A DNA stretch of 64,000 nt, taken from positions 1 to 64,000 of the forward strand of contig JAEUIH010000021.1 of the NCBI GenBank assembly GCA_016795105.1, read 5' to 3'. Position numbers and translations under genes: made by a program. Positions 1 through 64,000 of this stretch are shown here, in pieces. The stretch comes from Planctomyces sp. (GTDB lineage: Bacteria; Planctomycetota; Planctomycetia; Planctomycetales; Planctomycetaceae). The notes beneath the pieces were generated by a model. It was given only the letters and a program-made list of their open reading frames with translations. It was not told the DNA's origin and did no database searches. The first letter of the stretch is position 1. Each line of letters begins with the position of its first letter.

Positions 1-117
1 GTACAAAGTCCCCGCTACCATCGCACTCGCCGACACTGCCGCAAACAACTTGTTACAACATTGCTCACGGAGTCACGACGGAGCGTGATGAGTACATTTG
101 ACACAGCTACGGGGAAG

Positions 118-2697
118 CTATGGTGTCAGTGCTCTTCGATAGATGCGGGTTCCGTGGGCGATATAGAGTGTATTGAAGTCCGGACCGCCGAGAACACAGG
201 TTGTGAGAGGCTGAGTTGGGTCAATCTTTGGGAGAACTCCGCATGGGCGACCGGTTGGGTCGAAGATCTGCACTCCCAGCGCACTGGTAACATAGTATCG
301 CCCGATTCGATCCACGGACAAACCGTCGCCCAGCGAAGCGGGTTGATATGGCGGTGCTTCGTTGAAACGAAATTCTCCATTTGGATCAATCGGGAGTCTC
401 ATGGGCATGGTTGGCATTTTTGCGTCGAGTACTCCACCGGGGTTGATGCGGAACATCCAGGTGTGAGTCCCTCCGTAATCGGAGACGGCAAGTGTTCCTC
501 CATCGTTTGATACAGCAATTCCGTTCGGCCTTGTGATCCCTGTGTCTACCGGTGTGACGGACCCGCTGCCGGGGTCAATTCGCACGACCTGCTGAGCGCC
601 GGTGTCTGTGAACAGGATATAGCCGTCACGCGTGACCGCCAGATCATTGGGATTGACTCCTTCGGCGATGGATTTCACATCTCCCGTTTCGAGCTGAATC
701 GAAATGACTCGATTCTTTGAACCCTGACATCCATACAGAAGTTTTCCGTCCGGGCTGAATTCCAGACCGCTCACGGATTCATCCGCTATTTTTGTCTGCG
801 AGCCGTCTTTTGCGTTGATGCGATAAATGGCGGAAGCCTTCATGTCGCAGTAGTAAACGTCACCATTGCTGTCGACGCAGAGGCCATCGGCGAAACCAAG
901 CTCTTCTGCGGCGAGTTCCCAGGACTTTCCGGGGACAAGGAGTTTCAGCAGAGTCAGGTCACCACCCAGATCACCACTGGTATCCAGTTTGGCTTGATAG
1001 GTTTCTTTCCTCCAGAGCCATTTCAATGCGTCTGGAAACTGAGCTCCTCCGAAGTCGGCATTGTGTCCATAGCCCTCAGCCCAGTCAAACAGGACGTCAT
1101 AGCCCATGTACCTGAGCGCAGAGTCCATCTGCTGATTTGCGATGGGCCAGCTTCCAAACGGGTTGTCCAGGTCTCCGCTCGTATCGGCCAGATAGACTCG
1201 AACAGGCTTCGGTTCCGTCTTGCGAATCAGGCCCGGATAGGCATCACCTCCACGCAGGTTTGTGAAGCTGCCCACGCTTGAATATACCTTTCTGAACGCA
1301 TCTGGTCGTTCCCATGCAACTGTGAACGCACAGATCGCTCCGGAGCTCGAACCACCGATCGCTCTCATTTCCGGATCATCGGAAACATTGTACTGCTTTT
1401 TGACTTCAGGAACGATTTCTTCAAGAAGGAATCGAGCGTAGCGGTCTCCGAGGCTGTCATATTCGAAGCTGCGATTCGACGGTCGGTTGTCTCGCATTGG
1501 CGTCGACTGATCATGACCGGGGTTCAAAAACACCGCGATGGTTGGTGGCATGTCTCCACGTGCAATCAGATTGTCAAAGACGATCGGAACACGCCAGCGA
1601 CCAGTCAGATTACGCATACTGCTTCCGTCCTGAAAGATCATCAGTGCAGCAGGCTGATCTGGTCGATATTGAGCCGGAACATAGATTGCCCAGTCGCGGG
1701 TCGTTCCCTCGAAGACCTTTGACTGCCAGGGGTTCATCTCTTTGACCGTCCCATGGGGTACGTCGTCTCGAGGAATTGCGTCCGGATGAGGTTGCCATTC
1801 CGGTTTCGTTTGTGAACTGACGATGTTCGTGGATTCGGAGGCATCATTCCACAGCCATCGAAGCGCATCCGGCAGTACTTCCCCTGCCCACTTGCCACTA
1901 TGCCCTCCGTCAGTAAATTCAAGTCTGTAGTGATAGCCTGCAAACTGAAGAGCGGATGCAAGTTCCCGGTTTCCCAACGGCCAGTTGCCGTGCAGATTAT
2001 TCAGGTCTTCACGTCCCTCATGGAGGTACACCTTGATTGGCTTTGGCTCACCCTTTGTCCTGCGAACAAGGCCCGGGTACGCCCAGCCTCCCCGAATATT
2101 TGTATAGCTGCCGATGTGGCTCAGAACCTTTCCAAACTGATCCGGACGTTCCCATGCCACCGTGAAGGCACAGATTCCGCTTGACGAAATTCCACAAACC
2201 GCGCGATCGGCAGGATTCCTCGAGATATTGATTCCCTTGAGCGCCACTGGCAGAAATTCGTCAATCAGAAAGTTCGAGAACTGATTTCCCATGGAGTCAA
2301 ATTCGAATGAGCGATTGCTTCGGTCGCTGGCACCAGGCACCGTGGACTTGATCGTTCCCGGATTCACAAAGACTGCGACGGTCACCGGCATTTCCTGTTT
2401 GTGAATCAGGTTGTCGAATACCACAGGTACCCGAAATGAGCCGTCGACGTTTGCGTAACCGGAACCATCCATGAACACCATCAGGCGAGCCGGCTGCCCT
2501 GGCTCATACTGCGCTGGTACATACACGCTGTATTGCCGAGTTGTGCCTGGATAAACACTGCTCGAAGAGAATTCACCAGATGTGATCGTCCCCTGAGGCA
2601 CACCGGGCTGAGGCACTCGATCAGGATGCTCGTCTCCAATTGCCGGTTGAATAACAATTCCAAGTGCAATCAGCAGCAGAGAGTGAATTGGCTTCAT
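118..2697 (-). CDS. Secreted double esterase / SMP-30 beta-propeller fusion
   Basis: About 859 aa. An N-terminal signal peptide (MKPIHSLLLIALGIVIQ) is followed by two tandem esterase-D/enterochelin-esterase-like alpha/beta-hydrolase domains (about 25-290 and 300-565), each with a serine-nucleophile elbow (CGISSSG and GGSSSGA) and a C-terminal catalytic-His region (GGHSGKW, YGHNADF). The last ~270 residues are an SMP-30/gluconolactonase-like six-blade propeller (repeats such as DGLCVDSNGDVYY, PNGIAVSNDGG). I chose ATG 2697 rather than upstream candidates because it starts the signal peptide and has AGGAA eight bases upstream. The family hydrolyses esters of sugars or siderophores; here the substrate is unknown, probably a plant or algal polysaccharide ester, as inference. 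It stands alone, 178 bp after the PepSY gene. Confidence 0.85.
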   Translation of the reverse strand: MKPIHSLLLIALGIVIQPAIGDEHPDRVPQPGVPQGTITSGEFSSSSVYPGTTRQYSVYVPAQYEPGQPARLMVFMDGSGYANVDGSFRVPVVFDNLIHKQEMPVTVAVFVNPGTIKSTVPGASDRSNRSFEFDSMGNQFSNFLIDEFLPVALKGINISRNPADRAVCGISSSGICAFTVAWERPDQFGKVLSHIGSYTNIRGGWAYPGLVRRTKGEPKPIKVYLHEGREDLNNLHGNWPLGNRELASALQFAGYHYRLEFTDGGHSGKWAGEVLPDALRWLWNDASESTNIVSSQTKPEWQPHPDAIPRDDVPHGTVKEMNPWQSKVFEGTTRDWAIYVPAQYRPDQPAALMIFQDGSSMRNLTGRWRVPIVFDNLIARGDMPPTIAVFLNPGHDQSTPMRDNRPSNRSFEYDSLGDRYARFLLEEIVPEVKKQYNVSDDPEMRAIGGSSSGAICAFTVAWERPDAFRKVYSSVGSFTNLRGGDAYPGLIRKTEPKPVRVYLADTSGDLDNPFGSWPIANQQMDSALRYMGYDVLFDWAEGYGHNADFGGAQFPDALKWLWRKETYQAKLDTSGDLGGDLTLLKLLVPGKSWELAAEELGFADGLCVDSNGDVYYCDMKASAIYRINAKDGSQTKIADESVSGLEFSPDGKLLYGCQGSKNRVISIQLETGDVKSIAEGVNPNDLAVTRDGYILFTDTGAQQVVRIDPGSGSVTPVDTGITRPNGIAVSNDGGTLAVSDYGGTHTWMFRINPGGVLDAKMPTMPMRLPIDPNGEFRFNEAPPYQPASLGDGLSVDRIGRYYVTSALGVQIFDPTGRPCGVLPKIDPTQPLTTCVLGGPDFNTLYIAHGTRIYRRALTP

Positions 2698-2875
2698 GTG
2701 ATTCCTGAAGTGATGGTACAGGGCAAGGTGGCAGAGAATCTCACTGAACAGGAGATCATCGCTCGTCCGTGTCTCCATGGCAAGCCGCGAGCCCTGCAGT
2801 ACGACGTTTGTGGGCAATCAAATGTTTGCTTAGTGGACAATCATTTGTTGCATTGTCGTCTTCCGTGCTTTTGTA

Positions 2876-3517
2876 TCAGGCCAATGCCATCCAGGTGATG
2901 ACTGCAAACAACAGGGACCCACCGAGAATCGTTGCGAGACCGCTTCTCCAGCGTCGACGCAGCCAGCAAAGCAGAATGATTCCTGTGAGCGAGATCAGGA
3001 CCAGGATGACTGCGGATATGTCAATCACGGCCGACCACATCGGTCCGGTGTCACGCCCTTTGTGCAGATCGTTGATGACTGCAACGAGACCGAGTCGCGT
3101 TTCAGTCAGTTGATAATCCCGTGACGTCCGGTCCACCCAGATGTCAGCCGAATATCCGGGACCAGCGAACGCGATACTCAACTGATCATCATCCTGCTGG
3201 AAGTCACGTACGCCAGCAGTAATCTGATGCTCGCTTCGAAGAAACTCGACAACAGACAAAGAGTCCACTTCAGAAGGGGCCACCGGGAGAAGTTGCTCAG
3301 GCAACTGTCCAGAAGCTTCACGAACGGATTCGTGTCCTGTACCAAACCAGTCCGGATGGTTGAGCGTAATCCCGGTGACTGAGAAGAACAGAACCGTAAG
3401 GAAACCAAGCAGGGATGAGTAAATATGGAGCCACCGAATCAGGGCGTGCAGGCGGTTACTGAGACGACGTCCCGACCTGGGAACCTCCGAAGGATTGCGA
3501 GTAACTTGTTGGGGCAT
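2876..3517 (-). CDS. PepSY-associated transmembrane protein
   Basis: About 213 aa. It has an N-terminal membrane helix (RWLHIYSSLLGFLTVLFF with the TGITLNHPDW motif seen in PepSY_TM proteins), a periplasmic PepSY-like stretch and two C-terminal helices split by a basic LRRRWRSG loop. PepSY-TM proteins are thought to move electrons across the membrane or to act in metal and redox processes. The preceding gene encodes a DUF2271 protein whose stop lies 10 bp upstream of this ATG, so the pair is probably co-translated and forms one complex. A TTG at 3541 that would overlap the upstream gene is a possible alternative start. The partner usually expected with such pairs, an ApbE flavin transferase, is not in this window. 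Confidence 0.75.
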   Translation of the reverse strand: MPQQVTRNPSEVPRSGRRLSNRLHALIRWLHIYSSLLGFLTVLFFSVTGITLNHPDWFGTGHESVREASGQLPEQLLPVAPSEVDSLSVVEFLRSEHQITAGVRDFQQDDDQLSIAFAGPGYSADIWVDRTSRDYQLTETRLGLVAVINDLHKGRDTGPMWSAVIDISAVILVLISLTGIILLCWLRRRWRSGLATILGGSLLFAVITWMALA

Positions 3518-3527
3518 TTGGCTGAGC

Positions 3528-4151
3528 CTACTTACCTGCAAGTCCGCGGTAGTCGATCTTCACAGCCTTGATCTCAACATTTCCATCAAGTGATTTCTGA
3601 AATTTGGAATCTCCCAGTTCGATCTTCTCACGAATGATCTGATACGTTCCATGTTCACGGGCCGCCTCGATGTTCAGCGTGTACGTACCAGCGGGAAGCG
3701 CGTTTCCCTGGTCATCTTTTCCGTCCCAGACAACTTTGTGCAGACCCGCGTTTCGAGTCGGGGCAGCAATCGCGTCTACAAGGTCTCGATCATCCACAAG
3801 TCTTCGAAGTCGATCGTCACGATTCCACTGTCGAAGGTCGGGAATCCAACGAGGGCCAGGTTGCGCCTTTTGCACCCAAAGGAAAATTGTCCTGACAGGT
3901 ACACCATCTTTGTCAGTCAGCCAGGCTGACACATACGGGCGACGATAGCCTCGGCCGCCGCCTTCGGGGCGATTAATGGTAATCTCCAGAACCATTCCAG
4001 CTTTCACGTCGCTTTCCGGTTCCCTCGTCTCTTCCTTCTTCTCGTCAGCCTGGACGATTGACATCGAGTTTGAGTGACCCGAGATGGAAGCCAGGACAGT
4101 GAGCAGGACTAAGCTCCTGAAGGATCGGGAGACCAACTGTTTCATGACCAT
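3528..4151 (-). CDS. Secreted DUF2271 domain protein
   Basis: 207 aa with a signal peptide (about residues 1-35) and a DUF2271 domain: the stretches RPYVSAWLTDKDG, VPVRTIFLWVQ and LHKVVWDGKDDQGN..LPAGTYTLNIEAAREHG match that family well, including the FlgD-Ig-like 'WDGKDDQGNALPAGTY' turn. Its function is unknown; it is likely periplasmic. It lies directly upstream of a PepSY transmembrane gene, the common partner of this domain. A 160-bp gap separates it from the EutBC fusion upstream; I see no convincing terminator there, so it may or may not share that transcript. ATG 4151 and ATG 4145 are both possible starts. Confidence 0.8.
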   Translation of the reverse strand: MVMKQLVSRSFRSLVLLTVLASISGHSNSMSIVQADEKKEETREPESDVKAGMVLEITINRPEGGGRGYRRPYVSAWLTDKDGVPVRTIFLWVQKAQPGPRWIPDLRQWNRDDRLRRLVDDRDLVDAIAAPTRNAGLHKVVWDGKDDQGNALPAGTYTLNIEAAREHGTYQIIREKIELGDSKFQKSLDGNVEIKAVKIDYRGLAGK

Positions 4152-4311
4152 TCTTTCAGCGGGATTTCAGTTCTGGACGAATCTCTGTCCTTGAAACCAC
4201 GCTTTTTCTTTCAGGTGTCGAAAAAAACGCTGTTCACGATCGGATTCCTGAATCCTGTGATCCAACATGGCTGCCAGACTTCGTGCTGCTTGTATAGACG
4301 GACTCTGTGCT

Positions 4312-6684
4312 TCAGGGAGCGGCGGACTGAGCGACCTGTCTGAGAATTCTCACAATATCGCCAGCGGCAATTTCCGGGTGCAGGGCAGTATTTGCGATGC
4401 CGGATACAACTCGAGTGATGTTGTGATCTGCTTTGCCAGGTGTTGACCACGTCGACCGACTCGTCGCTGTCAGATAAACGGACATGGTGTGATGGCCACT
4501 GCCAGGGCGTTCACCAATGATGTGGAGGATGGTGCAGACGTCCGGTTCACCCGAGCCAAACAGAAGTTCTCCGATTCGGTAACCTGCGCGGACTCTGCCG
4601 GACTTTACCAGCAGGTTATCCGGAGCAACTTTGAACGGAGTCCCATCCAGGAGAGAGCGGATGATTGTTGTCAGGCGTTCCAATTGATCTTCATCCGAGA
4701 CCGCCAGAGCATTGAGCCCGTCCGAAATTACAATCTGGACGTTGTATTGATTGTTCTGAGTTTCACGCAGCTGCAGAACCCGATCCCTCGACTCCACCGA
4801 CAAAACTTCACCTGACGAAGGGTGAAGAATATAGTCTTCTCGGTCAACAGACTGAGAACTCAGAGCGATCACGTTGGGGATGGTGGCGACAAACTGTTCG
4901 GAAAGTTCTTCACGGATACATTTGCGCGCATCCTGATAGACGGCCTGAATCTGACTCGCCAGTTCCGGGGCATGTTCATCCGGAGACGCCCCATACCCTT
5001 CAGAAATAAAGACACCCCGCGCCCTGACTTCATTGATCTGCCTGTGTGCTTCAGCCAGTATTTCAGAATCGTCCCGGCTGTCACCTCGTCGCCGACAATA
5101 GTTCAGGTACACCCACGATGGATCTCCGAAGCGGTTCGTAGGCTGTCCATGTTCATCGATGACACCCAGCGACTGAAAGAAAGACCACATGACGTCGTTC
5201 ACTTTGCATCCGAACTTCTGTCGGATCCGGACATGGTCCTGGAATGATGTCGTCAGATACCCCAGCATCGGGTCGATTCGCGTCGGAAGCGCCATGAGGT
5301 AGGCAGGGCATGCGGGCATGATCTGATCAATACACCAGCCCAGGTCGTCAATTGTAACATCCATATGGAGAGTCGTGCAGATATCAAGACCAATGGTCAA
5401 ACCGTGAAGTTTTCCCATGACGATATCTTCAAGGCAGCATCGAACCAGTTGCTCGCGTGTCCTGAAGACTTCAGGCCCAATAAATCCGGCAACATCATTC
5501 AGATGAACCCACGGATGCCTCGCATCATCCGGTTTCCCGGCGGAAAGAAGTGCTTCGCCGACGATGTGCTTAAGTGCTCGTGCAAAGCCATATTTGCGGG
5601 ACTCAAATGTCACCATATCTACGCCGTGACCGTGACCATTGGTAAAGTCAGCACCCTGGCCTGTTTCGAAATATAGCCCAAAGCGGCCTGTGCGTTGTTG
5701 TGCATAGTCGGCCATCTTTTTGACCGAAATATCAAATGTTGCGTTTGCCGAATCGTTACCTGCGATACTCTGAAACCAGAACTCCGTGCTTCCAGGATTT
5801 CGTCGTTCGACTTCTGCCTGGATATCCACATGAGCAAGCACACAGTGCGGCATAGCAGTGTCGATACCAAACGTGATCAGCAGATCCTGAATGGTGCGTT
5901 CCACCGTTGTTACGATTTCAGGTTCACTGGAGACCGGGTTAGTGCCAACCAGCACATCGCCGACGCCATAAGAAAACGCGTTGAAGATTTGCCAGCGGAT
6001 ATCGTCCGGGTGATCTGTTGGTGAGTTCGGCTGAATTCGGGCACCCAGATATCCTTCACTTCCGATCCGGGAGTTTCCGAGGGGAACGAAGATTCTCGAG
6101 CCGATCTGCGTCAGTTCACGATTACTCAGAATGCGAACAACCGTCGCAATTACGTCGCTCGACAGCGACTTGCAAACTGTATGGATGTCGGAAACAGGGC
6201 CAGTCAGCAGGAATTCTGCAAGCCTGCCAAGAGTCCAGTGACCATCGATGGGTGTCCCGGCATCCTGATTCGGAACCGGCAGCAGATTGCTTGTCGCCAT
6301 GGCCGATTGTTCTTGTGACCGAACTGAGTTCAACGCGAACTCAAAAAGTTCGTCCTGATGTGGGGCATGAGCATCGATGTCTGACAGTCGCGTATTTCTG
6401 AGTAGTGAGCGGCTTAGATTTCGATGATCTTCATCGTGAGCAGCGACACCAACGATGGCATCCCCTTCCTTGAAGTCATTTGCAGCGCCCAGCATTTGTT
6501 GCCAAAGTTGCTGGTTCCACCCGCCGTGAACACGTTCGATCCAATGTACGAGGTCTTCACCCTCGAGTGCAGGAGTGAGTTGACGTTGAATTGCAGGAGA
6601 CGTGTTCGCCAGCGCTGTGTGAGAGACAATCGGACCGGCACAAAGAGCCGCCAGACTACTTTCCAGAAATCTGCGACGATGCAT
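4312..6684 (-). CDS. eutBC: Tat-exported ethanolamine ammonia-lyase, EutB-EutC fusion
   Basis: 790 aa. Ethanolamine ammonia-lyase is an adenosylcobalamin enzyme that converts ethanolamine to acetaldehyde and ammonia, normally with separate large (EutB) and small (EutC) subunits. Here residues ~35-570 are EutB (signature YFETGQGADFTNGHGHGVD around 338-356, including the active-site Glu at about 340) and ~585-785 are a short EutC (VQIVISDGLNA, SGRVRAGYRIGELL, HIIGERPGSG). The N-terminus MHRRRFLESSLAALCAGP...ALA-N fits a twin-arginine signal with an AxA cleavage site, which is unexpected for a B12 enzyme. A GGAG box sits 10 nt before the ATG. It follows the sigma/anti-sigma/Pro-rich gene set by 39 bp. 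No EutA reactivase, cobalamin adenosyltransferase or microcompartment shell gene is nearby. EutC is shorter than the roughly 295-residue enterobacterial subunit. Confidence 0.9.
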   Translation of the reverse strand: MHRRRFLESSLAALCAGPIVSHTALANTSPAIQRQLTPALEGEDLVHWIERVHGGWNQQLWQQMLGAANDFKEGDAIVGVAAHDEDHRNLSRSLLRNTRLSDIDAHAPHQDELFEFALNSVRSQEQSAMATSNLLPVPNQDAGTPIDGHWTLGRLAEFLLTGPVSDIHTVCKSLSSDVIATVVRILSNRELTQIGSRIFVPLGNSRIGSEGYLGARIQPNSPTDHPDDIRWQIFNAFSYGVGDVLVGTNPVSSEPEIVTTVERTIQDLLITFGIDTAMPHCVLAHVDIQAEVERRNPGSTEFWFQSIAGNDSANATFDISVKKMADYAQQRTGRFGLYFETGQGADFTNGHGHGVDMVTFESRKYGFARALKHIVGEALLSAGKPDDARHPWVHLNDVAGFIGPEVFRTREQLVRCCLEDIVMGKLHGLTIGLDICTTLHMDVTIDDLGWCIDQIMPACPAYLMALPTRIDPMLGYLTTSFQDHVRIRQKFGCKVNDVMWSFFQSLGVIDEHGQPTNRFGDPSWVYLNYCRRRGDSRDDSEILAEAHRQINEVRARGVFISEGYGASPDEHAPELASQIQAVYQDARKCIREELSEQFVATIPNVIALSSQSVDREDYILHPSSGEVLSVESRDRVLQLRETQNNQYNVQIVISDGLNALAVSDEDQLERLTTIIRSLLDGTPFKVAPDNLLVKSGRVRAGYRIGELLFGSGEPDVCTILHIIGERPGSGHHTMSVYLTATSRSTWSTPGKADHNITRVVSGIANTALHPEIAAGDIVRILRQVAQSAAP

Positions 6685-6723
6685 GTCGATTGCTCCATGA
6701 TTCAGAGTTGCTGCGACAAGGAT

Positions 6724-7965
6724 TCAGAATTCCCGATCAGGCGGCCCGCCTGTATCACGTCGATCTTCTCGATCCGGACGCGGACCTGAAAACGGTACAC
6801 CATCCGGAGGCGGACCTGGTGGTGGGCCTTGCGGCGGACCGTTTGGGGATGGGAGAAGTCGACGGAAGAGAACAGGTACGCTGGTTTCGTAGACGTTTCG
6901 CATCTGCAGCAGTCGCCCGGCAGGCGTCGATGGATTCCCATGATTCGTGGCAACAGACTGTTCGAGTGCAGCCTGCGCGGCTTCTGGAGGCATCGTCATG
7001 AGCGCTTTTCGATCGCTGCGGTTTTCGACTTCCGAAAATGCATTGATGAGCCGATCTTCACTGGTTTCTACTGTATCCGCAAGACGACCACCCAGATCAA
7101 TAATCGCCTGGTCGATCACACTGACAGCACATAACGCCTGCATGACCCGTGCAAATCGCTGAGCAGCCTCGCCTGGTCGGCTGTCTGTGTCCTGAGCTTC
7201 GGTGAGTCGCACGAATTGTGATCGCCACTCGGAATCCGGAACGTCCTTTTTAAGTGTTTCAACGAAGGGGGCTAATTTTCGCAGAGCATCATCAGGACGA
7301 GTGGCATCTCTGACCTGTTGCATCAGGAGCAAAGACTTGAAAAGCGCGCGTTCTGATTCTCCACTGCATGCGGCAAGTTCTTCCTGATCAGCACCAGAAA
7401 GAGCTGCATCCGGAAATGACTGATTGATTAAATCCAGGTACTCGCTCGTGCTCAACACCAAATGCGGCAGGCGCCCGGAAGACTGTTCCTCGGGATCAGA
7501 CTCAGACAGTGTTCTCGGCGAAGATCGTTGTCTGGCAAGCCTTCGCATGCTGAATACGACAATGATCTTTTCTGCCGCCTGTCGGTCGTCAAACATGCGA
7601 CTGCTGATTGTCAGCGCATCCCCCTGCTGGACGGCGCTGCTCAGCTCCAGCCAGTCTGATGTGGTCAGTGAATTCCACCACGCTCGAAACTCTGTCAATC
7701 TCCTTCGGACCTCATCATCCTGCTGCACCTCTGCATGGATCTTGAGAATCTGTTGTTGCCGATCCGCTGTCAGCTTTGAAAAGTCTTTATGGGCTTCGAG
7801 TACACTCTGTTGTGTCTCGGATGGAAGCGATTCGAAATCTGCCATCGCAGAGCGAAGTGCACTTCTTGATGAGCTTTCCGCTCCGCACACAAGCCAAACA
7901 ATCATGCACCCGAGGGCGGCCAGTCCGGGAGACAGGAGAAATTCGAATCTTCGGAGCATCTTCAT
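6724..7965 (-). CDS. Membrane-anchored Pro-rich protein of sigma operon
   Basis: 413 aa with no family I can name. It opens with a membrane anchor or signal (LAALGCMIVWLVCG), continues as a charged, mostly helical domain with repeated 'ADRQQQILKIHAEVQQ'-like text that resembles DUF3106-type proteins, and ends in a Pro/Gly-rich tail (PPQGPPPGPPPDGVP) with acidic-basic RPDREDRRD. The ATG overlaps the stop of the anti-sigma gene (ATGA, 7962-7965), so it is translationally coupled to it. This places it as a third component of the ECF sigma system, probably a periplasmic sensor or modulator; that role is inferred from context only. Confidence 0.75.
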   Translation of the reverse strand: MKMLRRFEFLLSPGLAALGCMIVWLVCGAESSSRSALRSAMADFESLPSETQQSVLEAHKDFSKLTADRQQQILKIHAEVQQDDEVRRRLTEFRAWWNSLTTSDWLELSSAVQQGDALTISSRMFDDRQAAEKIIVVFSMRRLARQRSSPRTLSESDPEEQSSGRLPHLVLSTSEYLDLINQSFPDAALSGADQEELAACSGESERALFKSLLLMQQVRDATRPDDALRKLAPFVETLKKDVPDSEWRSQFVRLTEAQDTDSRPGEAAQRFARVMQALCAVSVIDQAIIDLGGRLADTVETSEDRLINAFSEVENRSDRKALMTMPPEAAQAALEQSVATNHGNPSTPAGRLLQMRNVYETSVPVLFRRLLPSPNGPPQGPPPGPPPDGVPFSGPRPDREDRRDTGGPPDREF

Positions 7966-8543
7966 GGATTCTGCTCCGTCTTCGAGGAGGGTGTTAACGT
8001 GCCTGGAACTGTCGGGACATTTAGTTCCTCAGGGAACTTAATGTCTCGCAGAAACTTTGTGTCAGGGATTAGATGATATTGATAGTAATTCTGAAACATG
8101 TCCAGATTCTGAAGGATTCTGGCGTCTACGGAATTCTGCTGTCGGTCCGCGTTCCATTGCCCGGCTGTCAGTCCGACATAGCCAGCACCAAGTCCTGCGG
8201 TCAGCCAGATCATCTGTCGAAGAAGGAACTTCGTTAGCGAGTCCGTTTTTTTTGAAATGCCGGATTCATCTTCGTCCACCCCGTCGGTATCCGTGGTGGC
8301 AGTCATCGAGGACAATGTCTTTTGAGTAAACTCGCGGCTGGCACTGACTTCGCCAAGTGAATCAAGCAATTGCCATGTTCGATCGAAATCTTCAGCCTGC
8401 TTTCGGAGCGGTGTGTCTGTTACAAGGCGACGTTCAATGACATCTGCTTCGACATCGCTGAGTTCCCCGTCGAGATATGCAACGAGGTCATCAAGCTGAA
8501 TCGCGAGTGGGTCGGCGCCTGATTTTTGAGGTTCCTGTGACAT
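7962..8543 (-). CDS. Putative transmembrane anti-sigma factor
   Basis: 193 aa. The N-terminal cytoplasmic part (DDLVAYLDGELSDVEADVIERRL) has the look of the anti-sigma (zf-HC2/ASD-like) fold common in planctomycetes, without the zinc-binding HxxxCxxC. A single membrane helix follows at about 113-128 (IWLTAGLGAGYVGLTAG), then a short periplasmic tail. It begins 3 bp after the stop of the ECF sigma gene and its stop overlaps the next ATG. Gene order and topology support a membrane-bound inhibitor of the adjacent sigma factor. The similarity is weak, so the assignment rests mainly on context. Confidence 0.7.
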   Translation of the reverse strand: MSQEPQKSGADPLAIQLDDLVAYLDGELSDVEADVIERRLVTDTPLRKQAEDFDRTWQLLDSLGEVSASREFTQKTLSSMTATTDTDGVDEDESGISKKTDSLTKFLLRQMIWLTAGLGAGYVGLTAGQWNADRQQNSVDARILQNLDMFQNYYQYHLIPDTKFLRDIKFPEELNVPTVPGTLTPSSKTEQNP

Positions 8544-8546
8544 GCC

Positions 8547-9152
8547 TTAAAGGTATCGTTCGAGAGTTTCACGAAGCTTGCTGCGTGCTCGGGAAAGGAG
8601 TGACTTAACTGCCACTGTACCCAAACCCATCACATCACCGATCTCTTCGTAACTCATGCCTTCAAATTTATGAAGCAGAACGGCTGTCTTTTGACGTTCT
8701 CCAAGTTCGTCGAGCGCATTCCTGACGACGTCCTGCATTTCTAAGGAATCAAGCTGTCTGGTGGGCATAAGTGCCGATTTTTCTGCCAGGATTTCGCCCT
8801 GTGGTCGAAAATCGTAGGCATCCGAACCCGGCGCAAGCGGGATTTCTCGCCGACGAATCGATCCACGCATTTGGTTGCTGGCGAGATTATGGGCAATTCG
8901 GAACAACCAGGTCGAGAATCGGGCCTTTGGTTCGTAGCGGTCACGAGAACGATAGACTCTTAGAAAGACTTCCTGTGCAAGGTCTTCCGCGGAGGTGCGA
9001 TCGTGGAGCAGGTGGAAGAAAAAACCGACCATCCGGTCCTGGTATTGTGCGACCAACTGTTCAAACGCTGCATGATCCCCGTTAACAACCCGCAGCATTA
9101 ACTGCACATCGGGGTCCGATAGGTATTGGTTATTGAGTGACTGGGAAACCAA
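8547..9152 (-). CDS. ECF RNA polymerase sigma factor
   Basis: 201 aa. Region 2 (DRMVGFFFHLLHDRTSAEDLAQEVFLRVYRS, with STWLFRIAHNLA for -10 recognition) and region 4 (LGERQKTAVLLHKFEGMSYEEIGDVMGLG..AVKSLLSRARSKLRE) are complete and typical of RpoE-like ECF factors. The chosen start is TTG 9152 preceded by GAGGGAG with a good spacing; the first ATG would cut into region 2. It heads an operon with the anti-sigma and Pro-rich genes and, 39 bp further, the EutBC fusion. A GGAACTT box on this strand at 9191-9197 resembles an ECF -35 element and hints at autoregulation, but I cannot see a convincing -10. Confidence 0.92.
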   Translation of the reverse strand: MVSQSLNNQYLSDPDVQLMLRVVNGDHAAFEQLVAQYQDRMVGFFFHLLHDRTSAEDLAQEVFLRVYRSRDRYEPKARFSTWLFRIAHNLASNQMRGSIRRREIPLAPGSDAYDFRPQGEILAEKSALMPTRQLDSLEMQDVVRNALDELGERQKTAVLLHKFEGMSYEEIGDVMGLGTVAVKSLLSRARSKLRETLERYL

Positions 9153-9425
9153 GGATCAGGAACTCCCTCGTTGGATCGTCTCGGTCACGCAAGTTCCCAC
9201 AATAACTAGAAGATGACGGCAGATGCAAATTCCGGCGAGCAATTGGGAAGAACCAATGAACGAGCCCAGGATTAGGCACTGTATGTGCAGAAACTTGAAT
9301 TCGGCAAGTGACAGGTTGCCGCAAGCTGGGAGGTTCCATCGCTTCTTTGGATGATTCCGTATTTGCAGACAATGTTATCCGGCAAATTCGTTTAGGGAAA
9401 ACAAAGATTTGTCGGATTCTCTAAT
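9153..9425. other. Intergenic upstream of ECF sigma gene
   Basis: No convincing gene. It probably holds the promoter of the sigma-factor operon. The only motif I can point to is GGAACTT on the minus strand at 9191-9197. Confidence 0.4.
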
Positions 9426-9451
9426 TGTAGCTTGGGCATTCCTGCCCGAGC
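9426..9451 (+). repeat. Dispersed TGTAG-hairpin element, copy 1
   Basis: TGTAG followed by a hairpin: GCTTGGGCA (9430-9438), loop TTCC, TGCCCGAGC (9443-9451), nine pairs including one G-T. The same layout with compensating base changes recurs at 15245, 33135 and 62198 and, inverted, four times in the array at 62220-62495. Here it stands between the sigma gene and the tRNA, not directly behind a stop codon. Confidence 0.75.
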
Positions 9452-9520
9452 CCGTTCCGCTGCGGATCAGCCCCTTCTATGGTCGAGCACCTCATACGGT
9501 CGAACACACAACGAGGCAAT

Positions 9521-9552
9521 AAAAAAAGCCGCAGCAAACGCTGCGGCTTTTT
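9521..9552 (-). terminator. Rho-independent terminator after tRNA-Glu
   Basis: A perfect stem AAGCCGCAGC / GCTGCGGCTT with a 4-nt loop. Read on the minus strand it ends in a run of seven T, three bases downstream of the tRNA-Glu 3' end. It should end the HU-csrA-tRNA transcript; on the plus strand it also has five T and may be bidirectional. Confidence 0.85.
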
Positions 9553-9555
9553 CAG

Positions 9556-9630
9556 TGACCCTAGGGGGATTTGAACCCCCGTTACCGGAATGAAAATCCG
9601 ATGTCCTAGACCTAGCTAGACGATAGGGCC
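9556..9630 (-). tRNA. tRNA-Glu (TTC)
   Basis: 75 nt without an encoded CCA. The acceptor stem GGCCCTA / TAGGGTC (one G-T), the T-arm GGGGGTTCAAATCCCCC and the anticodon stem TCGGA / TCCGG around loop TTTTCAT give anticodon TTC, glutamate. The gene starts 23 bp after the csrA stop and is followed at once by a terminator, so it may be processed from a csrA-tRNA transcript. Confidence 0.95.
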
Positions 9631-9653
9631 TTAGATTGAGGTCCGAAATGATA

Positions 9654-9866
9654 TCAATTCGAACCAGACATTTCTTCGGAGGACGAGGGATGAAACTTCA
9701 TTTTTTCATTTAAAATTGCTTCGAGAACTTCTTTCCGATGAACAGGCACGTCCTTCGGAGCTTCGATCCCGAGGCGAACTTTATCACCTCGAACTTCGAC
9801 AATGGTGATGATCACATTGTCATCAATGACGATGCTCTCATTCTTCTTCCGTGAAAGCACAAGCAT
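9654..9866 (-). CDS. csrA: Carbon storage regulator CsrA
   Basis: 70 aa, full length: MLVLSRKKNESIVI..., VEVRGDKVRLGIEAPKDVPVHRKEV are diagnostic of CsrA, a dimeric RNA-binding protein that blocks or stabilises mRNAs by binding GGA in hairpin loops. Leu4 and Arg44-region residues used in RNA binding are present. Its own leader holds a 9-bp hairpin with GGA in the loop just before the AGGTG ribosome site, suggesting autoregulation. The upstream same-strand gene is an HU-family protein; tRNA-Glu follows. Confidence 0.97.
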   Translation of the reverse strand: MLVLSRKKNESIVIDDNVIITIVEVRGDKVRLGIEAPKDVPVHRKEVLEAILNEKMKFHPSSSEEMSGSN

Positions 9867-9881
9867 GTCTGCACCTTTTTT

Positions 9882-9904
9882 TCAGCGGAGTCCATCTCCG
9901 CTGA
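9882..9904 (-). promoter_or_regulatory. csrA leader hairpin with GGA loop
   Basis: On the csrA strand: UCAGCGGAG, loop AUGGA, CUCCGCUGA, a perfect 9-bp stem ending 15 nt before the csrA ATG and next to the AAGGUG ribosome site. GGA in an apical loop is the known CsrA recognition signal. It lacks a T-tract on either strand, so it is not a terminator. Negative autoregulation is inferred. Confidence 0.6.
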
Positions 9905-10213
9905 GCCCCAAAGATAATGAGTCTGGAAATGTTCACCTGCAATGATGCCGGAAACATGAGTTTTAGACATCATAGCTATTCTTCTGGTTCGGCAATTTCT
10001 GCCGAAACCACCAGCAGATGTTGCCGGAGATTGTACGCAGACTGCATCTGGTGGTCAAGAAGTCCAGTAGAAAGATCTCTTGACGCCAGGCCCAATCCGG
10101 TCTAGCTGAAGGGTTTCAACACTTTCCACATCAATCCGGAGTTCTCGGGGAAGAGGCGTAAGTTGCCTCCTCCGACCGAGTATTCCGCGATCTTTGGGGT
10201 CAAAATGATCGGA
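9905..10213. other. Intergenic between HU gene and csrA leader
   Basis: No gene found. It holds an imperfect hairpin at 10149-10173 (GGAAGAGGC / GCCTCCTCC, one mismatch) without a T-run. It should contain the csrA promoter unless csrA is read from the HU promoter. Confidence 0.4.
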
Positions 10214-10528
10214 TTAGATCATTTCCTTCAGCTTCTTCAGTGGCTTTACCTTAACGACCTTTGAAGCCGGTCGGGCTTTGATCGTGATCTCTTCGCCGTT
10301 TGCCGGGTTTCGGCCAACTCGCTCTTTTGTCGCTGGCTTGTTGTGCACATAGATTTTCAGCAATCCGGGCAACGTAAAGATGCCAGAACCCTTGGTAATG
10401 CTGGATTCTACGATTCCTTCAAGAGCATCCAGAACTGCACTCACGTCCTTCTTACTCTGTCCGGTGGCTTCTGCCAGGGCATTCAGGATGTCGGTCTTTG
10501 ACAATGTCTTTTCCGGTTTCTTCGCCAT
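10214..10528 (-). CDS. HU-family DNA-binding protein
   Basis: 104 aa from MAKKPEKTLSKTDILNAL. It has the HU/IHF fold text: an N-terminal helical dimerisation part (LAEATGQSKKDVSAVLDALEGIV), then 'FTLPGLLKIYVHNKPATKERVGRNPANGEEITIKARPA', with the GRNPxTGE-like DNA-binding arm, and a Lys-rich end. The ATG at 10528 is preferred over a GTG at 10561 because it has GGAG ten bases upstream and a normal HU N-terminus. It is a nucleoid protein that bends or compacts DNA. The arm reads RNPANGEEI, where Thr is replaced by Ala. Confidence 0.92.
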   Translation of the reverse strand: MAKKPEKTLSKTDILNALAEATGQSKKDVSAVLDALEGIVESSITKGSGIFTLPGLLKIYVHNKPATKERVGRNPANGEEITIKARPASKVVKVKPLKKLKEMI

Positions 10529-10875
10529 CTGTCGTTTACTCCGTGAGTTTCTTCTGTTCACACAACCTTGTTGATGTCGTTAACTGCTTCTGTTAACCGC
10601 TCCCTCAGGAAACCCCCGGTCGTTCCGGAAATCCCCTGTGTTTTTGGGGGGAAGTAGAGTTTCGTTCACGGCAGGTGTCAATCCTTCGTAACGCGGAAAT
10701 TTCACAAAACACGGACTTTCCCGCGGAGATTCAGGATGGGAATTTTCGGGAATTTTCCAGGTTTTCTTTTCCGGAAGCTCCGGTTTGCATTGACTGGATC
10801 CTGTCCATCCTCCACGCGTACGATGCTCATCTTCAGGGGAACCGGGTTCTTTATCATTGTTCAGGGGCGGGGTTT
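10529..10875. other. Divergent intergenic region HU / rsmD
   Basis: 347 bp between two diverging genes, so promoters for both are expected. An open frame runs through part of it into rsmD but its composition does not resemble the RsmD family before ATG 10876. It has homopolymer-rich text (GGGGGG near 10636, several TTTT runs) and no feature I can name. Confidence 0.4.
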
Positions 10876-11481
10876 ATGGTGTTGCGGGTTATTGCGGGCG
10901 AATATCGTCGCAGGTTACTGAAGACTCCCTCTGGTGACTCCACTCGGCCCTACACAGATCGAGTACGAACCAGTGTTTTTGCTCGTCTGGAGGAAGAACT
11001 CGAAGGGGCTCGTGTTGCAGATGTGTTCTCCGGTGTCGGAACAATGGGGCTGGAATCGCTGAGCCGCGGTGCAGCATCCTGCGTGTTTTTTGAGGGCGAT
11101 ACAGAGACGTTTTCGTTTCTCAAGTCCAATGTCCAGACCATTGCGCCCGAGTCCCGGTATATTTGCTGGTGTGCAGATGTTCGCCGCACGTCTTTCCGGC
11201 CTCAAGGCGGTGAAGACTTCATCCCTTACACGTTGATTTTCTTTGATCCACCGTATGCGATGGTGCCACAGCTGGAGGCCGGGAAACCTCTTGCTGCCAG
11301 TCTTAAACGGCTTGCGAAACCGGAAATCAGTGACCCCAATGTCTCCCTGATCCTTAGAACTCCCGAGCGAACCGAGATTCAGTCCATCGGTCCATGGTTT
11401 GTTGAGGACCGATGGGATTTGTCGTCCATGATCATTTGGAAAATGAAGAAGGAAGGAAACGAAACCGAGGTGTCCCAATGA
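10876..11481 (+). CDS. rsmD: RsmD-family 16S rRNA guanine-N2 methyltransferase
   Basis: 201 aa starting MVLRVIAGEYRRR, exactly where RsmD proteins begin, with GGGGCGGGG before the ATG. The conserved RPxxDRVRxSVF segment, the SAM-binding motif VADVFSGVGTMGLESLSRGA and the catalytic FFDPPY (N/D-PPY) are all present. RsmD methylates G966 of 16S rRNA in the assembled 30S particle. The stop overlaps the htpG start by ATGA (11478-11481), giving an rsmD-htpG operon. A longer N-terminal reading from GTG 10675 is possible but unlikely. Confidence 0.88.
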   Translation: MVLRVIAGEYRRRLLKTPSGDSTRPYTDRVRTSVFARLEEELEGARVADVFSGVGTMGLESLSRGAASCVFFEGDTETFSFLKSNVQTIAPESRYICWCADVRRTSFRPQGGEDFIPYTLIFFDPPYAMVPQLEAGKPLAASLKRLAKPEISDPNVSLILRTPERTEIQSIGPWFVEDRWDLSSMIIWKMKKEGNETEVSQ

Positions 11482-13421
11482 CAGCACAGTCAGAAAACTC
11501 TCAGACAGAAAACACTCAAGCCGAGAAATCGCAGTTTACATTTCAGGCAGAGATCAAGCAGCTCCTGCATCTTCTGTCACATTCGCTCTATCAGAATCGT
11601 GAAATCGCAGTTCGCGAACTTGTCAGCAATGCTTCCGACGCACTGGACAAGTTCCGCTATACAAAACTGACGTCAGGCGGTGGCAGCAGTGATGATCTGC
11701 GGATCACGATTGAGCCCTCAAAGGACAACAATCTGCTGGTGATTCGCGACAATGGCATTGGAATGTCACGCGATGAACTTGTTAAGAATCTGGGCACAAT
11801 TGCTCGCAGCGGTTCACTTGAATTCCTGAACCAGGCGAAGGCCCGGTCATCTGATGATCAAAAATCCGAGCTGAATCTCATTGGCCAGTTTGGTGTTGGT
11901 TTTTATTCGGCCTTTATGCTTGCCGATCGTGTTGAGGTCCATACTCGAAGTGAAAGCGATTCCACCGGATGGTCATGGGAGTCGACGGGAGACGGAAATT
12001 TCTCCATCACGGAACTTCCGACACTGACCGAAAGGGGAACTCAGATCCGTCTGTTCCTTAAAGAAGGACTTGATGAATTTACGGATCCCGTTCGCCTGAA
12101 ATATATTCTGAGGAAGTATTCTACGTTTGTGCCGCATGCGATTTTTCTTGAAGCGGAACACATCAATAATCAGCCACCCATCTGGGTTGAGCCAAAGAAT
12201 ACGCTTAAGGAAGAGCAGTATCACAACTTCTATGAGTACCTGACTCATTTCCCGGGGCAGAAGCCTCTGTGGTATCTGCATCTGTCGGCAGACTCTCCTT
12301 TTCAGTTCCACAGCATCCTGTTCTGCCCGGATGCAAATCTTGAGAAACTCGGTTTTGGCAGATCCGATCATGGGCTTCATTTGTGTGCAAAACGGATTCT
12401 CGTACAGAGCGACAATCGAGATCTGCTGCCGGATTATCTGCGGTTTTTGCGAGGAATCGTGGATTCGGCCGATCTGCCGCTGAACGTGTCGCGAGAAGCG
12501 CTGCAGGACAATACTGTCTTTCGCAAAATGCAGAAGGTGATCACAAAGAAGGTCCTGGATCATCTCGATTCATTCTCAAAAGATGAACCCGAAAAGTACC
12601 GGAAGTTCTATCAGGAATTCGGCGTCATTCTTCGTGAGGGAATCTCCAGCGATTTTGATCATCAGGATCGAATCGCTCGACTGCTTCGTTTCGGAAGTAC
12701 TCGATCAGAATCCCGGGAGGCTCTGGTCTCGCTGGAAGACTACTGCGGTCGCATGGCGGAAGGGCAGGAACAGATTTACTTCATCACCGGGACAGATCCG
12801 AACTCAGTTCTGAAAGACCCAAATCTGGAAGTGTTCCGTTCTCGCGGTCTCGAAGTGCTTGTGCTGACCGATCCGGCAGACGAATATCTTTTGTCGCGAC
12901 TTGGTGAGTTCGACAAGAAGGAAATTGTGTCGGTGGACTCCGCGGAGCTCAAACTTCCTGAAAAGAAGAAGGACGAGAATTCCTCAGAGGAAAACAAGAC
13001 TGACTCCGCGGCCGAGATTCCAGCTGGCTTTGAAGGACTACTGTCAATCTTCCGTGAAGCCCTCAAGGATCAGTGTCAGGATGTTCGTCAGTCGGAACGT
13101 CTCACGGAAAGTGACTGTTGCCTGGTGAATGCTCAGGGGTCCATGAGTACCACGATGCAGCGAGTCCTTCGAATGAATACTCCGGACTTCGAGATGGCGA
13201 AGATGATTCTCGAAATCAACCCCAAGTCCGGACTGATTAAGCGGCTTTCTGAGCTTGCAGGAAGTCCTCAAAACTCAGAGTTCATTCAGCAATGTGCTCG
13301 GCAGCTCCATGCAAATGCAATGGTACTTGCCGGCCTCGCTCCGAATGGAAACGAAATGGCTGATCGACTTCAGAAGTTTATGCTGCAGCTCGCTGAGCAG
13401 AAGACTTCGATCATTCTTTGA
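11478..13421 (+). CDS. htpG: Molecular chaperone HtpG (Hsp90)
   Basis: 647 aa. The GHKL ATPase domain shows ELVSNASDALDKFRY, RDNGIGMSRDEL and GQFGVGFYSAFMLAD; the middle domain carries DLPLNVSREALQDN; the C-terminal dimerisation domain follows. An acidic Lys/Glu-rich linker lies at about 495-520. Bacterial Hsp90 remodels client proteins with DnaK. The start ATG overlaps the rsmD stop, so translation is likely coupled. No heat-shock CIRCE element is visible in front of the operon. Confidence 0.97.
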   Translation: MTAQSENSQTENTQAEKSQFTFQAEIKQLLHLLSHSLYQNREIAVRELVSNASDALDKFRYTKLTSGGGSSDDLRITIEPSKDNNLLVIRDNGIGMSRDELVKNLGTIARSGSLEFLNQAKARSSDDQKSELNLIGQFGVGFYSAFMLADRVEVHTRSESDSTGWSWESTGDGNFSITELPTLTERGTQIRLFLKEGLDEFTDPVRLKYILRKYSTFVPHAIFLEAEHINNQPPIWVEPKNTLKEEQYHNFYEYLTHFPGQKPLWYLHLSADSPFQFHSILFCPDANLEKLGFGRSDHGLHLCAKRILVQSDNRDLLPDYLRFLRGIVDSADLPLNVSREALQDNTVFRKMQKVITKKVLDHLDSFSKDEPEKYRKFYQEFGVILREGISSDFDHQDRIARLLRFGSTRSESREALVSLEDYCGRMAEGQEQIYFITGTDPNSVLKDPNLEVFRSRGLEVLVLTDPADEYLLSRLGEFDKKEIVSVDSAELKLPEKKKDENSSEENKTDSAAEIPAGFEGLLSIFREALKDQCQDVRQSERLTESDCCLVNAQGSMSTTMQRVLRMNTPDFEMAKMILEINPKSGLIKRLSELAGSPQNSEFIQQCARQLHANAMVLAGLAPNGNEMADRLQKFMLQLAEQKTSIIL

Positions 13422-13450
13422 TCTCTGCGGATCTCGGAAGTATACGTCAC

Positions 13451-14569
13451 ATGTCCAGCCTGGCTGCATCCGAAAGGTTTCAAAATCTGATCCGGGATCT
13501 CCGATTGATCAGAAACACTTCGGAGCAGTCCGGTTGGCCAGCCGCAGAGCTTGATGCGTTAAAGTCAGCCGGGGGATACCGTTGGAATCTCCCGGCTGAA
13601 TTTCAGGGGGAAGGCCGAACCCCTGTTGAGATTCTCGAAGCCTATCAGATGCTGGGAGGTGCATCGCTGGTCACGGCATTTATTCTGACCCAGCGAAACG
13701 CAGCCTGCCAACGAATTGAAAATTCTCGCAACGAAATCGCACGTCGACTCTGGCTGCCGCAGCTGGCTGACGGGGCTGTCACCGCGACGATTGGGATTTC
13801 CCATTTGACGACGTCGCGTCAGCATCTGGCTCAACCTGCCGTGTCGGCGGTCCGCGATCCGGTTCGACAGGGGTTTGTATTGAACGGAACTGTCCCCTGG
13901 GCGACTGGTGCTGAACGTTCTGATTTGCTCGTCACAGGGGGGACATGCCCGGATGGTACACAGCTGCTCGCCGCCATTCCTCGCCGCGAGGAAGGCGTTG
14001 AGGTTGGGCCATCGGTTGTACTGCTGGCATTGAGCCGATCAGAGACCAGTGCATTTGGTTTGAGAAATGTATTTGTTTCGGATGAGCATGTTTTGCACGG
14101 GCCGGTCGAAAGAGTGATGACGGCTTCCGCCGGAGGAGGCGCCGGGTCATTGGCAACGTCTGCGCTTGCTTTGGGAGCCGCAGGTGACAGTCTCCGGCAG
14201 TGTGCAGCGGAACTGTTGGGACGTGATGCTCAGATGTTCCTGCTGGATTCCCTGCAGGCCGAGTATCGAATTCTGACTTCAGCGCTGCTGGCGGGTACTG
14301 AGTCGTGTTCGCAGGCGATGAGTATGTCGGCTGATGAACTGCGTCGCCGCGCAAATCTGCTCGCGATTCGAGCGGCTCAGGTTTGGCTTGGTTCCACTAA
14401 AGGGGCTGGATTCGTGAGTGGACATCCTGCTGAGCGAGCCGTTCGAGAAAGTATGTTTTTTTTGGTCTGGTCGTGCCCACAGCCCGTTGTCGATTCAACG
14501 CTGCAGGAATTGGCCGGTGTAAGTCGCCCGATTTCGGCTGATAAACTCCACGCAGCGACGAATATGTAA
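13451..14569 (+). CDS. Acyl-CoA dehydrogenase-family protein
   Basis: About 372 aa from ATG 13451; an alternative TTG overlaps the htpG stop at 13418. The layout is that of flavin acyl-CoA dehydrogenases: N-terminal helices (LDALKSAGGYRWNLPAEFQGEGRTPVEILEAYQMLGG), a middle beta-domain (ATIGISHLT, PWATGAERSDLLVTGG) and a helical C-terminal domain. The family oxidises acyl-CoA thioesters, but this member is divergent and I cannot identify a catalytic Glu with certainty, so it may act on another substrate. It follows htpG by 29 bp on the same strand. Confidence 0.75.
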   Translation: MSSLAASERFQNLIRDLRLIRNTSEQSGWPAAELDALKSAGGYRWNLPAEFQGEGRTPVEILEAYQMLGGASLVTAFILTQRNAACQRIENSRNEIARRLWLPQLADGAVTATIGISHLTTSRQHLAQPAVSAVRDPVRQGFVLNGTVPWATGAERSDLLVTGGTCPDGTQLLAAIPRREEGVEVGPSVVLLALSRSETSAFGLRNVFVSDEHVLHGPVERVMTASAGGGAGSLATSALALGAAGDSLRQCAAELLGRDAQMFLLDSLQAEYRILTSALLAGTESCSQAMSMSADELRRRANLLAIRAAQVWLGSTKGAGFVSGHPAERAVRESMFFLVWSCPQPVVDSTLQELAGVSRPISADKLHAATNM

Positions 14570-14608
14570 ATTCGAGTCGCCTTGTTTGATCATTCGGAAG
14601 GACCAGTT

Positions 14609-15244
14609 ATGAAAACGTTGTTCGCCTGCATTTGCTGTATCGCGGCCTTCTCCTCAGTGGCTGTGATGGCTCAGGATGAATCACAGCCAACGCCCGCCGC
14701 TCAGGAGAACGTCTCCGCCGAACAACCACAGGAGGCGGCTGAAAGTACTCCTCCGGAACAGCAGGCTGTCGACAAAGCGAAAGAGATTGCTGGTCAGGCA
14801 ACTGAGAAGGCTGTGGAAATCGCTGACAAGGTGGATCAGGACGAACGGGCCAAAGAGGCAGCCGCAGGAATTCTCCAGCCGATCTATCGGGCCGCTGAAG
14901 TAATGGGTTCGCAGAAGTTTCCCGCCTTCTATTGGCTTGCGTTTGCGCTGATGGCGGCCGGTACTGTGAGCTATGCACTGCAGCTGGCGCTCGGAAAGCT
15001 GCTGGTACTGTTCCGAGGCAGTATCAACCTGAAAGAGATTCTGTCGGATCTTGTGGGTCTTCTGATCAGCGTTGTCGGGCTTGTACTCACCACACAGGCC
15101 GCCACCGAAAACTCCGGGTTTACTCAAAGCCCTGCTCTGGTCCTGTCTGCGTCGGCCGTTGGAATCATCTTCGGTTTCATGCTGTTCCGCTGGGGCACAG
15201 CTCAGGAAGTCAGTGCCGTCGCCGGTCAACGCACCAAAAAATAA
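14609..15244 (+). CDS. Secreted/membrane protein, coiled-coil plus three helices
   Basis: 211 aa of unknown function. A signal peptide (MKTLFACICCIAAFSSVAVMAQ) leads to a Gln/Glu/Ala-rich low-complexity region and a short amphipathic repeat (KAKEIAGQATEKAVEIADKV), then three hydrophobic helices (FYWLAFALMAAGTVSYAL, LVGLLISVVGLVLTT, ALVLSASAVGIIFGFMLF). AAGGA precedes the ATG by eight bases. It sits 39 bp after the dehydrogenase gene. A dispersed hairpin element begins in the base right after its TAA. Confidence 0.7.
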   Translation: MKTLFACICCIAAFSSVAVMAQDESQPTPAAQENVSAEQPQEAAESTPPEQQAVDKAKEIAGQATEKAVEIADKVDQDERAKEAAAGILQPIYRAAEVMGSQKFPAFYWLAFALMAAGTVSYALQLALGKLLVLFRGSINLKEILSDLVGLLISVVGLVLTTQAATENSGFTQSPALVLSASAVGIIFGFMLFRWGTAQEVSAVAGQRTKK

Positions 15245-15269
15245 TGTAGGATGGGCATTCCTGCCCGTC
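15245..15269 (+). repeat. Dispersed TGTAG-hairpin element, copy 2
   Basis: TGTAG followed by GATGGGCA, loop TTCC, TGCCCGTC (8-bp stem with one G-T). It starts directly after the TAA of the membrane-protein gene and 18 bp before the stop of the convergent KDPG aldolase gene, a position suited to 3'-end formation for either. Confidence 0.8.
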
Positions 15270-15286
15270 GCCAAACCCACTTCCGG

Positions 15287-15958
15287 CTACGACCTTGCAG
15301 ACAACCGAACGCGGCTGATGATGGCTCTTGCCTTGGCAGCTTCCTGCTGGATTGCCGTCCAGTTGCCGGACTGGACGGCGGCCTGCGGAGCGAGCCATGA
15401 ACCGCCGGCCGCCAAAATACCGGGCGTAGTCAGCCATGATTCGAGGTTGTCTGTCGTGATTCCGCCAAGGGGGATAAACTGCACGCCGAGATGAGCGAAG
15501 GGGGCTCGCAGACTGGCCAGCATTTTTTGTCCGCCGGTGAGTTCGGCGGGGAAGAACTTCATCTCACGACATCCTTCGGACAAAGCAATCTCGATGTCCG
15601 TCGGGGTCATCACGCCGGGTGCGAACGGCAGGCCCGATTGAATTGCCTGTCGGATGACGGCGGGATTTGTGCCCGGAGCAACACCAAAGGCTGCACCGGC
15701 TTCCAGAGCCTGCGAAACCTGATCGGGTCTCAGGATCGTTCCAACACCAGCCAGCATCTCGGGAATGTGCTTTCGGATCCGGCTGAGGCATTCCAAAGCG
15801 ACCGGAGTCCTCAGCGTCAATTCCATAATATCAACGCCGCCATCAAGCAGCGCTTTCGCCAACGGGACCGCGTCGTCAACTCGTTCAATCACAAGAACCG
15901 CGATAACGCCGGAGTTGTAAATTCTGGTCAGTGAGTCTTCAGAAAACAGAGATTTCAT
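15287..15958 (-). CDS. eda: KDPG / KHG aldolase
   Basis: 223 aa, full length for the class I 2-keto-3-deoxy-6-phosphogluconate aldolase family. Catalytic residues are in place: Glu46 and Arg50 in MELTLRT, and Schiff-base Lys134 in REMKFFPAE; the phosphate site GGIT is at about 177. The enzyme splits KDPG to pyruvate and glyceraldehyde-3-phosphate (Entner-Doudoroff or uronate breakdown). It is alone, without a KDG kinase or dehydratase beside it, so which sugar-acid pathway it serves cannot be told here. Confidence 0.92.
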   Translation of the reverse strand: MKSLFSEDSLTRIYNSGVIAVLVIERVDDAVPLAKALLDGGVDIMELTLRTPVALECLSRIRKHIPEMLAGVGTILRPDQVSQALEAGAAFGVAPGTNPAVIRQAIQSGLPFAPGVMTPTDIEIALSEGCREMKFFPAELTGGQKMLASLRAPFAHLGVQFIPLGGITTDNLESWLTTPGILAAGGSWLAPQAAVQSGNWTAIQQEAAKARAIISRVRLSARS

Positions 15959-16177
15959 TGGTACAGATTCCTGTCGTATCCTAAAGCAAGCGACATCTGA
16001 TACTCAGAGTATCGAATTGTACAGAGGTGGGCCATGCTCATCGACCGGAATTGACATCTGCCGTTATTCCGGGCTTCGATACGACTATTCATCGTACTGG
16101 AGAATCATCATACTTTCTGCCGGAACGGAGCGGGTGAGTCCGGGTGTCTTTGAAGTGATCTGCATGGAGTATTGGCC

Positions 16178-17251
16178 ATGAACGTTCTACAGTTGTTCGT
16201 TGGGCTTGTCTTTTTTGTCCCAGTATCTGTGCTTGTGGCGCAGGAAGCTTCGACAGTGCAGCGAGTCTATTCCAATCGCCTTGTGCGACTTGAGAACCCT
16301 GGTCCTCTGTTGAATGACTATCCTGAGTTTGTTCAGCCAGTCGTTGAAGATGTGCGATATGAGTCTCCGGTACTCGTCGATGACCCGGGTGCGGATCTCA
16401 GTGTTCGTGCCTGGCGGTTTTCTTACAATGCTCGCGGCATTATTGAAGTGCCGAATCGAATTCGTGCCAGTGAAACGGCTGTGATCATGGTTCATCCGTG
16501 GGGAATCGATGATGGTCAGGGGTGGAATACCCCAGAGCCGGCCGGAGTCGCCGACTTTTGTACGCCGGATAAAAACCATCTTGCTGCTCGACATACGCGT
16601 GAAGTGATTGATCCTTTTCTGAAGTCACTTCGGGGGAAAGCGGCATTCGTGATGTACAGTTTGCCTGGATCGGAAGACCCGATCCGTCGCAAGGTCTATC
16701 GGTCGGTTCGAGGTACACCAACTCCGCAGGAGCGTGAACAGGGTGCTAAGGAGCTCGATGCCAAACTTCGAAACTTCAACTACACGGGTGAGCCGCTTCC
16801 CGAAACTCTTCAGCTTTCGGTGCGAACACCGGTGATCGACTACTTTCGGCAGTTTCCCGGACTGGACGCATCTGATCGCTTCAATCACGCCGGGTTCTGG
16901 CAGCAGCCGATTCCTGTGACTCGAGATGTTACAGTCGATCCTGATGATGTGGTCATTTATGATGCCGACGGTTATGAGCCACTCCGGGAGTTTTTACTGA
17001 GTCACGGTGTTCGACACGTGTTGCTGACAGGCTATGCGACGGATATGTGCTTTTGCAGAACGACGGCTGGCTATGAGAATCTTTCAAAGGACTTCAATGT
17101 GTTTCTTGTCGGTGATGCGACACTCGCCACATTCCCGTCAAACAACACGCCAAAGTATGCCACGAACGCACATATCTCGTACGCGGCACTGAATCAGCTT
17201 GTGACCCAGGTTTCGTGGGTGAAGCCAATCCCAAAACCTGCGGCTCAGTAA
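16178..17251 (+). CDS. Secreted isochorismatase-like cysteine hydrolase
   Basis: 357 aa with a signal peptide (MNVLQLFVGLVFFVPVSVLVAQ). The C-terminal half carries the cysteine-hydrolase motif HVLLTGYATDMCFCRTTAGYENL with the candidate nucleophile in TDMCF, followed by VFLVGDATLATFP; upstream, VIMVHPWGIDDG replaces the usual strand that carries the catalytic Asp. At over 350 aa it is much longer than the roughly 200-aa isochorismatase/nicotinamidase core, with an N-terminal beta-rich extension. The substrate is unknown. GGAG stands nine bases before the ATG, which is preferred to TTG 16172. Confidence 0.75.
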   Translation: MNVLQLFVGLVFFVPVSVLVAQEASTVQRVYSNRLVRLENPGPLLNDYPEFVQPVVEDVRYESPVLVDDPGADLSVRAWRFSYNARGIIEVPNRIRASETAVIMVHPWGIDDGQGWNTPEPAGVADFCTPDKNHLAARHTREVIDPFLKSLRGKAAFVMYSLPGSEDPIRRKVYRSVRGTPTPQEREQGAKELDAKLRNFNYTGEPLPETLQLSVRTPVIDYFRQFPGLDASDRFNHAGFWQQPIPVTRDVTVDPDDVVIYDADGYEPLREFLLSHGVRHVLLTGYATDMCFCRTTAGYENLSKDFNVFLVGDATLATFPSNNTPKYATNAHISYAALNQLVTQVSWVKPIPKPAAQ

Positions 17252-17256
17252 GCGGC

Positions 17257-19182
17257 TCAGGGTGATCGACGCGGGAGCAGTTTCGAGAGGTTGGAACTCA
17301 CGAACAGCTTCAGAAACAGAGCCAGACCCCCATAGATCATCAGGTTCAGACAAAGGACGAATGTCGCCGAGTCCGGCATAAAGTCTGCTCGGTGAACTTC
17401 TCTCATTTCGTCTGCCAGATTGAATCCGTAGATAAACATCGGAGATGTAAAGAAGAACAGAGGCATTTGGCTCGGATTACTGTCAGCGATGATCAGCATC
17501 AGAGCGAAAAACAGCATCGGCACAAAACAGAGCACCAGAATGCAGAGAATCGACGCGATCATGGCCTTCATTTGTGATTTGAGCCAGAGTCCCATTCCGA
17601 TCGCGGTCCATTTGCAGATGATCATGTAAACATAGATTGTGAACAGAGTACCCCAGATATACGGAACTGCGGCAGCAATCCAGCCGATCGAAAGAAACGA
17701 CGCTCGCGTTGTGTTCCAGTAGTAGTTGTTCGGATAGCCATTGGCAGGAGTCTGGCCCATGAGTTGTTGAATAAACAGAGGTTCGTAGAAGCGACCCAGC
17801 AGAAGATGTACCCCAATCGCAACGAAAAACAGGCACAGGATATACAGAATGGCTCGATTCACCCCTGCGCACTTCTGGCGAAGGAGTTCGCGATTTGTGA
17901 TCGGGAGGACAAGGAGAGAATCGAGCGTCTGACGTTCTGATTCACCGGCAAAGACTCGGCATCCAAGACTGATCACAATCAGAAGCGAAATAATGGACAG
18001 AAGTACTTCCGCGGTGATTACAATGTCCTGTCCAACCCAATCGTTGGAAAAGCCCCTGTTGATAATATAGGTCCAGAATTCCATGGTCACCATGAATGCC
18101 GCCAATCCAGCATAAAGCATCCAGCGGGACATCATCGAACTCTGACGTTCACGCCAGCCAAGGCTGTTCACGGCTGGTACTCTGCTGGCAGTCCCTGATG
18201 GTTGGTGAATCCACTGCGAGATTGCGTTCGCTGAATTCTCATTGCCGGTCAGATCGGGAAGGCCGCTTTTGATCAGCTGTTTGAACTTTGTGATAACGGT
18301 AGACTTCAGGTTTCTGATTTGAAGTGCAACCGAAAGTCCTTCTCCTGTTCCTACGCGGATGAGAGCAAACCGACTGGCGATCAGCATACAGATTGCCATT
18401 GAGATTGGCGGAATTGCGCACCAGAACACTTCGGTTACATCAAAGGCTCGGTACATAAACGATTCAATGCTGATCAGATACACCACAAACGCGAACCCAA
18501 GTTGCTCGGACGGTCCGGAGCTCAGAAACCGAAACGGGATACTCGGGAACAATCCCGATTCCTGAAGCAGCATCGGCGCGAAAATCACAAACGCCAGAAC
18601 GATGTAAGTCCACCAGAACGCCGAGACAGCAGATCTGGTGAATGACGAACAGAAGATCGCGGTGCTGGCAACCTGAATTGTGGCAATCAGCATCACAATG
18701 ATCATGAGCAGCAGTTGTTCAGTTCCAAAACCTCCGCAGACATATGCGATTCCCAGCACAGGGCTACTCGCAATCAGCATCACAAGGATCGGCATCATCC
18801 TTGACAGCCACTTCTCGATGACAATGGTCCCGGGAGTCAGCCCGGAAATCAGCAGGAGTGACAGAGTCTGTTTCTCACGTTCCAGCGCAATCGCCGAACA
18901 AGACATCGCCGGAAGAAGAACAAAGATTGCGATAATGTTTGTAATCAGTACAGCGACTGCCATAGTGTTTCCGCTGCCCAGCATTCGATAGACGGTGGTC
19001 TGCTCCCACGTCATTTCGAAATAAACGACCCCAAAGACCATGATGACAATCAGAGCCGTCAGGACTCTGAGAGCATAGGTGCGTTTTCGATTGGCGGACT
19101 CTGTCAATTCCCGAACAAACAGCGGGAATTCAAACATCTCCCTCAGGCGATCCATTGTCTGTTTCGAAGCGCGACCGGCCAT
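17257..19182 (-). CDS. ABC-2-type transporter permease, duplicated
   Basis: 641 aa with about twelve hydrophobic segments in two halves. Each half begins with a cytoplasmic helix and a 'SxIALEREKQTLSLLLISGLTPGTIVIEKWLSR' or 'GESERQTLDSLLVLPITNRELLRQK' motif, typical of ABC-2 permeases of the planctomycete type (ABC transporter permease subunit family). It looks like a head-to-tail internal duplication. No ATP-binding partner is adjacent. It reads away from the large kinase gene across a 257-bp gap; GAGGGG precedes the ATG. Confidence 0.8.
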   Translation of the reverse strand: MAGRASKQTMDRLREMFEFPLFVRELTESANRKRTYALRVLTALIVIMVFGVVYFEMTWEQTTVYRMLGSGNTMAVAVLITNIIAIFVLLPAMSCSAIALEREKQTLSLLLISGLTPGTIVIEKWLSRMMPILVMLIASSPVLGIAYVCGGFGTEQLLLMIIVMLIATIQVASTAIFCSSFTRSAVSAFWWTYIVLAFVIFAPMLLQESGLFPSIPFRFLSSGPSEQLGFAFVVYLISIESFMYRAFDVTEVFWCAIPPISMAICMLIASRFALIRVGTGEGLSVALQIRNLKSTVITKFKQLIKSGLPDLTGNENSANAISQWIHQPSGTASRVPAVNSLGWRERQSSMMSRWMLYAGLAAFMVTMEFWTYIINRGFSNDWVGQDIVITAEVLLSIISLLIVISLGCRVFAGESERQTLDSLLVLPITNRELLRQKCAGVNRAILYILCLFFVAIGVHLLLGRFYEPLFIQQLMGQTPANGYPNNYYWNTTRASFLSIGWIAAAVPYIWGTLFTIYVYMIICKWTAIGMGLWLKSQMKAMIASILCILVLCFVPMLFFALMLIIADSNPSQMPLFFFTSPMFIYGFNLADEMREVHRADFMPDSATFVLCLNLMIYGGLALFLKLFVSSNLSKLLPRRSP

Positions 19183-19439
19183 GTTCAATTCCCCTCAACG
19201 TCCGAATACTTCCAACCGGCTGCTGTATCGGTGCGATCAGCGGCAACTGACCAGTCGATCCACAATGGAAAGCCGATCAGAAACCAGAGTTTAGGCGCGA
19301 CGAATAAGAAAATGGAAGCGTATTACCGCAACGGGTCTGTGCTGACAATCAAAAGTCTAAGATTGACCATCAACAGCGTAAGCCCCATAGTTCCTTGAAA
19401 TCGATCTATGTCGTGAACAATCCCTGAGGTGACGGAAAC

Positions 19440-22400
19440 ATGGCGTCTGAAGTTTCAGAACCGGCGGACCGAGAAGCAAGGAGCCTTGTTGTCAGCGTCC
19501 TGGGAGTACAACTGGAGTTTTACTCAATCGAACAGTTGATGGAGGGTTTTCTTGCATGGATGGATCAACCTCAACGGGCTCTCGAAGATCTCCTGATCGA
19601 GCGTCAAATCATGACGCGGTCCATTCGGGAGCTGCTGACGGTACTGTCGGCTCGATACATCGAGCATCTGGGAGGTGTTCAAAACTGCCTTGAGTCCATG
19701 AGTTCGTACCGAGCACTGCATGAGCGGATGAACGCTGCTGATCCGGGGCGGCACGGAGACGGGAGTGATAAAACAGTAATCCAGACCGTGATCCAAAGTG
19801 CCGCTCCGCTGTCCACAGCCGCGGAGTCACCGTATCGAGCAGACCATGCCGCCAGACGGGAGATGATGTTTCATTCAGGCAATTCAGAGCAGAATCGATT
19901 TCGTATTGTCAGGCCATTCAAAAAGGGCGGGTTGGGCGAAGTTTTTGTTGCGGACGATGTTCAGCTTAATCGAGAGGTTGCGTTAAAAGAGATTCAGGCT
20001 TACGCAGCGGATGATCCGGAATCTCGGTCTCGATTTCGACGAGAGGCTCAGGTGACCGGACGGCTGGAGCATCCCGGCATTGTGCCGGTTTATGGTTTCG
20101 GGCAATACGATGACGGTCGGCCATATTATGCAATGCGCATGGTGTCCGGGGACACGTTCGAAACGGCCATCAACCGGTTTCATTTAGACGCGTCCGTCGG
20201 TTCCGGAAATCACTTTGACGAAGCCGGACTCTCCAGTCTTCGCAAACTGCTGCGGCGATTGATCGATGTCTGTAATGCGATCGAATATGCGCACAGCCGG
20301 GGATTTCTTCATCGTGACTTAAAGCCAGGTAATATCATTCTCGGAAGTTATGGAGAAACGATTGTCCTCGACTGGGGTCTCGCGAAGCCGATCAATACCT
20401 CAGACGTTGGCGGACCGCTTGATGAACCAATGCCTCCAAAGTCCGGGCCAGAATACGGTGCTGGAAAATTCTCTGGAGAAATGGGAACCAACCTAACGTC
20501 GGCAAGTTCGATTCTTGGAACGCCAGCATACATGAGTCCGGAACAGGCGATTGGTGATTTAAGGCAACTTGGGCCTGCGACTGATATCTATGGCCTCGGT
20601 GCAACTTTATACCATTTGTTGACCGGACAGACTCCCTTCAATGGAGTGGGAAAACACGAGCTTATTCGCGCGGTGATTCAGGGTGAACTTACTTCGCCCC
20701 GGCAGATCAATCCGCGGATTCCTGGACCTCTAGAGTCGATTTGCCTGAAAGCGATGTCGCGGCTACCCGTTCAAAGGTACTCGACGCCACTGGAACTGAT
20801 CGAAGATCTGGAATGCTGGCTTGCCGACGAGCGAGTGGAGGCCCACGAAGAGTCATGGGCTGAGCAGACGGCCCGATTTATTCGAAGGCATCGTGCATGG
20901 ACAGTCTCAGCACTTGTGGCCGTTGCTATCATCGCATTCGTGGCTGTCACTTCTCTGATTTTGATCAACCGATCGAGAAACAAAGCGGAAGCCGCTGTCA
21001 TTCGTGAATCGAACGAACGGAAGCGGGCTGAATTGGGTAATGAGGTCCGAAAAGAAGCATACATCTCAAATGTCAGACTTGCTGAGACCTACTGGAATAC
21101 GAATCTGACTCGCGCGTCCAATCAGGCTCTTCGAGATTGCATGCCGTCTGACGGTGAGCCGGATCTCAGGGGGTGGGAGTGGTATTTCCAGAGGAACCGC
21201 AGCGAGCAGTGTCTTCTTTCCTGTAATGTTGGTGAGTTCCAGAACAGGAACCCTCATCAGTTTACTCAATATGGTGTGTTTGGTGTCGCATTCAGCCCCG
21301 ATGCCACTCGTTTTGCAGTGACTCAGGGGTATTCGGTTCAGATCCGAGACGGCGCTACCGGCGAGACTCTTCGTACGTTGACTGTGTCCGGAAAGATTGA
21401 AAATGGACTCTTCGAGCGTGTCTCGTTTGGCGCAAACGGTTCAGCGGTGTACGCGGCTGGAAATGAAGCTGTGTTTTGCTGGAATTCTGAAAGTGGCAAA
21501 CTGATTCGCGAATTCACATATCCGGATGTCGAGGGATTCTACGATCTGACACTGTCTCCTGACGAGAGTCGACTGCTTGCTTCTGGTTACGACGGAGCAA
21601 TGTATGAATGGAATGCGGTGTCGGGTGACCTGCTGGGCGTGTTCGCAATTCCAAAAGTTGCGGCTCGGTGTGTGGCATACAGTTCTGATGGAAGTCTGAT
21701 CGCCGGAGGTTTCAGCGATGGTACTCTTCGGATCTGGGATACAGCGACGCAAAGTGTTCGCAGTAGTCTGAGGAACAGTGATACGGTGATCCGCCGCGGC
21801 CTTCAGGTAACGCCACATGCGATCGCAATTCATCCGGACAACTCACGCGTGTATGTGGGGTTGAGCGATTCGACCGTTGAAGTCTGGAACCTCGATTCAA
21901 AGACGAAAACTCATAAATGGGAACCGCATACTGATGACGTCACGTGCCTCAGGTTAAATGCGGACGGCAGTGTTTTGATTTGCGGGAGTGTCGACCAGAC
22001 TTTGGCCGTCATTCGGAGTGATGATGGTCGGTTGATTCGTCGAATCAGAGGACACCAGGATCGAATCACATCGCTGGCACTTAGTCGTGATCAGCGACGT
22101 GTCATTAGCGTCAGCCTTGATGGGAACGTGAGAATTCAGGATATGAGAGGTGACCCGGCGTGTCGGATCATAGAGACATCTCGGAATCTGAATTATCAAA
22201 TCCGTGCCTCTGCAGATGGTCGGTTTATTGCCTGGGCAGACCAATTCGTCACAACCGTTGCTGATGCCAGAACAGCCAGGACGCTTCTCACTGTCCCCAC
22301 ACTTCATGGAAAGCTCTGTTTCAGTGCCGACGGAAATCGCCTGTTCATCGGAGGCGCAGTGTGGGATACCACAGGCAGGGCGATTCTACGTCGATTCTAT

Positions 22401-23858
22401 GACACTCCAACGGGATACGCTGACGCCAGTGTCGTTGACCTCAGTCCTGATGGGGAACAATTAGCACTCATTATCGATGATCGTATCGTAGTTTACCAGG
22501 TGAATGATGGCTCGATCCTTCGCGAATCGTCAAAGATCCCGTCTCGATTTATGGATATGGAGTTCGACACTTCGGGGAAGCATCTCTATTGCGCCGGCAA
22601 CAATATTGTCCGCTGGAATGTAGAGCAAAACGAATTCGACTCGTCCTGGAGGGTCCCTGAGGAAGCCGCAGTCATAGCGCTCTGCGAAAAGCGACAATTG
22701 GTTGCTGCAGGACTTCCTGGCGGATCAATCATGTTCTGGAATTCAGTGACTGGAGAATCTTTGGGTAGGCTTCAGGGACATTCGCAGCAGGTTACGGATG
22801 TTGGTTTCAACTCCGATGGGTCGAGACTTGTCAGTGGAAGTATGGACCGAACCGTTAAGGTCTGGGATACAGTCAAGATGGCAAGCGTCTGTACGCTGGA
22901 TAGACACACGGATTGTGTTACTGGAGTGTGTTTTTCACACGATGGTCATCAGATCCACAGTTCCGGCTGGGATGGGACTGTTCGCACATGGTACGGAAAT
23001 CCGGAATTGAGGACGTTTGTAGCTCTATGGAATGCTGCGAGCACTCAGGCCCATGCAGTGAATGCGATCCAGCCTCCAAATCCGCAGCAATCGGTCCTTT
23101 CGGTGATTGAAGGTGATCGATTTCTGACAGATGAAGAACGTGGAATTGCGTTTGCTGTGATGGGAGCGAGACCGGCTGACATCGCTTCGCCGTCAGTCCG
23201 GGAATCTGTCGAACTTGAATACCGTCGGTATCAGGAGAATGGAGTCCTGCTTCCGATCGAAGCTCTGCAGGCCTACCTTGCGAGAAACGACGAAAGACTT
23301 GCGGAACTCACGAAGGTTGTTGACGAAAAGTTCCCAGGTGCTTCCGTGTTGCGCAGGAAGATTGAGCACCTTCGAGCACTGTTGAATCCAGTTCCGCCCA
23401 TCGCACTCGCGGATGTCTCACCAGCGGAAGCTGTGATTGGTGTCTCGCGACTCAAATTCGAGACCGAACATGTGGGCTGGGCCTCTGTACTCAGAGACCA
23501 GTCACTGATAGAAGCGGGGCAGTCTCCGCTGCTGGAAGTGGATGGGAATTTCTATGAATCGGGGCTTTGGGCCCATGCACCTTCGGTGTACTCGCTCCGT
23601 TTGAAAGGCGCATGGAAACAGTTCAGATCAGGCTATGGACTCAGACTCACCGGGCAGGGGTCTGTTGTGTTTGTCGTGAAGGGCGATGGCAAAGAACTGT
23701 TTCGTTCAGAACGAGTAGACACATCGAAAATGCAGACTGTGCGCAGTGTTGATGTCGATGTCGAGGGGGTCGATCTCCTCGAATTGATTGTCGAAGATGG
23801 TGGGGACGGTGCGTTTCGGGACTGGAGCGTCTGGTTGGCCCCGGAACTTCGCCGTTGA
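19440..23858 (+). CDS. Membrane Ser/Thr kinase with WD40 and NPCBM domains
   Basis: 1472 aa. A ~150-aa N-terminal segment of unknown type leads to a PknB-like kinase domain (about 154-470): glycine loop KKGGLGEVFVA, catalytic Lys in VALKEI, HRDLKPGN, and DWG instead of DFG (VLDWGLAKP), a planctomycete variant. One membrane helix follows (VAVAIIAFVAVTSLILI), then ten or more WD40 repeats (for example SGSMDRTVKVWD, GGFSDGTLRIWD), and a C-terminal NPCBM-like beta domain (FYESGLWAHAPS, GYGLRLTGQGSVVFVV). The kinase would be inside and the propellers and putative carbohydrate-binding module outside, so it could sense cell-surface glycans; that is inference. GAGGTGACGGAAAC precedes the ATG. Confidence 0.9.
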   Translation: MASEVSEPADREARSLVVSVLGVQLEFYSIEQLMEGFLAWMDQPQRALEDLLIERQIMTRSIRELLTVLSARYIEHLGGVQNCLESMSSYRALHERMNAADPGRHGDGSDKTVIQTVIQSAAPLSTAAESPYRADHAARREMMFHSGNSEQNRFRIVRPFKKGGLGEVFVADDVQLNREVALKEIQAYAADDPESRSRFRREAQVTGRLEHPGIVPVYGFGQYDDGRPYYAMRMVSGDTFETAINRFHLDASVGSGNHFDEAGLSSLRKLLRRLIDVCNAIEYAHSRGFLHRDLKPGNIILGSYGETIVLDWGLAKPINTSDVGGPLDEPMPPKSGPEYGAGKFSGEMGTNLTSASSILGTPAYMSPEQAIGDLRQLGPATDIYGLGATLYHLLTGQTPFNGVGKHELIRAVIQGELTSPRQINPRIPGPLESICLKAMSRLPVQRYSTPLELIEDLECWLADERVEAHEESWAEQTARFIRRHRAWTVSALVAVAIIAFVAVTSLILINRSRNKAEAAVIRESNERKRAELGNEVRKEAYISNVRLAETYWNTNLTRASNQALRDCMPSDGEPDLRGWEWYFQRNRSEQCLLSCNVGEFQNRNPHQFTQYGVFGVAFSPDATRFAVTQGYSVQIRDGATGETLRTLTVSGKIENGLFERVSFGANGSAVYAAGNEAVFCWNSESGKLIREFTYPDVEGFYDLTLSPDESRLLASGYDGAMYEWNAVSGDLLGVFAIPKVAARCVAYSSDGSLIAGGFSDGTLRIWDTATQSVRSSLRNSDTVIRRGLQVTPHAIAIHPDNSRVYVGLSDSTVEVWNLDSKTKTHKWEPHTDDVTCLRLNADGSVLICGSVDQTLAVIRSDDGRLIRRIRGHQDRITSLALSRDQRRVISVSLDGNVRIQDMRGDPACRIIETSRNLNYQIRASADGRFIAWADQFVTTVADARTARTLLTVPTLHGKLCFSADGNRLFIGGAVWDTTGRAILRRFYDTPTGYADASVVDLSPDGEQLALIIDDRIVVYQVNDGSILRESSKIPSRFMDMEFDTSGKHLYCAGNNIVRWNVEQNEFDSSWRVPEEAAVIALCEKRQLVAAGLPGGSIMFWNSVTGESLGRLQGHSQQVTDVGFNSDGSRLVSGSMDRTVKVWDTVKMASVCTLDRHTDCVTGVCFSHDGHQIHSSGWDGTVRTWYGNPELRTFVALWNAASTQAHAVNAIQPPNPQQSVLSVIEGDRFLTDEERGIAFAVMGARPADIASPSVRESVELEYRRYQENGVLLPIEALQAYLARNDERLAELTKVVDEKFPGASVLRRKIEHLRALLNPVPPIALADVSPAEAVIGVSRLKFETEHVGWASVLRDQSLIEAGQSPLLEVDGNFYESGLWAHAPSVYSLRLKGAWKQFRSGYGLRLTGQGSVVFVVKGDGKELFRSERVDTSKMQTVRSVDVDVEGVDLLELIVEDGGDGAFRDWSVWLAPELRR

Positions 23859-23863
23859 CGTGA

Positions 23864-25105
23864 CTACTCGTAACGCAGAGCATCAATGGGGTCGAGTCGG
23901 CTGGCACGCCATGCCGGATATAGACCGAATACCACTCCGACACATGCTGCAAAAATCATGGCGACAATTGCGGCAGGAATTGAAACGACGACAGGCCAGT
24001 CAGAGCCGGAAGAGATCGAATTGATCAGGGTTGTAATGCCCACGGAAGCGCCAACTCCCAGCGCAAGGCCGATTGCTCCACCGAAACACGACAGTACGAC
24101 CGACTCAATCAAAAACTGTATCATAATGTCACGGCCTCGAGCGCCGACCGCCATTCGAATGCCGATTTCACGAGTTCGCTCAGTGACCGAAACCAGCATG
24201 ATATTCATAATGCCGACACCGCCTACCAGCAGCGAGATACCAGCGATCGAAGCCAGTAAGGCTGTCATCACTCCGGTGACCTGTCCCAGGAAGTTCGAGA
24301 TTTCATTACTGCTTTGAACTTCAAAGTCGGCCTTCTGTCCCACTGCGATATGATGTCGTTCCATCAGCAGCTGGCGAATCTCCGAAGTGGCATCAATGAT
24401 TCTGTCGGGGGATCGAGCAGCAACAAAGACAGCGTTCACATCATCAAACTGTGATCCCTGCAGTCTCTTCTTGACAGTTGTAAAGGGCATCAACAGAACA
24501 TTGTCCTGGTCGCGACCGTCCAGGGCTGCACCTTTTGCCTGGAGCACGCCCACAATCGTGAAGGGGATATTCCCGATTCGGATAGATTCACCAATCGGAT
24601 TTGAGCCCTGGAAAAGTTCGCGGACGAGCGTGTATCCGACGACACAGACGCAGTTTCCGCCACGGACGTCACGTTCCGTAAAGAATCCCCCGGCCTCAAG
24701 CTCCCAGTTTCGAATTGTCAGGTAGTCAACGCCGACACCAAACATCTCTGAAGGCTGCATATTCTGGTTGCCGCGCACCACTGAACCGGCAGCACCGACG
24801 AGAGGAGATGCAACGAGAACGTTTTCACATTCCTTACCAATTGCTTCCGCATCGCTGACGGTTAACGATGGCAGGCTGCCCATCCGCACGCCTCGACGCT
24901 TTTCACGCGACGGCTGAACGAAAATAAAGTTAGTTCCGAAGGACTGAAGTTCTGTCTGCACCAGTTGACCGGCGCTACTGCCGATGGACACCATCGTGGT
25001 AACTGCCGCGATGCCAATCACAACCCCGAGCACTGTAAGTCCAGCGCGAAGCTTATTGCGGCCCAATGCTCGAATGGCAACATATACGGTCAGCAGAAAG
25101 CTCAT
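23864..25105 (-). CDS. MacB-like ABC permease (no ATPase domain)
   Basis: 413 aa. Signature MacB_PCD/FtsX architecture: first helix (RAGLTVLGVVIGIAAVTTMVSIG), a periplasmic core domain, and three C-terminal helices starting SIAGISLLVGGVGIMNIMLVSVTERTREIGIRMAVGAR. MacB itself has an N-terminal ATPase; this gene and its operon lack one, so the ATPase must be encoded elsewhere. It follows the membrane fusion protein by 3 bp as the last gene of the terpenoid operon. By analogy with MacAB-TolC and LolCDE families it would move a lipid or amphipathic product out of the inner membrane. Confidence 0.88.
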   Translation of the reverse strand: MSFLLTVYVAIRALGRNKLRAGLTVLGVVIGIAAVTTMVSIGSSAGQLVQTELQSFGTNFIFVQPSREKRRGVRMGSLPSLTVSDAEAIGKECENVLVASPLVGAAGSVVRGNQNMQPSEMFGVGVDYLTIRNWELEAGGFFTERDVRGGNCVCVVGYTLVRELFQGSNPIGESIRIGNIPFTIVGVLQAKGAALDGRDQDNVLLMPFTTVKKRLQGSQFDDVNAVFVAARSPDRIIDATSEIRQLLMERHHIAVGQKADFEVQSSNEISNFLGQVTGVMTALLASIAGISLLVGGVGIMNIMLVSVTERTREIGIRMAVGARGRDIMIQFLIESVVLSCFGGAIGLALGVGASVGITTLINSISSGSDWPVVVSIPAAIVAMIFAACVGVVFGLYPAWRASRLDPIDALRYE

Positions 25106-25108
25106 CGA

Positions 25109-26380
25109 CTATTTTGCCTTTTCGAGTCCAACGACCAGTTCGTCACCAGCTTTGAGGTCACCACTCACGACCTGAGTAAATTGATAGTCGCTGTCACCGA
25201 TCTGAATGTCGATTGCCTTGAGAAGATCGCCTTCTTTGACCCAGACAATTCGCTTTGAAGCTGCCTGACCGGCTTTTGCGGCATCGTCCACAGGCTGTTC
25301 GAGGCTTGACGTTGAAGCACTTTCATCTTCTTCAGCTTCCGGGACAATCGACAGATCGAGCCGAGCGTGGTCAGCAGGTCGCACCAGGTGTTTTTCGGGG
25401 TAGTACCGCAGAGCAGCATTCGGAATCTTCAGAACATCTTTCAGTTCGCGAATCTGAAACGTGAGGTTTGCGGTCATCCCCGGGAGAAGCAGCATTTCCG
25501 CGTTGGGAGTTCCCACAACAACCGGATAAGTCACCACGTTCTGATTTGTTGTGGCACTCAATCGGACTTCCTCGATCTCTCCCTGTTCAAAGATCTTGTC
25601 GGGATAAGCATCGACGGTAAAGAAGACCGGCTGCTTGTTCTCTTTAGCTTCTTTGATCAGGCCAATATCGGCTTCGTCGACAGACGCGAAAATATGCATT
25701 CGTTCCTTCATCTTCGGGGCAACGACAAACATCTCCGGAGTCTGAAACTGGGCGGCGAGTGTCTGACCCGGTTCGATCAGTCGATCGATAACCATCCCAT
25801 CGACGGGCGATGTGATCTTTGTATAGTTGAGGTTGGCCTGTGAATTTTCGAGGTTGGCTTCTGCCTGTTTAACGGATGCTTCTGCGATCAGCAGCTGAGC
25901 TTCCAGCGCCATTCTCGAGAATCTGAACTGGTCGAGTTCCGTCTTGGAAATATAGTCAACATTTTCTTCTTTCAGCGCCACCGAGCGAGCTTCGTCGTTG
26001 CGAGCACGGCCCAGCTCGGCTTTGACGCGTTCCACTTCTGCCTGTCGAGTCATCAGTGCAGCTTCATCGCGGCGAACGTTTGCATCGTAAAGTCGAGGGT
26101 CGATCGTCGCCAACACCTGTCCTGCTTTGACTTCTTCATTGAAGTCAACAAACAAATCCAGAATTGGTCCGGAGACAAAGCTCCCGATCTGGACTGAAAT
26201 CACGGGCTTGACAGATCCGGAGGCATTGACAGAGATCCGAATATTTCCGGTCTCCGCCTTTACCGATCGGAACTTCGGTTTGTTTCGAGCGGCCCACCAC
26301 GGGAGAGCTACAGAAGCGGCTCCCCATCCCATTCCTACGAGGATTCCAAGGACCACCAGCAGTTTAAGAAAGAACTTCAT
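25109..26380 (-). CDS. MacA-like periplasmic adaptor (HlyD family)
   Basis: 423 aa. A membrane anchor (LLVVLGILVGMGWGAASVAL) is followed by a lipoyl/barrel-sandwich half (SVKPVISVQIGSFVSGPI), an alpha-hairpin (about 95-185, coiled coil with QAEVERVKAELGRARN), the second lipoyl half (NYTKITSPVDGMVIDRLIEPGQTL) and beta-barrel and membrane-proximal domains. It pairs with the MacB-like permease 3 bp downstream. It starts 34 bp after the polyprenyl-synthase fusion, so it is in the same operon. A 40-residue acidic linker near the C-terminus (EAEEDESASTSSLEQP) is unusual. Confidence 0.88.
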   Translation of the reverse strand: MKFFLKLLVVLGILVGMGWGAASVALPWWAARNKPKFRSVKAETGNIRISVNASGSVKPVISVQIGSFVSGPILDLFVDFNEEVKAGQVLATIDPRLYDANVRRDEAALMTRQAEVERVKAELGRARNDEARSVALKEENVDYISKTELDQFRFSRMALEAQLLIAEASVKQAEANLENSQANLNYTKITSPVDGMVIDRLIEPGQTLAAQFQTPEMFVVAPKMKERMHIFASVDEADIGLIKEAKENKQPVFFTVDAYPDKIFEQGEIEEVRLSATTNQNVVTYPVVVGTPNAEMLLLPGMTANLTFQIRELKDVLKIPNAALRYYPEKHLVRPADHARLDLSIVPEAEEDESASTSSLEQPVDDAAKAGQAASKRIVWVKEGDLLKAIDIQIGDSDYQFTQVVSGDLKAGDELVVGLEKAK

Positions 26381-26414
26381 ACAGACAAACGTTTCCTGAG
26401 AGGCCTTCTGACCG

Positions 26415-28295
26415 TCACGAATGGCTCAAGACCGGCATACTGAGTGGAATCACGGGCAAAGATGCCCCTAAGGTCACAAACACCGGGTCTTTTTCTTCCG
26501 GTGGTGAAGGCGGTGCTTCACGGGCGAGGACAGTTTCGACGAAGAACGTCAGGAGATCTTTGACAGGTTGATCTTCGATGTCCGAGATCAAATCTTCAGC
26601 TTTTTCTCGAGATCTTTCAACAAGCAGTTCAGCTTTCTCGAAGACCCCACAGGATTCGAAGACATCGCGAAGTGCCTGAATCCGAGTCAATTCACTGGAC
26701 TGATCCGCTGGTGTGGACAACAGGTCCTGCAGCTTTGCCCTCTGTTCGTCGGTTGCATCTTTGAGTGCCAGGGCCAGCAGGACTGTGGGTCGAAGTGCCA
26801 GAGCGTCCTGACCAGCGACCATCTTGTTGTCGCGGTCACCCTGCCAGTCCTTGAGGTCATTTAAAACCTGAAACGCGACGCCCACGTGACGACAGAACTG
26901 GGGGACAATCTCAGAGCCAGCCAGAGGATGCCCGGCCATTCGGAGGCCAGCATACAGTGCGGCCTCAAACGCAGGTGAAGTTTTGAGTGAGTAAATCTGC
27001 AGAGCGTCAAGAGGAGTGAGCTTCCAGTCCGGTGACTGCTGCCACCGCATTTCTGCGCCCTGTCCGTCACACAGTCGAACATGGGCAGTGGACATGCTGT
27101 TCAGTACATCCATGGCGATATCAGCACCGAGTTCCCTGGCAGAATGAATGAGTCGGTATCCGAGTCCGATCAGGTGGTCCCCAATGTTGATGGCCTGTCC
27201 GGTCCCATGGCTGCGATGCAGAGTCTCACGCCCATAACGCCATGCATCATTATCCTGGATGTCGTCATGAACCAGAGACGCTTTGTGGAAGGCTTCGATA
27301 GCCATGGCGACTCGGCACACGGCATCAGGAATTTCGGGAGTGGCATCACCAATAAATAACGGTGATCGACCAGACGCTGCATACCACGCAGCCAGCGTGA
27401 TGAATGGTCTGAATCGCTTGCCACCCTTTGACAACCAGTCGTAGGAAACAGCTTCAGTAAACGCCACCGGACTATCACTTCGAGCAGCGTCTCGAGTGCG
27501 AATTCGTGGCAGCAGTCGATCAAAATCAGATTCGAACATCCGGCTCGATGCTCTCATCAGAGGCACGTAACTGGTCGTGGCTTCTTCCGGCAACGGCTCA
27601 TACTTATCGAGCACATCCCAGACCCAGGCTTCGTCAAGTGTTGTATTGAGGCAGTCACCAGAATGCAGCGGAACGGCATAGGATGGGACACCGGCGATCA
27701 GGATCTTGTCGATCGCCTTTTCAAGCACATTGAGGCATGCAACACCTAAAATGCCGTCAATGTACCCGGAGACAATAATTTTAAGGACAACAGGAGAACC
27801 TTCCGCCACGAGAACCTTATAACCCAGTTGTTCTGCACGTACTTTGTAATCTGCAATCGAACAAGCGCCACAGCGTTCACAGTCGAGACCAAACTGGGTG
27901 TACTCCGCCGGACATCCTTCCGCGTGTTTCAGGCAATGTGGCAGCAGCAGCATGCGACGATTGAACGGGATCGCCAGAAACTGCTGTTTCCAGAAGAAAT
28001 TCCCCACCATCACCATGGCAAAGCCGAGATATCGTTCGGGAAGTTCCATCTGTTCCAGCAAGGTTCTGCCGTGATGTTCAAGTTCGTCACGACTGAAAGC
28101 ACGCGATCGGTCGAGACCACGAGCATACTGTTCGGCGGCAACTTTGATTTTTGTGCGTTCATCGAGCGACCCAGGCACTGCTTTCAGGTGAGTCGTGCTG
28201 CGACGTTTGCCCTTCTTTCGAACAGGCGCCGGATCATCATCATCGATTGCGTGCTGGCGAACTGCGACATCTTCAGATGGGGGAACTATGGACAC
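26415..28295 (-). CDS. DUF116 - polyprenyl diphosphate synthase fusion
   Basis: 626 aa. Residues ~40-245 match DUF116: a Cys-rich block (C121, C128, then CxxCxxC at 139/142/145) and [16 protein letters not shown], function unknown and possibly Fe-S binding. Residues ~255-600 are an all-trans isoprenyl diphosphate synthase: GGKRFRP, first Asp-rich motif DDIQD (344-348) and second NDLKD (about 469-473). The residues five and four before the first motif are Ala and Ser, small side chains that in this family usually allow long chains, so a product of C20 or more is likely (inference). It lies 3 bp downstream of the terpene-cyclase gene, so the synthase probably makes its substrate. Confidence 0.88.
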
Positions 28296-28298
28296 AGG

Positions 28299-30134
28299 TC
28301 ACTCCTGAGACGAACTTTCCGGCATGTTGCAATTCGTTTGCACCCAGCGTATTAAACCAGATGCTGCGAATATCATGGGATAAAGTGCTTCAAAATACCA
28401 GAGTTTGGCAAAATAGAATCCAATCGGCGAAGGTTGAACTACTGTCCCTTCATTCACCCTCTGTTTTAACCACTCTGCCCCCAGTCGAGTCGCGTTCAAA
28501 ACGCCCGTTTTTTTGACAAAGTTCTCACACGACAGGCATTCGACCGCCAATCCGGTTTCTTCGACCGAGCTTACCAGGCCTTTTCGTGCCGACCAGCCTC
28601 CATCCGGATTTTGATTGGCCAGCATCCAGTGAATCGCTTGATCGGTCATTTTGGATGTTGCCGGATGATTCAGATCGTCCTGCAGAAACAAGAGTACTTT
28701 GGCGGTTCCATACAGAGGGTTTTCATCATCATGGTTGAATTGATTCCCAAACCAAAGCGGAAGCCATGTCCCGTCGCTTCTCTGAGTTTTCCTAAGAAAT
28801 TCCCTGCCTCTCACAACCGCTCCTGCGATTCTGTCGCGCATTGTCGTGGAAAGGGAGTCTACTCGACGGTTCAGCGTCCTTAGAGCTCGCAGAGCGTGGG
28901 CTGTCAGGTCATTTGAGCTGCGGTCGAACGGCAGAGTACCCCAGCCGCGACAGAATGTAGGCCACCCACCATCCCGATTCTGCAAGTCAAGCAGCCAGAG
29001 TGCCGCGTTTCGAAGTGCCACGCGTTCAATCTTGGGGATGTTTTCCGAAGGGTGTCGCAGGTTCAGAAGTGCCAGCATAGCGCCTGGCGTGTCATCTGCA
29101 TCCGGTACTCCGCCAGGCAGATCAGTCCAGGACCACCCGCCGGGTGCCGCATTCGTGTAAGGGTGAATGGTTTTGTACTGCTGGTTCAGCAACCAGTTAC
29201 GAATCGGGAAGCGTTCGGATTCAGTCAACTCACTGCCGGGTACAGCTCCGCAAAGGGCATTCACTGAGAGCGTTGTTACCCACGTTGTCAGGTTCGTGTC
29301 AATTGGCCAGCTGCCATCAGGGCGAACTGACTGAATGATGAACTGAAGGCACTTCTGCGTGACCTGATGATGCAGGTAACCGCACCCTAAAAGGCTCATG
29401 CAAACGAAACTGGTGAGTGGTGTTGCTTCCAGAAATCCGCCGTTTGGGGGTTGGATGGATTGGAGAACGCTGAGAGACTTCGGGATGGACTTCCTTCGAA
29501 GCAGTCTGATGAGCGGATTCCAGTGAGACTGATGATGGAAGATCACCTGACCAATCGCGATCAGTGCTGGAAGTGCATAACTGACGACCGGCATTCTGAC
29601 AGCCGCATACCAACCGGCGGGGACGCAGGCGAGTTCAAACGGGAGAGGGATAACATCTTTCCAGTCCACGATTCCTGCCAATGCGCAGTGAGTCAGGATT
29701 GGTACTGAAAACGTCCGATCATTTCCGTAGCGAGTCAGGACGGCAGTGACGCCTCCCTGTCGATCGACATATGCTTTTGCTTTTTGCAGACTCTCTTCGT
29801 GATGACTGTCAGCTGCAGTGAGGACTGCAAAGGCCAGCATTGATGTGGAAATGTTGCTGATGCTCAGCACCGTGTCTCCCCAGCCACCATCAGTGTTCTG
29901 GTGATTGATGAGCCACTGGACGCCGCCGTCGACCAGACCCCGAAAGACTACACGTTCAGAATCATCCTGCGTCGCCTGAGCTGCAAGATGCAGTGCCATA
30001 CAGGCTGTGGCCGTTGAAAGTGCGGAGGTCGACAATTCTCCCGTCCACCATCCCTGAGAATTTCGCTGCTTTCGAAGCAGATCAACAATGGCAGCAGTTT
30101 CGGGATCAACTGATTGATTCAGGGATGAGGTCAT
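28299..30134 (-). CDS. Squalene-hopene cyclase-like class II terpene cyclase
   Basis: 611 aa, close to the ~630 aa of squalene-hopene cyclases. It has several QW-type repeats (NQNTDGGWGDT-like, RPDGSWP, NRDGGWPTFCRGWG, NPDGGWSA) and the class II acid motif DADD at 345-348 (DxDDT). No export signal. Canonical SHC features in the early region are divergent, so I do not assume squalene is the substrate; the adjacent polyprenyl synthase fusion suggests a linear C20-C35 isoprenoid. It starts 29 bp after the acyltransferase gene and overlaps nothing. Alternative: a cyclase homologue reused for prenyl-protein or glycan chemistry. Confidence 0.85.
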   Translation of the reverse strand: MTSSLNQSVDPETAAIVDLLRKQRNSQGWWTGELSTSALSTATACMALHLAAQATQDDSERVVFRGLVDGGVQWLINHQNTDGGWGDTVLSISNISTSMLAFAVLTAADSHHEESLQKAKAYVDRQGGVTAVLTRYGNDRTFSVPILTHCALAGIVDWKDVIPLPFELACVPAGWYAAVRMPVVSYALPALIAIGQVIFHHQSHWNPLIRLLRRKSIPKSLSVLQSIQPPNGGFLEATPLTSFVCMSLLGCGYLHHQVTQKCLQFIIQSVRPDGSWPIDTNLTTWVTTLSVNALCGAVPGSELTESERFPIRNWLLNQQYKTIHPYTNAAPGGWSWTDLPGGVPDADDTPGAMLALLNLRHPSENIPKIERVALRNAALWLLDLQNRDGGWPTFCRGWGTLPFDRSSNDLTAHALRALRTLNRRVDSLSTTMRDRIAGAVVRGREFLRKTQRSDGTWLPLWFGNQFNHDDENPLYGTAKVLLFLQDDLNHPATSKMTDQAIHWMLANQNPDGGWSARKGLVSSVEETGLAVECLSCENFVKKTGVLNATRLGAEWLKQRVNEGTVVQPSPIGFYFAKLWYFEALYPMIFAASGLIRWVQTNCNMPESSSQE

Positions 30135-30163
30135 GCGGGGAGAATCATTCCGAAGAGATCGGT

Positions 30164-30916
30164 TCAGGAAGATGACAGTGATTTCAGTTCATCGACGATG
30201 ACAGTGTTGAGTATTTGTTCGAGGAGTTGAAGGCCTTCCGCAACGAGTGCACCATCCATGACGCGGTGGTCGTATCCCAAAGTGACTCGGCAAACAGAGT
30301 TTTCATCGAGGGGGCCATATGTTAGACAGCATGTATGGATGGAAGGTGGAACCTGAATCTCAGCGCCCCTTGATGCGAGAGTTGACAGGAAGAATGTACC
30401 AAGCCGTCTCGCGCGGGCTTTGGCCGCTATATTGATATTCAACCACCAAAGAAGACGGCGAAGTGGGGTTGGGAGGTGAGCAAGTCGCCATTGCTTTGAG
30501 AAGGCTGTTTCAACCGATGAGTTCTGAGACCAATCCAGACGCTTCTGAATTTCAGTCAAAGCAAGTTCGTGAGGGTTGGGGACATTCACCCAAAACAGCC
30601 AGCGTTCGTCGTTAACGATTCGCTGCATTGTCATGGCTGCAACACTCGATGGATGCTGATAAAGATGAGCCCACGGCCATCGATACCAGGTTTGACGAAA
30701 TTCGGGAATCTGAACCGCTACCAGGCCGAATGCTTTGAGGAACAGTGCCGGCCATCCAATTCTGGTGGCAGCAGATTTGCGAGCTGTCAGTACATCGTGA
30801 AGATTCATTCTGCGATCATGGCCGCAGAGTGGCACACGTTTGTTGAAGTGGAGCAGATCCCACGACAAACGTCGGGAGGGCGGAATTCTGAATCGTCTTC
30901 CGTTGCGAACGTCCAC
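30164..30916 (-). CDS. E2-type (2-oxoacid dehydrogenase) acyltransferase, stand-alone
   Basis: 250 aa. The C-terminal GYDHRVMDGALVAEGLQLLEQIL contains the HxxxDG active site of the chloramphenicol-acetyltransferase/2-oxoacid dehydrogenase E2 superfamily. There is no lipoyl or E3-binding domain, so it is not a pyruvate-dehydrogenase core; it more likely transfers an acyl group from CoA to a small molecule. The start is GTG 30916, supported by AAGGA nine bases upstream; the first ATG would remove 36 residues. It lies 11 bp after the SDR stop and 29 bp before the cyclase. Acylation of the cyclised isoprenoid is inferred from context. Confidence 0.8.
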   Translation of the reverse strand: MDVRNGRRFRIPPSRRLSWDLLHFNKRVPLCGHDRRMNLHDVLTARKSAATRIGWPALFLKAFGLVAVQIPEFRQTWYRWPWAHLYQHPSSVAAMTMQRIVNDERWLFWVNVPNPHELALTEIQKRLDWSQNSSVETAFSKQWRLAHLPTPLRRLLWWLNINIAAKARARRLGTFFLSTLASRGAEIQVPPSIHTCCLTYGPLDENSVCRVTLGYDHRVMDGALVAEGLQLLEQILNTVIVDELKSLSSS

Positions 30917-30927
30917 AGTGTGAATCC

Positions 30928-31671
30928 TTAGCCACGACCCACGTAAAGTTGTTCTGACGGAAGTACAATTGCTTCCAGAAAATTGACATCCGGCGGCATG
31001 GACAGCATTGTGACTGCCGCGCGAACGATCGTGTCGACCGACATCATTGGTTCCTTGTCGGAGTCTGAATCGGAGTTCTGCCTGCGTTCCACAAGTACAT
31101 TGCCTGGATGCAGGCAGCAGACCGTGATTCCATAGTCGCGGCCCTCGAGAGCAGCGGCCTGTGTAAGTCCCCAGACACCAAATTTTGCGGATGTGTATGG
31201 AACCGAAAACAGGCGAGGCCGTTGAGCAGAGATCGAACCGATGTTCAGAATTCTGCCTCCGAGTCCTTTCATGTGTCTGAAGGCTTCACGTGTGCAGAGA
31301 AATGGTCCCGTCAGGCAGGCATCCATTACGTTCTGCCAGTCATTCAGTGTCAGCTGATCAATTGGTCCGCCATCAAAGTTCCCGGCGTTGTTGACCAAAA
31401 TGTCGATCTTGCCAAAGTGGTCAATCGTTTCATCGAACAGCCTTTGAACATCAGCTTCGCGACCAACGTCCGCAGCGACAGCAAGAAGATTGCTGCCCGC
31501 CTCAATGGAGGACTGGACGGCAGTGAGGTCATCCTGTTTTCTCGAACAGATGCTCACTTGACATCCTCCATGAAGAAGGGCTTTGGCGATCCCCAAACCG
31601 ATCCCGCGACTGGCGCCGGTGACGACTGCTGTTTTTCCGGCAAATACTGGATCAACTCCCACTGTTTTCAT
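30928..31671 (-). CDS. Short-chain dehydrogenase/reductase (SDR)
   Basis: 247 aa, classical SDR: nucleotide-binding TGASRGIGLG (19-28), NNAG at about 90, and catalytic Ser...Tyr-x3-Lys (SISAQRP...YTSAK). NAD(P)-dependent oxidation or reduction of an alcohol or ketone. First gene of the six-gene operon, facing an HPF-like gene across 360 bp. Its likely job is to oxidise or reduce a hydroxyl of the isoprenoid product; the substrate cannot be read from the sequence. Confidence 0.92.
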   Translation of the reverse strand: MKTVGVDPVFAGKTAVVTGASRGIGLGIAKALLHGGCQVSICSRKQDDLTAVQSSIEAGSNLLAVAADVGREADVQRLFDETIDHFGKIDILVNNAGNFDGGPIDQLTLNDWQNVMDACLTGPFLCTREAFRHMKGLGGRILNIGSISAQRPRLFSVPYTSAKFGVWGLTQAAALEGRDYGITVCCLHPGNVLVERRQNSDSDSDKEPMMSVDTIVRAAVTMLSMPPDVNFLEAIVLPSEQLYVGRG

Positions 31672-32031
31672 GGAATCGTCTGTTTCTGCTGTGAATCCGT
31701 AAGATTGCGTGACGGACCTTCGTCACCAGAGTGGCAAGATGGATTGTACGGAATTCCTCAAAGTCTTCCACGCGATCGCGATTTCCACGAAAAGTAGTGG
31801 CGAGACTGAAATTCGTCGGCAACATTCTAGTGTGAGAAGCGTAAGAGTGAGTGATGGCATATGAGACGTGTGGCGTCACGTGCCGGAGATGAACGAAAAA
31901 AGCGTTGTGTAAGCGTGAAAAAAAGTCTGTAAGTTCGATGATCCAGCAAGGAGAAGTAACGCGTTCGGTGTGATGTGTACTGATTATGAAAAGTCTCGAA
32001 TTCAGAAACCTGTGTTGAAAGGTTCAGAACG
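31672..32031. other. Divergent intergenic region, terpenoid operon / HPF
   Basis: 360 bp that should hold the terpenoid-operon promoter (minus) and the HPF promoter (plus). AT-rich in its middle. No recognisable riboswitch, palindrome or gene that I can support. Confidence 0.4.
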
Positions 32032-32373
32032 ATGAAGATCAGTGTCCACATTGATTCCAGCCTGCCCGCAAGTGCAGCCGAACTGATTGATCGAAAATGT
32101 CAGTTTGCATTCGGCAGGTTCGAACCGATTATAGAAGACCTTCGAGTTTCTTTGACGGATGAGAATGGCCCAAAGGGTGGCAATTCGATTCGCTGTACCG
32201 TCATCCTTCAACTCCTTCGGCGAGGTGAAGTGATCATCCATGAACAGTCCGACTGCCACGAACGTGCTGTTGCTCTGGCTGTTGAACGTGCCAGCCGTCA
32301 GGTCGCTCGCAGGAATGCTCGTCGAGGCCGGTCCACAGAGACGGTCCGTCGAGGTGAACTTGTTGGTTCCTGA
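32032..32373 (+). CDS. HPF/RaiA-type ribosome-associated protein (short form)
   Basis: 113 aa resembling the sigma-54 modulation/HPF fold: RFEPIIEDLRVSLTDENGPKGG, CTVILQLLRRGEVIIHEQSDCHERAVALAVERASRQVARR. These proteins bind the decoding site of resting ribosomes. This one lacks the C-terminal dimerisation domain of long HPF and ends in an Arg-rich tail. A strong terminator follows at 32458. Assignment to HPF rather than another beta-alpha-beta-beta-beta-alpha protein is fairly likely. Confidence 0.75.
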   Translation: MKISVHIDSSLPASAAELIDRKCQFAFGRFEPIIEDLRVSLTDENGPKGGNSIRCTVILQLLRRGEVIIHEQSDCHERAVALAVERASRQVARRNARRGRSTETVRRGELVGS

Positions 32374-32457
32374 ATTGATGATTGCTTGATGACCGGTTGA
32401 AATGGTCAAACTTATAGAGACTTTATAAAGTCCGATTCAACGACATCTCTTATTTTT

Positions 32458-32495
32458 AGAACCCCGATCATGATCACATGTTCGGGGTTCTTTTT
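32458..32495 (+). terminator. Rho-independent terminator after HPF-like gene
   Basis: A perfect 10-bp stem AGAACCCCGA / TCGGGGTTCT with a 14-nt loop, followed by TTTTTG. It lies 85 bp downstream of the HPF-like stop and reads well on the plus strand. Confidence 0.85.
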
Positions 32496-32779
32496 GTTTG
32501 TTCGGCCAATTTCGCCGACCCGTTTCTGATTTGATGATTCAGGTTTCTGAGAATCACGTCATACAGATTTTCGAGCCTGATTTTCTGTAAACTGATTTCC
32601 GAATGATTGGAATTCTGTTGCTCAGCACCAGGAAGATGTCGTCCTGCGGCAACTTCTTTGAGTCTCTCTGCAAGGCCGCGACGTTCTGTCGCGTCGACTC
32701 AGAATAAAAAGTTGAAAAGCATGCCAGGGATTCCGGCACTGCGACGAATGAGCAGCAATTCCCTTCACGAGGTTATCCA
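32496..32779. other. Intergenic after HPF terminator
   Basis: 284 bp (406 bp with the preceding 3' flank and terminator). No gene is supported. The last ~60 bp carry the ribosome site CACGAGG for the next gene. Confidence 0.35.
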
Positions 32780-33139
32780 ATGAGTACTCATACCCAGTCA
32801 CGGTCTGTGCGACAGTCGTCGCGTCATGAAACAGTGGGGCTTTCCCCGCACTTTGAAACATCACGATCTTCGGCAAAGAGAGATGCTCTGTATGGCGACA
32901 AGTCGTCTCGTCCGTCAAGCAGCAATCAGTCCCGCACAGATTCCGGCGTACGTGTAAGTCGCCACGATTCCGTGGCAACTGCCGATGAGAGTCAGGTTTT
33001 GCGATATAATCGCATTGCAAATCTCGAAGCTGTTCTCAGTATCCGAGAACATCGGCAGCGGTCAGCTCGATTGATCGCCTTCTGGTCCATCGTCCTCATG
33101 ATGGGCACTCTGGCGCTCGCCGCCGTCCTCGAAATGTAG
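32780..33139 (+). CDS. Small membrane-anchored protein of unknown function
   Basis: 119 aa. A long Ser/Arg-rich, probably disordered cytoplasmic N-terminus (about 1-70), a short helical stretch (VLRYNRIANLEAVLSIREHRQRS) and one C-terminal membrane helix (FWSIVLMMGTLALAAVL), giving a tail-anchored topology. GAGG before the ATG. The TAG stop is itself part of the next dispersed hairpin element. No family recognised. Confidence 0.6.
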   Translation: MSTHTQSRSVRQSSRHETVGLSPHFETSRSSAKRDALYGDKSSRPSSSNQSRTDSGVRVSRHDSVATADESQVLRYNRIANLEAVLSIREHRQRSARLIAFWSIVLMMGTLALAAVLEM

Positions 33140-33160
33140 GTTGGGGACTCCTGCCCGACC
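33135..33160 (+). repeat. Dispersed TGTAG-hairpin element, copy 3
   Basis: TGTAG then GGTTGGGGA, loop CTCC, TGCCCGACC (eight of nine positions pair). The element's TAG is the stop codon of the preceding small membrane-protein gene. A further ~100 bp with a second hairpin-like GGGCAGGGAAGCCC (about 33243-33256) follow and may be part of a longer copy. Confidence 0.75.
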
Positions 33161-33477
33161 CGCAATCAAAGATGGCGGATTGCCACCACCAACATTTCCG
33201 TCCGTCGGCGAGTTCCGCCCGGACGGGCCGAGACCCGGCGTGGGCAGGGAAGCCCTTGCGTACTTAGTGCTGATTATTCGGAAAGAGTGGATCGTTCAGA
33301 TTCTGCCGAATTCGGCGCGGCGCGAGGGTCCGCACAATCAGCATAGTTTGCGCGGACCGTGCGTGAATGGTGGAAAACGGCAACAAAAGTGTGCCTTGTT
33401 TTTTTAATGACCTATGGTTTTCCGAACGTCGAATTTTGGCATATTTTCAGCCAGTCGAGGCGGCCAGGGTCATCGTC
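33161..33477. other. Intergenic repeat remnant before HD-GYP gene
   Basis: 317 bp. The first ~100 bp look like the outer part of the dispersed element (inverted CCGTCCG...CGGACGG near 33201-33222, then GGGCAGGGAAGCCC). The rest should hold the promoter of the two-gene signalling unit. No gene supported. Confidence 0.4.
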
Positions 33478-34674
33478 ATGCTTACCACAACAAACCGTGC
33501 GATCAGGACCGAATCAACCTTTACGGATTCGCAGGAGACTCGATTCACCTGTGATCGGGATATTTGTCATTCAAAGATCCTGATTGTGGACGACGAGCCT
33601 CTGAACATCGAGGTCGTGAGTCGTTACCTGAAGGAGGGGGGGTTCACGAGTATCGTTTCCACTGACCATGCGGGTCAGGCCTTACCGATGGTTGGCGTCC
33701 ATAAGCCGGACTTGATTCTTCTGGACATCCAGATGCCGGTAATCACTGGTCTGGAAATACTGGCGGCGATCCGTTCTGACCCTCGAACTGCCCACACGCC
33801 GGTAGTGATTTTGACTGGCAGTTCGGACCCGGAAACCAAGTTGATTGCGTTGAGAACCGGAGCAACGGACCTGTTGGCGAAGCCGGTGCACGGGATCGAA
33901 CTGTTAGCTCGGCTGAGCAACGTACTAAAACTGAAGACCTATCAGGATCGTCTGTGTCGCTATTCGGAAGAGCTGGAGGAAGCCGTTCGACGCCGAACGG
34001 CTGAACTCGAAGCATCTCGACTCGACGTGATTCACTGTCTCGCGCGTGCCGCGGAATTTCGCGATGACGATACAGGTCAGCACATCGTTCGCGTTGGCAA
34101 GTACGCCCGATTGATCGGTGAGGAACTTGGCATCACGAAAGATCAACTCGATATTCTTGAACCAGCAGCCCAGCTTCATGATGTCGGCAAGATCGGCATT
34201 TCAGACTCGGTGCTGCTAAAGCCCGGAAAGCTGACGGCTGAAGAGTTCGAGATCATGCAAAAGCACTGTGGATTCGGAAAGAAGATTACCGAGCCGATCA
34301 AGGAACATGAGGTATCGATCATTCGCAGCCACACGGAGATTGGTGCGAGGATTATGGAAACGAGTTCTTCTCCAATTCTGGAGATGGCCCGACGGATTGC
34401 GTTGACTCACCATGAATGGTGGAATGGAAATGGTTATCCGCTTGGGTTGGCCGGAGAAGACATTCCTGTTGAGGGTCGAATTACGGCTGTTGCGGATGTG
34501 TTTGATGCATTGAGCAGCAAGCGTCCTTACAAGCCTGCGTTCCCGCTTCGGAAATGTCTCACAATCATGGAAGAAGCCCGAGGAACTCAGTTTGACCCGC
34601 ATATCCTCGACGCATTTCTTGCTCGTCGAGAAGACGTGATTCGCATTCAGATCGAAGCCGCAGACACGGAATGA
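33478..34674 (+). CDS. Response regulator with HD-GYP phosphodiesterase domain
   Basis: 398 aa. The receiver domain (about 31-155: ILIVDDEP, phospho-acceptor Asp near 80 in LILLDIQMP, Lys in LLAKPV) joins through a coiled coil to an HD-GYP domain (about 182-381: HDVGKIGI, HHEWWNGNGYPLGLAGEDIP). HD-GYP proteins hydrolyse cyclic di-GMP; metal ligands look intact. The start at 33478 is chosen for AGGG nine bases upstream and because more upstream residues are not conserved-looking. It precedes the giant hybrid sensor by 12 bp and is probably its output partner. Confidence 0.92.
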   Translation: MLTTTNRAIRTESTFTDSQETRFTCDRDICHSKILIVDDEPLNIEVVSRYLKEGGFTSIVSTDHAGQALPMVGVHKPDLILLDIQMPVITGLEILAAIRSDPRTAHTPVVILTGSSDPETKLIALRTGATDLLAKPVHGIELLARLSNVLKLKTYQDRLCRYSEELEEAVRRRTAELEASRLDVIHCLARAAEFRDDDTGQHIVRVGKYARLIGEELGITKDQLDILEPAAQLHDVGKIGISDSVLLKPGKLTAEEFEIMQKHCGFGKKITEPIKEHEVSIIRSHTEIGARIMETSSSPILEMARRIALTHHEWWNGNGYPLGLAGEDIPVEGRITAVADVFDALSSKRPYKPAFPLRKCLTIMEEARGTQFDPHILDAFLARREDVIRIQIEAADTE

Positions 34675-34686
34675 GGATGAAGGCGA

Positions 34687-37600
34687 GTGTTGCTACAGCC
34701 ACAGGAAAAAATCCGGGCTCGCTATCGCAGAAAACACATTCTCAATGAGGATGAAGTTTCGTGTTCTTACATTGCTCAGGATGATCAGGGGCGACAGGTT
34801 GTTATCCATGAAGTGAAATTCGGGACGGTCGTTTCTTCAGCAGTTCGGATGCGACTTGAGTATGAAACGAGTCGTCTGGCAACGCTTGAGTCTGACCGTC
34901 AGTTGGCACCGCTCGAATTCGAGTTTCGGGATACCGGGTGTTCGATTTGTTGTCCGTGGATGACCGGGGTTACTCTTCGCGACCGGATCACAGCCCGTGA
35001 TCTTACAGTTGACGAGATCCTCAACATAGCGAACAGCATTCTGGAATCACTGACGACGTTGCATCAGAAGGGGTTGATTCGTCGCTGCATTCGTCCGTCA
35101 GAGGTCTTCCTTCAGGGAACAGGTGCTGGAGTTCGGGCGTTTCTGGCCGGATTTGGTCCACTGCTGATTGTTCAGAGCCAGCACAATTCGGCGACCGCTC
35201 TTGAGATCTCCCGATATTCTGCGCCAGAGACACTCGGGGCGATCGAAGAAGATCTTCGTCCGGCAGCCGACCTGTATTCGTTTGGAATGCTGCTGTTTGA
35301 GTGCCTGACCGGACGACTTCCATTTGATGGACTCAACTCCGGCGACCTGGTCTTTCATCACATGACATCTCCGGTTCCTGATCCGGTGTCATTGAATCAT
35401 CAGATTCCTCCATCGTTGAACGAACTTGTTCTGAGACTGCTGCAGAAGCATCCTCGCGATCGCTATCAGTCGTCTGAAGGAGTGCGGTATGACATTCGGA
35501 GAATTCAGGAATGCCTTCGCACCAGTGTTTCTGATCGAATCGTTCTTGGGATGATGGATGCTCGAGAGAGCATCATCGAACCTGCATTTGTGGGTCGAGC
35601 TTCCGAGATGTCGGTGATTCGATCCGAAATGGAGGGTGTTGAATCCGGCATTGGTCGATCAGTTGTATTGATTGCTCCATCAGGCCTGGGCAAAACGAGA
35701 CTGGTGCTGGAGGCTTCTCGACTCGCCGTCGCTCGCGGGTTCCTTGTACTCCGTGCTCAGGGGCAGAATCAGCCCGGACTCGCGCCACTGGCGTCGCTTC
35801 AGGGGACGCTGAGCCAGTGTGTTGGCATCATCCGACAGGACGAGGAACTTCGGTCACGTCTTGCCGTCCAGATGATAGAGCTTGGCAGAGAGCTCTATGC
35901 TGCATCGCCGGAACTGACCGATGCACTCGGTATGGCCGTTCCGGAATCCAAACCTGAGGCACTCACTGACCGACGTATTGCGGTCGCTCTGGCAACGTTT
36001 CTCAGCGCTCTTGGCGCTGCCGGAAAGCCGGTCCTTCTACTGCTGGACGACATGCAGTGGGCCGATGATCTGACTCTGATTATGCTGGAATGCTGGCATT
36101 TAACACAGTCAAAGTATTCGCTGCTCCTGATTGGGATGAGGCCATCAGAGTCGACGTCGGATCGACTTCGAGAAAGCCTGACATCGGCAGTGATCCTGAC
36201 ATTGGATCCGCTGAGACGCGAAGATCAGGATCAGTTGCTGCTGTCGATGGCTGGCGAATTGCCTCCGCAGGTGCTCGATTCAATCTGGGGGATGGCCGAA
36301 GGCAACCCGTTTGTCGCATCAGCTGTCCTGCGAGGACTCGTTGAAGGCCGTGTCATACAGCCATCCAGTTCAGGCTGGTCGGTTGATCGAGACAAGCTTC
36401 GAAACGTGCAAACTTCCGGGAAAGCTGCGGAAGTCCTCAAGCAGCGATTGTTTCGACTTCCATCGGAGTCGCGTGCACTGCTGGCTGTTGGAGCTGTTCT
36501 GGGCAAGGACTTCTCCATTGAAATGGCAGCCGATCTTGCAGGGATTCCTCAGGCTAAGGTCTTTGAACTACTTGAGGAACCTCGCAGAAATCATCTGGTT
36601 TGGGAGCAGGCATCGGGACGGATTTGTTCGTTCATGCACGATCAGATTCGGGATGCAGTTCTGAAGTCACTGACTCGTCAGCGTCGAGTTGAGATTGACC
36701 GTCGCGCAGCAAACTACCTGACTCAGCATGAACCCCATCGTGTCTTTGATATTGCGTTTCACCACAACGCATCCGGACGCCCCGATCTGGCAAAACCATT
36801 CGCCGTTGAAGCTGCTGAGCGTGCACGCGAAAGCCATGCGCTTGAAGCCGCTGAACAGCAGTATCGAATCGCACTCAGAGGCTTCTTTGCTCTGTGCGAG
36901 GAACCTGAGTTTGGGGTTCTGTATGGTCTTGGTGATGTTTTGATGCTGTGCGGGCGGTATCAGGAGGCAGAAGAGTTCTTTCAGCGTGCTCTGAAGTGTG
37001 CAGGTTCACGGGAATCTCAGGCAGAAGTCACTCTGAAGCTCGGCGAACTGGCATTCAAGGAAGATCGAAAGGACCTCGCAATCGAGCTCTGGGAATCCGC
37101 TCTGGCGGGTCTGGGTGTCCAGCTGCCGGCTCCCTGGAAGCTTCCATTTTCGACATTGAAGCAGATTGGTATTCAGGTAGTTCATTCTCTTCTGCCGCAG
37201 CGATATCCGGCTCGGAAGAGAGTCTCTCCCACGACCGCCGATCGTCTGATCTGGAGACTTCATAGTCGTCTCGCTTACGCATATTGGTTCGTTCGCAGCA
37301 AGCTGGAGGTTCTGCATACTCATCTGAGAGGCATGAATCTGGCTGAGTGTTATTCTCCCACTGCGGAGCTTGCTCAGGCATACTCGGAACACGCGCCGGC
37401 GATGAGTCTGATACCGTTGCGGCGACGGGGAATTCGCTATGGTCGCAGATCACTTCAGATTCGAACTGCTCAGAATGACCTGTGGGGGCAGGGGCAGTCA
37501 CTGCATTGTCTTGCGATTGCTCTGTATTCGGCAGCGCACTTTGAAGAATGTGTAGACGTCGGTCGTCGAAGTGTGCGAATTCTTGAGAAGGCCGGTGACT

Positions 37601-40515
37601 TCTGGGAGAAACACATAGCCCAGTATCAGGTGGCAGCATCGCTGTATCGACTCGGTCGGTTTCGCGAGGCTGCTCAGCTGGCACGGGAAGCTTACGATTC
37701 CGGACTGGCAGTCGGCGACTACCAAATCTGCGGAAACATTATTGAAGTCTGGGCACGTGCTGCAAATGGAGATGTGCCGGCACGAATCCTTCAGCAGGAA
37801 CTCGATCGACCCCGTTCTGATGTACAGGGACAGGCGCACGTACTTCTGGCCAAGGGTGTTCATGCCTTCTACGAGCAGCGTTATGACGATGCAGTCGAAG
37901 CGTTTCAGCAGGGTATCGACGTCGCACGGAAAGCAGGAATATCAAATACCTATACATCCCCTCTGTATGCCTGGAAGGCAACCGCAATTCGATGCGTTCT
38001 GGAGAACAAGTCTCCGGTTACGCGCGGACCAAGACAGGCCCTGATCCGACAACATCGTCGAGCGGCCCGAATGGCGGTTCTGATTGCCCTGCGATTTCGA
38101 AATGAACTGCCGCATGCACTGCGTGAATACGCAATGGCATTCGTGTTCCAAAGTTGCAATCGGCGGGCAATGTGGCTGATTCAGCAAAGTGTGAAAGTCG
38201 CTCAGAATCAGCAGGCTGAACATGAAGTGATTCAGAGTGAGTTGCTGCTGTTTCGCGTTCAGACCGAACTTGGTTATTCCGATGCAGACAAGATGCTGGA
38301 ACTGGCCGAGAATCGGGCAGCAGCGTTCCGGAATGAACAGTTGCCACAGAGAATCTATTCAACGCTTTCTCTTGTTGATCGTTTCGATGCTTTGCTCGAA
38401 TCCGGTCGCCGAATTGCTTCGGGAATGGAACCCGGCTTTATCTTTAACTGTGTTGCCGATGCGGCTCGACGACTGCTGAGAAGCACTCATAGTGAGATCA
38501 TCCTCACCGACGATCAGGGGCAGCCCGTTACTCTCTCCGAAGGCATTCGTGAGAATGCTCTGGCGGCACTCCGGTCACATGATGCCGTCTGTGCCAGTGG
38601 AGTCTCTTCTGAACTTCGCTCGCTGCTGGTCTGTCCGATCATCGTTCGCGGTCGACCAATGTCATGTCTTGTAGTGAGCAACTCTGAGGTGCGTGATCTG
38701 TTCGGTGTCAACGAGCTTCGAATTGCGAGATATCTCACTGCGATCGCAGGCGCAGCACTTGAAAATTCTGATGGCTTCAAGAGCCTTCAGGAACTTAATG
38801 AAAACCTTGAACAGATTGTTGAAGAACGCACGGCCGCCGTTGAAGCTCGTTCTCATGAGTTGCAGCAAACAGCTGAGAATCTTCGGCGTGTTCAGCGACA
38901 ACTGGCCACGGCAAAGAACTCGGCCGAACGTGCCAGTCGCGCGAAGAGCGAATTTCTTGCTCAGATGAGTCATGAAATCCGAACACCGATTGGTGCTGTT
39001 CTGGGTTTCACGGAATTACTGCTCCACGGTGAAATGCCCCTCCATTCGGAACAGAGGCGCTATCTCCAGAGAGTTCTCAGCAATGGTACGCACCTCCATC
39101 GGCTCCTGAACGACCTTCTTGACCTGTCCCGAATCGAAGCCGGGCAGCTTCAGATCGAATCGCTGACATGTGCTCCCTATGCACTGTTTTCTGACATTTT
39201 GTCCGCATTGCAGTCTCGTGCAATCGACAAAAACCTGACGTTGTCGATGGCAATCGTGGGTTCAGTGCCGGAGACAATTACAACAGACCCAACGCGACTT
39301 CGACAAATTCTGACAAATCTGATTGGCAATGCGATCAAGTTCACGTCCACTGGAGGCGTTCATCTGAGGATCGAGACGGATGTTTTGTTAAGTCGCATGC
39401 GGATCAAGGTGCGAGATACAGGCCCCGGTATCGACCAGGCTGCTCAAAAGCTGGTCTTTGAGCCATTCAAGCAGGCTGATGAGACCGTCAATCGTCGTTT
39501 TGGTGGTACGGGACTCGGACTGCCAATCAGTCGCCACCTGGCTCAGGCTCTGGGGGGCGATATCGTTCTCGCAAGCCAGCCAGGAATTGGCAGCACATTT
39601 ACGGTGACAATTGCTACCGGGCCTCTCCAGAATGTCCGCATGCTGTCTCAGGCCGAAGCAGAACAACAGATCGCCGATGTTCCGAGTGAAGCGCATGTCC
39701 AGGCTGATCTCTCCGACATCCGAATTCTGATCGTAGATGATGTCGAGGCCAACAGGGAGTTTTTCTCTCTTGTGCTGCAGCGAGCAAACGCGGATACCTA
39801 TTTTGCCGAAAACGGAAAAGACGCTCTGGCAGCCGTCGAGTCACATCAGTTTGATCTGATTTTGCTCGACATGCAAATGCCCGTCATGGATGGCTATCAG
39901 GCCGCTGAAGCGTTACGCAAACAAGGGATTACGATTCCGATCCTTGCAATTACGGCCAATGGCACGGATGACGACAAGTCTCGTTGCCGCGAAGCAGGCT
40001 GTAGTGGATATCTCACCAAACCAATCACGATTTCTGAGTTACTGCGGGGCGTTGCTGAAGCGGTAGGTCGAACGATTCAACAGCTTCCTCAGACTGCAGC
40101 AGCGACTCACGAATCTTTGGGCACAGATGCTGTTGATGCAGAAGACGGCTCGACAGATGACAGTCGCTCTCCGTCGTTAAACAACATCCGAGCCGCGGTT
40201 CGCAAGTCCTCTGTCGCGCTTCCATCAGATCCGATGTTCCGGGATGTGGCGGTTCGATTTGTTGCCAAGATCGAAGCTGCATATCCGGAGATCACGAAGG
40301 TTATCGCTGATAACAACGGCAGACGATTGTGCGAACTTGCTCACTGGATTAAGGGAACCGGCGGAACGGTGGGACTGCAGGGACTTACAGATCTTGGCGA
40401 AGCTCTTCACTCAGCAGGTAAATCGGAAGACTTTGCCTCTGCAAAGATCCTGTTGATGGAACTCGGGCAGGTGATCGAAGCTCTACGCCGTGAAGCCGAA
40501 ATGATCCGAGGCTAA
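34687..40515 (+). CDS. Giant hybrid sensor: pseudokinase-ATPase-TPR-GAF-HK-REC-HPt
   Basis: 1942 aa. Domains in order: Ser/Thr-kinase fold (1-275) with the catalytic loop degraded ([10 protein letters not shown] in place of HRDLKPxN) and GFG for DFG, so a pseudokinase; AAA/STAND-type ATPase (Walker A APSGLGKT at ~328, Walker [12 protein letters not shown]); helical TPR-like region (~690-1150); GAF (~1240-1360); coiled coil; histidine kinase (phospho-His in MSHEIRTP ~1428; NAIKFT, DTGPGI, GGTGLGL); receiver (~1677-1798, [11 protein letters not shown]); HPt ([11 protein letters not shown] ~1880). The start is GTG with AAGG upstream. It resembles the STK-AAA-GAF-HK sensors of cyanobacteria and myxobacteria. 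It overlaps the tail of the convergent DUF2200 gene by 4 bp. Confidence 0.9.
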
Positions 40516-40883
40516 GCCTCTTCCGACCGCAGGATTTTCTCCATCTTTCGACCCTTCGCAAGTTCGTCAACCAGCTTGTCGAGATACCTCGTCTGCTGCG
40601 TGAGAGGATTTTCGATTTCTTCTACGCGATAACCACAAATCAGCCCCGTGATGAGGTGGGCATTTGGATTGAGCTTCGCACGTTTGAAGAACTCCTCAAA
40701 GGTCGATTTCTTTTCAATGTGCTTCTGCAGGGCACGTTCGTCGTAGCCAGTTAGCCACTGAATCACCTGATGCAGCTCTTCAACGGATCGCCCCTTCTTT
40801 TCAACCTTCGCGACGTAGTGCGGATACACTGAAGAAAACGTCATTTTTGCAATCCGCTCGTCGTGTTGGCTCGTGCTCTTCAT
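40512..40883 (-). CDS. DUF2200 domain protein
   Basis: 123 aa, nearly all DUF2200: [79 protein letters not shown]. Highly conserved, function unknown. The ATG at 40883 (AGGCG seven bases upstream) gives the usual N-terminus. Its stop overlaps the stop of the convergent giant sensor gene by 4 bp. Such genes are patchily distributed and may have been acquired, but base composition here does not stand out. Confidence 0.93.
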
Positions 40884-41365
40884 ATCGTAACGCCTGTTCT
40901 GTGTTGTTGGATGCACTGTTCAGTTTCGTCGAAATCAATTGCGGCAGGCAGTCGGGTGCCGCCAGATTTTGTCACGATGACTGCATCCGCTCAAATGCCC
41001 TGACCCCGGTTTTGCCAAACGCGTTCGAAGATCTTGTGCGAGCTATATTCATCAGAAATGTCACGCGTACGCGCTTTCCGGCGGATTCTTTCTTTGCAAA
41101 CTTCAGAGATTTTCAGAATGGCATGATAACCCGAACAGTCTTTTTCATTTACCCCAGATTGTGAAGAGAGTCTTGCGCAGGTTTCCCAGATTGAATTGCA
41201 TTGAGTCCCCAGGGCGTGAAGTCCCTTTGTACTGCGGAACACCGCATAAAGGTGTGCAGCGGGGTTTCCCTGCTCAAAAAGCAGTGATTCCATAGTAGTC
41301 TGACGAATGTTTTGACCCCATCAAGACCTATGTCTTCACGACCTATCTCTTCAGGACCAGCATCA
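40884..41365. other. Intergenic, no gene supported
   Basis: 482 bp between the DUF2200 gene and the thioesterase-methyltransferase gene, both reading outward, so two promoters are expected. Short open frames exist on both strands but none has a credible start or family resemblance. Confidence 0.4.
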
Positions 41366-42754
41366 ATGACGCTTCATGCACCAATCGATTTCGACATTTC
41401 GTGGGAAGAAGATTTTGCGAACAGAGTCAATCCTGAGCTGATGACGCGACTCCTGAGGGCGTCGATTCCCGTTCTGGAGCAATCTGACTGGAGTGTCACT
41501 CGAGTTGAGGAAGGCTTCTGCGAAACACTGTTGCCTCTCAACAAAGCCACGACGAACCAGCATGGAACTCATCAGGCAGCACTCGTTTCTCTGTCTGCGG
41601 ACTATACCGGAGGGTTGGCGCTGGCCTCACTGTTGCGTGGCGTGCCACTTGCCGGAATTCATCCATGTCGAGAGGATGTTTCCGCATCACTGTGGCTTGC
41701 CGGGATGAATGTTCGCTACAAGAGTCCGAGTACTGGTCATCTCACAGGCGTTTGCCAGATTGATGCAGCGCAGGCTGCGGACATCCGCAGACGCTACTTT
41801 CAGGGCAGTCGAGTTCTTGCGTCTCTGGACGTGCAGTTCTTTTCAAATGGCGAACTGACTGCTGAAGCCGAGATGAAGTATTTTGCTCAGCCGACGATCC
41901 AGCTGTCACCAATTGCAGAGAAGCCGTCCCGATCCGCGCTGTTCAGTCATAAGCTGAAGGCATCGGCCAGAATGATCGCGGGAATCAGGGCTCAGTCGTC
42001 CAGTCATCCAAAGCTTCGCGTGCAGTGTCCTCATGCAAGTCTTGTGGCTGGTCCACACGGAGAGTTGCTGGCGGATCATCTTCATTCAATCCTGCCGCAG
42101 CTGAAGGACATGGTACTCACTCGAACTCAGCACATTGATGAACTCATTGAGCAGGTCGCGGGTGTAAAGCAGATCGTTCTCGCTGGAGCGGGTCTGGACA
42201 TGCGGTCCGTTCGCCATGCGGCCGAGCACAACGATGTTGTATTCTTTGAACTCGACCTTCCGGAGATGATCTCTGAACGGCAACGTGTGACGAAGCTCCT
42301 GGAGAAGGATTATAGTGAACAGAGAGTTTTGATTTCTGCGGACTTCAAGCGGGATGACCTTGCTGCAGTTCTAACAGCACATCCTCGATTCGATGCGACT
42401 CTTCCCACCATCATCGTTTTCGAAGGCTGTTCCATGTATTTCACTGAAGAAGAGAACCGCCGGATCTTCACGTCGTTCCTTGAAATCATGCAGAACCCTC
42501 TCAGTTGCCTGTGGGTAGATTTTGTGAATACTGCGGTTGTGACCCGCAGGACCAACAATCAGCGAATCATTGGCTTCCTCGAAGGAATGGACTCGCTGGG
42601 TGAATCATTTGTCTTCGGGACGGACAACCCGCGACAACTGCTTGAGTCAATCGGATTCGGGCTGGTGGATACGGTTTCCTCAGGAGAATACCTTGAAGAC
42701 ACAGACGCGGTTCTGAGCACTTATTCCTTTTCGGTCGCACGGCGTTTCTGCTGA
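41366..42754 (+). CDS. DUF4442 hotdog thioesterase - LCM-type methyltransferase fusion
   Basis: About 462 aa. The first ~170 residues are a DUF4442/PaaI-like hotdog fold (NKATTNQHGTHQAALVSLSADYTGG, with FFSNGELTAEAEMKYF as the long terminal strand). The rest is a leucine-carboxyl-methyltransferase-like SAM enzyme: motif I VLAGAGLDMRSV, FFELDLPEMISERQ, IVFEGCSMYFTEEENRRIF. This pairing suggests a methyl transfer coupled to acyl-CoA or fatty-acid chemistry; the substrate is unknown. ATG 41366 is preferred because AGGA lies ten bases upstream; TTG 41312 or ATG 41330 would add a Ser/Pro-rich tail. A FadL-like porin gene follows by 88 bp. Confidence 0.82.
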   Translation: MTLHAPIDFDISWEEDFANRVNPELMTRLLRASIPVLEQSDWSVTRVEEGFCETLLPLNKATTNQHGTHQAALVSLSADYTGGLALASLLRGVPLAGIHPCREDVSASLWLAGMNVRYKSPSTGHLTGVCQIDAAQAADIRRRYFQGSRVLASLDVQFFSNGELTAEAEMKYFAQPTIQLSPIAEKPSRSALFSHKLKASARMIAGIRAQSSSHPKLRVQCPHASLVAGPHGELLADHLHSILPQLKDMVLTRTQHIDELIEQVAGVKQIVLAGAGLDMRSVRHAAEHNDVVFFELDLPEMISERQRVTKLLEKDYSEQRVLISADFKRDDLAAVLTAHPRFDATLPTIIVFEGCSMYFTEEENRRIFTSFLEIMQNPLSCLWVDFVNTAVVTRRTNNQRIIGFLEGMDSLGESFVFGTDNPRQLLESIGFGLVDTVSSGEYLEDTDAVLSTYSFSVARRFC

Positions 42755-42842
42755 GGAACCCGCATTTGCGGGGATCCGACAGTCTTTTGCCTCTAGGAAT
42801 ATAACGATTTTGCCGATTATTCCGAAAAGGGGGAGACTGCAT

Positions 42843-44246
42843 ATGAGTGAATCGACGCGTTTGACACAGAATCCGGGGCGTATTACCAGCGCAATCAAGG
42901 ACATCTTTACGAACCCCAATCGGTGTGGAAGGTGGGCATTTCGAGTCCTTCTTCCGGCAGCGTTTGCGGTTGCCGGGACGACTTCCGAGGCCCAGGCGCA
43001 ATTCGGTTCGACTCTCAACGGCACAGGCCCGGTCGCGCGTTCAATGGCCGGTACGACCACTGCAGCTCCTGTCGACACACTGGGGGCATTTCAATGGAAC
43101 CCGGCGACCATTACAGCGCTGCCTTCGAGTACCGACTTTGGTCTCGAGATACTTATGCCACACTCAACAGTCTCGTCGACTGTAAACGCCGGAAGCCTGG
43201 CTCCAGGATTTCCGGCCGCAACACTTACTGGTTCGACCGATAGTGAATCCGGAATCTTTCCTCTTCCGAACTTCGGCATCGTCCACAATCCGGAAGGGGC
43301 AAACTATTCATATGGGGTTGGTGTATTGTCGGTTGGCGGTTTCGGCGTCAACTACCCCGGCAGCGCCTCCAATCCAGTGCTCACCCCTCCTTTGCCGGCA
43401 GGGATTGGCGTCGGGCCAATTTACACGCAATACCAGCTCGTGCAGGTAATGCCGACAATTGCCCTTCATCTGACGGACGACTTTTCAGTCGGGTTCTCGC
43501 CAATCGTCAATCTGGCATCATTGAGTATCGATCCCGGTATTCTTGCAGCTCCGGATAATGCCAACGGAAATGGATTTCCTACCTATCCATCGATGAACCA
43601 TGGGTCATTTCAGTGGGGGGCTGGGTTTCAGGTTGGAGCCTTCTACAAGACGGATTACTGCTGGCAATTTGGAGCTGCTCTCCGGAGTCCACAATGGTTC
43701 AGCGATTTCGAATACAATTCAAGCGATCAGATCGGAAATCCAAGGACGATTGACTACGGACTGGACGCGCCTCTCACAGTCTCGCTTGGAACCGCATACA
43801 CCGGGTTCGATCGTCTGTTGATTGCCGTAGACGGAAAATTCCTGAACTACTCTGACACACGCGGATACGAAACCGCTGGGTTCAGTCCGACGGGTGCTGT
43901 TAACGGGCTGGGCTGGGACGATGTGTTTGCGGTTTCAACGGGAGTTCAGTATCAGGCAACGGACTTTGCTGCTCTGAGAATGGGTTACTCATTCAACACG
44001 AATCCAATCAATGACGCAGATTCGTTTTACAACGTTGGATCACCGCTGTCTCTCCAGCATGGGGCGTATGCGGGAACGACATGGAGCGTTACGGACAACT
44101 TTAAGGTCTCGCTGACCTACTCGCACTTCTTCGAAAACACGATCAGCGGCCCAATTCAGACTGCTGGCGGACCGATCCCCGGTACGAATCTCACTTCAAG
44201 TACTTCGGCTGATTCAATTCTGGTTGGTGCGACCGTGTTGTTCTAG
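42843..44246 (+). CDS. FadL/OmpP1-like outer-membrane protein
   Basis: 467 aa. A signal peptide (VLLPAAFAVAGTTSEAQA) precedes a beta-barrel pattern with the family's Asn-Pro signature (AFQWNPATITALPSS near the N-terminus), alternating hydrophobic strands and a terminal Phe (VGATVLF). FadL proteins admit long-chain fatty acids and other hydrophobic molecules. GGGGGAG precedes the ATG at a good distance. The neighbouring thioesterase-methyltransferase fusion fits a lipid or hydrophobic substrate. Confidence 0.85.
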   Translation: MSESTRLTQNPGRITSAIKDIFTNPNRCGRWAFRVLLPAAFAVAGTTSEAQAQFGSTLNGTGPVARSMAGTTTAAPVDTLGAFQWNPATITALPSSTDFGLEILMPHSTVSSTVNAGSLAPGFPAATLTGSTDSESGIFPLPNFGIVHNPEGANYSYGVGVLSVGGFGVNYPGSASNPVLTPPLPAGIGVGPIYTQYQLVQVMPTIALHLTDDFSVGFSPIVNLASLSIDPGILAAPDNANGNGFPTYPSMNHGSFQWGAGFQVGAFYKTDYCWQFGAALRSPQWFSDFEYNSSDQIGNPRTIDYGLDAPLTVSLGTAYTGFDRLLIAVDGKFLNYSDTRGYETAGFSPTGAVNGLGWDDVFAVSTGVQYQATDFAALRMGYSFNTNPINDADSFYNVGSPLSLQHGAYAGTTWSVTDNFKVSLTYSHFFENTISGPIQTAGGPIPGTNLTSSTSADSILVGATVLF

Positions 44247-44334
44247 GCGAAGTCCGTCGAAAAGCTCTGATTGCTCAATCAAGGTCTGGTGGTTTCAGTC
44301 TGTGGACTGTGATCTGTTGTCCAATCACTGCGGA

Positions 44335-46794
44335 TCAAATCTCAGATGGCTCACTCGTTGGCAAGGTGTCAGGCGCCGGTTGAGATTCAACCAGCTTAGT
44401 GAAGTCACCCGCCACAACGATTCGAAACCCCTTGGCAAGGATCGGTGATTCCGGAAAGTCCCAGGTTCGAGTTGTGGCCTGAGACCACCAGGATGCAGCG
44501 AACGAATTACCACCGCGGGCAACTCGGCCGGAGTTGTTGTCCAGGGGATTATTCAGCATCACTGGATCGTCGACCGGGCTGATGGCATAAAAGCCCGTTT
44601 GATGCCAGTCCAGACACCACTCGTCAACATTGCCATGCATGTCATGCAGTCCGAACGGGTTTGGTTTCTTAGTGCCGACATTGGATGGTGGCCAGGGACT
44701 TTCGGGTTTGGCGACGACATGGTCCTTTCCCATCGTAAAGTCGTTCCCAAAATACCATGGTGTTGTTGTGCCCGCTCGACAGGCATATTCCCACTGTGCT
44801 TCGGTCGGGAGTGATACGATAGCGCCAGTCTTTTCGGAGAGCCAGTTGCAGTATGCCTGAGCGTCCACCCAACTCACTCCTATGACGGCTCGATTGGAAG
44901 CTTCCTCTCCTTCTCCGGAATCCGTCCAGAGAAACCGCTTTTCCGGCAGGTTGGCCATGGTCGTCACATATCCCGTTTCAGAAACGAAGTGACTAAACTG
45001 TCCGACTGTGACTTCATACTTTCCCATATAGAATGGTTGTGTCAGGCGGACACGATGCTGAGGGCTGCTTGAACCGGCCACAAATAATTCAAATGCGCCA
45101 TGTCCCGCCTGGGTCAACATTTGAACAAGCAACGCCGCTTCCTCCGCGGTTGTCCCCATTTGAAACTCTCCCGGCGGAATCAGCATGAGTTCATCGCCGG
45201 TCGTGAGTTTCAGTGCCGAAGGGATATTCAGGTGTTTGGCCCATTCGTTTTGAAATCGCTGAGCATCGATTGGCGGAAATGGTGCATTTGCCCATGCCGG
45301 GGTCGAACCGATTCCGGGTTCTTCAATCGCATGCCCGTCAAGAACAGCATTTGGTATACTATTCCCGGCCTGCTCTGCGAATCCCTCCGGAGCAAACGTC
45401 TCGTCGAACTGTTCGGCGGTAGTGATTTCCGGCGGACTGAGTTGAAACCACTTGTAGCCGCCCGCCACAAATGTGGCCCCGGCTGCAAGAGTTCCTGCGA
45501 CACACACCGCTGCAAGAGTCAATACCACCCAAAGCATGGTGCCTTCTGCTGCTGATGGCTGAGTCTCCTTCTGAAGTGTCTGGATCTGATCGTGTCCAGA
45601 TGGCGCCAGATTCAGGGTGATGGTGCTCGGCATCGTGCTGGACCTTTGTACTTCGCGCAGGCAGCGAGACAGCACCGCTTCAACCTCAGCAGCCGTCTGA
45701 ATCCGATCATCCGGTTGTTTTGCCTGCAGTCGTGAAATGATGCCACACAGCCATTCCGGAACCTCGGGCATGATCTCCCGGATGGGCCTCGGGGCATCTT
45801 CAGTCACTCGTTTGAGGACCGCCAGTGTTGAGGCTGCTCGAAAGGGCGGCCGTCCACTGACCATCTGGTACATGACACTGCCCAGACTGAACAAATCAGA
45901 CCGCTGGTCGATCGCTCTGCTGTGAGCCTGTTCTGGCGACATATACATGGGGGTGCCGGCAATGGTACCGCTCTGACTGACACTGGCGTCGTCTGCTGCA
46001 CGGGCAAGTCCGAAGTCGGTCAGCTTGACCTTCCACTGGATTCCTTCTTCCAGCAGTATGTTCCCGGGCTTGATATCCCGGTGAATCAGTCCCTGTGCAT
46101 GTGCAGCAGCAAGTCCTGCGGCAATCTGCTGACTTAGCCTCAGGACTTCGTCGATCGCCAGCGGACCCTGATCGTCGAGTGCCTGCTGGAGGGTTTTGCC
46201 AGGTATGAATTCCATCACAAGGTAAGGGATTGGATGTTCTTCGACCGCATGAATCGCGACAACATTATCGTGACGAATGGCCGCTGCTGATCGAGCTTCT
46301 CGCAGAAATCGTCGACGGGCGGGTGATGTGGAAGCGAGTTGAGGAGACAACACTTTGATCGCCACAATTCGATGAAGCTTCTCGTCGAACGCCTTCAGCA
46401 CAATTCCGAAGGCTCCTCGTCCAAGGTGTGCCAGAACGTCATAATGCCCAAGCTTTCCCAATGCATCCGGACGTAATGACGGACTCAGAAAGGAAGCGAG
46501 CAGTTCATCGACTTCGTCGTCGTTGCATGCCGCCGCGGTAAACGTAACAGAACCCTCATCGCGATTGTGACCAAGGACGCCGGTGGAGGCCACGTCGGGG
46601 TTCGGTGCCGAAACATTTGAAACACGTGCCACGGGATGGTCAAGAAAGCTGCCGGCCTCCGCGTGAGATGCCAGCAGAGATTCCACTTTGGACCGCAGCT
46701 GAGTATCGTTCCCGCACTGTTGAGTGAGAAATTCTCCGCGTTTTGCGGCGTCCGCGATTTCAAGGGCAGCCAAAAATATGTCGCGTTCAGACAT
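44335..46794 (-). CDS. Membrane Ser/Thr kinase with SUMF1 domain
   Basis: 819 aa. An N-terminal planctomycete segment (MSERDIFLAALEIADAAKRGEFL) leads to a canonical PknB-like kinase (about 117-380: LGRGAFGIV, VAIKVL, HRDIKPGN, DFGLAR, PMYMSPEQA), one membrane helix (VVLTLAAVCVAGTLAAGATFV), and a C-terminal formylglycine-generating-enzyme-like domain (MLIPPGEFQMGT, YEVTVGQF, LPTEAQWEYACRAG, HDMHGNVDEWC). SUMF1 domains of this type usually bind rather than modify. ATG 46794 is chosen over upstream Mets because it begins the conserved N-terminus. An ECF sigma gene lies upstream, a common pairing in planctomycetes. Confidence 0.92.
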   Translation of the reverse strand: MSERDIFLAALEIADAAKRGEFLTQQCGNDTQLRSKVESLLASHAEAGSFLDHPVARVSNVSAPNPDVASTGVLGHNRDEGSVTFTAAACNDDEVDELLASFLSPSLRPDALGKLGHYDVLAHLGRGAFGIVLKAFDEKLHRIVAIKVLSPQLASTSPARRRFLREARSAAAIRHDNVVAIHAVEEHPIPYLVMEFIPGKTLQQALDDQGPLAIDEVLRLSQQIAAGLAAAHAQGLIHRDIKPGNILLEEGIQWKVKLTDFGLARAADDASVSQSGTIAGTPMYMSPEQAHSRAIDQRSDLFSLGSVMYQMVSGRPPFRAASTLAVLKRVTEDAPRPIREIMPEVPEWLCGIISRLQAKQPDDRIQTAAEVEAVLSRCLREVQRSSTMPSTITLNLAPSGHDQIQTLQKETQPSAAEGTMLWVVLTLAAVCVAGTLAAGATFVAGGYKWFQLSPPEITTAEQFDETFAPEGFAEQAGNSIPNAVLDGHAIEEPGIGSTPAWANAPFPPIDAQRFQNEWAKHLNIPSALKLTTGDELMLIPPGEFQMGTTAEEAALLVQMLTQAGHGAFELFVAGSSSPQHRVRLTQPFYMGKYEVTVGQFSHFVSETGYVTTMANLPEKRFLWTDSGEGEEASNRAVIGVSWVDAQAYCNWLSEKTGAIVSLPTEAQWEYACRAGTTTPWYFGNDFTMGKDHVVAKPESPWPPSNVGTKKPNPFGLHDMHGNVDEWCLDWHQTGFYAISPVDDPVMLNNPLDNNSGRVARGGNSFAASWWSQATTRTWDFPESPILAKGFRIVVAGDFTKLVESQPAPDTLPTSEPSEI

Positions 46795-47206
46795 GGGGGT
46801 TTCCCGTAAACAGAGTTTCCAGGCAGCTGGATTCAGGTCTCTGAGGATCAGTGCGAAATCTGAGTTCTGTGGACGCCAAATTTTCTGCAGTTTTATTAAG
46901 AACGCCAAACAAAACCCAGTCCAGTGAGCGCAGAAGCAGATGCTTGATTCAGTGATCTTGAGGAATACATGATCGATTTCATCGTTCCAGTCAAACCGGA
47001 CCTTTCGGAAATGAATGCCAACAAGGGGCCAGGACGCAGAGAAGACAGATGAAGCTCAAATTGTACTTTGCGCCTCTGTGTTGAATTCTTCCTGCAGAGT
47101 CGCCAAGCTTGGGATTCAATGGTCGACAAAGGCCCACAATTCAGAATCCTTCGCCTCACAACATCACAAACATCGTCAAGTGGGATTTCTCAGGCGTTCC
47201 AGGTCT
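46795..47206. other. Intergenic between ECF sigma and kinase genes
   Basis: 412 bp with no supported gene. It must contain the kinase promoter, possibly a target of the upstream sigma factor. A stretch near 47025-47090 has the 'GCGCCTCTGTGTTGAA' look of a decayed intergenic repeat, but I cannot show another copy in the window. Confidence 0.35.
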
Positions 47207-47773
47207 TCAGCCTGCACCGCTCAATTCACGATGCAGCCACGCTTTTGCAAATGCCCAGAGCCGATCAGCAGAACGGGGAGAAACCCCCATTGCCTCTGCG
47301 GCTTCCGGGATACTGAGTCCGGTGAAGTATCGGAGCTGAACCAGCTGCGAAGCCTCGGGTTCCGTTGCCGAAAGCCGTGTCAAAGCATCGTCCAGGGCAA
47401 GAAGGTCGAGTTGAGTAACGCCGGGTTCTGTCGCGAGTTCTACGTCCTGAAATGACTCAGCCTCAACTCCGCCGCCACGTTTCAGTTGTTGTCGCCTGCG
47501 AGCACTCTCGACCAGGATTCGCCGCATCGCTTCCGCCGCTGCGGCGAAAAAATGACCTCGACTGTTCCACTCCTGAGGAAGGTCGACATCCACCAGCCGC
47601 AGCCACGCCTCGTGAACCAGTGCAGTCGCCTGCAGCGTTTGATCAGTTCGTTCCCGCGACAAACGCGTCGCAGCCAGTTTGCGCAATTCTTCGTAAACCA
47701 GAGGTAGCAGCTGATCGGCTGCCATCTGGTCACCATGGTGAATTGCGGAGAGCAGTACAGTCACGTCTTTCAT
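47207..47773 (-). CDS. ECF sigma factor (planctomycete Sig-70_X6-like)
   Basis: 188 aa. Region 2 begins at LLPLVYEELRKLAATRL and contains TLQATALVHEAWLRLV and HFFAAAAEAMRRILVESARRR; region 4 is ASQLVQLRYFTGLSIPEAAEAMGVSPRSADRLWAFAKAWLHREL. This is the ECF group common in planctomycetes and often linked to Ser/Thr kinases. The ATG overlaps the stop of glgX in TCATGA (47770-47775) with no clear ribosome site, so its translation likely depends on glgX. A kinase-SUMF1 gene lies 412 bp downstream on the same strand. Confidence 0.92.
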   Translation of the reverse strand: MKDVTVLLSAIHHGDQMAADQLLPLVYEELRKLAATRLSRERTDQTLQATALVHEAWLRLVDVDLPQEWNSRGHFFAAAAEAMRRILVESARRRQQLKRGGGVEAESFQDVELATEPGVTQLDLLALDDALTRLSATEPEASQLVQLRYFTGLSIPEAAEAMGVSPRSADRLWAFAKAWLHRELSGAG

Positions 47774-49857
47774 GAGATTCGGTTCGGATTCGTGATGGGT
47801 GTCCAGAGCACAACAACAGAGTGCTCCAGCGCTTTGTAGGTCACGCCACCAACCTCGGGTGAGTGATTCCATGATACAATATCATTCGGAGAATCAAGCG
47901 CGGTATCAAGCCACCTTCGCCATGAGCCCTGGTTTTCGCCCTCGATCAGCGGAAGTTCGAATTCCAGCGGCTGTTTCCAGGCATTCAGAATCACGAACAT
48001 CTTTGCTCTCTCCGTCTGACTCTCAATTGTGAATGCAAGGCTGTATGACTCATCGCTCCAGTCGGGCTGATTCAGTCGCACGCCGTGCCAGGCTTTGGTG
48101 AGATCTCCGATCATTTGCCTTAAACTGGTTCGCTGATGTTCGTGATGAATACTTCTCAGTCGTCGCTGAGCGATGAGCAGTCTTGTGAATCGCAGCAAGT
48201 CAGCATTGGTCTCCGGCAGAGTCCAGTCAAACCAGCTGATTTCGTTGTCCTGGCAATAGGCGTTGTTGTTTCCCCGCTGAGTTCTGCGGACTTCATCCCC
48301 CATTCCGATCATGGGGATTCCCAGCGAAATCATCGTGAGCGTCAGAAAGTTGCGAATCTGTCGGCGCCGCAGCCGTTCAATCATTGGGTCGTCGGTTGGA
48401 CCTTCGACTCCACAGTTCCAGCTGCGATGGTCATTCGAGCCATCTCGATTCTCTTCCCCATTCGCTTCGTTGTGCTTCTGGTTGTAGGACACCAGATCGT
48501 TGAGTGTAAATCCATCATGACAGGTCACGAAGTTCACGCTCTGTTCGGGTTCGCGCTGTTCATGGCCGTAGATTTCCGGACTCCCCACCATCCGGTCCGC
48601 AACTCGGCGAATGGCACCTGGAACTCCTCGAAAGAAGTCTCGTACATCATCTCGAAACTTGCCGTTCCACTCTTTCCATGCATCTCCCGCAAACGAACCG
48701 ACCTGGTAGAGTCCTCCGGCGTCCCAGGCTTCTGCCAGAAGTTTCGTGCCTGCGAGAACCGGCTCAGACTCAATCGCCCACAGGACGGGCGGATTCGGAA
48801 GCGGGTTGCCGTTTGCGTCACGGGACAAAATCGATGCCAGATCGAACCGAAATCCGTCCACATGCATTTCTTCCACCCAGTACTTCAGGCTGTCAACAAT
48901 CAGTCGACTGACGACTGGGTGATTCGTATTCAGAGTATTCCCGCAGCCGGAGAAGTTAGCATACGAGGCGCCTCCGTTATTCAGCATGTAATAAGTAGGA
49001 TTGTCGATTCCACGGAATGAAAGTGCCGGACCGGATTCATTGCCCTCCGCCGTATGATTGAACACAACGTCCAGAATCACCTCAATCCCGGCGCGATGCA
49101 GCGCCTTGACCATATTACGGAACTCATTCACGGCCCCGAGTGAGTTGCTGCAGGAACAATATTCCGGATGCGGGGCAAAGAATGAAATCGGAGAGTATCC
49201 CCAGTAGTTGATTTTCCCGTCCGGGGCATCCTGGCGGTCAAAGTGAAAGATGGGCATCAACTCGACGGCCGTGATGCCAAGTTGCTGCAGATAAGGAATC
49301 TTCTCGACAAGCCCCGCGTATGTACCTTCCAGTCCAGGTGTGACACCGGAATTCGGATGACGTGTGAAGCCCGCGACATGCAGTTCATAGATGATCGTTC
49401 GCGCCGATGGCAACTGAAGTGGTCGATCGTCTCCCCAGTCATAGTCGGCCGAATTGACGAGCACGCTTTTCATCGGAACGCAGTCGTTCGCAGAACACAA
49501 GGCCGCGGCTCGGCGATTGTAACCTTTGGGGATCACAACCCCTCGTCCATACGGATCAAGTAACACGTGTTGCGGATCAAATCGCAATCCGCGTTCGGGA
49601 TCTGCCGGTCCATAGACTCGGTAGGCATACAGCTGACCAGACTTCAATCCTGGAACGAATGCATGCCAATAGTGGTAAGTGCGGCCGAGTGCCGGATCAA
49701 TCGGAATCACACGCGAGGGGACACGGTCATTCAGATCGTCGAACAGCAGAAGCTCCACTCGTTTCGCATGGCGCGAATAGAGGCTGAAATTTACGCCTCC
49801 ATTGATGAATATGGCTCCAGGTGGGGAGCTCTGTCCGTGCTCCGACATAACTCTCAT
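47770..49857 (-). CDS. glgX: Glycogen debranching enzyme GlgX
   Basis: About 695 aa, the normal GlgX length. A CBM48 N-terminal domain (NFSLYSRHAKRVELLLFDD) precedes a GH13 barrel: ELHVAGFTRH, DVVFNHTAEGN, nucleophile Asp in DGFRFDLA, acid/base Glu in LLAEAWD, and NFVTCHDGFTL with the third carboxylate. It hydrolyses alpha-1,6 branches left by glycogen phosphorylase. GAGGATCAG precedes ATG 49857; ATGs at 49884 and 49848 are alternatives. The long upstream extension seen in frame is not GlgX-like. Its stop is shared with the start of the ECF sigma gene. Confidence 0.95.
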   Translation of the reverse strand: MRVMSEHGQSSPPGAIFINGGVNFSLYSRHAKRVELLLFDDLNDRVPSRVIPIDPALGRTYHYWHAFVPGLKSGQLYAYRVYGPADPERGLRFDPQHVLLDPYGRGVVIPKGYNRRAAALCSANDCVPMKSVLVNSADYDWGDDRPLQLPSARTIIYELHVAGFTRHPNSGVTPGLEGTYAGLVEKIPYLQQLGITAVELMPIFHFDRQDAPDGKINYWGYSPISFFAPHPEYCSCSNSLGAVNEFRNMVKALHRAGIEVILDVVFNHTAEGNESGPALSFRGIDNPTYYMLNNGGASYANFSGCGNTLNTNHPVVSRLIVDSLKYWVEEMHVDGFRFDLASILSRDANGNPLPNPPVLWAIESEPVLAGTKLLAEAWDAGGLYQVGSFAGDAWKEWNGKFRDDVRDFFRGVPGAIRRVADRMVGSPEIYGHEQREPEQSVNFVTCHDGFTLNDLVSYNQKHNEANGEENRDGSNDHRSWNCGVEGPTDDPMIERLRRRQIRNFLTLTMISLGIPMIGMGDEVRRTQRGNNNAYCQDNEISWFDWTLPETNADLLRFTRLLIAQRRLRSIHHEHQRTSLRQMIGDLTKAWHGVRLNQPDWSDESYSLAFTIESQTERAKMFVILNAWKQPLEFELPLIEGENQGSWRRWLDTALDSPNDIVSWNHSPEVGGVTYKALEHSVVVLWTPITNPNRIS

Positions 49858-50194
49858 GAAATCTGATCCTCGAAAAACTCGCATACCATTGCGGTCTTCT
49901 GAGCATATCAGTTTCCAGGCAGAAAGGCATACTAGTTTCCAAACCGATTCACCTCTGGCACAGGGGCAGAGGGGTCTTGGGGCGCAGGGCACGAAGGGTC
50001 TGTTTGTACAACTGTTGTGAGAGCCGATGCGGGTGTGAGAAGAGTGTTGGCTGGAATGACTTTCGTGATCTGCCGGGATATCTTTACTTCCTCCTCGGAA
50101 GTCACATGATGTCAAAAGAAGAAGCGGTGGCATGACTTCAACTGGCGATTCAGCATCAGGAAATGCAATGTCGGACGCCGTATCCGTTGTCCCC
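49858..50194. other. Intergenic upstream of glgX
   Basis: 337 bp holding the glgX promoter. A G-rich stretch at about 49958-50000 (CAGGGGCAGAGGGGTCTTGG) is unusual for the region and may be a decayed intergenic repeat. No gene supported. Confidence 0.35.
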
Positions 50195-51394
50195 TTATTC
50201 AGGTGACTTAACGAACTTCTGAAGATAACTGCTAATCGCAGTTTCTCGTTCGTCATTGGATTCGAATCCCATTGTGTCGATGCCAAAGTGACTTGCTGTT
50301 GGCAAAGTGGGGGTCGATCGAGTTGCCACCGGACTCAGGCCACGCAGGTGCAACGCGACGGCTAACGCAATGTCTCGAGTTTGTAGCTGATATCGTGATT
50401 CGATATTTTCTGCTGGTGCCTGCTTTCGGACGGTTTGCTGTCCAGTCGGCCAGAGAACCGAATCCACTGTCAGCAGACCTTCAACGAGCGGCAAATTTTC
50501 TTCGGGACTGCCAAGGTCTCTGAGTGCCATGACGGCGGATATCATTTCCGGACGGACCGAGCGAGCAGTAATGATTCGTTCGGCCAGCTGACGTCCTTCA
50601 GGAATGCTGTATGTCACTGCAAACTGAAGTAGTCGATCGGCCGCAATTCCCGGTCGGAGCATCCATGATCCAATCACCCTTCGCAGAAGTTCTCGATGAA
50701 CTCCGTCCTCGACAGAGGCCTGAAGACGGATGTCGTTCAGGACCAGCGTCAGGTTCGTTGATGTTGCTCGCGGAAGTCGAATCTGGTCGTTACCGGCGAT
50801 CAACAGAACTCCAATGTAAGAGGACACCGGAAATTCGACGTCCTCTCGATCATTTGCCTGCGACGCAAGCTCGGACGCTCGTCGCTCCAGTTCCGCAGGC
50901 AATTCAGGTGCTTCAAACATCCTGAGCGAAAACAGCCGGGGCTCTGCATTCAGTAACTCAAGATAGGCAGCGATGATGTCGGGTGTCTCACCAGCAATCG
51001 ATGAAAATCGGTCCCACTCCGGAAGCCGCTTCGCTGAATCCGTACTCCGATCTGCTTCCAGCTGTCGCACGCGAGCGTCAAATTCCACCTCGCGAATCTG
51101 TGTTAACAGCTCCGCGGCTCGCACACGAACTTCACTCGATCCCGTTTTCGAAAGTTCGGTGAGAGCAGGTACCGCCTTGGCACCAGCTTTGAGTATTTCA
51201 GCCGCAGCCCGCTGCCGTTCCTGAAAGGATTTCGACTCCAGCTTCTTCGCCAAAGACGTCATTTGCGCATCGTCAGGCACAACTGTTGATTCAGCTTCAT
51301 CGGATTGCTGTAAACCGGCGGCAGCAACCCCGTCACCGCGGCTCATAGCCACGATCAACGCGATTGCGAGTGTCATTCTCCAGTGCAGGCTCAT
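50195..51394 (-). CDS. Secreted HEAT-like repeat protein
   Basis: 399 aa. A signal peptide (MTLAIALIVAMSRGDGVAAA) leads to HEAT/armadillo-like helices (SFQERQRAAAEILKAGAKAVPALTELSKTGSSEVRVRAAELL at about 55-95) and a helical C-terminal half without a named family. Proteins of this kind are common in planctomycete secretomes; the function is unknown. GGAG-like bases precede the ATG. It is 252 bp from the ferrochelatase stop and is probably its own unit. Confidence 0.72.
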   Translation of the reverse strand: MSLHWRMTLAIALIVAMSRGDGVAAAGLQQSDEAESTVVPDDAQMTSLAKKLESKSFQERQRAAAEILKAGAKAVPALTELSKTGSSEVRVRAAELLTQIREVEFDARVRQLEADRSTDSAKRLPEWDRFSSIAGETPDIIAAYLELLNAEPRLFSLRMFEAPELPAELERRASELASQANDREDVEFPVSSYIGVLLIAGNDQIRLPRATSTNLTLVLNDIRLQASVEDGVHRELLRRVIGSWMLRPGIAADRLLQFAVTYSIPEGRQLAERIITARSVRPEMISAVMALRDLGSPEENLPLVEGLLTVDSVLWPTGQQTVRKQAPAENIESRYQLQTRDIALAVALHLRGLSPVATRSTPTLPTASHFGIDTMGFESNDERETAISSYLQKFVKSPE

Positions 51395-51646
51395 TCCGGG
51401 GAGCTCAACCTCAGGGCAGATGCGAAACTCAGGACGATAAGGAAAGGTCCTGCCTGTTCGGAAGGACCTCAGTCGAGACGAAATGGAAGCAAATTCCTAT
51501 CGCATTACTCGCGGTTTTCCTGTGTTCTCACCGTGATTCCACAAATTCCCCCCGTTTCCAAACGCAAAAAACAGGCAAACCGATTCCTTCACCAGGGTTT
51601 ATGTATACAATTGAACAGTTCTTTGAGGTGTGACCGGAGTATGTTT

Positions 51647-52693
51647 TTAGGTGGATTCAACTTTGGTAGGGCGTGCGGCGGGAGGCATGGGGGCTGGGCA
51701 GCAGTCGGTTGGACAGACATCATGATTTGGGCCGAATTGGCCAACACATTCTCTCGGGGCATCTTTGATTCGTTCTTCGATGAGTTTGCGAATCATGCGC
51801 ACGAACGTTGAATGGTTGCCGGGAGTTGCAGCACGAAGCATTTTGAGTCCGAGTGAACTGCAGACTTTTGCAGCCTCGTCATCAAGATCGTAAAGCACTT
51901 CCATGTGATCGGAGAGAAATCCGACAGGGCTGATCACAACATTTCGAACGCCGGATGCATGGAGACTTTTCAGGTAGTCGCAGATATCAGGTTCCAGCCA
52001 TGGATCCTGAGGCCTTCCGCTGCGGCTTTGGTAAACGAGTTTCCAGTTTGACTCCGGCAGATTCAGACGTTGAGCGACGAGAGTACAGGTTTCCCGAAGT
52101 TGCTTTTCGTAGTCGGAGGTTCTGGCCATCGACATGGGGATGCTGTGTGCAGTGAACGCAATATGAGGGAATCCGCCATCATTTGAGGAGAGCAGACTGA
52201 CCTGATTGCCGACAAGTTCGGCGAGCACTTCAATGAAGTCAGGATGATTGTAGAAGACTCGGATTTTACCTGGGACCATTTCAGTGGCACCCACCTCAGC
52301 AATCGCCGCCATGACATTTTCACGATACTGCCGACAGCCTGAATAGCAGCTGAAGCCCGACGTAATGTAGACCAGCGGGCTGCGAATTCCGTCGTCCTTC
52401 ATTTTTCGGATTGTCGCGGGAAGCAGGGGATCCCAGTTACGATTACCCCAATAAATGGGAAGTTCGATTCCGCTGGTTCGAAGCTCGTCAGACAAAGCGG
52501 CGATCAAATCGCGACATTGCTGATTGATGGGGCTGACACCATCGAAATGATAGTAGTGTTCGGCGACCTCCAGCATTCGTTCGCGTGGAACCGGTTTTCC
52601 TCGGAGTACATTCTCGAGGAACGGAATCACATCATCCCGTTTTTCAGGTCCACCAAACGAAACGAACAACAGAGCGTCATAACGAGCAGTCAC
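51647..52693 (-). CDS. hemH: Ferrochelatase
   Basis: 348 aa. Ferrochelatase inserts Fe(II) into a porphyrin in the last or near-last step of haem synthesis. DALLFVSFGGPE, RDVIPFLENVLRG, YWGNRNWDP, FTAHSIPMSMA (catalytic His in AHS) and SPVGFLSDHMEVLYDLD are diagnostic. The start is GTG 52693 (VTARYDALLF), supported by a perfect GGAGG eight bases upstream; GTG 52729 is less likely. The C-terminus adds Cys residues (ECVGQFG...CPTDCCP) that could hold a 2Fe-2S cluster, as in some bacterial and animal enzymes. Confidence 0.95.
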   Translation of the reverse strand: MTARYDALLFVSFGGPEKRDDVIPFLENVLRGKPVPRERMLEVAEHYYHFDGVSPINQQCRDLIAALSDELRTSGIELPIYWGNRNWDPLLPATIRKMKDDGIRSPLVYITSGFSCYSGCRQYRENVMAAIAEVGATEMVPGKIRVFYNHPDFIEVLAELVGNQVSLLSSNDGGFPHIAFTAHSIPMSMARTSDYEKQLRETCTLVAQRLNLPESNWKLVYQSRSGRPQDPWLEPDICDYLKSLHASGVRNVVISPVGFLSDHMEVLYDLDDEAAKVCSSLGLKMLRAATPGNHSTFVRMIRKLIEERIKDAPRECVGQFGPNHDVCPTDCCPAPMPPAARPTKVEST

Positions 52694-52788
52694 AGATTTG
52701 CCTCCAGGCAACAACCCCAAAGCCCTCACACATCCCGAGGGATTGTAAGGGCGATCTGAGAATCGGCCAGTGTGTAAACAAGCTCAGA

Positions 52789-53817
52789 TCAGGCTGTGAC
52801 TTCCACGATGGCTTTGATGACCCCGGTTTCCGGCTTTGTGAACGACTCAAACTCTGCGATCATGCGATTAAAGGGAGTCCGATGAGTGATCCAGGGAGTT
52901 GTGTCGATCGTACCGTCTTCGATCAGTCCAATGATACGACCGAAATCCCGAGGCAGAGCGTTTCTGGAGCCCTTGATGCACATTTCCGGGCGATGAAGAG
53001 TTGGGTGCGTGAAACTGACTTCCTCGGTTGTGATGCCAACATACACAAGCGAGCCTGTATGAGCCACGTACTTCAGTGCAGAAGACATTGAGTGTTTGTT
53101 GCCTGTGGCATCGGTCACAACGGGGTACATATCGCCGTTTGTGATGTGCTTCATCTGCTCAAGTTCTGAGCCATCTCCACGAAACTGAATTGTGTGAGAG
53201 ATTCCATATTTCTTTCGACAGAATTCAAGTCGTGATTCAACCATATCCATCAGAGTGATGTTGGCGCCTGTGAGTCGAGTGAATTCCAGTGTTGCGAGAC
53301 CGATAGGGCCGGCGCCGATAATCAATACATGGTCACCGGGTCCAGGAGCTCCGCGATCCGTCGCATGGCAGCCGATGGCCAGAGTCTCAACCAGAGCAAG
53401 CTGCTCGTAGCTGAGTTTGGTGGAAGGATGCAGCTTATCCGCCCGAATCAGAAACTTCTCGCACAGTCCGCCATCCACCATCACGCCGATCACATTGAGA
53501 CTGACGCAGCAGTTTCCGTTGCCTTTGCGGCACGCGAAGCAATGACCGCAATTCATGTAAGGTTCAACACTGCAGCGATCACCAGGGCGAATGTTCTGAA
53601 CGCCATCGCCAACGGCAATAACTTCCACACCGAGTTCATGTCCCGGTATGCGGGGATACCGGAAGAACGGGAATTTGCCGAGATAACCGCTCAGGTCAGT
53701 TCCACAAATTCCCATGCGATGAGTTCGCACGAGTGCCTGACCTGGGCCGGGTTGACCTGGGTCTTCGATTTCAACATGAGCAAAATGTTTGGGCTGTTCA
53801 AGGCGGATTGCATGCAT
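52789..53817 (-). CDS. Zinc-dependent medium-chain alcohol dehydrogenase
   Basis: 342 aa. Catalytic-zinc site CGTDLSG and GHELG, structural-zinc Cys cluster (CGHCFACRKGNGNCC) and Rossmann LIIGAGPIGLATLEF with an NAD-type Asp in LMDM. It resembles sorbitol, threonine or galactitol-type dehydrogenases and likely oxidises a sugar alcohol or hydroxy acid. It lies 95 bp upstream of hemH on the same strand and diverges at a distance from the rhamnose operon, so a role in sugar breakdown is possible but unproven. Confidence 0.92.
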   Translation of the reverse strand: MHAIRLEQPKHFAHVEIEDPGQPGPGQALVRTHRMGICGTDLSGYLGKFPFFRYPRIPGHELGVEVIAVGDGVQNIRPGDRCSVEPYMNCGHCFACRKGNGNCCVSLNVIGVMVDGGLCEKFLIRADKLHPSTKLSYEQLALVETLAIGCHATDRGAPGPGDHVLIIGAGPIGLATLEFTRLTGANITLMDMVESRLEFCRKKYGISHTIQFRGDGSELEQMKHITNGDMYPVVTDATGNKHSMSSALKYVAHTGSLVYVGITTEEVSFTHPTLHRPEMCIKGSRNALPRDFGRIIGLIEDGTIDTTPWITHRTPFNRMIAEFESFTKPETGVIKAIVEVTA

Positions 53818-53903
53818 GGGAATTCAGAGAACCTGTTTTGCTGGGAGTCAGTGAAGGGGCATTGTCAGTGGAAGATGGCCTTCGTTCGATGAACTGAAAT
53901 CAA

Positions 53904-54428
53904 TCAGCTTTCACCACGAAATCCCTTGATGATCGTCACAATGCCAATGATCAGCAGGATTGGGGGATAGAAGAACAGTCTGTCGAGGAAAATCAGTGCG
54001 CCGAAGAACCAGACAATCGAGCCAACAATCATCAGAACTCCCGATGTAATTGCTTTCTGGTTTGAGCCGCTGCCGGAGGCCCCTTTCGCTTCAGACCTGC
54101 GGGCCGATCGCCCTGGCATCATAGAGCTCGGGCTGGCAGCGTAGGGCGAAGCGTTTGCGTATGGGTCATGGTGGTCGCTGGCTCCGCCGTCCACCCAGTC
54201 GACTTCGTCATCGAAGTCTGAATCATAGTTTTCGGGTTCGGGCTTCTTCTTAAGCGGCTTGGGATTAGGCGGCTTGGGGTTAGATGGCTTGGGGGCTTGA
54301 GCAGTGGGTGCCGGGACATCGATCACCGTCTGGCATTTGGGGCATCGCAACTTCTTTCCAGCCGCTGTCTCCGGAACGGCCAGTCTGCTGTTGCACCCTT
54401 CGCAAGACACCTGAATTTTCTCGGGCAT
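53904..54428 (-). CDS. Zinc-ribbon, Pro-rich membrane protein
   Basis: 174 aa. An N-terminal zinc ribbon (CEGCNSRL...KLRCPKC, an MJ0042-like CxxC...CxxC) is followed by a Lys/Pro-rich linker with NPKPPNPKPLKKK, an acidic stretch (YDSDFDDEVDWVDGG) and two C-terminal hydrophobic helices (ITSGVLMIVGSIVWFFGALIFL, PPILLIIGIVTIIKG). This design is common among planctomycete proteins of unknown function. ATG 54428 is chosen because it begins the ribbon; an upstream in-frame region overlaps the divergent rhaA gene's leader. Confidence 0.78.
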   Translation of the reverse strand: MPEKIQVSCEGCNSRLAVPETAAGKKLRCPKCQTVIDVPAPTAQAPKPSNPKPPNPKPLKKKPEPENYDSDFDDEVDWVDGGASDHHDPYANASPYAASPSSMMPGRSARRSEAKGASGSGSNQKAITSGVLMIVGSIVWFFGALIFLDRLFFYPPILLIIGIVTIIKGFRGES

Positions 54429-54575
54429 AGAACGCTGCTTTCCCTGGATGACGTTAAGAGCGGACGATTGAATTTCCGCCGAGGTCGTGGTTTTTCGGCG
54501 GACGAATGATAACATCGCCATGTTTAAACGTAAGTGTTTCAGCCCGACTTGAGCAATTCTCAACGCCGGAAGTCC

Positions 54576-55880
54576 ATGATGACGTCATCGCAATCAATTG
54601 AATCTGCATATCAGGCGGCCAAAGAACGCTACGCGGAACTTGGAGTCGACTGTGATCAGGCGCTCCTTCGTCTTTCGGCCGTAAAGCTCTCCCTGCATTG
54701 CTGGCAGGGAGACGATGTTGCCGGGTTTGAGCGACTGAGTGGGGAGTCCGCGTCACAGGATATTGGCGGCGGACTGGCAGTGACCGGCAATTATCCAGGC
54801 CGGGCGAGGACACCGAATGAACTGAGAGCAGATGCGGAGCAGGCCTTCTCCCTGATCCCGGGAAAGCACCGCTTTAATCTCCACGCCAGTTATGCCGAAA
54901 CGGGTGGCGAGACGGTTCAAAGATCCGAGCTAAGACCGGAACATTTTGCAGCGTGGATGGAATGGGCGAGAGATCGGGGCCTGGGGCTCGATTTCAATCC
55001 AACGTTCTTTGGCCATCCATTGGCATCCGATGGATTCACTCTTTCGCACCACCAACGATCAATCCGCGAATTCTGGATTCAGCATGGGATTGTATGTCGC
55101 GAGATTGCCGCTGAGATGGGCCGATTTGTGGGGCAGCCCTGTGTCAACAATGTCTGGATTCCGGATGGGATGAAAGACTCGCCCTTTGATCGCTCCGCAC
55201 CTCGTCAACGCCTCCTGGAAGCACTCGATCAGGTCTTTGCGGATCCAATGAACCCGTCGCATGTTCTGGATGCTGTTGAATGCAAACTCTTTGGGCTGGG
55301 GTCCGAGAGCTATGTTGTAGGGTCTCACGAGTTCTATCTGGGCTACGCGATTACTCGGCGAAAGCTACTGTGCCTCGATGCCGGCCACTTTCATCCGACG
55401 GAAGTCATTTCGGACAAGATTTCTTCGGTACTGAACTACGTTGAGGGTTTGTTACTGCATGTCAGCCGAGGAGTCCGCTGGGACAGCGATCACGTCGTCA
55501 CGCTGACGGACGAGCTGCTGGCGATTGCTCAGGAGCTTGTTCGTGGAGGATATCTGGGGCGGGTGCAGCCGGGTCTGGACTTCTTCGATGCCAGCATTAA
55601 CCGAATTGCTGCGTGGGTAATCGGTGCACGGAATCTGCTGAAAGCACTGCTCATCGCTCTGCTGGAGCCGGCCGACACACTTCGTGCACTGGAAGTCGCC
55701 GGAGACTACACAGGGCGACTGGCGATGCTTGAGGAACTGCGATTCATGCCTTTTGCGGCTATATGGGACTACCATTGCCTGAATTCAGACGTACCAACCG
55801 GCCATCGCTGGCTGGATGATGTCCGCGACTACGAAGCTCGGACGGTTTCGCAGCGAACGGCGAAGAGCCGTAAAGATTAG
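54576..55880 (+). CDS. rhaA: L-rhamnose isomerase
   Basis: 434 aa. Converts L-rhamnose to L-rhamnulose. Diagnostic stretches: [81 protein letters not shown], with metal-ligand Glu, Asp and His residues present. ATG 54576 or 54579; GGAAG lies just upstream and fits 54579 slightly better. It heads a five-gene plus-strand operon with a complete sugar importer. No rhamnulokinase or rhamnulose-1-phosphate aldolase is nearby, so the lower pathway is elsewhere, perhaps with the microcompartment genes known in planctomycetes. Confidence 0.95.
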
Positions 55881-55885
55881 TGGTT

Positions 55886-57484
55886 ATGGAAGCTGGGTCG
55901 CACAGCAATCGTCCGCTGATTGAGATTCGAGGGATTTGCAAGTCCTATACGGGAGTTGTGGCTCTGTCGGATGTTTCGCTGTCTCTCATGCCCGGAGAAG
56001 TGCATGCTCTTTGCGGCGAAAACGGAGCCGGAAAGTCAACACTGATCAAACTTCTGGCCGGGACCGTTCGCCCTGACTCGGGCTCGATTTCCTGCCTTAA
56101 CGAGTCACTGAGCCATGAAGTGCTGCTCAGTGGCAGTGTGAAGGCGGCCGAGGATGCCGGAATTGCTGTGATGCACCAGGAGTCGACTGCATTCCCGGAT
56201 CTGAACGCGGTCGACAACATTTACGTAGGCCGCGAATTGACAGTGGGCTATGGCTTGCTCCTCAATCGCTCCGAGATGCGTCGTCGAACACACGAACTCC
56301 TGCATAGGCTTGGTGAGCACTTCTCGATTGATCGGCCTCTGCGGGAGTTATCACTGGCGCAACGGCAAATGGTGGCTCTCGCAAGAGCGCTTTCGCTGAA
56401 GTGTCGGTTGCTAATCATGGACGAGCCAACAGCATCGCTGTCGATGCGCGAGACACAGCGTCTGATGTTGCTTGTCAGACAGTTGCGCAGTGACGGGATT
56501 TGTGTTTTGTATGTGAGTCATCGACTGGAAGAAGTGTTTGAACTCTCCGATCGAATCACGGTTTTGCGAGACGGTCGTCTGGTTTCGACTCGGCCGACGA
56601 CCGAAGTGACTCGGACCTCTCTGATTCACGAAATGGTTGGACGTGATCTCGAGACACTGCACGGAGTTTCGAAGTCTGAATCGATTACGGCCGGTGCCGA
56701 TTCACACACTGGTTTGGCAGCTGGCCGGGCAACAGGTACAGCAATTGAACTGACGGGACTGACGCGGATTGGAGTCTTCGAAGACATTTCTCTGTCCGTG
56801 CGTGCAGGAGAAATTGTGGGTCTCAGTGGGCTGGTTGGTGCCGGGAGATCAGAGATCGCACGCGCCATCTTCGGGATCGACCCCTGTGATTTCGGTTCGA
56901 TCTCGATCAGCGGGAAGACTCTGAATCGATGGACAACCGGCGACATGATTAATGCGGGCGTGGCATTCGTGCCGGAAGATCGGCAGCACGAAGGTCTGGT
57001 GCTGCAGATGTCTGTTGCCGACAATATTCTGATGACCAACTACAAACATGTGACACGAACAGGATTCATTTCTGCTCGAGCGGCCCATCAACTGGTTGAT
57101 GATCAAGTCAAGAGATTCCAGATTCGTGCTGCATCGTCCGGGTTAATGGTCGAGTTCCTTTCGGGGGGCAATCAGCAAAAAGTTGTGTTGGGGAAATGGC
57201 TCGCCGGACGACCTCGCGTTTTGATTCTGGACGAACCGACACGTGGGGTCGACGTTGGTGCCAAGCACCAGATTCATGAGTTGATTGAGCAGTTGGCTGG
57301 TGAAGGGCTGGCGGTGCTGTTGATTTCTTCAGAGCTTCCGGAGCTCCTGCGACTCAGCCATCGCTTGATTGTGATTCGCGAGGGCCGAATTGCGGGGGAG
57401 TTTGCATCCGGCAATGTGTCGCAGGAAGAGATCCTGGCAATCTCGCTGCCCGACGCAGGTCGGTCTGCGGAGAGTCGTCAATGA
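55886..57484 (+). CDS. rhaT: Rhamnose ABC importer, ATP-binding protein
   Basis: 532 aa with two ABC ATPase cassettes, as in RbsA/RhaT. First: Walker A GENGAGKST, LSLAQRQMVALARAL, LLIMDEPTASLS. Second: degenerate Walker A (LVGAGRSE), LSGGNQQKVVLGKWLA, VLILDEPTRGVDVGAK. It energises sugar uptake with the two permeases that follow. ATG 55886 is preferred to GTG 55880; neither has a clear ribosome site, and the gene starts 5 bp after rhaA. Its stop overlaps the next start (ATGA, 57481). Confidence 0.94.
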   Translation: MEAGSHSNRPLIEIRGICKSYTGVVALSDVSLSLMPGEVHALCGENGAGKSTLIKLLAGTVRPDSGSISCLNESLSHEVLLSGSVKAAEDAGIAVMHQESTAFPDLNAVDNIYVGRELTVGYGLLLNRSEMRRRTHELLHRLGEHFSIDRPLRELSLAQRQMVALARALSLKCRLLIMDEPTASLSMRETQRLMLLVRQLRSDGICVLYVSHRLEEVFELSDRITVLRDGRLVSTRPTTEVTRTSLIHEMVGRDLETLHGVSKSESITAGADSHTGLAAGRATGTAIELTGLTRIGVFEDISLSVRAGEIVGLSGLVGAGRSEIARAIFGIDPCDFGSISISGKTLNRWTTGDMINAGVAFVPEDRQHEGLVLQMSVADNILMTNYKHVTRTGFISARAAHQLVDDQVKRFQIRAASSGLMVEFLSGGNQQKVVLGKWLAGRPRVLILDEPTRGVDVGAKHQIHELIEQLAGEGLAVLLISSELPELLRLSHRLIVIREGRIAGEFASGNVSQEEILAISLPDAGRSAESRQ

Positions 57485-58482
57485 GTCAACTTCCGTTGAG
57501 AGGGTGGAGTCGTCTGCTGGCACGGCGGGATATTGGGATCCTGCTGCTGATTGCGGTCACGACAGCGGTGGTTGGATTCATGGATTCGCGATTCATTTCT
57601 CTGGATGTGTGGCTCGGCATCTTTATCCGATCAGCTCCGACCATGATTGTCGCCTGTGGAGTTATGGCTGTAATACTCACCGGAGAAATTGATATCTCAG
57701 CGGGATCACTGATGGCATTGTTGGCGGCGGTGATGGGTCTGTTGATTTCACAGAGCAAAGCGGCATTGTCACTTTGGATTGGCATTCCGGCCGTCCTTGC
57801 ACTTGGGACAGCGATTGGCACCGGAACCGGCCTGCTGGTATCGTATGGTCGCGTACCATCGCTCGTAGCGACTCTTGGGCTGATGACAGCGCTTCGTGGA
57901 TTGACCACGATCGTTATGGGCGGGAAGAATATTGACGGACTTCCACCTGCACTGCAGGATGCCGCCAAGCGTGGCTGGTTTGGAGTCCCGGTTTCAGTCT
58001 GGGTTGCATCACTTGTTGTGCTTATGACGAGTTTGCTGTTCTACCGAATGCCGCTTGGGCGAAGAATCTATGCCGCTGGAAGTTCCCCGGCGTCGGCTCG
58101 AGCTGCCGGCCTGCATATTCAGCGAATTCAAGTCTTCACATTTGCCTGGGCAGGCTTTCTGACCGCAGTAGCGACTCTTGTCGACGTACCTCGACTGCCG
58201 TGGATTGAATCCGGAATTGGATCGGACCTGGAGCTTCTTGTGATCACATGTGTGGTCGTTGGTGGCGTTTCAATCTCGGGCGGTCGAGGAGATCTGTCAT
58301 CTGTGCTGGCAGCGGTGGTCCTGATGACCATGATTCGACCGGTTCTTACGTTTCTGGATGTTGGCGAGATGGGAGAAAAATGGACACGAGCAATTCAGGG
58401 GGTGTTTATCCTGCTGGCTGTTATTGCTGACCAGATCTCGATTCGATTTCTGTGGCGAAAGTCTGCAAAGGTAAGAAGATGA
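57481..58482 (+). CDS. rhaP: Rhamnose ABC importer permease 1
   Basis: 333 aa, RbsC/BPD_transp_2-type permease with about eight to ten helices, GEIDISAGSLMAL (the conserved ExDLSVGS-like EAA-region motif) and ITCVVVGGVSISGGRG near the end. It overlaps the ATPase stop by ATGA and the second permease start by ATGA, so the three are translationally coupled. Confidence 0.92.
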   Translation: MSQLPLRGWSRLLARRDIGILLLIAVTTAVVGFMDSRFISLDVWLGIFIRSAPTMIVACGVMAVILTGEIDISAGSLMALLAAVMGLLISQSKAALSLWIGIPAVLALGTAIGTGTGLLVSYGRVPSLVATLGLMTALRGLTTIVMGGKNIDGLPPALQDAAKRGWFGVPVSVWVASLVVLMTSLLFYRMPLGRRIYAAGSSPASARAAGLHIQRIQVFTFAWAGFLTAVATLVDVPRLPWIESGIGSDLELLVITCVVVGGVSISGGRGDLSSVLAAVVLMTMIRPVLTFLDVGEMGEKWTRAIQGVFILLAVIADQISIRFLWRKSAKVRR

Positions 58483-59537
58483 CCCCAGCACCAGACTCCG
58501 ATCAGTCGCCGGTGAATAGGGCGAGATTTGATCAGCAATCGGCGGATCAGCAGCAGAATTCCGATTCGGGGCCGTTCCGAAAGTCGATCTTTCACGATTC
58601 CGGATTTCGCTGGTGGCACGAGGTTGCTGTATTCGTACTGCTGGTCTTGGTCCTGATGGTCGCACAGGAGCTCGTTCCAGGCTTCTTGAATCCCCGAAGT
58701 CAGCTGCTGCTTTCTCGTCATGTCTGGGAAATGGCACTGATTTCACTGGGAATGATGCTGATCATTATTACGGCAGGCATTGATCTGTCCGTTGGATCAA
58801 CGATGGGACTGTGTGCAGTTGCCTTCGGGGTCAGCTTTGAGATGACTTCAAGTATTCTGTTGAGTTGTCTGTTCTGTGTACTGACAGGATTTGGATGTGG
58901 CGCCTTGAATGGTGCACTGATCTCTCGATGGCGACTTCATCCGCTGATTGTCACTTTGGCGACGTATGCTGCGTATCGAGGCATTGCAGAGGGATGGAGC
59001 CAGGGGCACTCATGGTCGGGTTTCGGAGCCAGCTTTTCGCAGCTGTCGCGAGGTCGTTTGCTGGGGATCCCCTACCCCGGATTGACGTTCTTCGCGTTGA
59101 CTGTGATTGCAGCGATCGTGCTCTGGAAGACGCCGGCCGGAAAGCATCTGAGTGCGATGGGATACAACGAGAAGGCGGCTCGGTTTTCAGGAATCCGAGT
59201 CGACCTGAATCGATTTCTGTTGTTCTGCATTTCTGGTACGTTAAGCGGCCTTGCTGCAGTGTTTTATGTTGCTCGGTTTGACACCGCAAAGGCGGATGCC
59301 GGTGAAGGTTTCGAACTGGACGCAATCACCGCTGTCGTTGCCGGTGGAACCAGTATTTTTGGCGGGCGAGGCAACGTCATCGGAACAATTCTGGGACTGC
59401 TTCTGATTCATGAGACACGTCAGTTTGTTGGCAGATACTGGGGGATTGAAGAACTGAAGTCGATCTTCGTTGGCGGTTTGTTGATCAGCTTTGTATTGAT
59501 ATATCAGTTCCTCCGCCCGTCCGGGCAACGTGTATGA
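58479..59537 (+). CDS. rhaQ: Rhamnose ABC importer permease 2
   Basis: 352 aa, second RbsC-like permease: AGIDLSVGSTMGL, GALISRWRLHPLIVTLATYAAYRG, ITAVVAGGTSIFGGRGNVIGT. A ~50-residue hydrophilic Gln/Ser-rich N-terminus precedes the first helix. The ATG overlaps the rhaP stop. Two distinct permeases plus a two-cassette ATPase is the usual rhaTPQ composition. Confidence 0.92.
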   Translation: MTPAPDSDQSPVNRARFDQQSADQQQNSDSGPFRKSIFHDSGFRWWHEVAVFVLLVLVLMVAQELVPGFLNPRSQLLLSRHVWEMALISLGMMLIIITAGIDLSVGSTMGLCAVAFGVSFEMTSSILLSCLFCVLTGFGCGALNGALISRWRLHPLIVTLATYAAYRGIAEGWSQGHSWSGFGASFSQLSRGRLLGIPYPGLTFFALTVIAAIVLWKTPAGKHLSAMGYNEKAARFSGIRVDLNRFLLFCISGTLSGLAAVFYVARFDTAKADAGEGFELDAITAVVAGGTSIFGGRGNVIGTILGLLLIHETRQFVGRYWGIEELKSIFVGGLLISFVLIYQFLRPSGQRV

Positions 59538-59571
59538 GTGAATGAGATTTCCATTCAGGGAGCTTCAGACA

Positions 59572-60654
59572 ATGACGGTTCGAGTTTTTAGTTCTCTGCG
59601 GCGGATTTTTCCTGCAGTCATCGGTCTGTTGATGCTGGCTGGTTGTCAGGACTCTGGCTCATCAAGTACCGGCTCACAGGATGCAGTTGCCGGGGATGCA
59701 GAGTCCGATTCTGAATCAGCGGACGCTCCGTCATCGCGGAGCGGGAAGATTCGGATTTGTCTGTTGCCGAAAATCAAAGGGATCAGTTACTTCAGTTCCT
59801 GCTTCAATGGTGCCAGGGAGGCGGCCGATGAGCTTGGGAATGTTGAACTGATTTATGATGGACCGACGGACGGAGATCCTCGGAAGCAGGCAGAGATGAT
59901 CGAACAGTGGACGATCGAAGGGGTGGACGTCATATGTGTGTCTCCAAATGCACCCGATGTGGTTGCGAACGCCATGAAGGATGCTCGGGAAGCAGGCATT
60001 CACGTGATCACCTGGGATGCAGATGGAACACCTGAATCCCGTGAGTTTTTCATCAATCAGGCGACGGCACAGTCAATTGGTGAAGGGATGGTCCGGGCAA
60101 TGGTGTCCGACCTTGGCAGTGAGACGGAAGGTGAAGTGGTGATCATAAGTTCTGATGCCACATCAGCAAATCAGAATACCTGGATTGAAGCGATGAAACC
60201 GGCGCTGGAAAAGTCAAAGCTGAAACTCGCGACAATCAAGTATCCGGGTGAAAACTCTTCGAATGCTCTTGCAGATGCTCAGGATGTGATTCGCAAGTAC
60301 AATCAGCTCAAGGGGATCTTTGGGATAAGCTCAGTGTCCTTTCCAGGAGCAGCGGAAGCTGTTGAACAGAGTGGGCTGAACGGTAAAGTCCTCGTGACCG
60401 GACTTTCTACACCGAACGACATGAAGAAATTTGTGCAAAACGGTACCGTGAAGTCCGTGATACTCTGGAATACCGTAGACCTGGGATATCTCACGGTCTA
60501 TGCTGCGGAAAGCCTTGCCAGTGGAAAGCTGAAGTCCGGAGCGATGTCACTCAAGGCTGGACGTCTTGGTGAAAAGCAGATTGTTGGTGATCATGTTTTG
60601 TTGGGGGACATTATCGTCTTCACCAAAGACAACATTGACCATTATGACTTTTGA
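59572..60654 (+). CDS. rhaS: Rhamnose ABC importer substrate-binding lipoprotein
   Basis: 360 aa. A signal with lipobox LMLAGC(Q) makes it a lipoprotein; a Ser/Asp/Glu-rich linker follows, then a periplasmic-binding-protein type I fold (ICLLPKIKGISYFSSCFNGAREAADELG, VDVICVSPNAPDVV, HVITWDADG, NQATAQSIGEGM). This matches the RhaS-type sugar-binding proteins. ATG 59572 with GGGAG ten bases upstream starts a proper signal; ATG 59542 would add ten residues. It is the fourth transporter gene, 34 bp after rhaQ. Confidence 0.92.
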   Translation: MTVRVFSSLRRIFPAVIGLLMLAGCQDSGSSSTGSQDAVAGDAESDSESADAPSSRSGKIRICLLPKIKGISYFSSCFNGAREAADELGNVELIYDGPTDGDPRKQAEMIEQWTIEGVDVICVSPNAPDVVANAMKDAREAGIHVITWDADGTPESREFFINQATAQSIGEGMVRAMVSDLGSETEGEVVIISSDATSANQNTWIEAMKPALEKSKLKLATIKYPGENSSNALADAQDVIRKYNQLKGIFGISSVSFPGAAEAVEQSGLNGKVLVTGLSTPNDMKKFVQNGTVKSVILWNTVDLGYLTVYAAESLASGKLKSGAMSLKAGRLGEKQIVGDHVLLGDIIVFTKDNIDHYDF

Positions 60655-60696
60655 GACCACATGACAAGACTCTGATCACACGAGAGGCCGCATGCG

Positions 60697-62151
60697 ATGC
60701 AGACGAGTTCCTCACACGGGCCAGCATCCCGGAATAGATGTACTCATTTTCCGGATCGTCGGTCCTTTGTTGTCGCTTCGACTGCGGGCATCGCGGGTTT
60801 CTCGTTTGGCTCAGGCATGGCTCAGGCTGCCGCAGAGGTTCCACAACCTTCAAAGGCAAAAGCTCAGTCGACAATCCTGTTCTTTTTGAGCGGCGGTGCG
60901 TCACATCTTGATATGTGGGATATGAAGCCGAACGCTCCGCTGGAATACCGGGGGCCATTCAGGCCAATTGCCACTTCATCACCCGGAGTCATGCTCAGCG
61001 AACACCTTCCGATGCTGGCTCGGCAGGCTCACCATCTGGCGCTGGTCAATTCCATAGGAGCGTCTGTCAGCACGAACGACCATCATGCCGGGTACTATTA
61101 CAATCTCACCGGCCATGTTCCTGATCCAACGTTTCTGCAGCTTGGCAATAGTCGGACTCCCTATGCAGACGACTGGCCGTTTATGGGAGCGGTTGTTGGA
61201 TCGCGTCGAGCCCCGCATTCACAGCTGACCAATGCGATTACTCTGCCGCACATGGAAGGCGCTCCGGCATATACTCGCCCTGGACAGTTCTCTGCGAGAC
61301 TTGGCGTTGAATATGACCCGCTCTATATCAACGGTTCGCTTGATGCCCCACTTCGGTTTCAGGCCCCGGCATTGGCACTTGAAGGTGACGTCACAACGGA
61401 TCGACTCAATCACCGACGGGATTTGTTGCAGCATCTTGACTCGGCCCGAAGACTGTTCGACGAACGCGGACGCCTCACAACATGGAATCAACAGCAGGAA
61501 CGTGCACTGTCCCTGTTAATGTCGCCACGTACAACGGCCGCGTTTCAGGTCGCAGATGAACCTGAGTCTGTCCGAGCACGGTATGGGCATGGAATCAACG
61601 GGACAAGTCTGCTGTTGGCTCGCCGTCTCGTTGAAGCCGGAGTTCCGTTCATTACAGTCTTCTGGAAGGGCGACGAAAAGGCGGCCGAACTTCGCAAGTG
61701 TGCAAGCGGCGGTGGCTGGGATACTCATGGAAATAACTTTGGCTGTCTGAAAGACGATTTACTTCCACAGTTCGATCGAGGATTCTCTGCGCTGATCGAA
61801 GATCTCTCGGATCGAGGGTTGCTGGAACAGACACTGTTGATGGTCACCAGCGAAATGGGGCGGAAGCCAAAGATCGGCGATCCTCGGTCAGGCGGCCCAT
61901 CAGGCGCCGGACGCGACCACTGGACTCACTGTCTTACCGATGTCCTCGCCGGAGGCGGAATCCTGGGAGGACAGACGTTTGGCTCGAGCGATCGATACGG
62001 TGAGTATCCTCAGAACAAACCCGTGACGCCGGCAGACGTGACGAAGACTGTCTATCACTTGATGGGGATCGACAATCTTCAGGCGTTCGACAGCCAAAAT
62101 CGCCCTTACAATTTGCTCGAACAGGGAACTCCAATCTCAGATCTTTTGTGA
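60697..62151 (+). CDS. DUF1501 Tat-exported protein
   Basis: 484 aa. A twin-arginine signal (RRSFVVASTAGIAGF) precedes a DUF1501 domain of the alkaline-phosphatase/sulfatase superfamily: ILFFLSGGASHLDMWDMKPNAP, FRPIATSSPGVMLSEHLP, DHHAGYYYNLTGH, GGWDTHGNNF, TSEMGRKPKI, GRDHWTHCLTDVLAGGG. These proteins are a planctomycete hallmark; biochemistry unknown, likely periplasmic. Co-transcribed with the rhamnose importer (42 bp after rhaS), which hints at action on rhamnose-containing polymers. GAGG precedes the ATG. The 69-bp tandem array begins just after its stop. Confidence 0.93.
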   Translation: MQTSSSHGPASRNRCTHFPDRRSFVVASTAGIAGFSFGSGMAQAAAEVPQPSKAKAQSTILFFLSGGASHLDMWDMKPNAPLEYRGPFRPIATSSPGVMLSEHLPMLARQAHHLALVNSIGASVSTNDHHAGYYYNLTGHVPDPTFLQLGNSRTPYADDWPFMGAVVGSRRAPHSQLTNAITLPHMEGAPAYTRPGQFSARLGVEYDPLYINGSLDAPLRFQAPALALEGDVTTDRLNHRRDLLQHLDSARRLFDERGRLTTWNQQQERALSLLMSPRTTAAFQVADEPESVRARYGHGINGTSLLLARRLVEAGVPFITVFWKGDEKAAELRKCASGGGWDTHGNNFGCLKDDLLPQFDRGFSALIEDLSDRGLLEQTLLMVTSEMGRKPKIGDPRSGGPSGAGRDHWTHCLTDVLAGGGILGGQTFGSSDRYGEYPQNKPVTPADVTKTVYHLMGIDNLQAFDSQNRPYNLLEQGTPISDLL

Positions 62152-62495
62152 GCTATCCCTGCGCCGCTGCAGTACTCGAGCCAGTGTGTGGACAAAATGT
62201 AGCTTGGGGATTCTTCCCCGAGCACGTCCCTGCGCCGCTGCAGTACTTGAACCAGTGCGGGACGGGCAGGAATGCCCATCCTACATTTGAGCACGTCCCT
62301 GCGCCGCTGTAGTACTTGAACCAGTGCGGGACGGGCAGGAATGCCCATCCTACATTTGAGCACGTCTCTGCGTCGCTGTAGTACTTGAACCAGTGCGGGA
62401 CGGGCAGGAATGCCCATCCTACATTTGAGCACGTCCCTGCGCCGCTGCGGTACTTGAACCAGTGTGTGGACGGGCAGGAGTGCCTATCCTACTTA
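62151..62495 (+). repeat. 69-bp tandem array of the dispersed hairpin element
   Basis: Five consecutive 69-bp units (boundaries 62151, 62220, 62289, 62358, 62427; the first is degenerate). Units 2-5 each contain GACGGGCA, loop GGAA, TGCCCATC followed by CTACA, i.e. the dispersed element in reverse orientation, at 62261, 62330, 62399 and 62468. The last differs (GAGTGCCTATC). The degenerate first unit instead carries a forward-orientation hairpin with GGGGA/TCCCC at 62202-62223. The units also share CGTCCCTGCGCCGCTG and GTACTTGAACCAGTG. Because 69 is a multiple of three the array gives a spurious repetitive open frame on the minus strand; I do not call a gene. Confidence 0.92.
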
Positions 62496-62507
62496 TTGTG
62501 CTGCGAT

Positions 62508-62996
62508 TTAGTGATGAGCCACAAGGGTATCGTGGCTGTGGCCATGGCCGTGATCATCGTGCCCATGGTGTCCACCGTGACCATGTCCGTGGTCATCGTC
62601 GGTTGCTTCTTCGGGGAATTCGCACAGTGAGCCAAACGCGCCGGAGAGTTGAGCGGAACCACAAAGCAATGCGATGCATGTGAGCATTGTGACGTAGACA
62701 AACTTGCCAGCGAAGTTACTGACGGTGAGTCCGAACAGTGAGTGAGTCCCTTCAATCGGCGGGGCGACGGAGCCCCAGACGAGTACTGCGACCAGCATCA
62801 GCAGGACGACTCCGATGTAGCCGCCCTTACGCAGGATTGGAAAAGCCTTAGTCCAATTGACCGCGAACGTCCAGAATCCCACCCATGCCAGCATTGGCAG
62901 CCACGGCAGGACCACCAGGACCAGTGAGACTACAACGTCGAGAAGTGACCAGAAAACATTGACCAGGCTGTCGATGAGATTGATCAGAGCGTCCAT
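62508..62996 (-). CDS. Polytopic membrane protein with His/Asp-rich tail
   Basis: 163 aa from ATG 62996. Three or four hydrophobic helices (VFWSLLDVVVSLVLVVLPWLPMLAWVGFW, GVVLLMLVAVLVWGSV, FVYVTMLTCIALLCGS) and a C-terminal tail with about 15 His interleaved with Asp and Gly (DDDHGHGHGGHHGHDDHGHGHSHD), a likely divalent-metal (Zn/Ni/Co) binding segment. No family recognised. The start is chosen at the first Met before the helices; no strong ribosome site. Confidence 0.65.
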   Translation of the reverse strand: MDALINLIDSLVNVFWSLLDVVVSLVLVVLPWLPMLAWVGFWTFAVNWTKAFPILRKGGYIGVVLLMLVAVLVWGSVAPPIEGTHSLFGLTVSNFAGKFVYVTMLTCIALLCGSAQLSGAFGSLCEFPEEATDDDHGHGHGGHHGHDDHGHGHSHDTLVAHH

Positions 62997-63299
62997 GGCG
63001 TTCGACTGCGACTTTCGGGAAACGTAATTTGTTGGAAAATCAGGGATCACACACGTCGGAAAGTCTAACGAATGCAGAATCGGGATGCAAAGCAGCAGTT
63101 TTCGCTGACGGATGAACACCCTGAACACCTCGGATTTGTCTCAAACCGTGCAATTCGTCCCCGAACAGGCGTGTTGGCGCTTCCACGAACCGCTGGTTGC
63201 TCTAGATTGACGGAATCATGACCTCCGGGTTCTGGCGATCAGAGCCCATGAGGGGCTGGTGTAACGCTCAAGAGCCCTATTTTCACCGGAACCCGTTCG
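62997..63299. other. Divergent intergenic, His-tail gene / pyrophosphatase
   Basis: 303 bp between diverging genes; promoters for both expected. No other feature seen. Confidence 0.35.
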
Positions 63300-63917
63300 A
63301 TGCCGTTCCCAAAACCGTTCTTTCGATGGCGTCCGCATCCCTGGCATGGACTGGAAGTTGGACCAAGTCCACCTCGCATCGTTCATGCATTCATCGAGAT
63401 TTCTCCGTTTGACCTCGTAAAGTACGAAGTCGACAAAGTCACGGGCTACCTGCGTGTCGACCGACCGCAACGCACGTCGTCCCAGCCACCGGCACTCTAT
63501 GGCTTTGTCCCTCGCACCTATTGTGGGGCTCGCGTCGCAGAACTGATGCCGCGTGCGAGGAGAGGTGATGGCGACCCTCTGGATATTTGTGTCCTCAGCG
63601 AACGGCCGATCACAAAGTCCGAAGTAATCGTCACTGTCCGAGTGATCGGTGGCCTTCCGATGCTGGACGGCGGTGAAGCAGACGATAAAATCATCGGCGT
63701 TTTGGCTCAGGATAATATCTGGTCACATGTGGAAGATCTTGACGAGCTTCCACAGGCACTTGTACAGCGACTTCGACATTACTTCACGACCTACAAAGTT
63801 ATGCCCGGTGACAATTCCCATCAGGTTGCCATTGACCATATCTATGATCGGGCACATGCAGAAAAAGTAATTTTAGCCGCCATGGCTGATTATGCAGATG
63901 AGTATGGCGGCGAGTAA
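63300..63917 (+). CDS. ppa: Inorganic pyrophosphatase (family I)
   Basis: 205 aa. All family I metal and substrate residues are visible: [34 protein letters not shown] and [12 protein letters not shown]. It hydrolyses pyrophosphate in the cytoplasm. The ~30-residue Pro/Trp-rich N-terminus ([17 protein letters not shown]) is a frequent variant. ATG 63300 has only a weak ribosome site. A DJ-1/PfpI gene follows by 24 bp. Confidence 0.94.
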
Positions 63918-63941
63918 CTGGGCATTTACCGGAGGTCGTCG

Positions 63942-64000
63942 ATGTCGGTGAAACGAGTTCTTCTGCTCGCTGGTGACTTCGTGGAAGATTACGAAGTCAT
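63942..64000 (+). CDS. DJ-1/PfpI-family protein (partial, runs off window)
   Basis: Only the first 19 codons are in the window: MSVKRVLLLAGDFVEDYEV, with the strand and Glu-Asp pattern (GDFVEDYE) typical of DJ-1/PfpI glutamine-amidotransferase-like proteins. A perfect GGAGG is seven bases before the ATG. It is likely co-transcribed with the pyrophosphatase gene. Function of this family ranges from deglycase to protease-like; undecided here. Confidence 0.75.
   Translation, partial: MSVKRVLLLAGDFVEDYEV

Follow-up and report, generated by a model that had tools for sequence, protein, structure and literature searches.

Does an adenosylcobalamin-dependent ethanolamine ammonia-lyase work outside the cytoplasm in planctomycetes? 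The question is raised by a single gene in the 64,000-nucleotide stretch of Planctomyces sp. DNA that we analysed (hereafter, the window), in which both subunits of the enzyme are joined behind an N-terminus of twin-arginine translocation (Tat) type. Adenosylcobalamin radical enzymes are considered cytoplasmic, since they require a protected cofactor, ATP-driven reactivation and adenosylation, and we know of none that works outside the cytoplasm. The canonical ethanolamine ammonia-lyase is a large oligomer, and in E. coli EutBC the adenosylcobalamin sits between EutB and EutC. The Tat pathway transports folded proteins; separate subunits would therefore have to travel together, while a fusion needs one signal.

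The fused eutBC gene

The gene lies on the minus strand (4312..6684, stop codon included) and encodes a protein of 790 aa. One chain holds a EutB domain (residues 62-517; 5134..6501, minus strand; PF06751, 1.5e-123) with a fold close to 3abo_A and 2qez, and a EutC domain (residues 578-786; 4327..4953, minus strand; PF05985, 3.9e-31) with a fold close to 3abo_B. The closest solved proteins were EutB of E. coli and Listeria, and E. coli EutC. Both domains passed the curated Pfam thresholds (413 bits for PF06751, cut-off 25; 108.6 bits for PF05985, cut-off 25.8) and missed the cut-offs of the NCBIfam EutB subfamily and EutC equivalog models (534.9 of 554 bits and 84.4 of 230 bits, respectively). 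Judged by these profiles, the protein belongs to a divergent subfamily and not to the curated NCBIfam equivalog. No other EutB was detected in the genome, which spans 8.9 Mb and is 99.96% complete.

The EutC match begins at Pfam position 31, or near residue 97 if counted on the 5ysn light chain, which has 295 residues. Where the N-terminal part of EutC would be, the protein has a linker some 60 residues long (518-577; 4954..5133, minus strand; placed by the Pfam bounds and the structure model). The original prediction of a EutB-EutC fusion with a shortened EutC thus agrees with the domain content on both points. Alignment of signal-bearing with canonical proteins also revealed a subfamily-specific insertion (residues 373-390; 5515..5568, minus strand), which was found in 59 of the 60 signal-bearing proteins and in none of the 20 canonical ones.

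The N-terminus of the fused protein reads MHRRRFLESSLAALCAGPIVSHTALA. Residues 1-26 (6607..6684, minus strand) form a predicted signal peptide, with the twin-arginine motif RRRFL at residues 3-7 (6664..6678, minus strand) and A-L-A at residues 24-26, after which (A26) the signal is probably cleaved. A probable ribosome binding site, GGAG (6693..6696, minus strand), lies 8 nt 5' of the ATG, and the reading frame continues 5' of the ATG for 13 in-frame codons before a stop. No ATG, GTG or TTG occurs in frame between residues 1 and 64, and residue 64, the next possible start of this kind, is already inside the conserved EutB domain; a downstream start, which the original prediction had named as an outcome that would refute export, therefore cannot strip the leader here, barring a rarer start codon.

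We shuffled residues 2-60 with their composition kept, and searched for a twin-arginine motif together with an uncharged stretch of at least 13 residues, such as the window protein has. This combination arose in 0.75% of the draws, and motifs of this kind in 0.3-0.75%, a frequency that alone is not decisive. Among the 40 ORFs of the window, it was present in two: the fused EutBC and one DUF1501-type gene (60697-62151, plus strand; name read from the sequence), whose Tat-type N-terminus is PDRRSFVVASTAGIAGFSFGSG. This protein, one of the other Tat-type proteins of planctomycetes, shares with the fused EutBC the same kind of twin-arginine leader, in the same genome, but has a different fold and no B12.

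Conservation of the leader among relatives

Of the 170 genomes that the family comprises here, 72 contain a relative of the fused protein (about 55-67% identity), in some cases as a fragment; one further genome with a relative belongs to a neighbouring family. About 60 relative loci were retrieved and 60 rows with an intact 5' end were counted, two of which (L054 and L112) represent one gene taken from different sources. With the start of each relative chosen by us as the nearest ATG, GTG or TTG 5' of the arginine pair, RR was found in 60 out of 60 and RRxF in 58, while the TatP-type pattern RR.[FGAVML][LITMVF] was matched by 59; no relative lacking the twin arginines, the other outcome that would have spoken against the signal, was found among these 60. 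The pair was encoded by 20 different codon pairs, and mean pairwise identity was 14-16% in the rest of the leader, 70% in EutB and 56% in EutC. The uncharged hydrophobic stretch following RR had a median length of 17 residues and a minimum of 12 (five proteins). A loose A-x-A-like match was seen in most relatives, though not in all. On these alignments, an RR kept within a hypervariable leader is the pattern of a signal held by selection, and this conservation is stronger evidence for the leader than the shuffle statistics. The succession of RRRFL, hydrophobic stretch and ALA, on which the idea of a Tat substrate was built, is hence both visible in the window protein and, in its twin arginines, common to its intact relatives. 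Finally, 11 of the carriers are single-contig genomes, so that the leader is no artefact of metagenome assembly; their contiguity suggests cultured strains.

No leader was found in any canonical EutB examined, whether separate or belonging to a second fused clade. L113 and L114, two relatives (52% identical) that belong to different families within the phylum, are also fused and have no leader, although they carry the substitutions of the subfamily and a shorter form of the insertion. The signal is thus a separable, lineage-specific addition, and the fusion may have preceded it. In the phylogenetic tree, a long branch with 100/100 support separates the subfamily from canonical EutB, and the signal-bearing set forms one side of a weakly supported branch (79/20); with this support, a single gain of the signal is favoured by the tree, but not shown.

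A second EutB-EutC fusion of planctomycetes (L119-L126) has, like the window protein, a single chain with EutB first, but it is only 28-29% identical, has no signal and adjoins EutA in several genomes. The fusion therefore either has two origins or was lost between the two clades.

Active site and predicted structure

We compared the subfamily with the residues that line the active site in the structure of E. coli EutB. The counterparts of R160, Q162, N193, S247, E287, V326, F329, D362, M392 and L402 were invariant in 60 out of 60 signal-bearing proteins, and the EutC motifs GRV and GERPG were retained. Two substitutions were also recorded: E257 of E. coli EutB corresponds to T in all 60 proteins (T316 in the window protein), and S292, near the active site, corresponds to A345 in the window protein.

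The AlphaFold2 model of the chain had a mean pLDDT of 90 and a pTM of 0.90; the predicted signal peptide was of low confidence, with most of the first 30 residues below 50. In Foldseek searches, EutB and EutC structures ranked first, followed by diol and glycerol dehydratases; the best PDB matches were 3abo_A and, for the EutC half, 7xrm_B and 3abo_B. Aligned by structure, the fused protein is about 31% identical to E. coli EutB. The fused form thus shares with the E. coli (3abo) and Listeria (2qez) EutBC the EutB TIM-barrel, the EutC fold, the ten active-site residues and the GRV/GERPG motifs, and it differs from them in its single chain, the Tat-type signal, the insertion at 373-390, the change of E257 to T, and the lack of a EutA or permease partner. 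Cysteine content and pI differed too little between signal-bearing proteins and canonical EutB to argue for or against a periplasmic life.

Partner genes and gene neighbourhood

The genome of the window encodes TatC (PF00902, 1.3e-57) and a PduO-type adenosyltransferase. CobS was not detected in it, and the organism therefore probably relies on imported or salvaged B12. EutA was absent from this genome, as had been predicted. Across the 170 genomes of the family, which are phylogenetically non-independent and were counted with kinship ignored, EutA was above the cut-off in nine, and among carriers only in two (G485 and G520), both of which also have a canonical second fused copy; an ethanolamine permease was above the curated cut-off in 21, with 0 of the 72 carriers against 21 of the 98 other genomes (Fisher p 5e-6); and canonical EutB was nearly exclusive with the fused form (2 of the 72 carriers against 38 of the 98 others). 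Ethanolamine diffuses across membranes at neutral pH (PMC5821096); given this and the relatedness of the genomes, the absence of a permease lends weak, modest support to export.

No cobalamin riboswitch was found at the gathering threshold in the window and nine relatives, where the search returned only tRNAs. No shell genes were found at the locus, and none recurred beside eutBC in relatives. Two adjacent BMC-H shell genes (L145 and L146) lie on another contig (C111) of the window genome, so that the predicted lack of a microcompartment holds for the locus and not for the genome; these genes probably serve a microcompartment of the organism that has no connection with the fused eutBC.

We also looked for a neighbour gene whose conservation might hint at function, but clustering around 84 loci gave lineage-local neighbours only, and no neighbour gene was conserved across genera. 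The DUF1501/PSD1 pairs and the SDR found beside eutBC in different genera shared only about 29-47% identity between genera, too little for close orthologues. Directly upstream of eutBC in the window (6724-9152, minus strand) are genes for an ECF sigma factor, a probable anti-sigma factor and a DUF3106-like protein. This operon has the same order in one congener (L064) and is common to that congener only; the arrangement suggests sigma-factor control of eutBC in the genus of the window. In five loci of one genus (L065, L067, L070, L077 and L082), an IclR-type regulator, a PSD1-type gene and a Tat-type DUF1501 gene, all named by reading the sequence, are found upstream of eutBC. Elsewhere in the window (118-2817, minus strand), a protein of 899 aa combines two esterase-like stretches with a following SMP-30/gluconolactonase-like domain. 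A scan of the collection for named relatives gave three loci only.

Discussion

The explanation that we favour, and regard as fairly probable from the sequences, is that the fused EutBC is a Tat-exported ethanolamine ammonia-lyase, the two halves of its B12 site being carried across the membrane in a single polypeptide. Folding and cofactor uptake would take place in the cytoplasm, and the loaded protein would then pass through Tat and shed its signal peptide. Ethanolamine, for example from phosphatidylethanolamine turnover, would be converted outside the cytoplasm to acetaldehyde and ammonia, which would diffuse inward, so that an ethanolamine permease would be unneeded. The wider proposal, that the adenosylcobalamin radical lyases of an entire subfamily do their work extracytoplasmically without an ATP-driven reactivase, their subunits having been fused for Tat export, seems to us evenly balanced between true and false.

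Several points stand against export. A large oligomer, EutA, fresh adenosylcobalamin and ATP are not expected in the periplasm, and it looks wasteful for an organism that probably imports B12 to export a B12 enzyme. The canonical enzyme is inactivated in catalysis, and its reactivation needs EutA, fresh adenosylcobalamin and ATP (PMC5821096); how reactivation would proceed without EutA and ATP is the unexplained point of an exported lyase. The change at T316 and the lack of a neighbour shared across genera count against it as well.

Alternatively, the protein may be exported without being a turnover ethanolamine lyase: it may act on another amino alcohol, bind or scavenge cobamides in the periplasm, or be spent after a few turnovers for want of reactivation. 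We consider this the less probable course, though a serious one: the carriers have no EutA except for the two with a second EutB copy, B12 dependence is likely, and the subfamily has its insertion and its substitutions near the active site (S292 to A345, E257 to T316), but all ten E. coli active-site residues compared are invariant, and a mere binding protein could dispense with the catalytic E340 and D434. If the leader were instead an inner-membrane tether, or were left unprocessed, with the catalytic part working as an ordinary ethanolamine ammonia-lyase in the cytoplasm, the enzyme could easily be supplied with cofactor and repaired where necessary, and several leaders (e.g. that of L065) have no clear A-x-A site. 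A plain tether would have no use for RR and for F at +3, both retained in a leader that is otherwise hypervariable, and the canonical cytoplasmic EutB of the same family has no leader, which makes this arrangement improbable.

The N-terminus might also be a microcompartment targeting peptide, such as Salmonella EutC bears, in a genome that does have BMC shell genes; those genes are on another contig with none recurrent beside eutBC in relatives, and the leader shows a Tat pattern with invariant RR rather than an amphipathic helix, so we give this very little credence. Even less is given to a chance motif or a wrong start codon: the motif does arise in a small fraction of shuffled sequences, but chance or a misplaced start would not be expected to yield its conservation throughout the intact relatives, nor does the gene offer an alternative start ahead of the EutB domain.

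Tat export of an ethanolamine ammonia-lyase would have a partial precedent. The original prediction had called a periplasmic B12 lyase unprecedented, which is too broad, since the reductive dehalogenases are corrinoid enzymes with well-documented Tat export (PMC10624902); as far as we know, it stands only for an adenosylcobalamin radical lyase, which would be new. Like the fused EutBC as we read it, the respiratory reductive dehalogenase PceA is a corrinoid enzyme moved by Tat after folding (PMC10624902), but it has an unrelated fold, iron-sulphur clusters, no adenosylcobalamin radical chemistry, and PceB and PceT as partners. Full-text literature searches, whose coverage left out most subscription papers, returned no description of an exported or Tat-type EutBC.

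As several of the carriers, being single-contig genomes, are apparently cultured, the claim of export should be directly testable. If true, an exported subfamily would shift adenosylcobalamin radical chemistry to the periplasm and would raise the question of how an enzyme that inactivates itself can persist in the absence of EutA. It would also make the ethanolamine of lipids usable by these planctomycetes without import and without acetaldehyde filling the cytosol.
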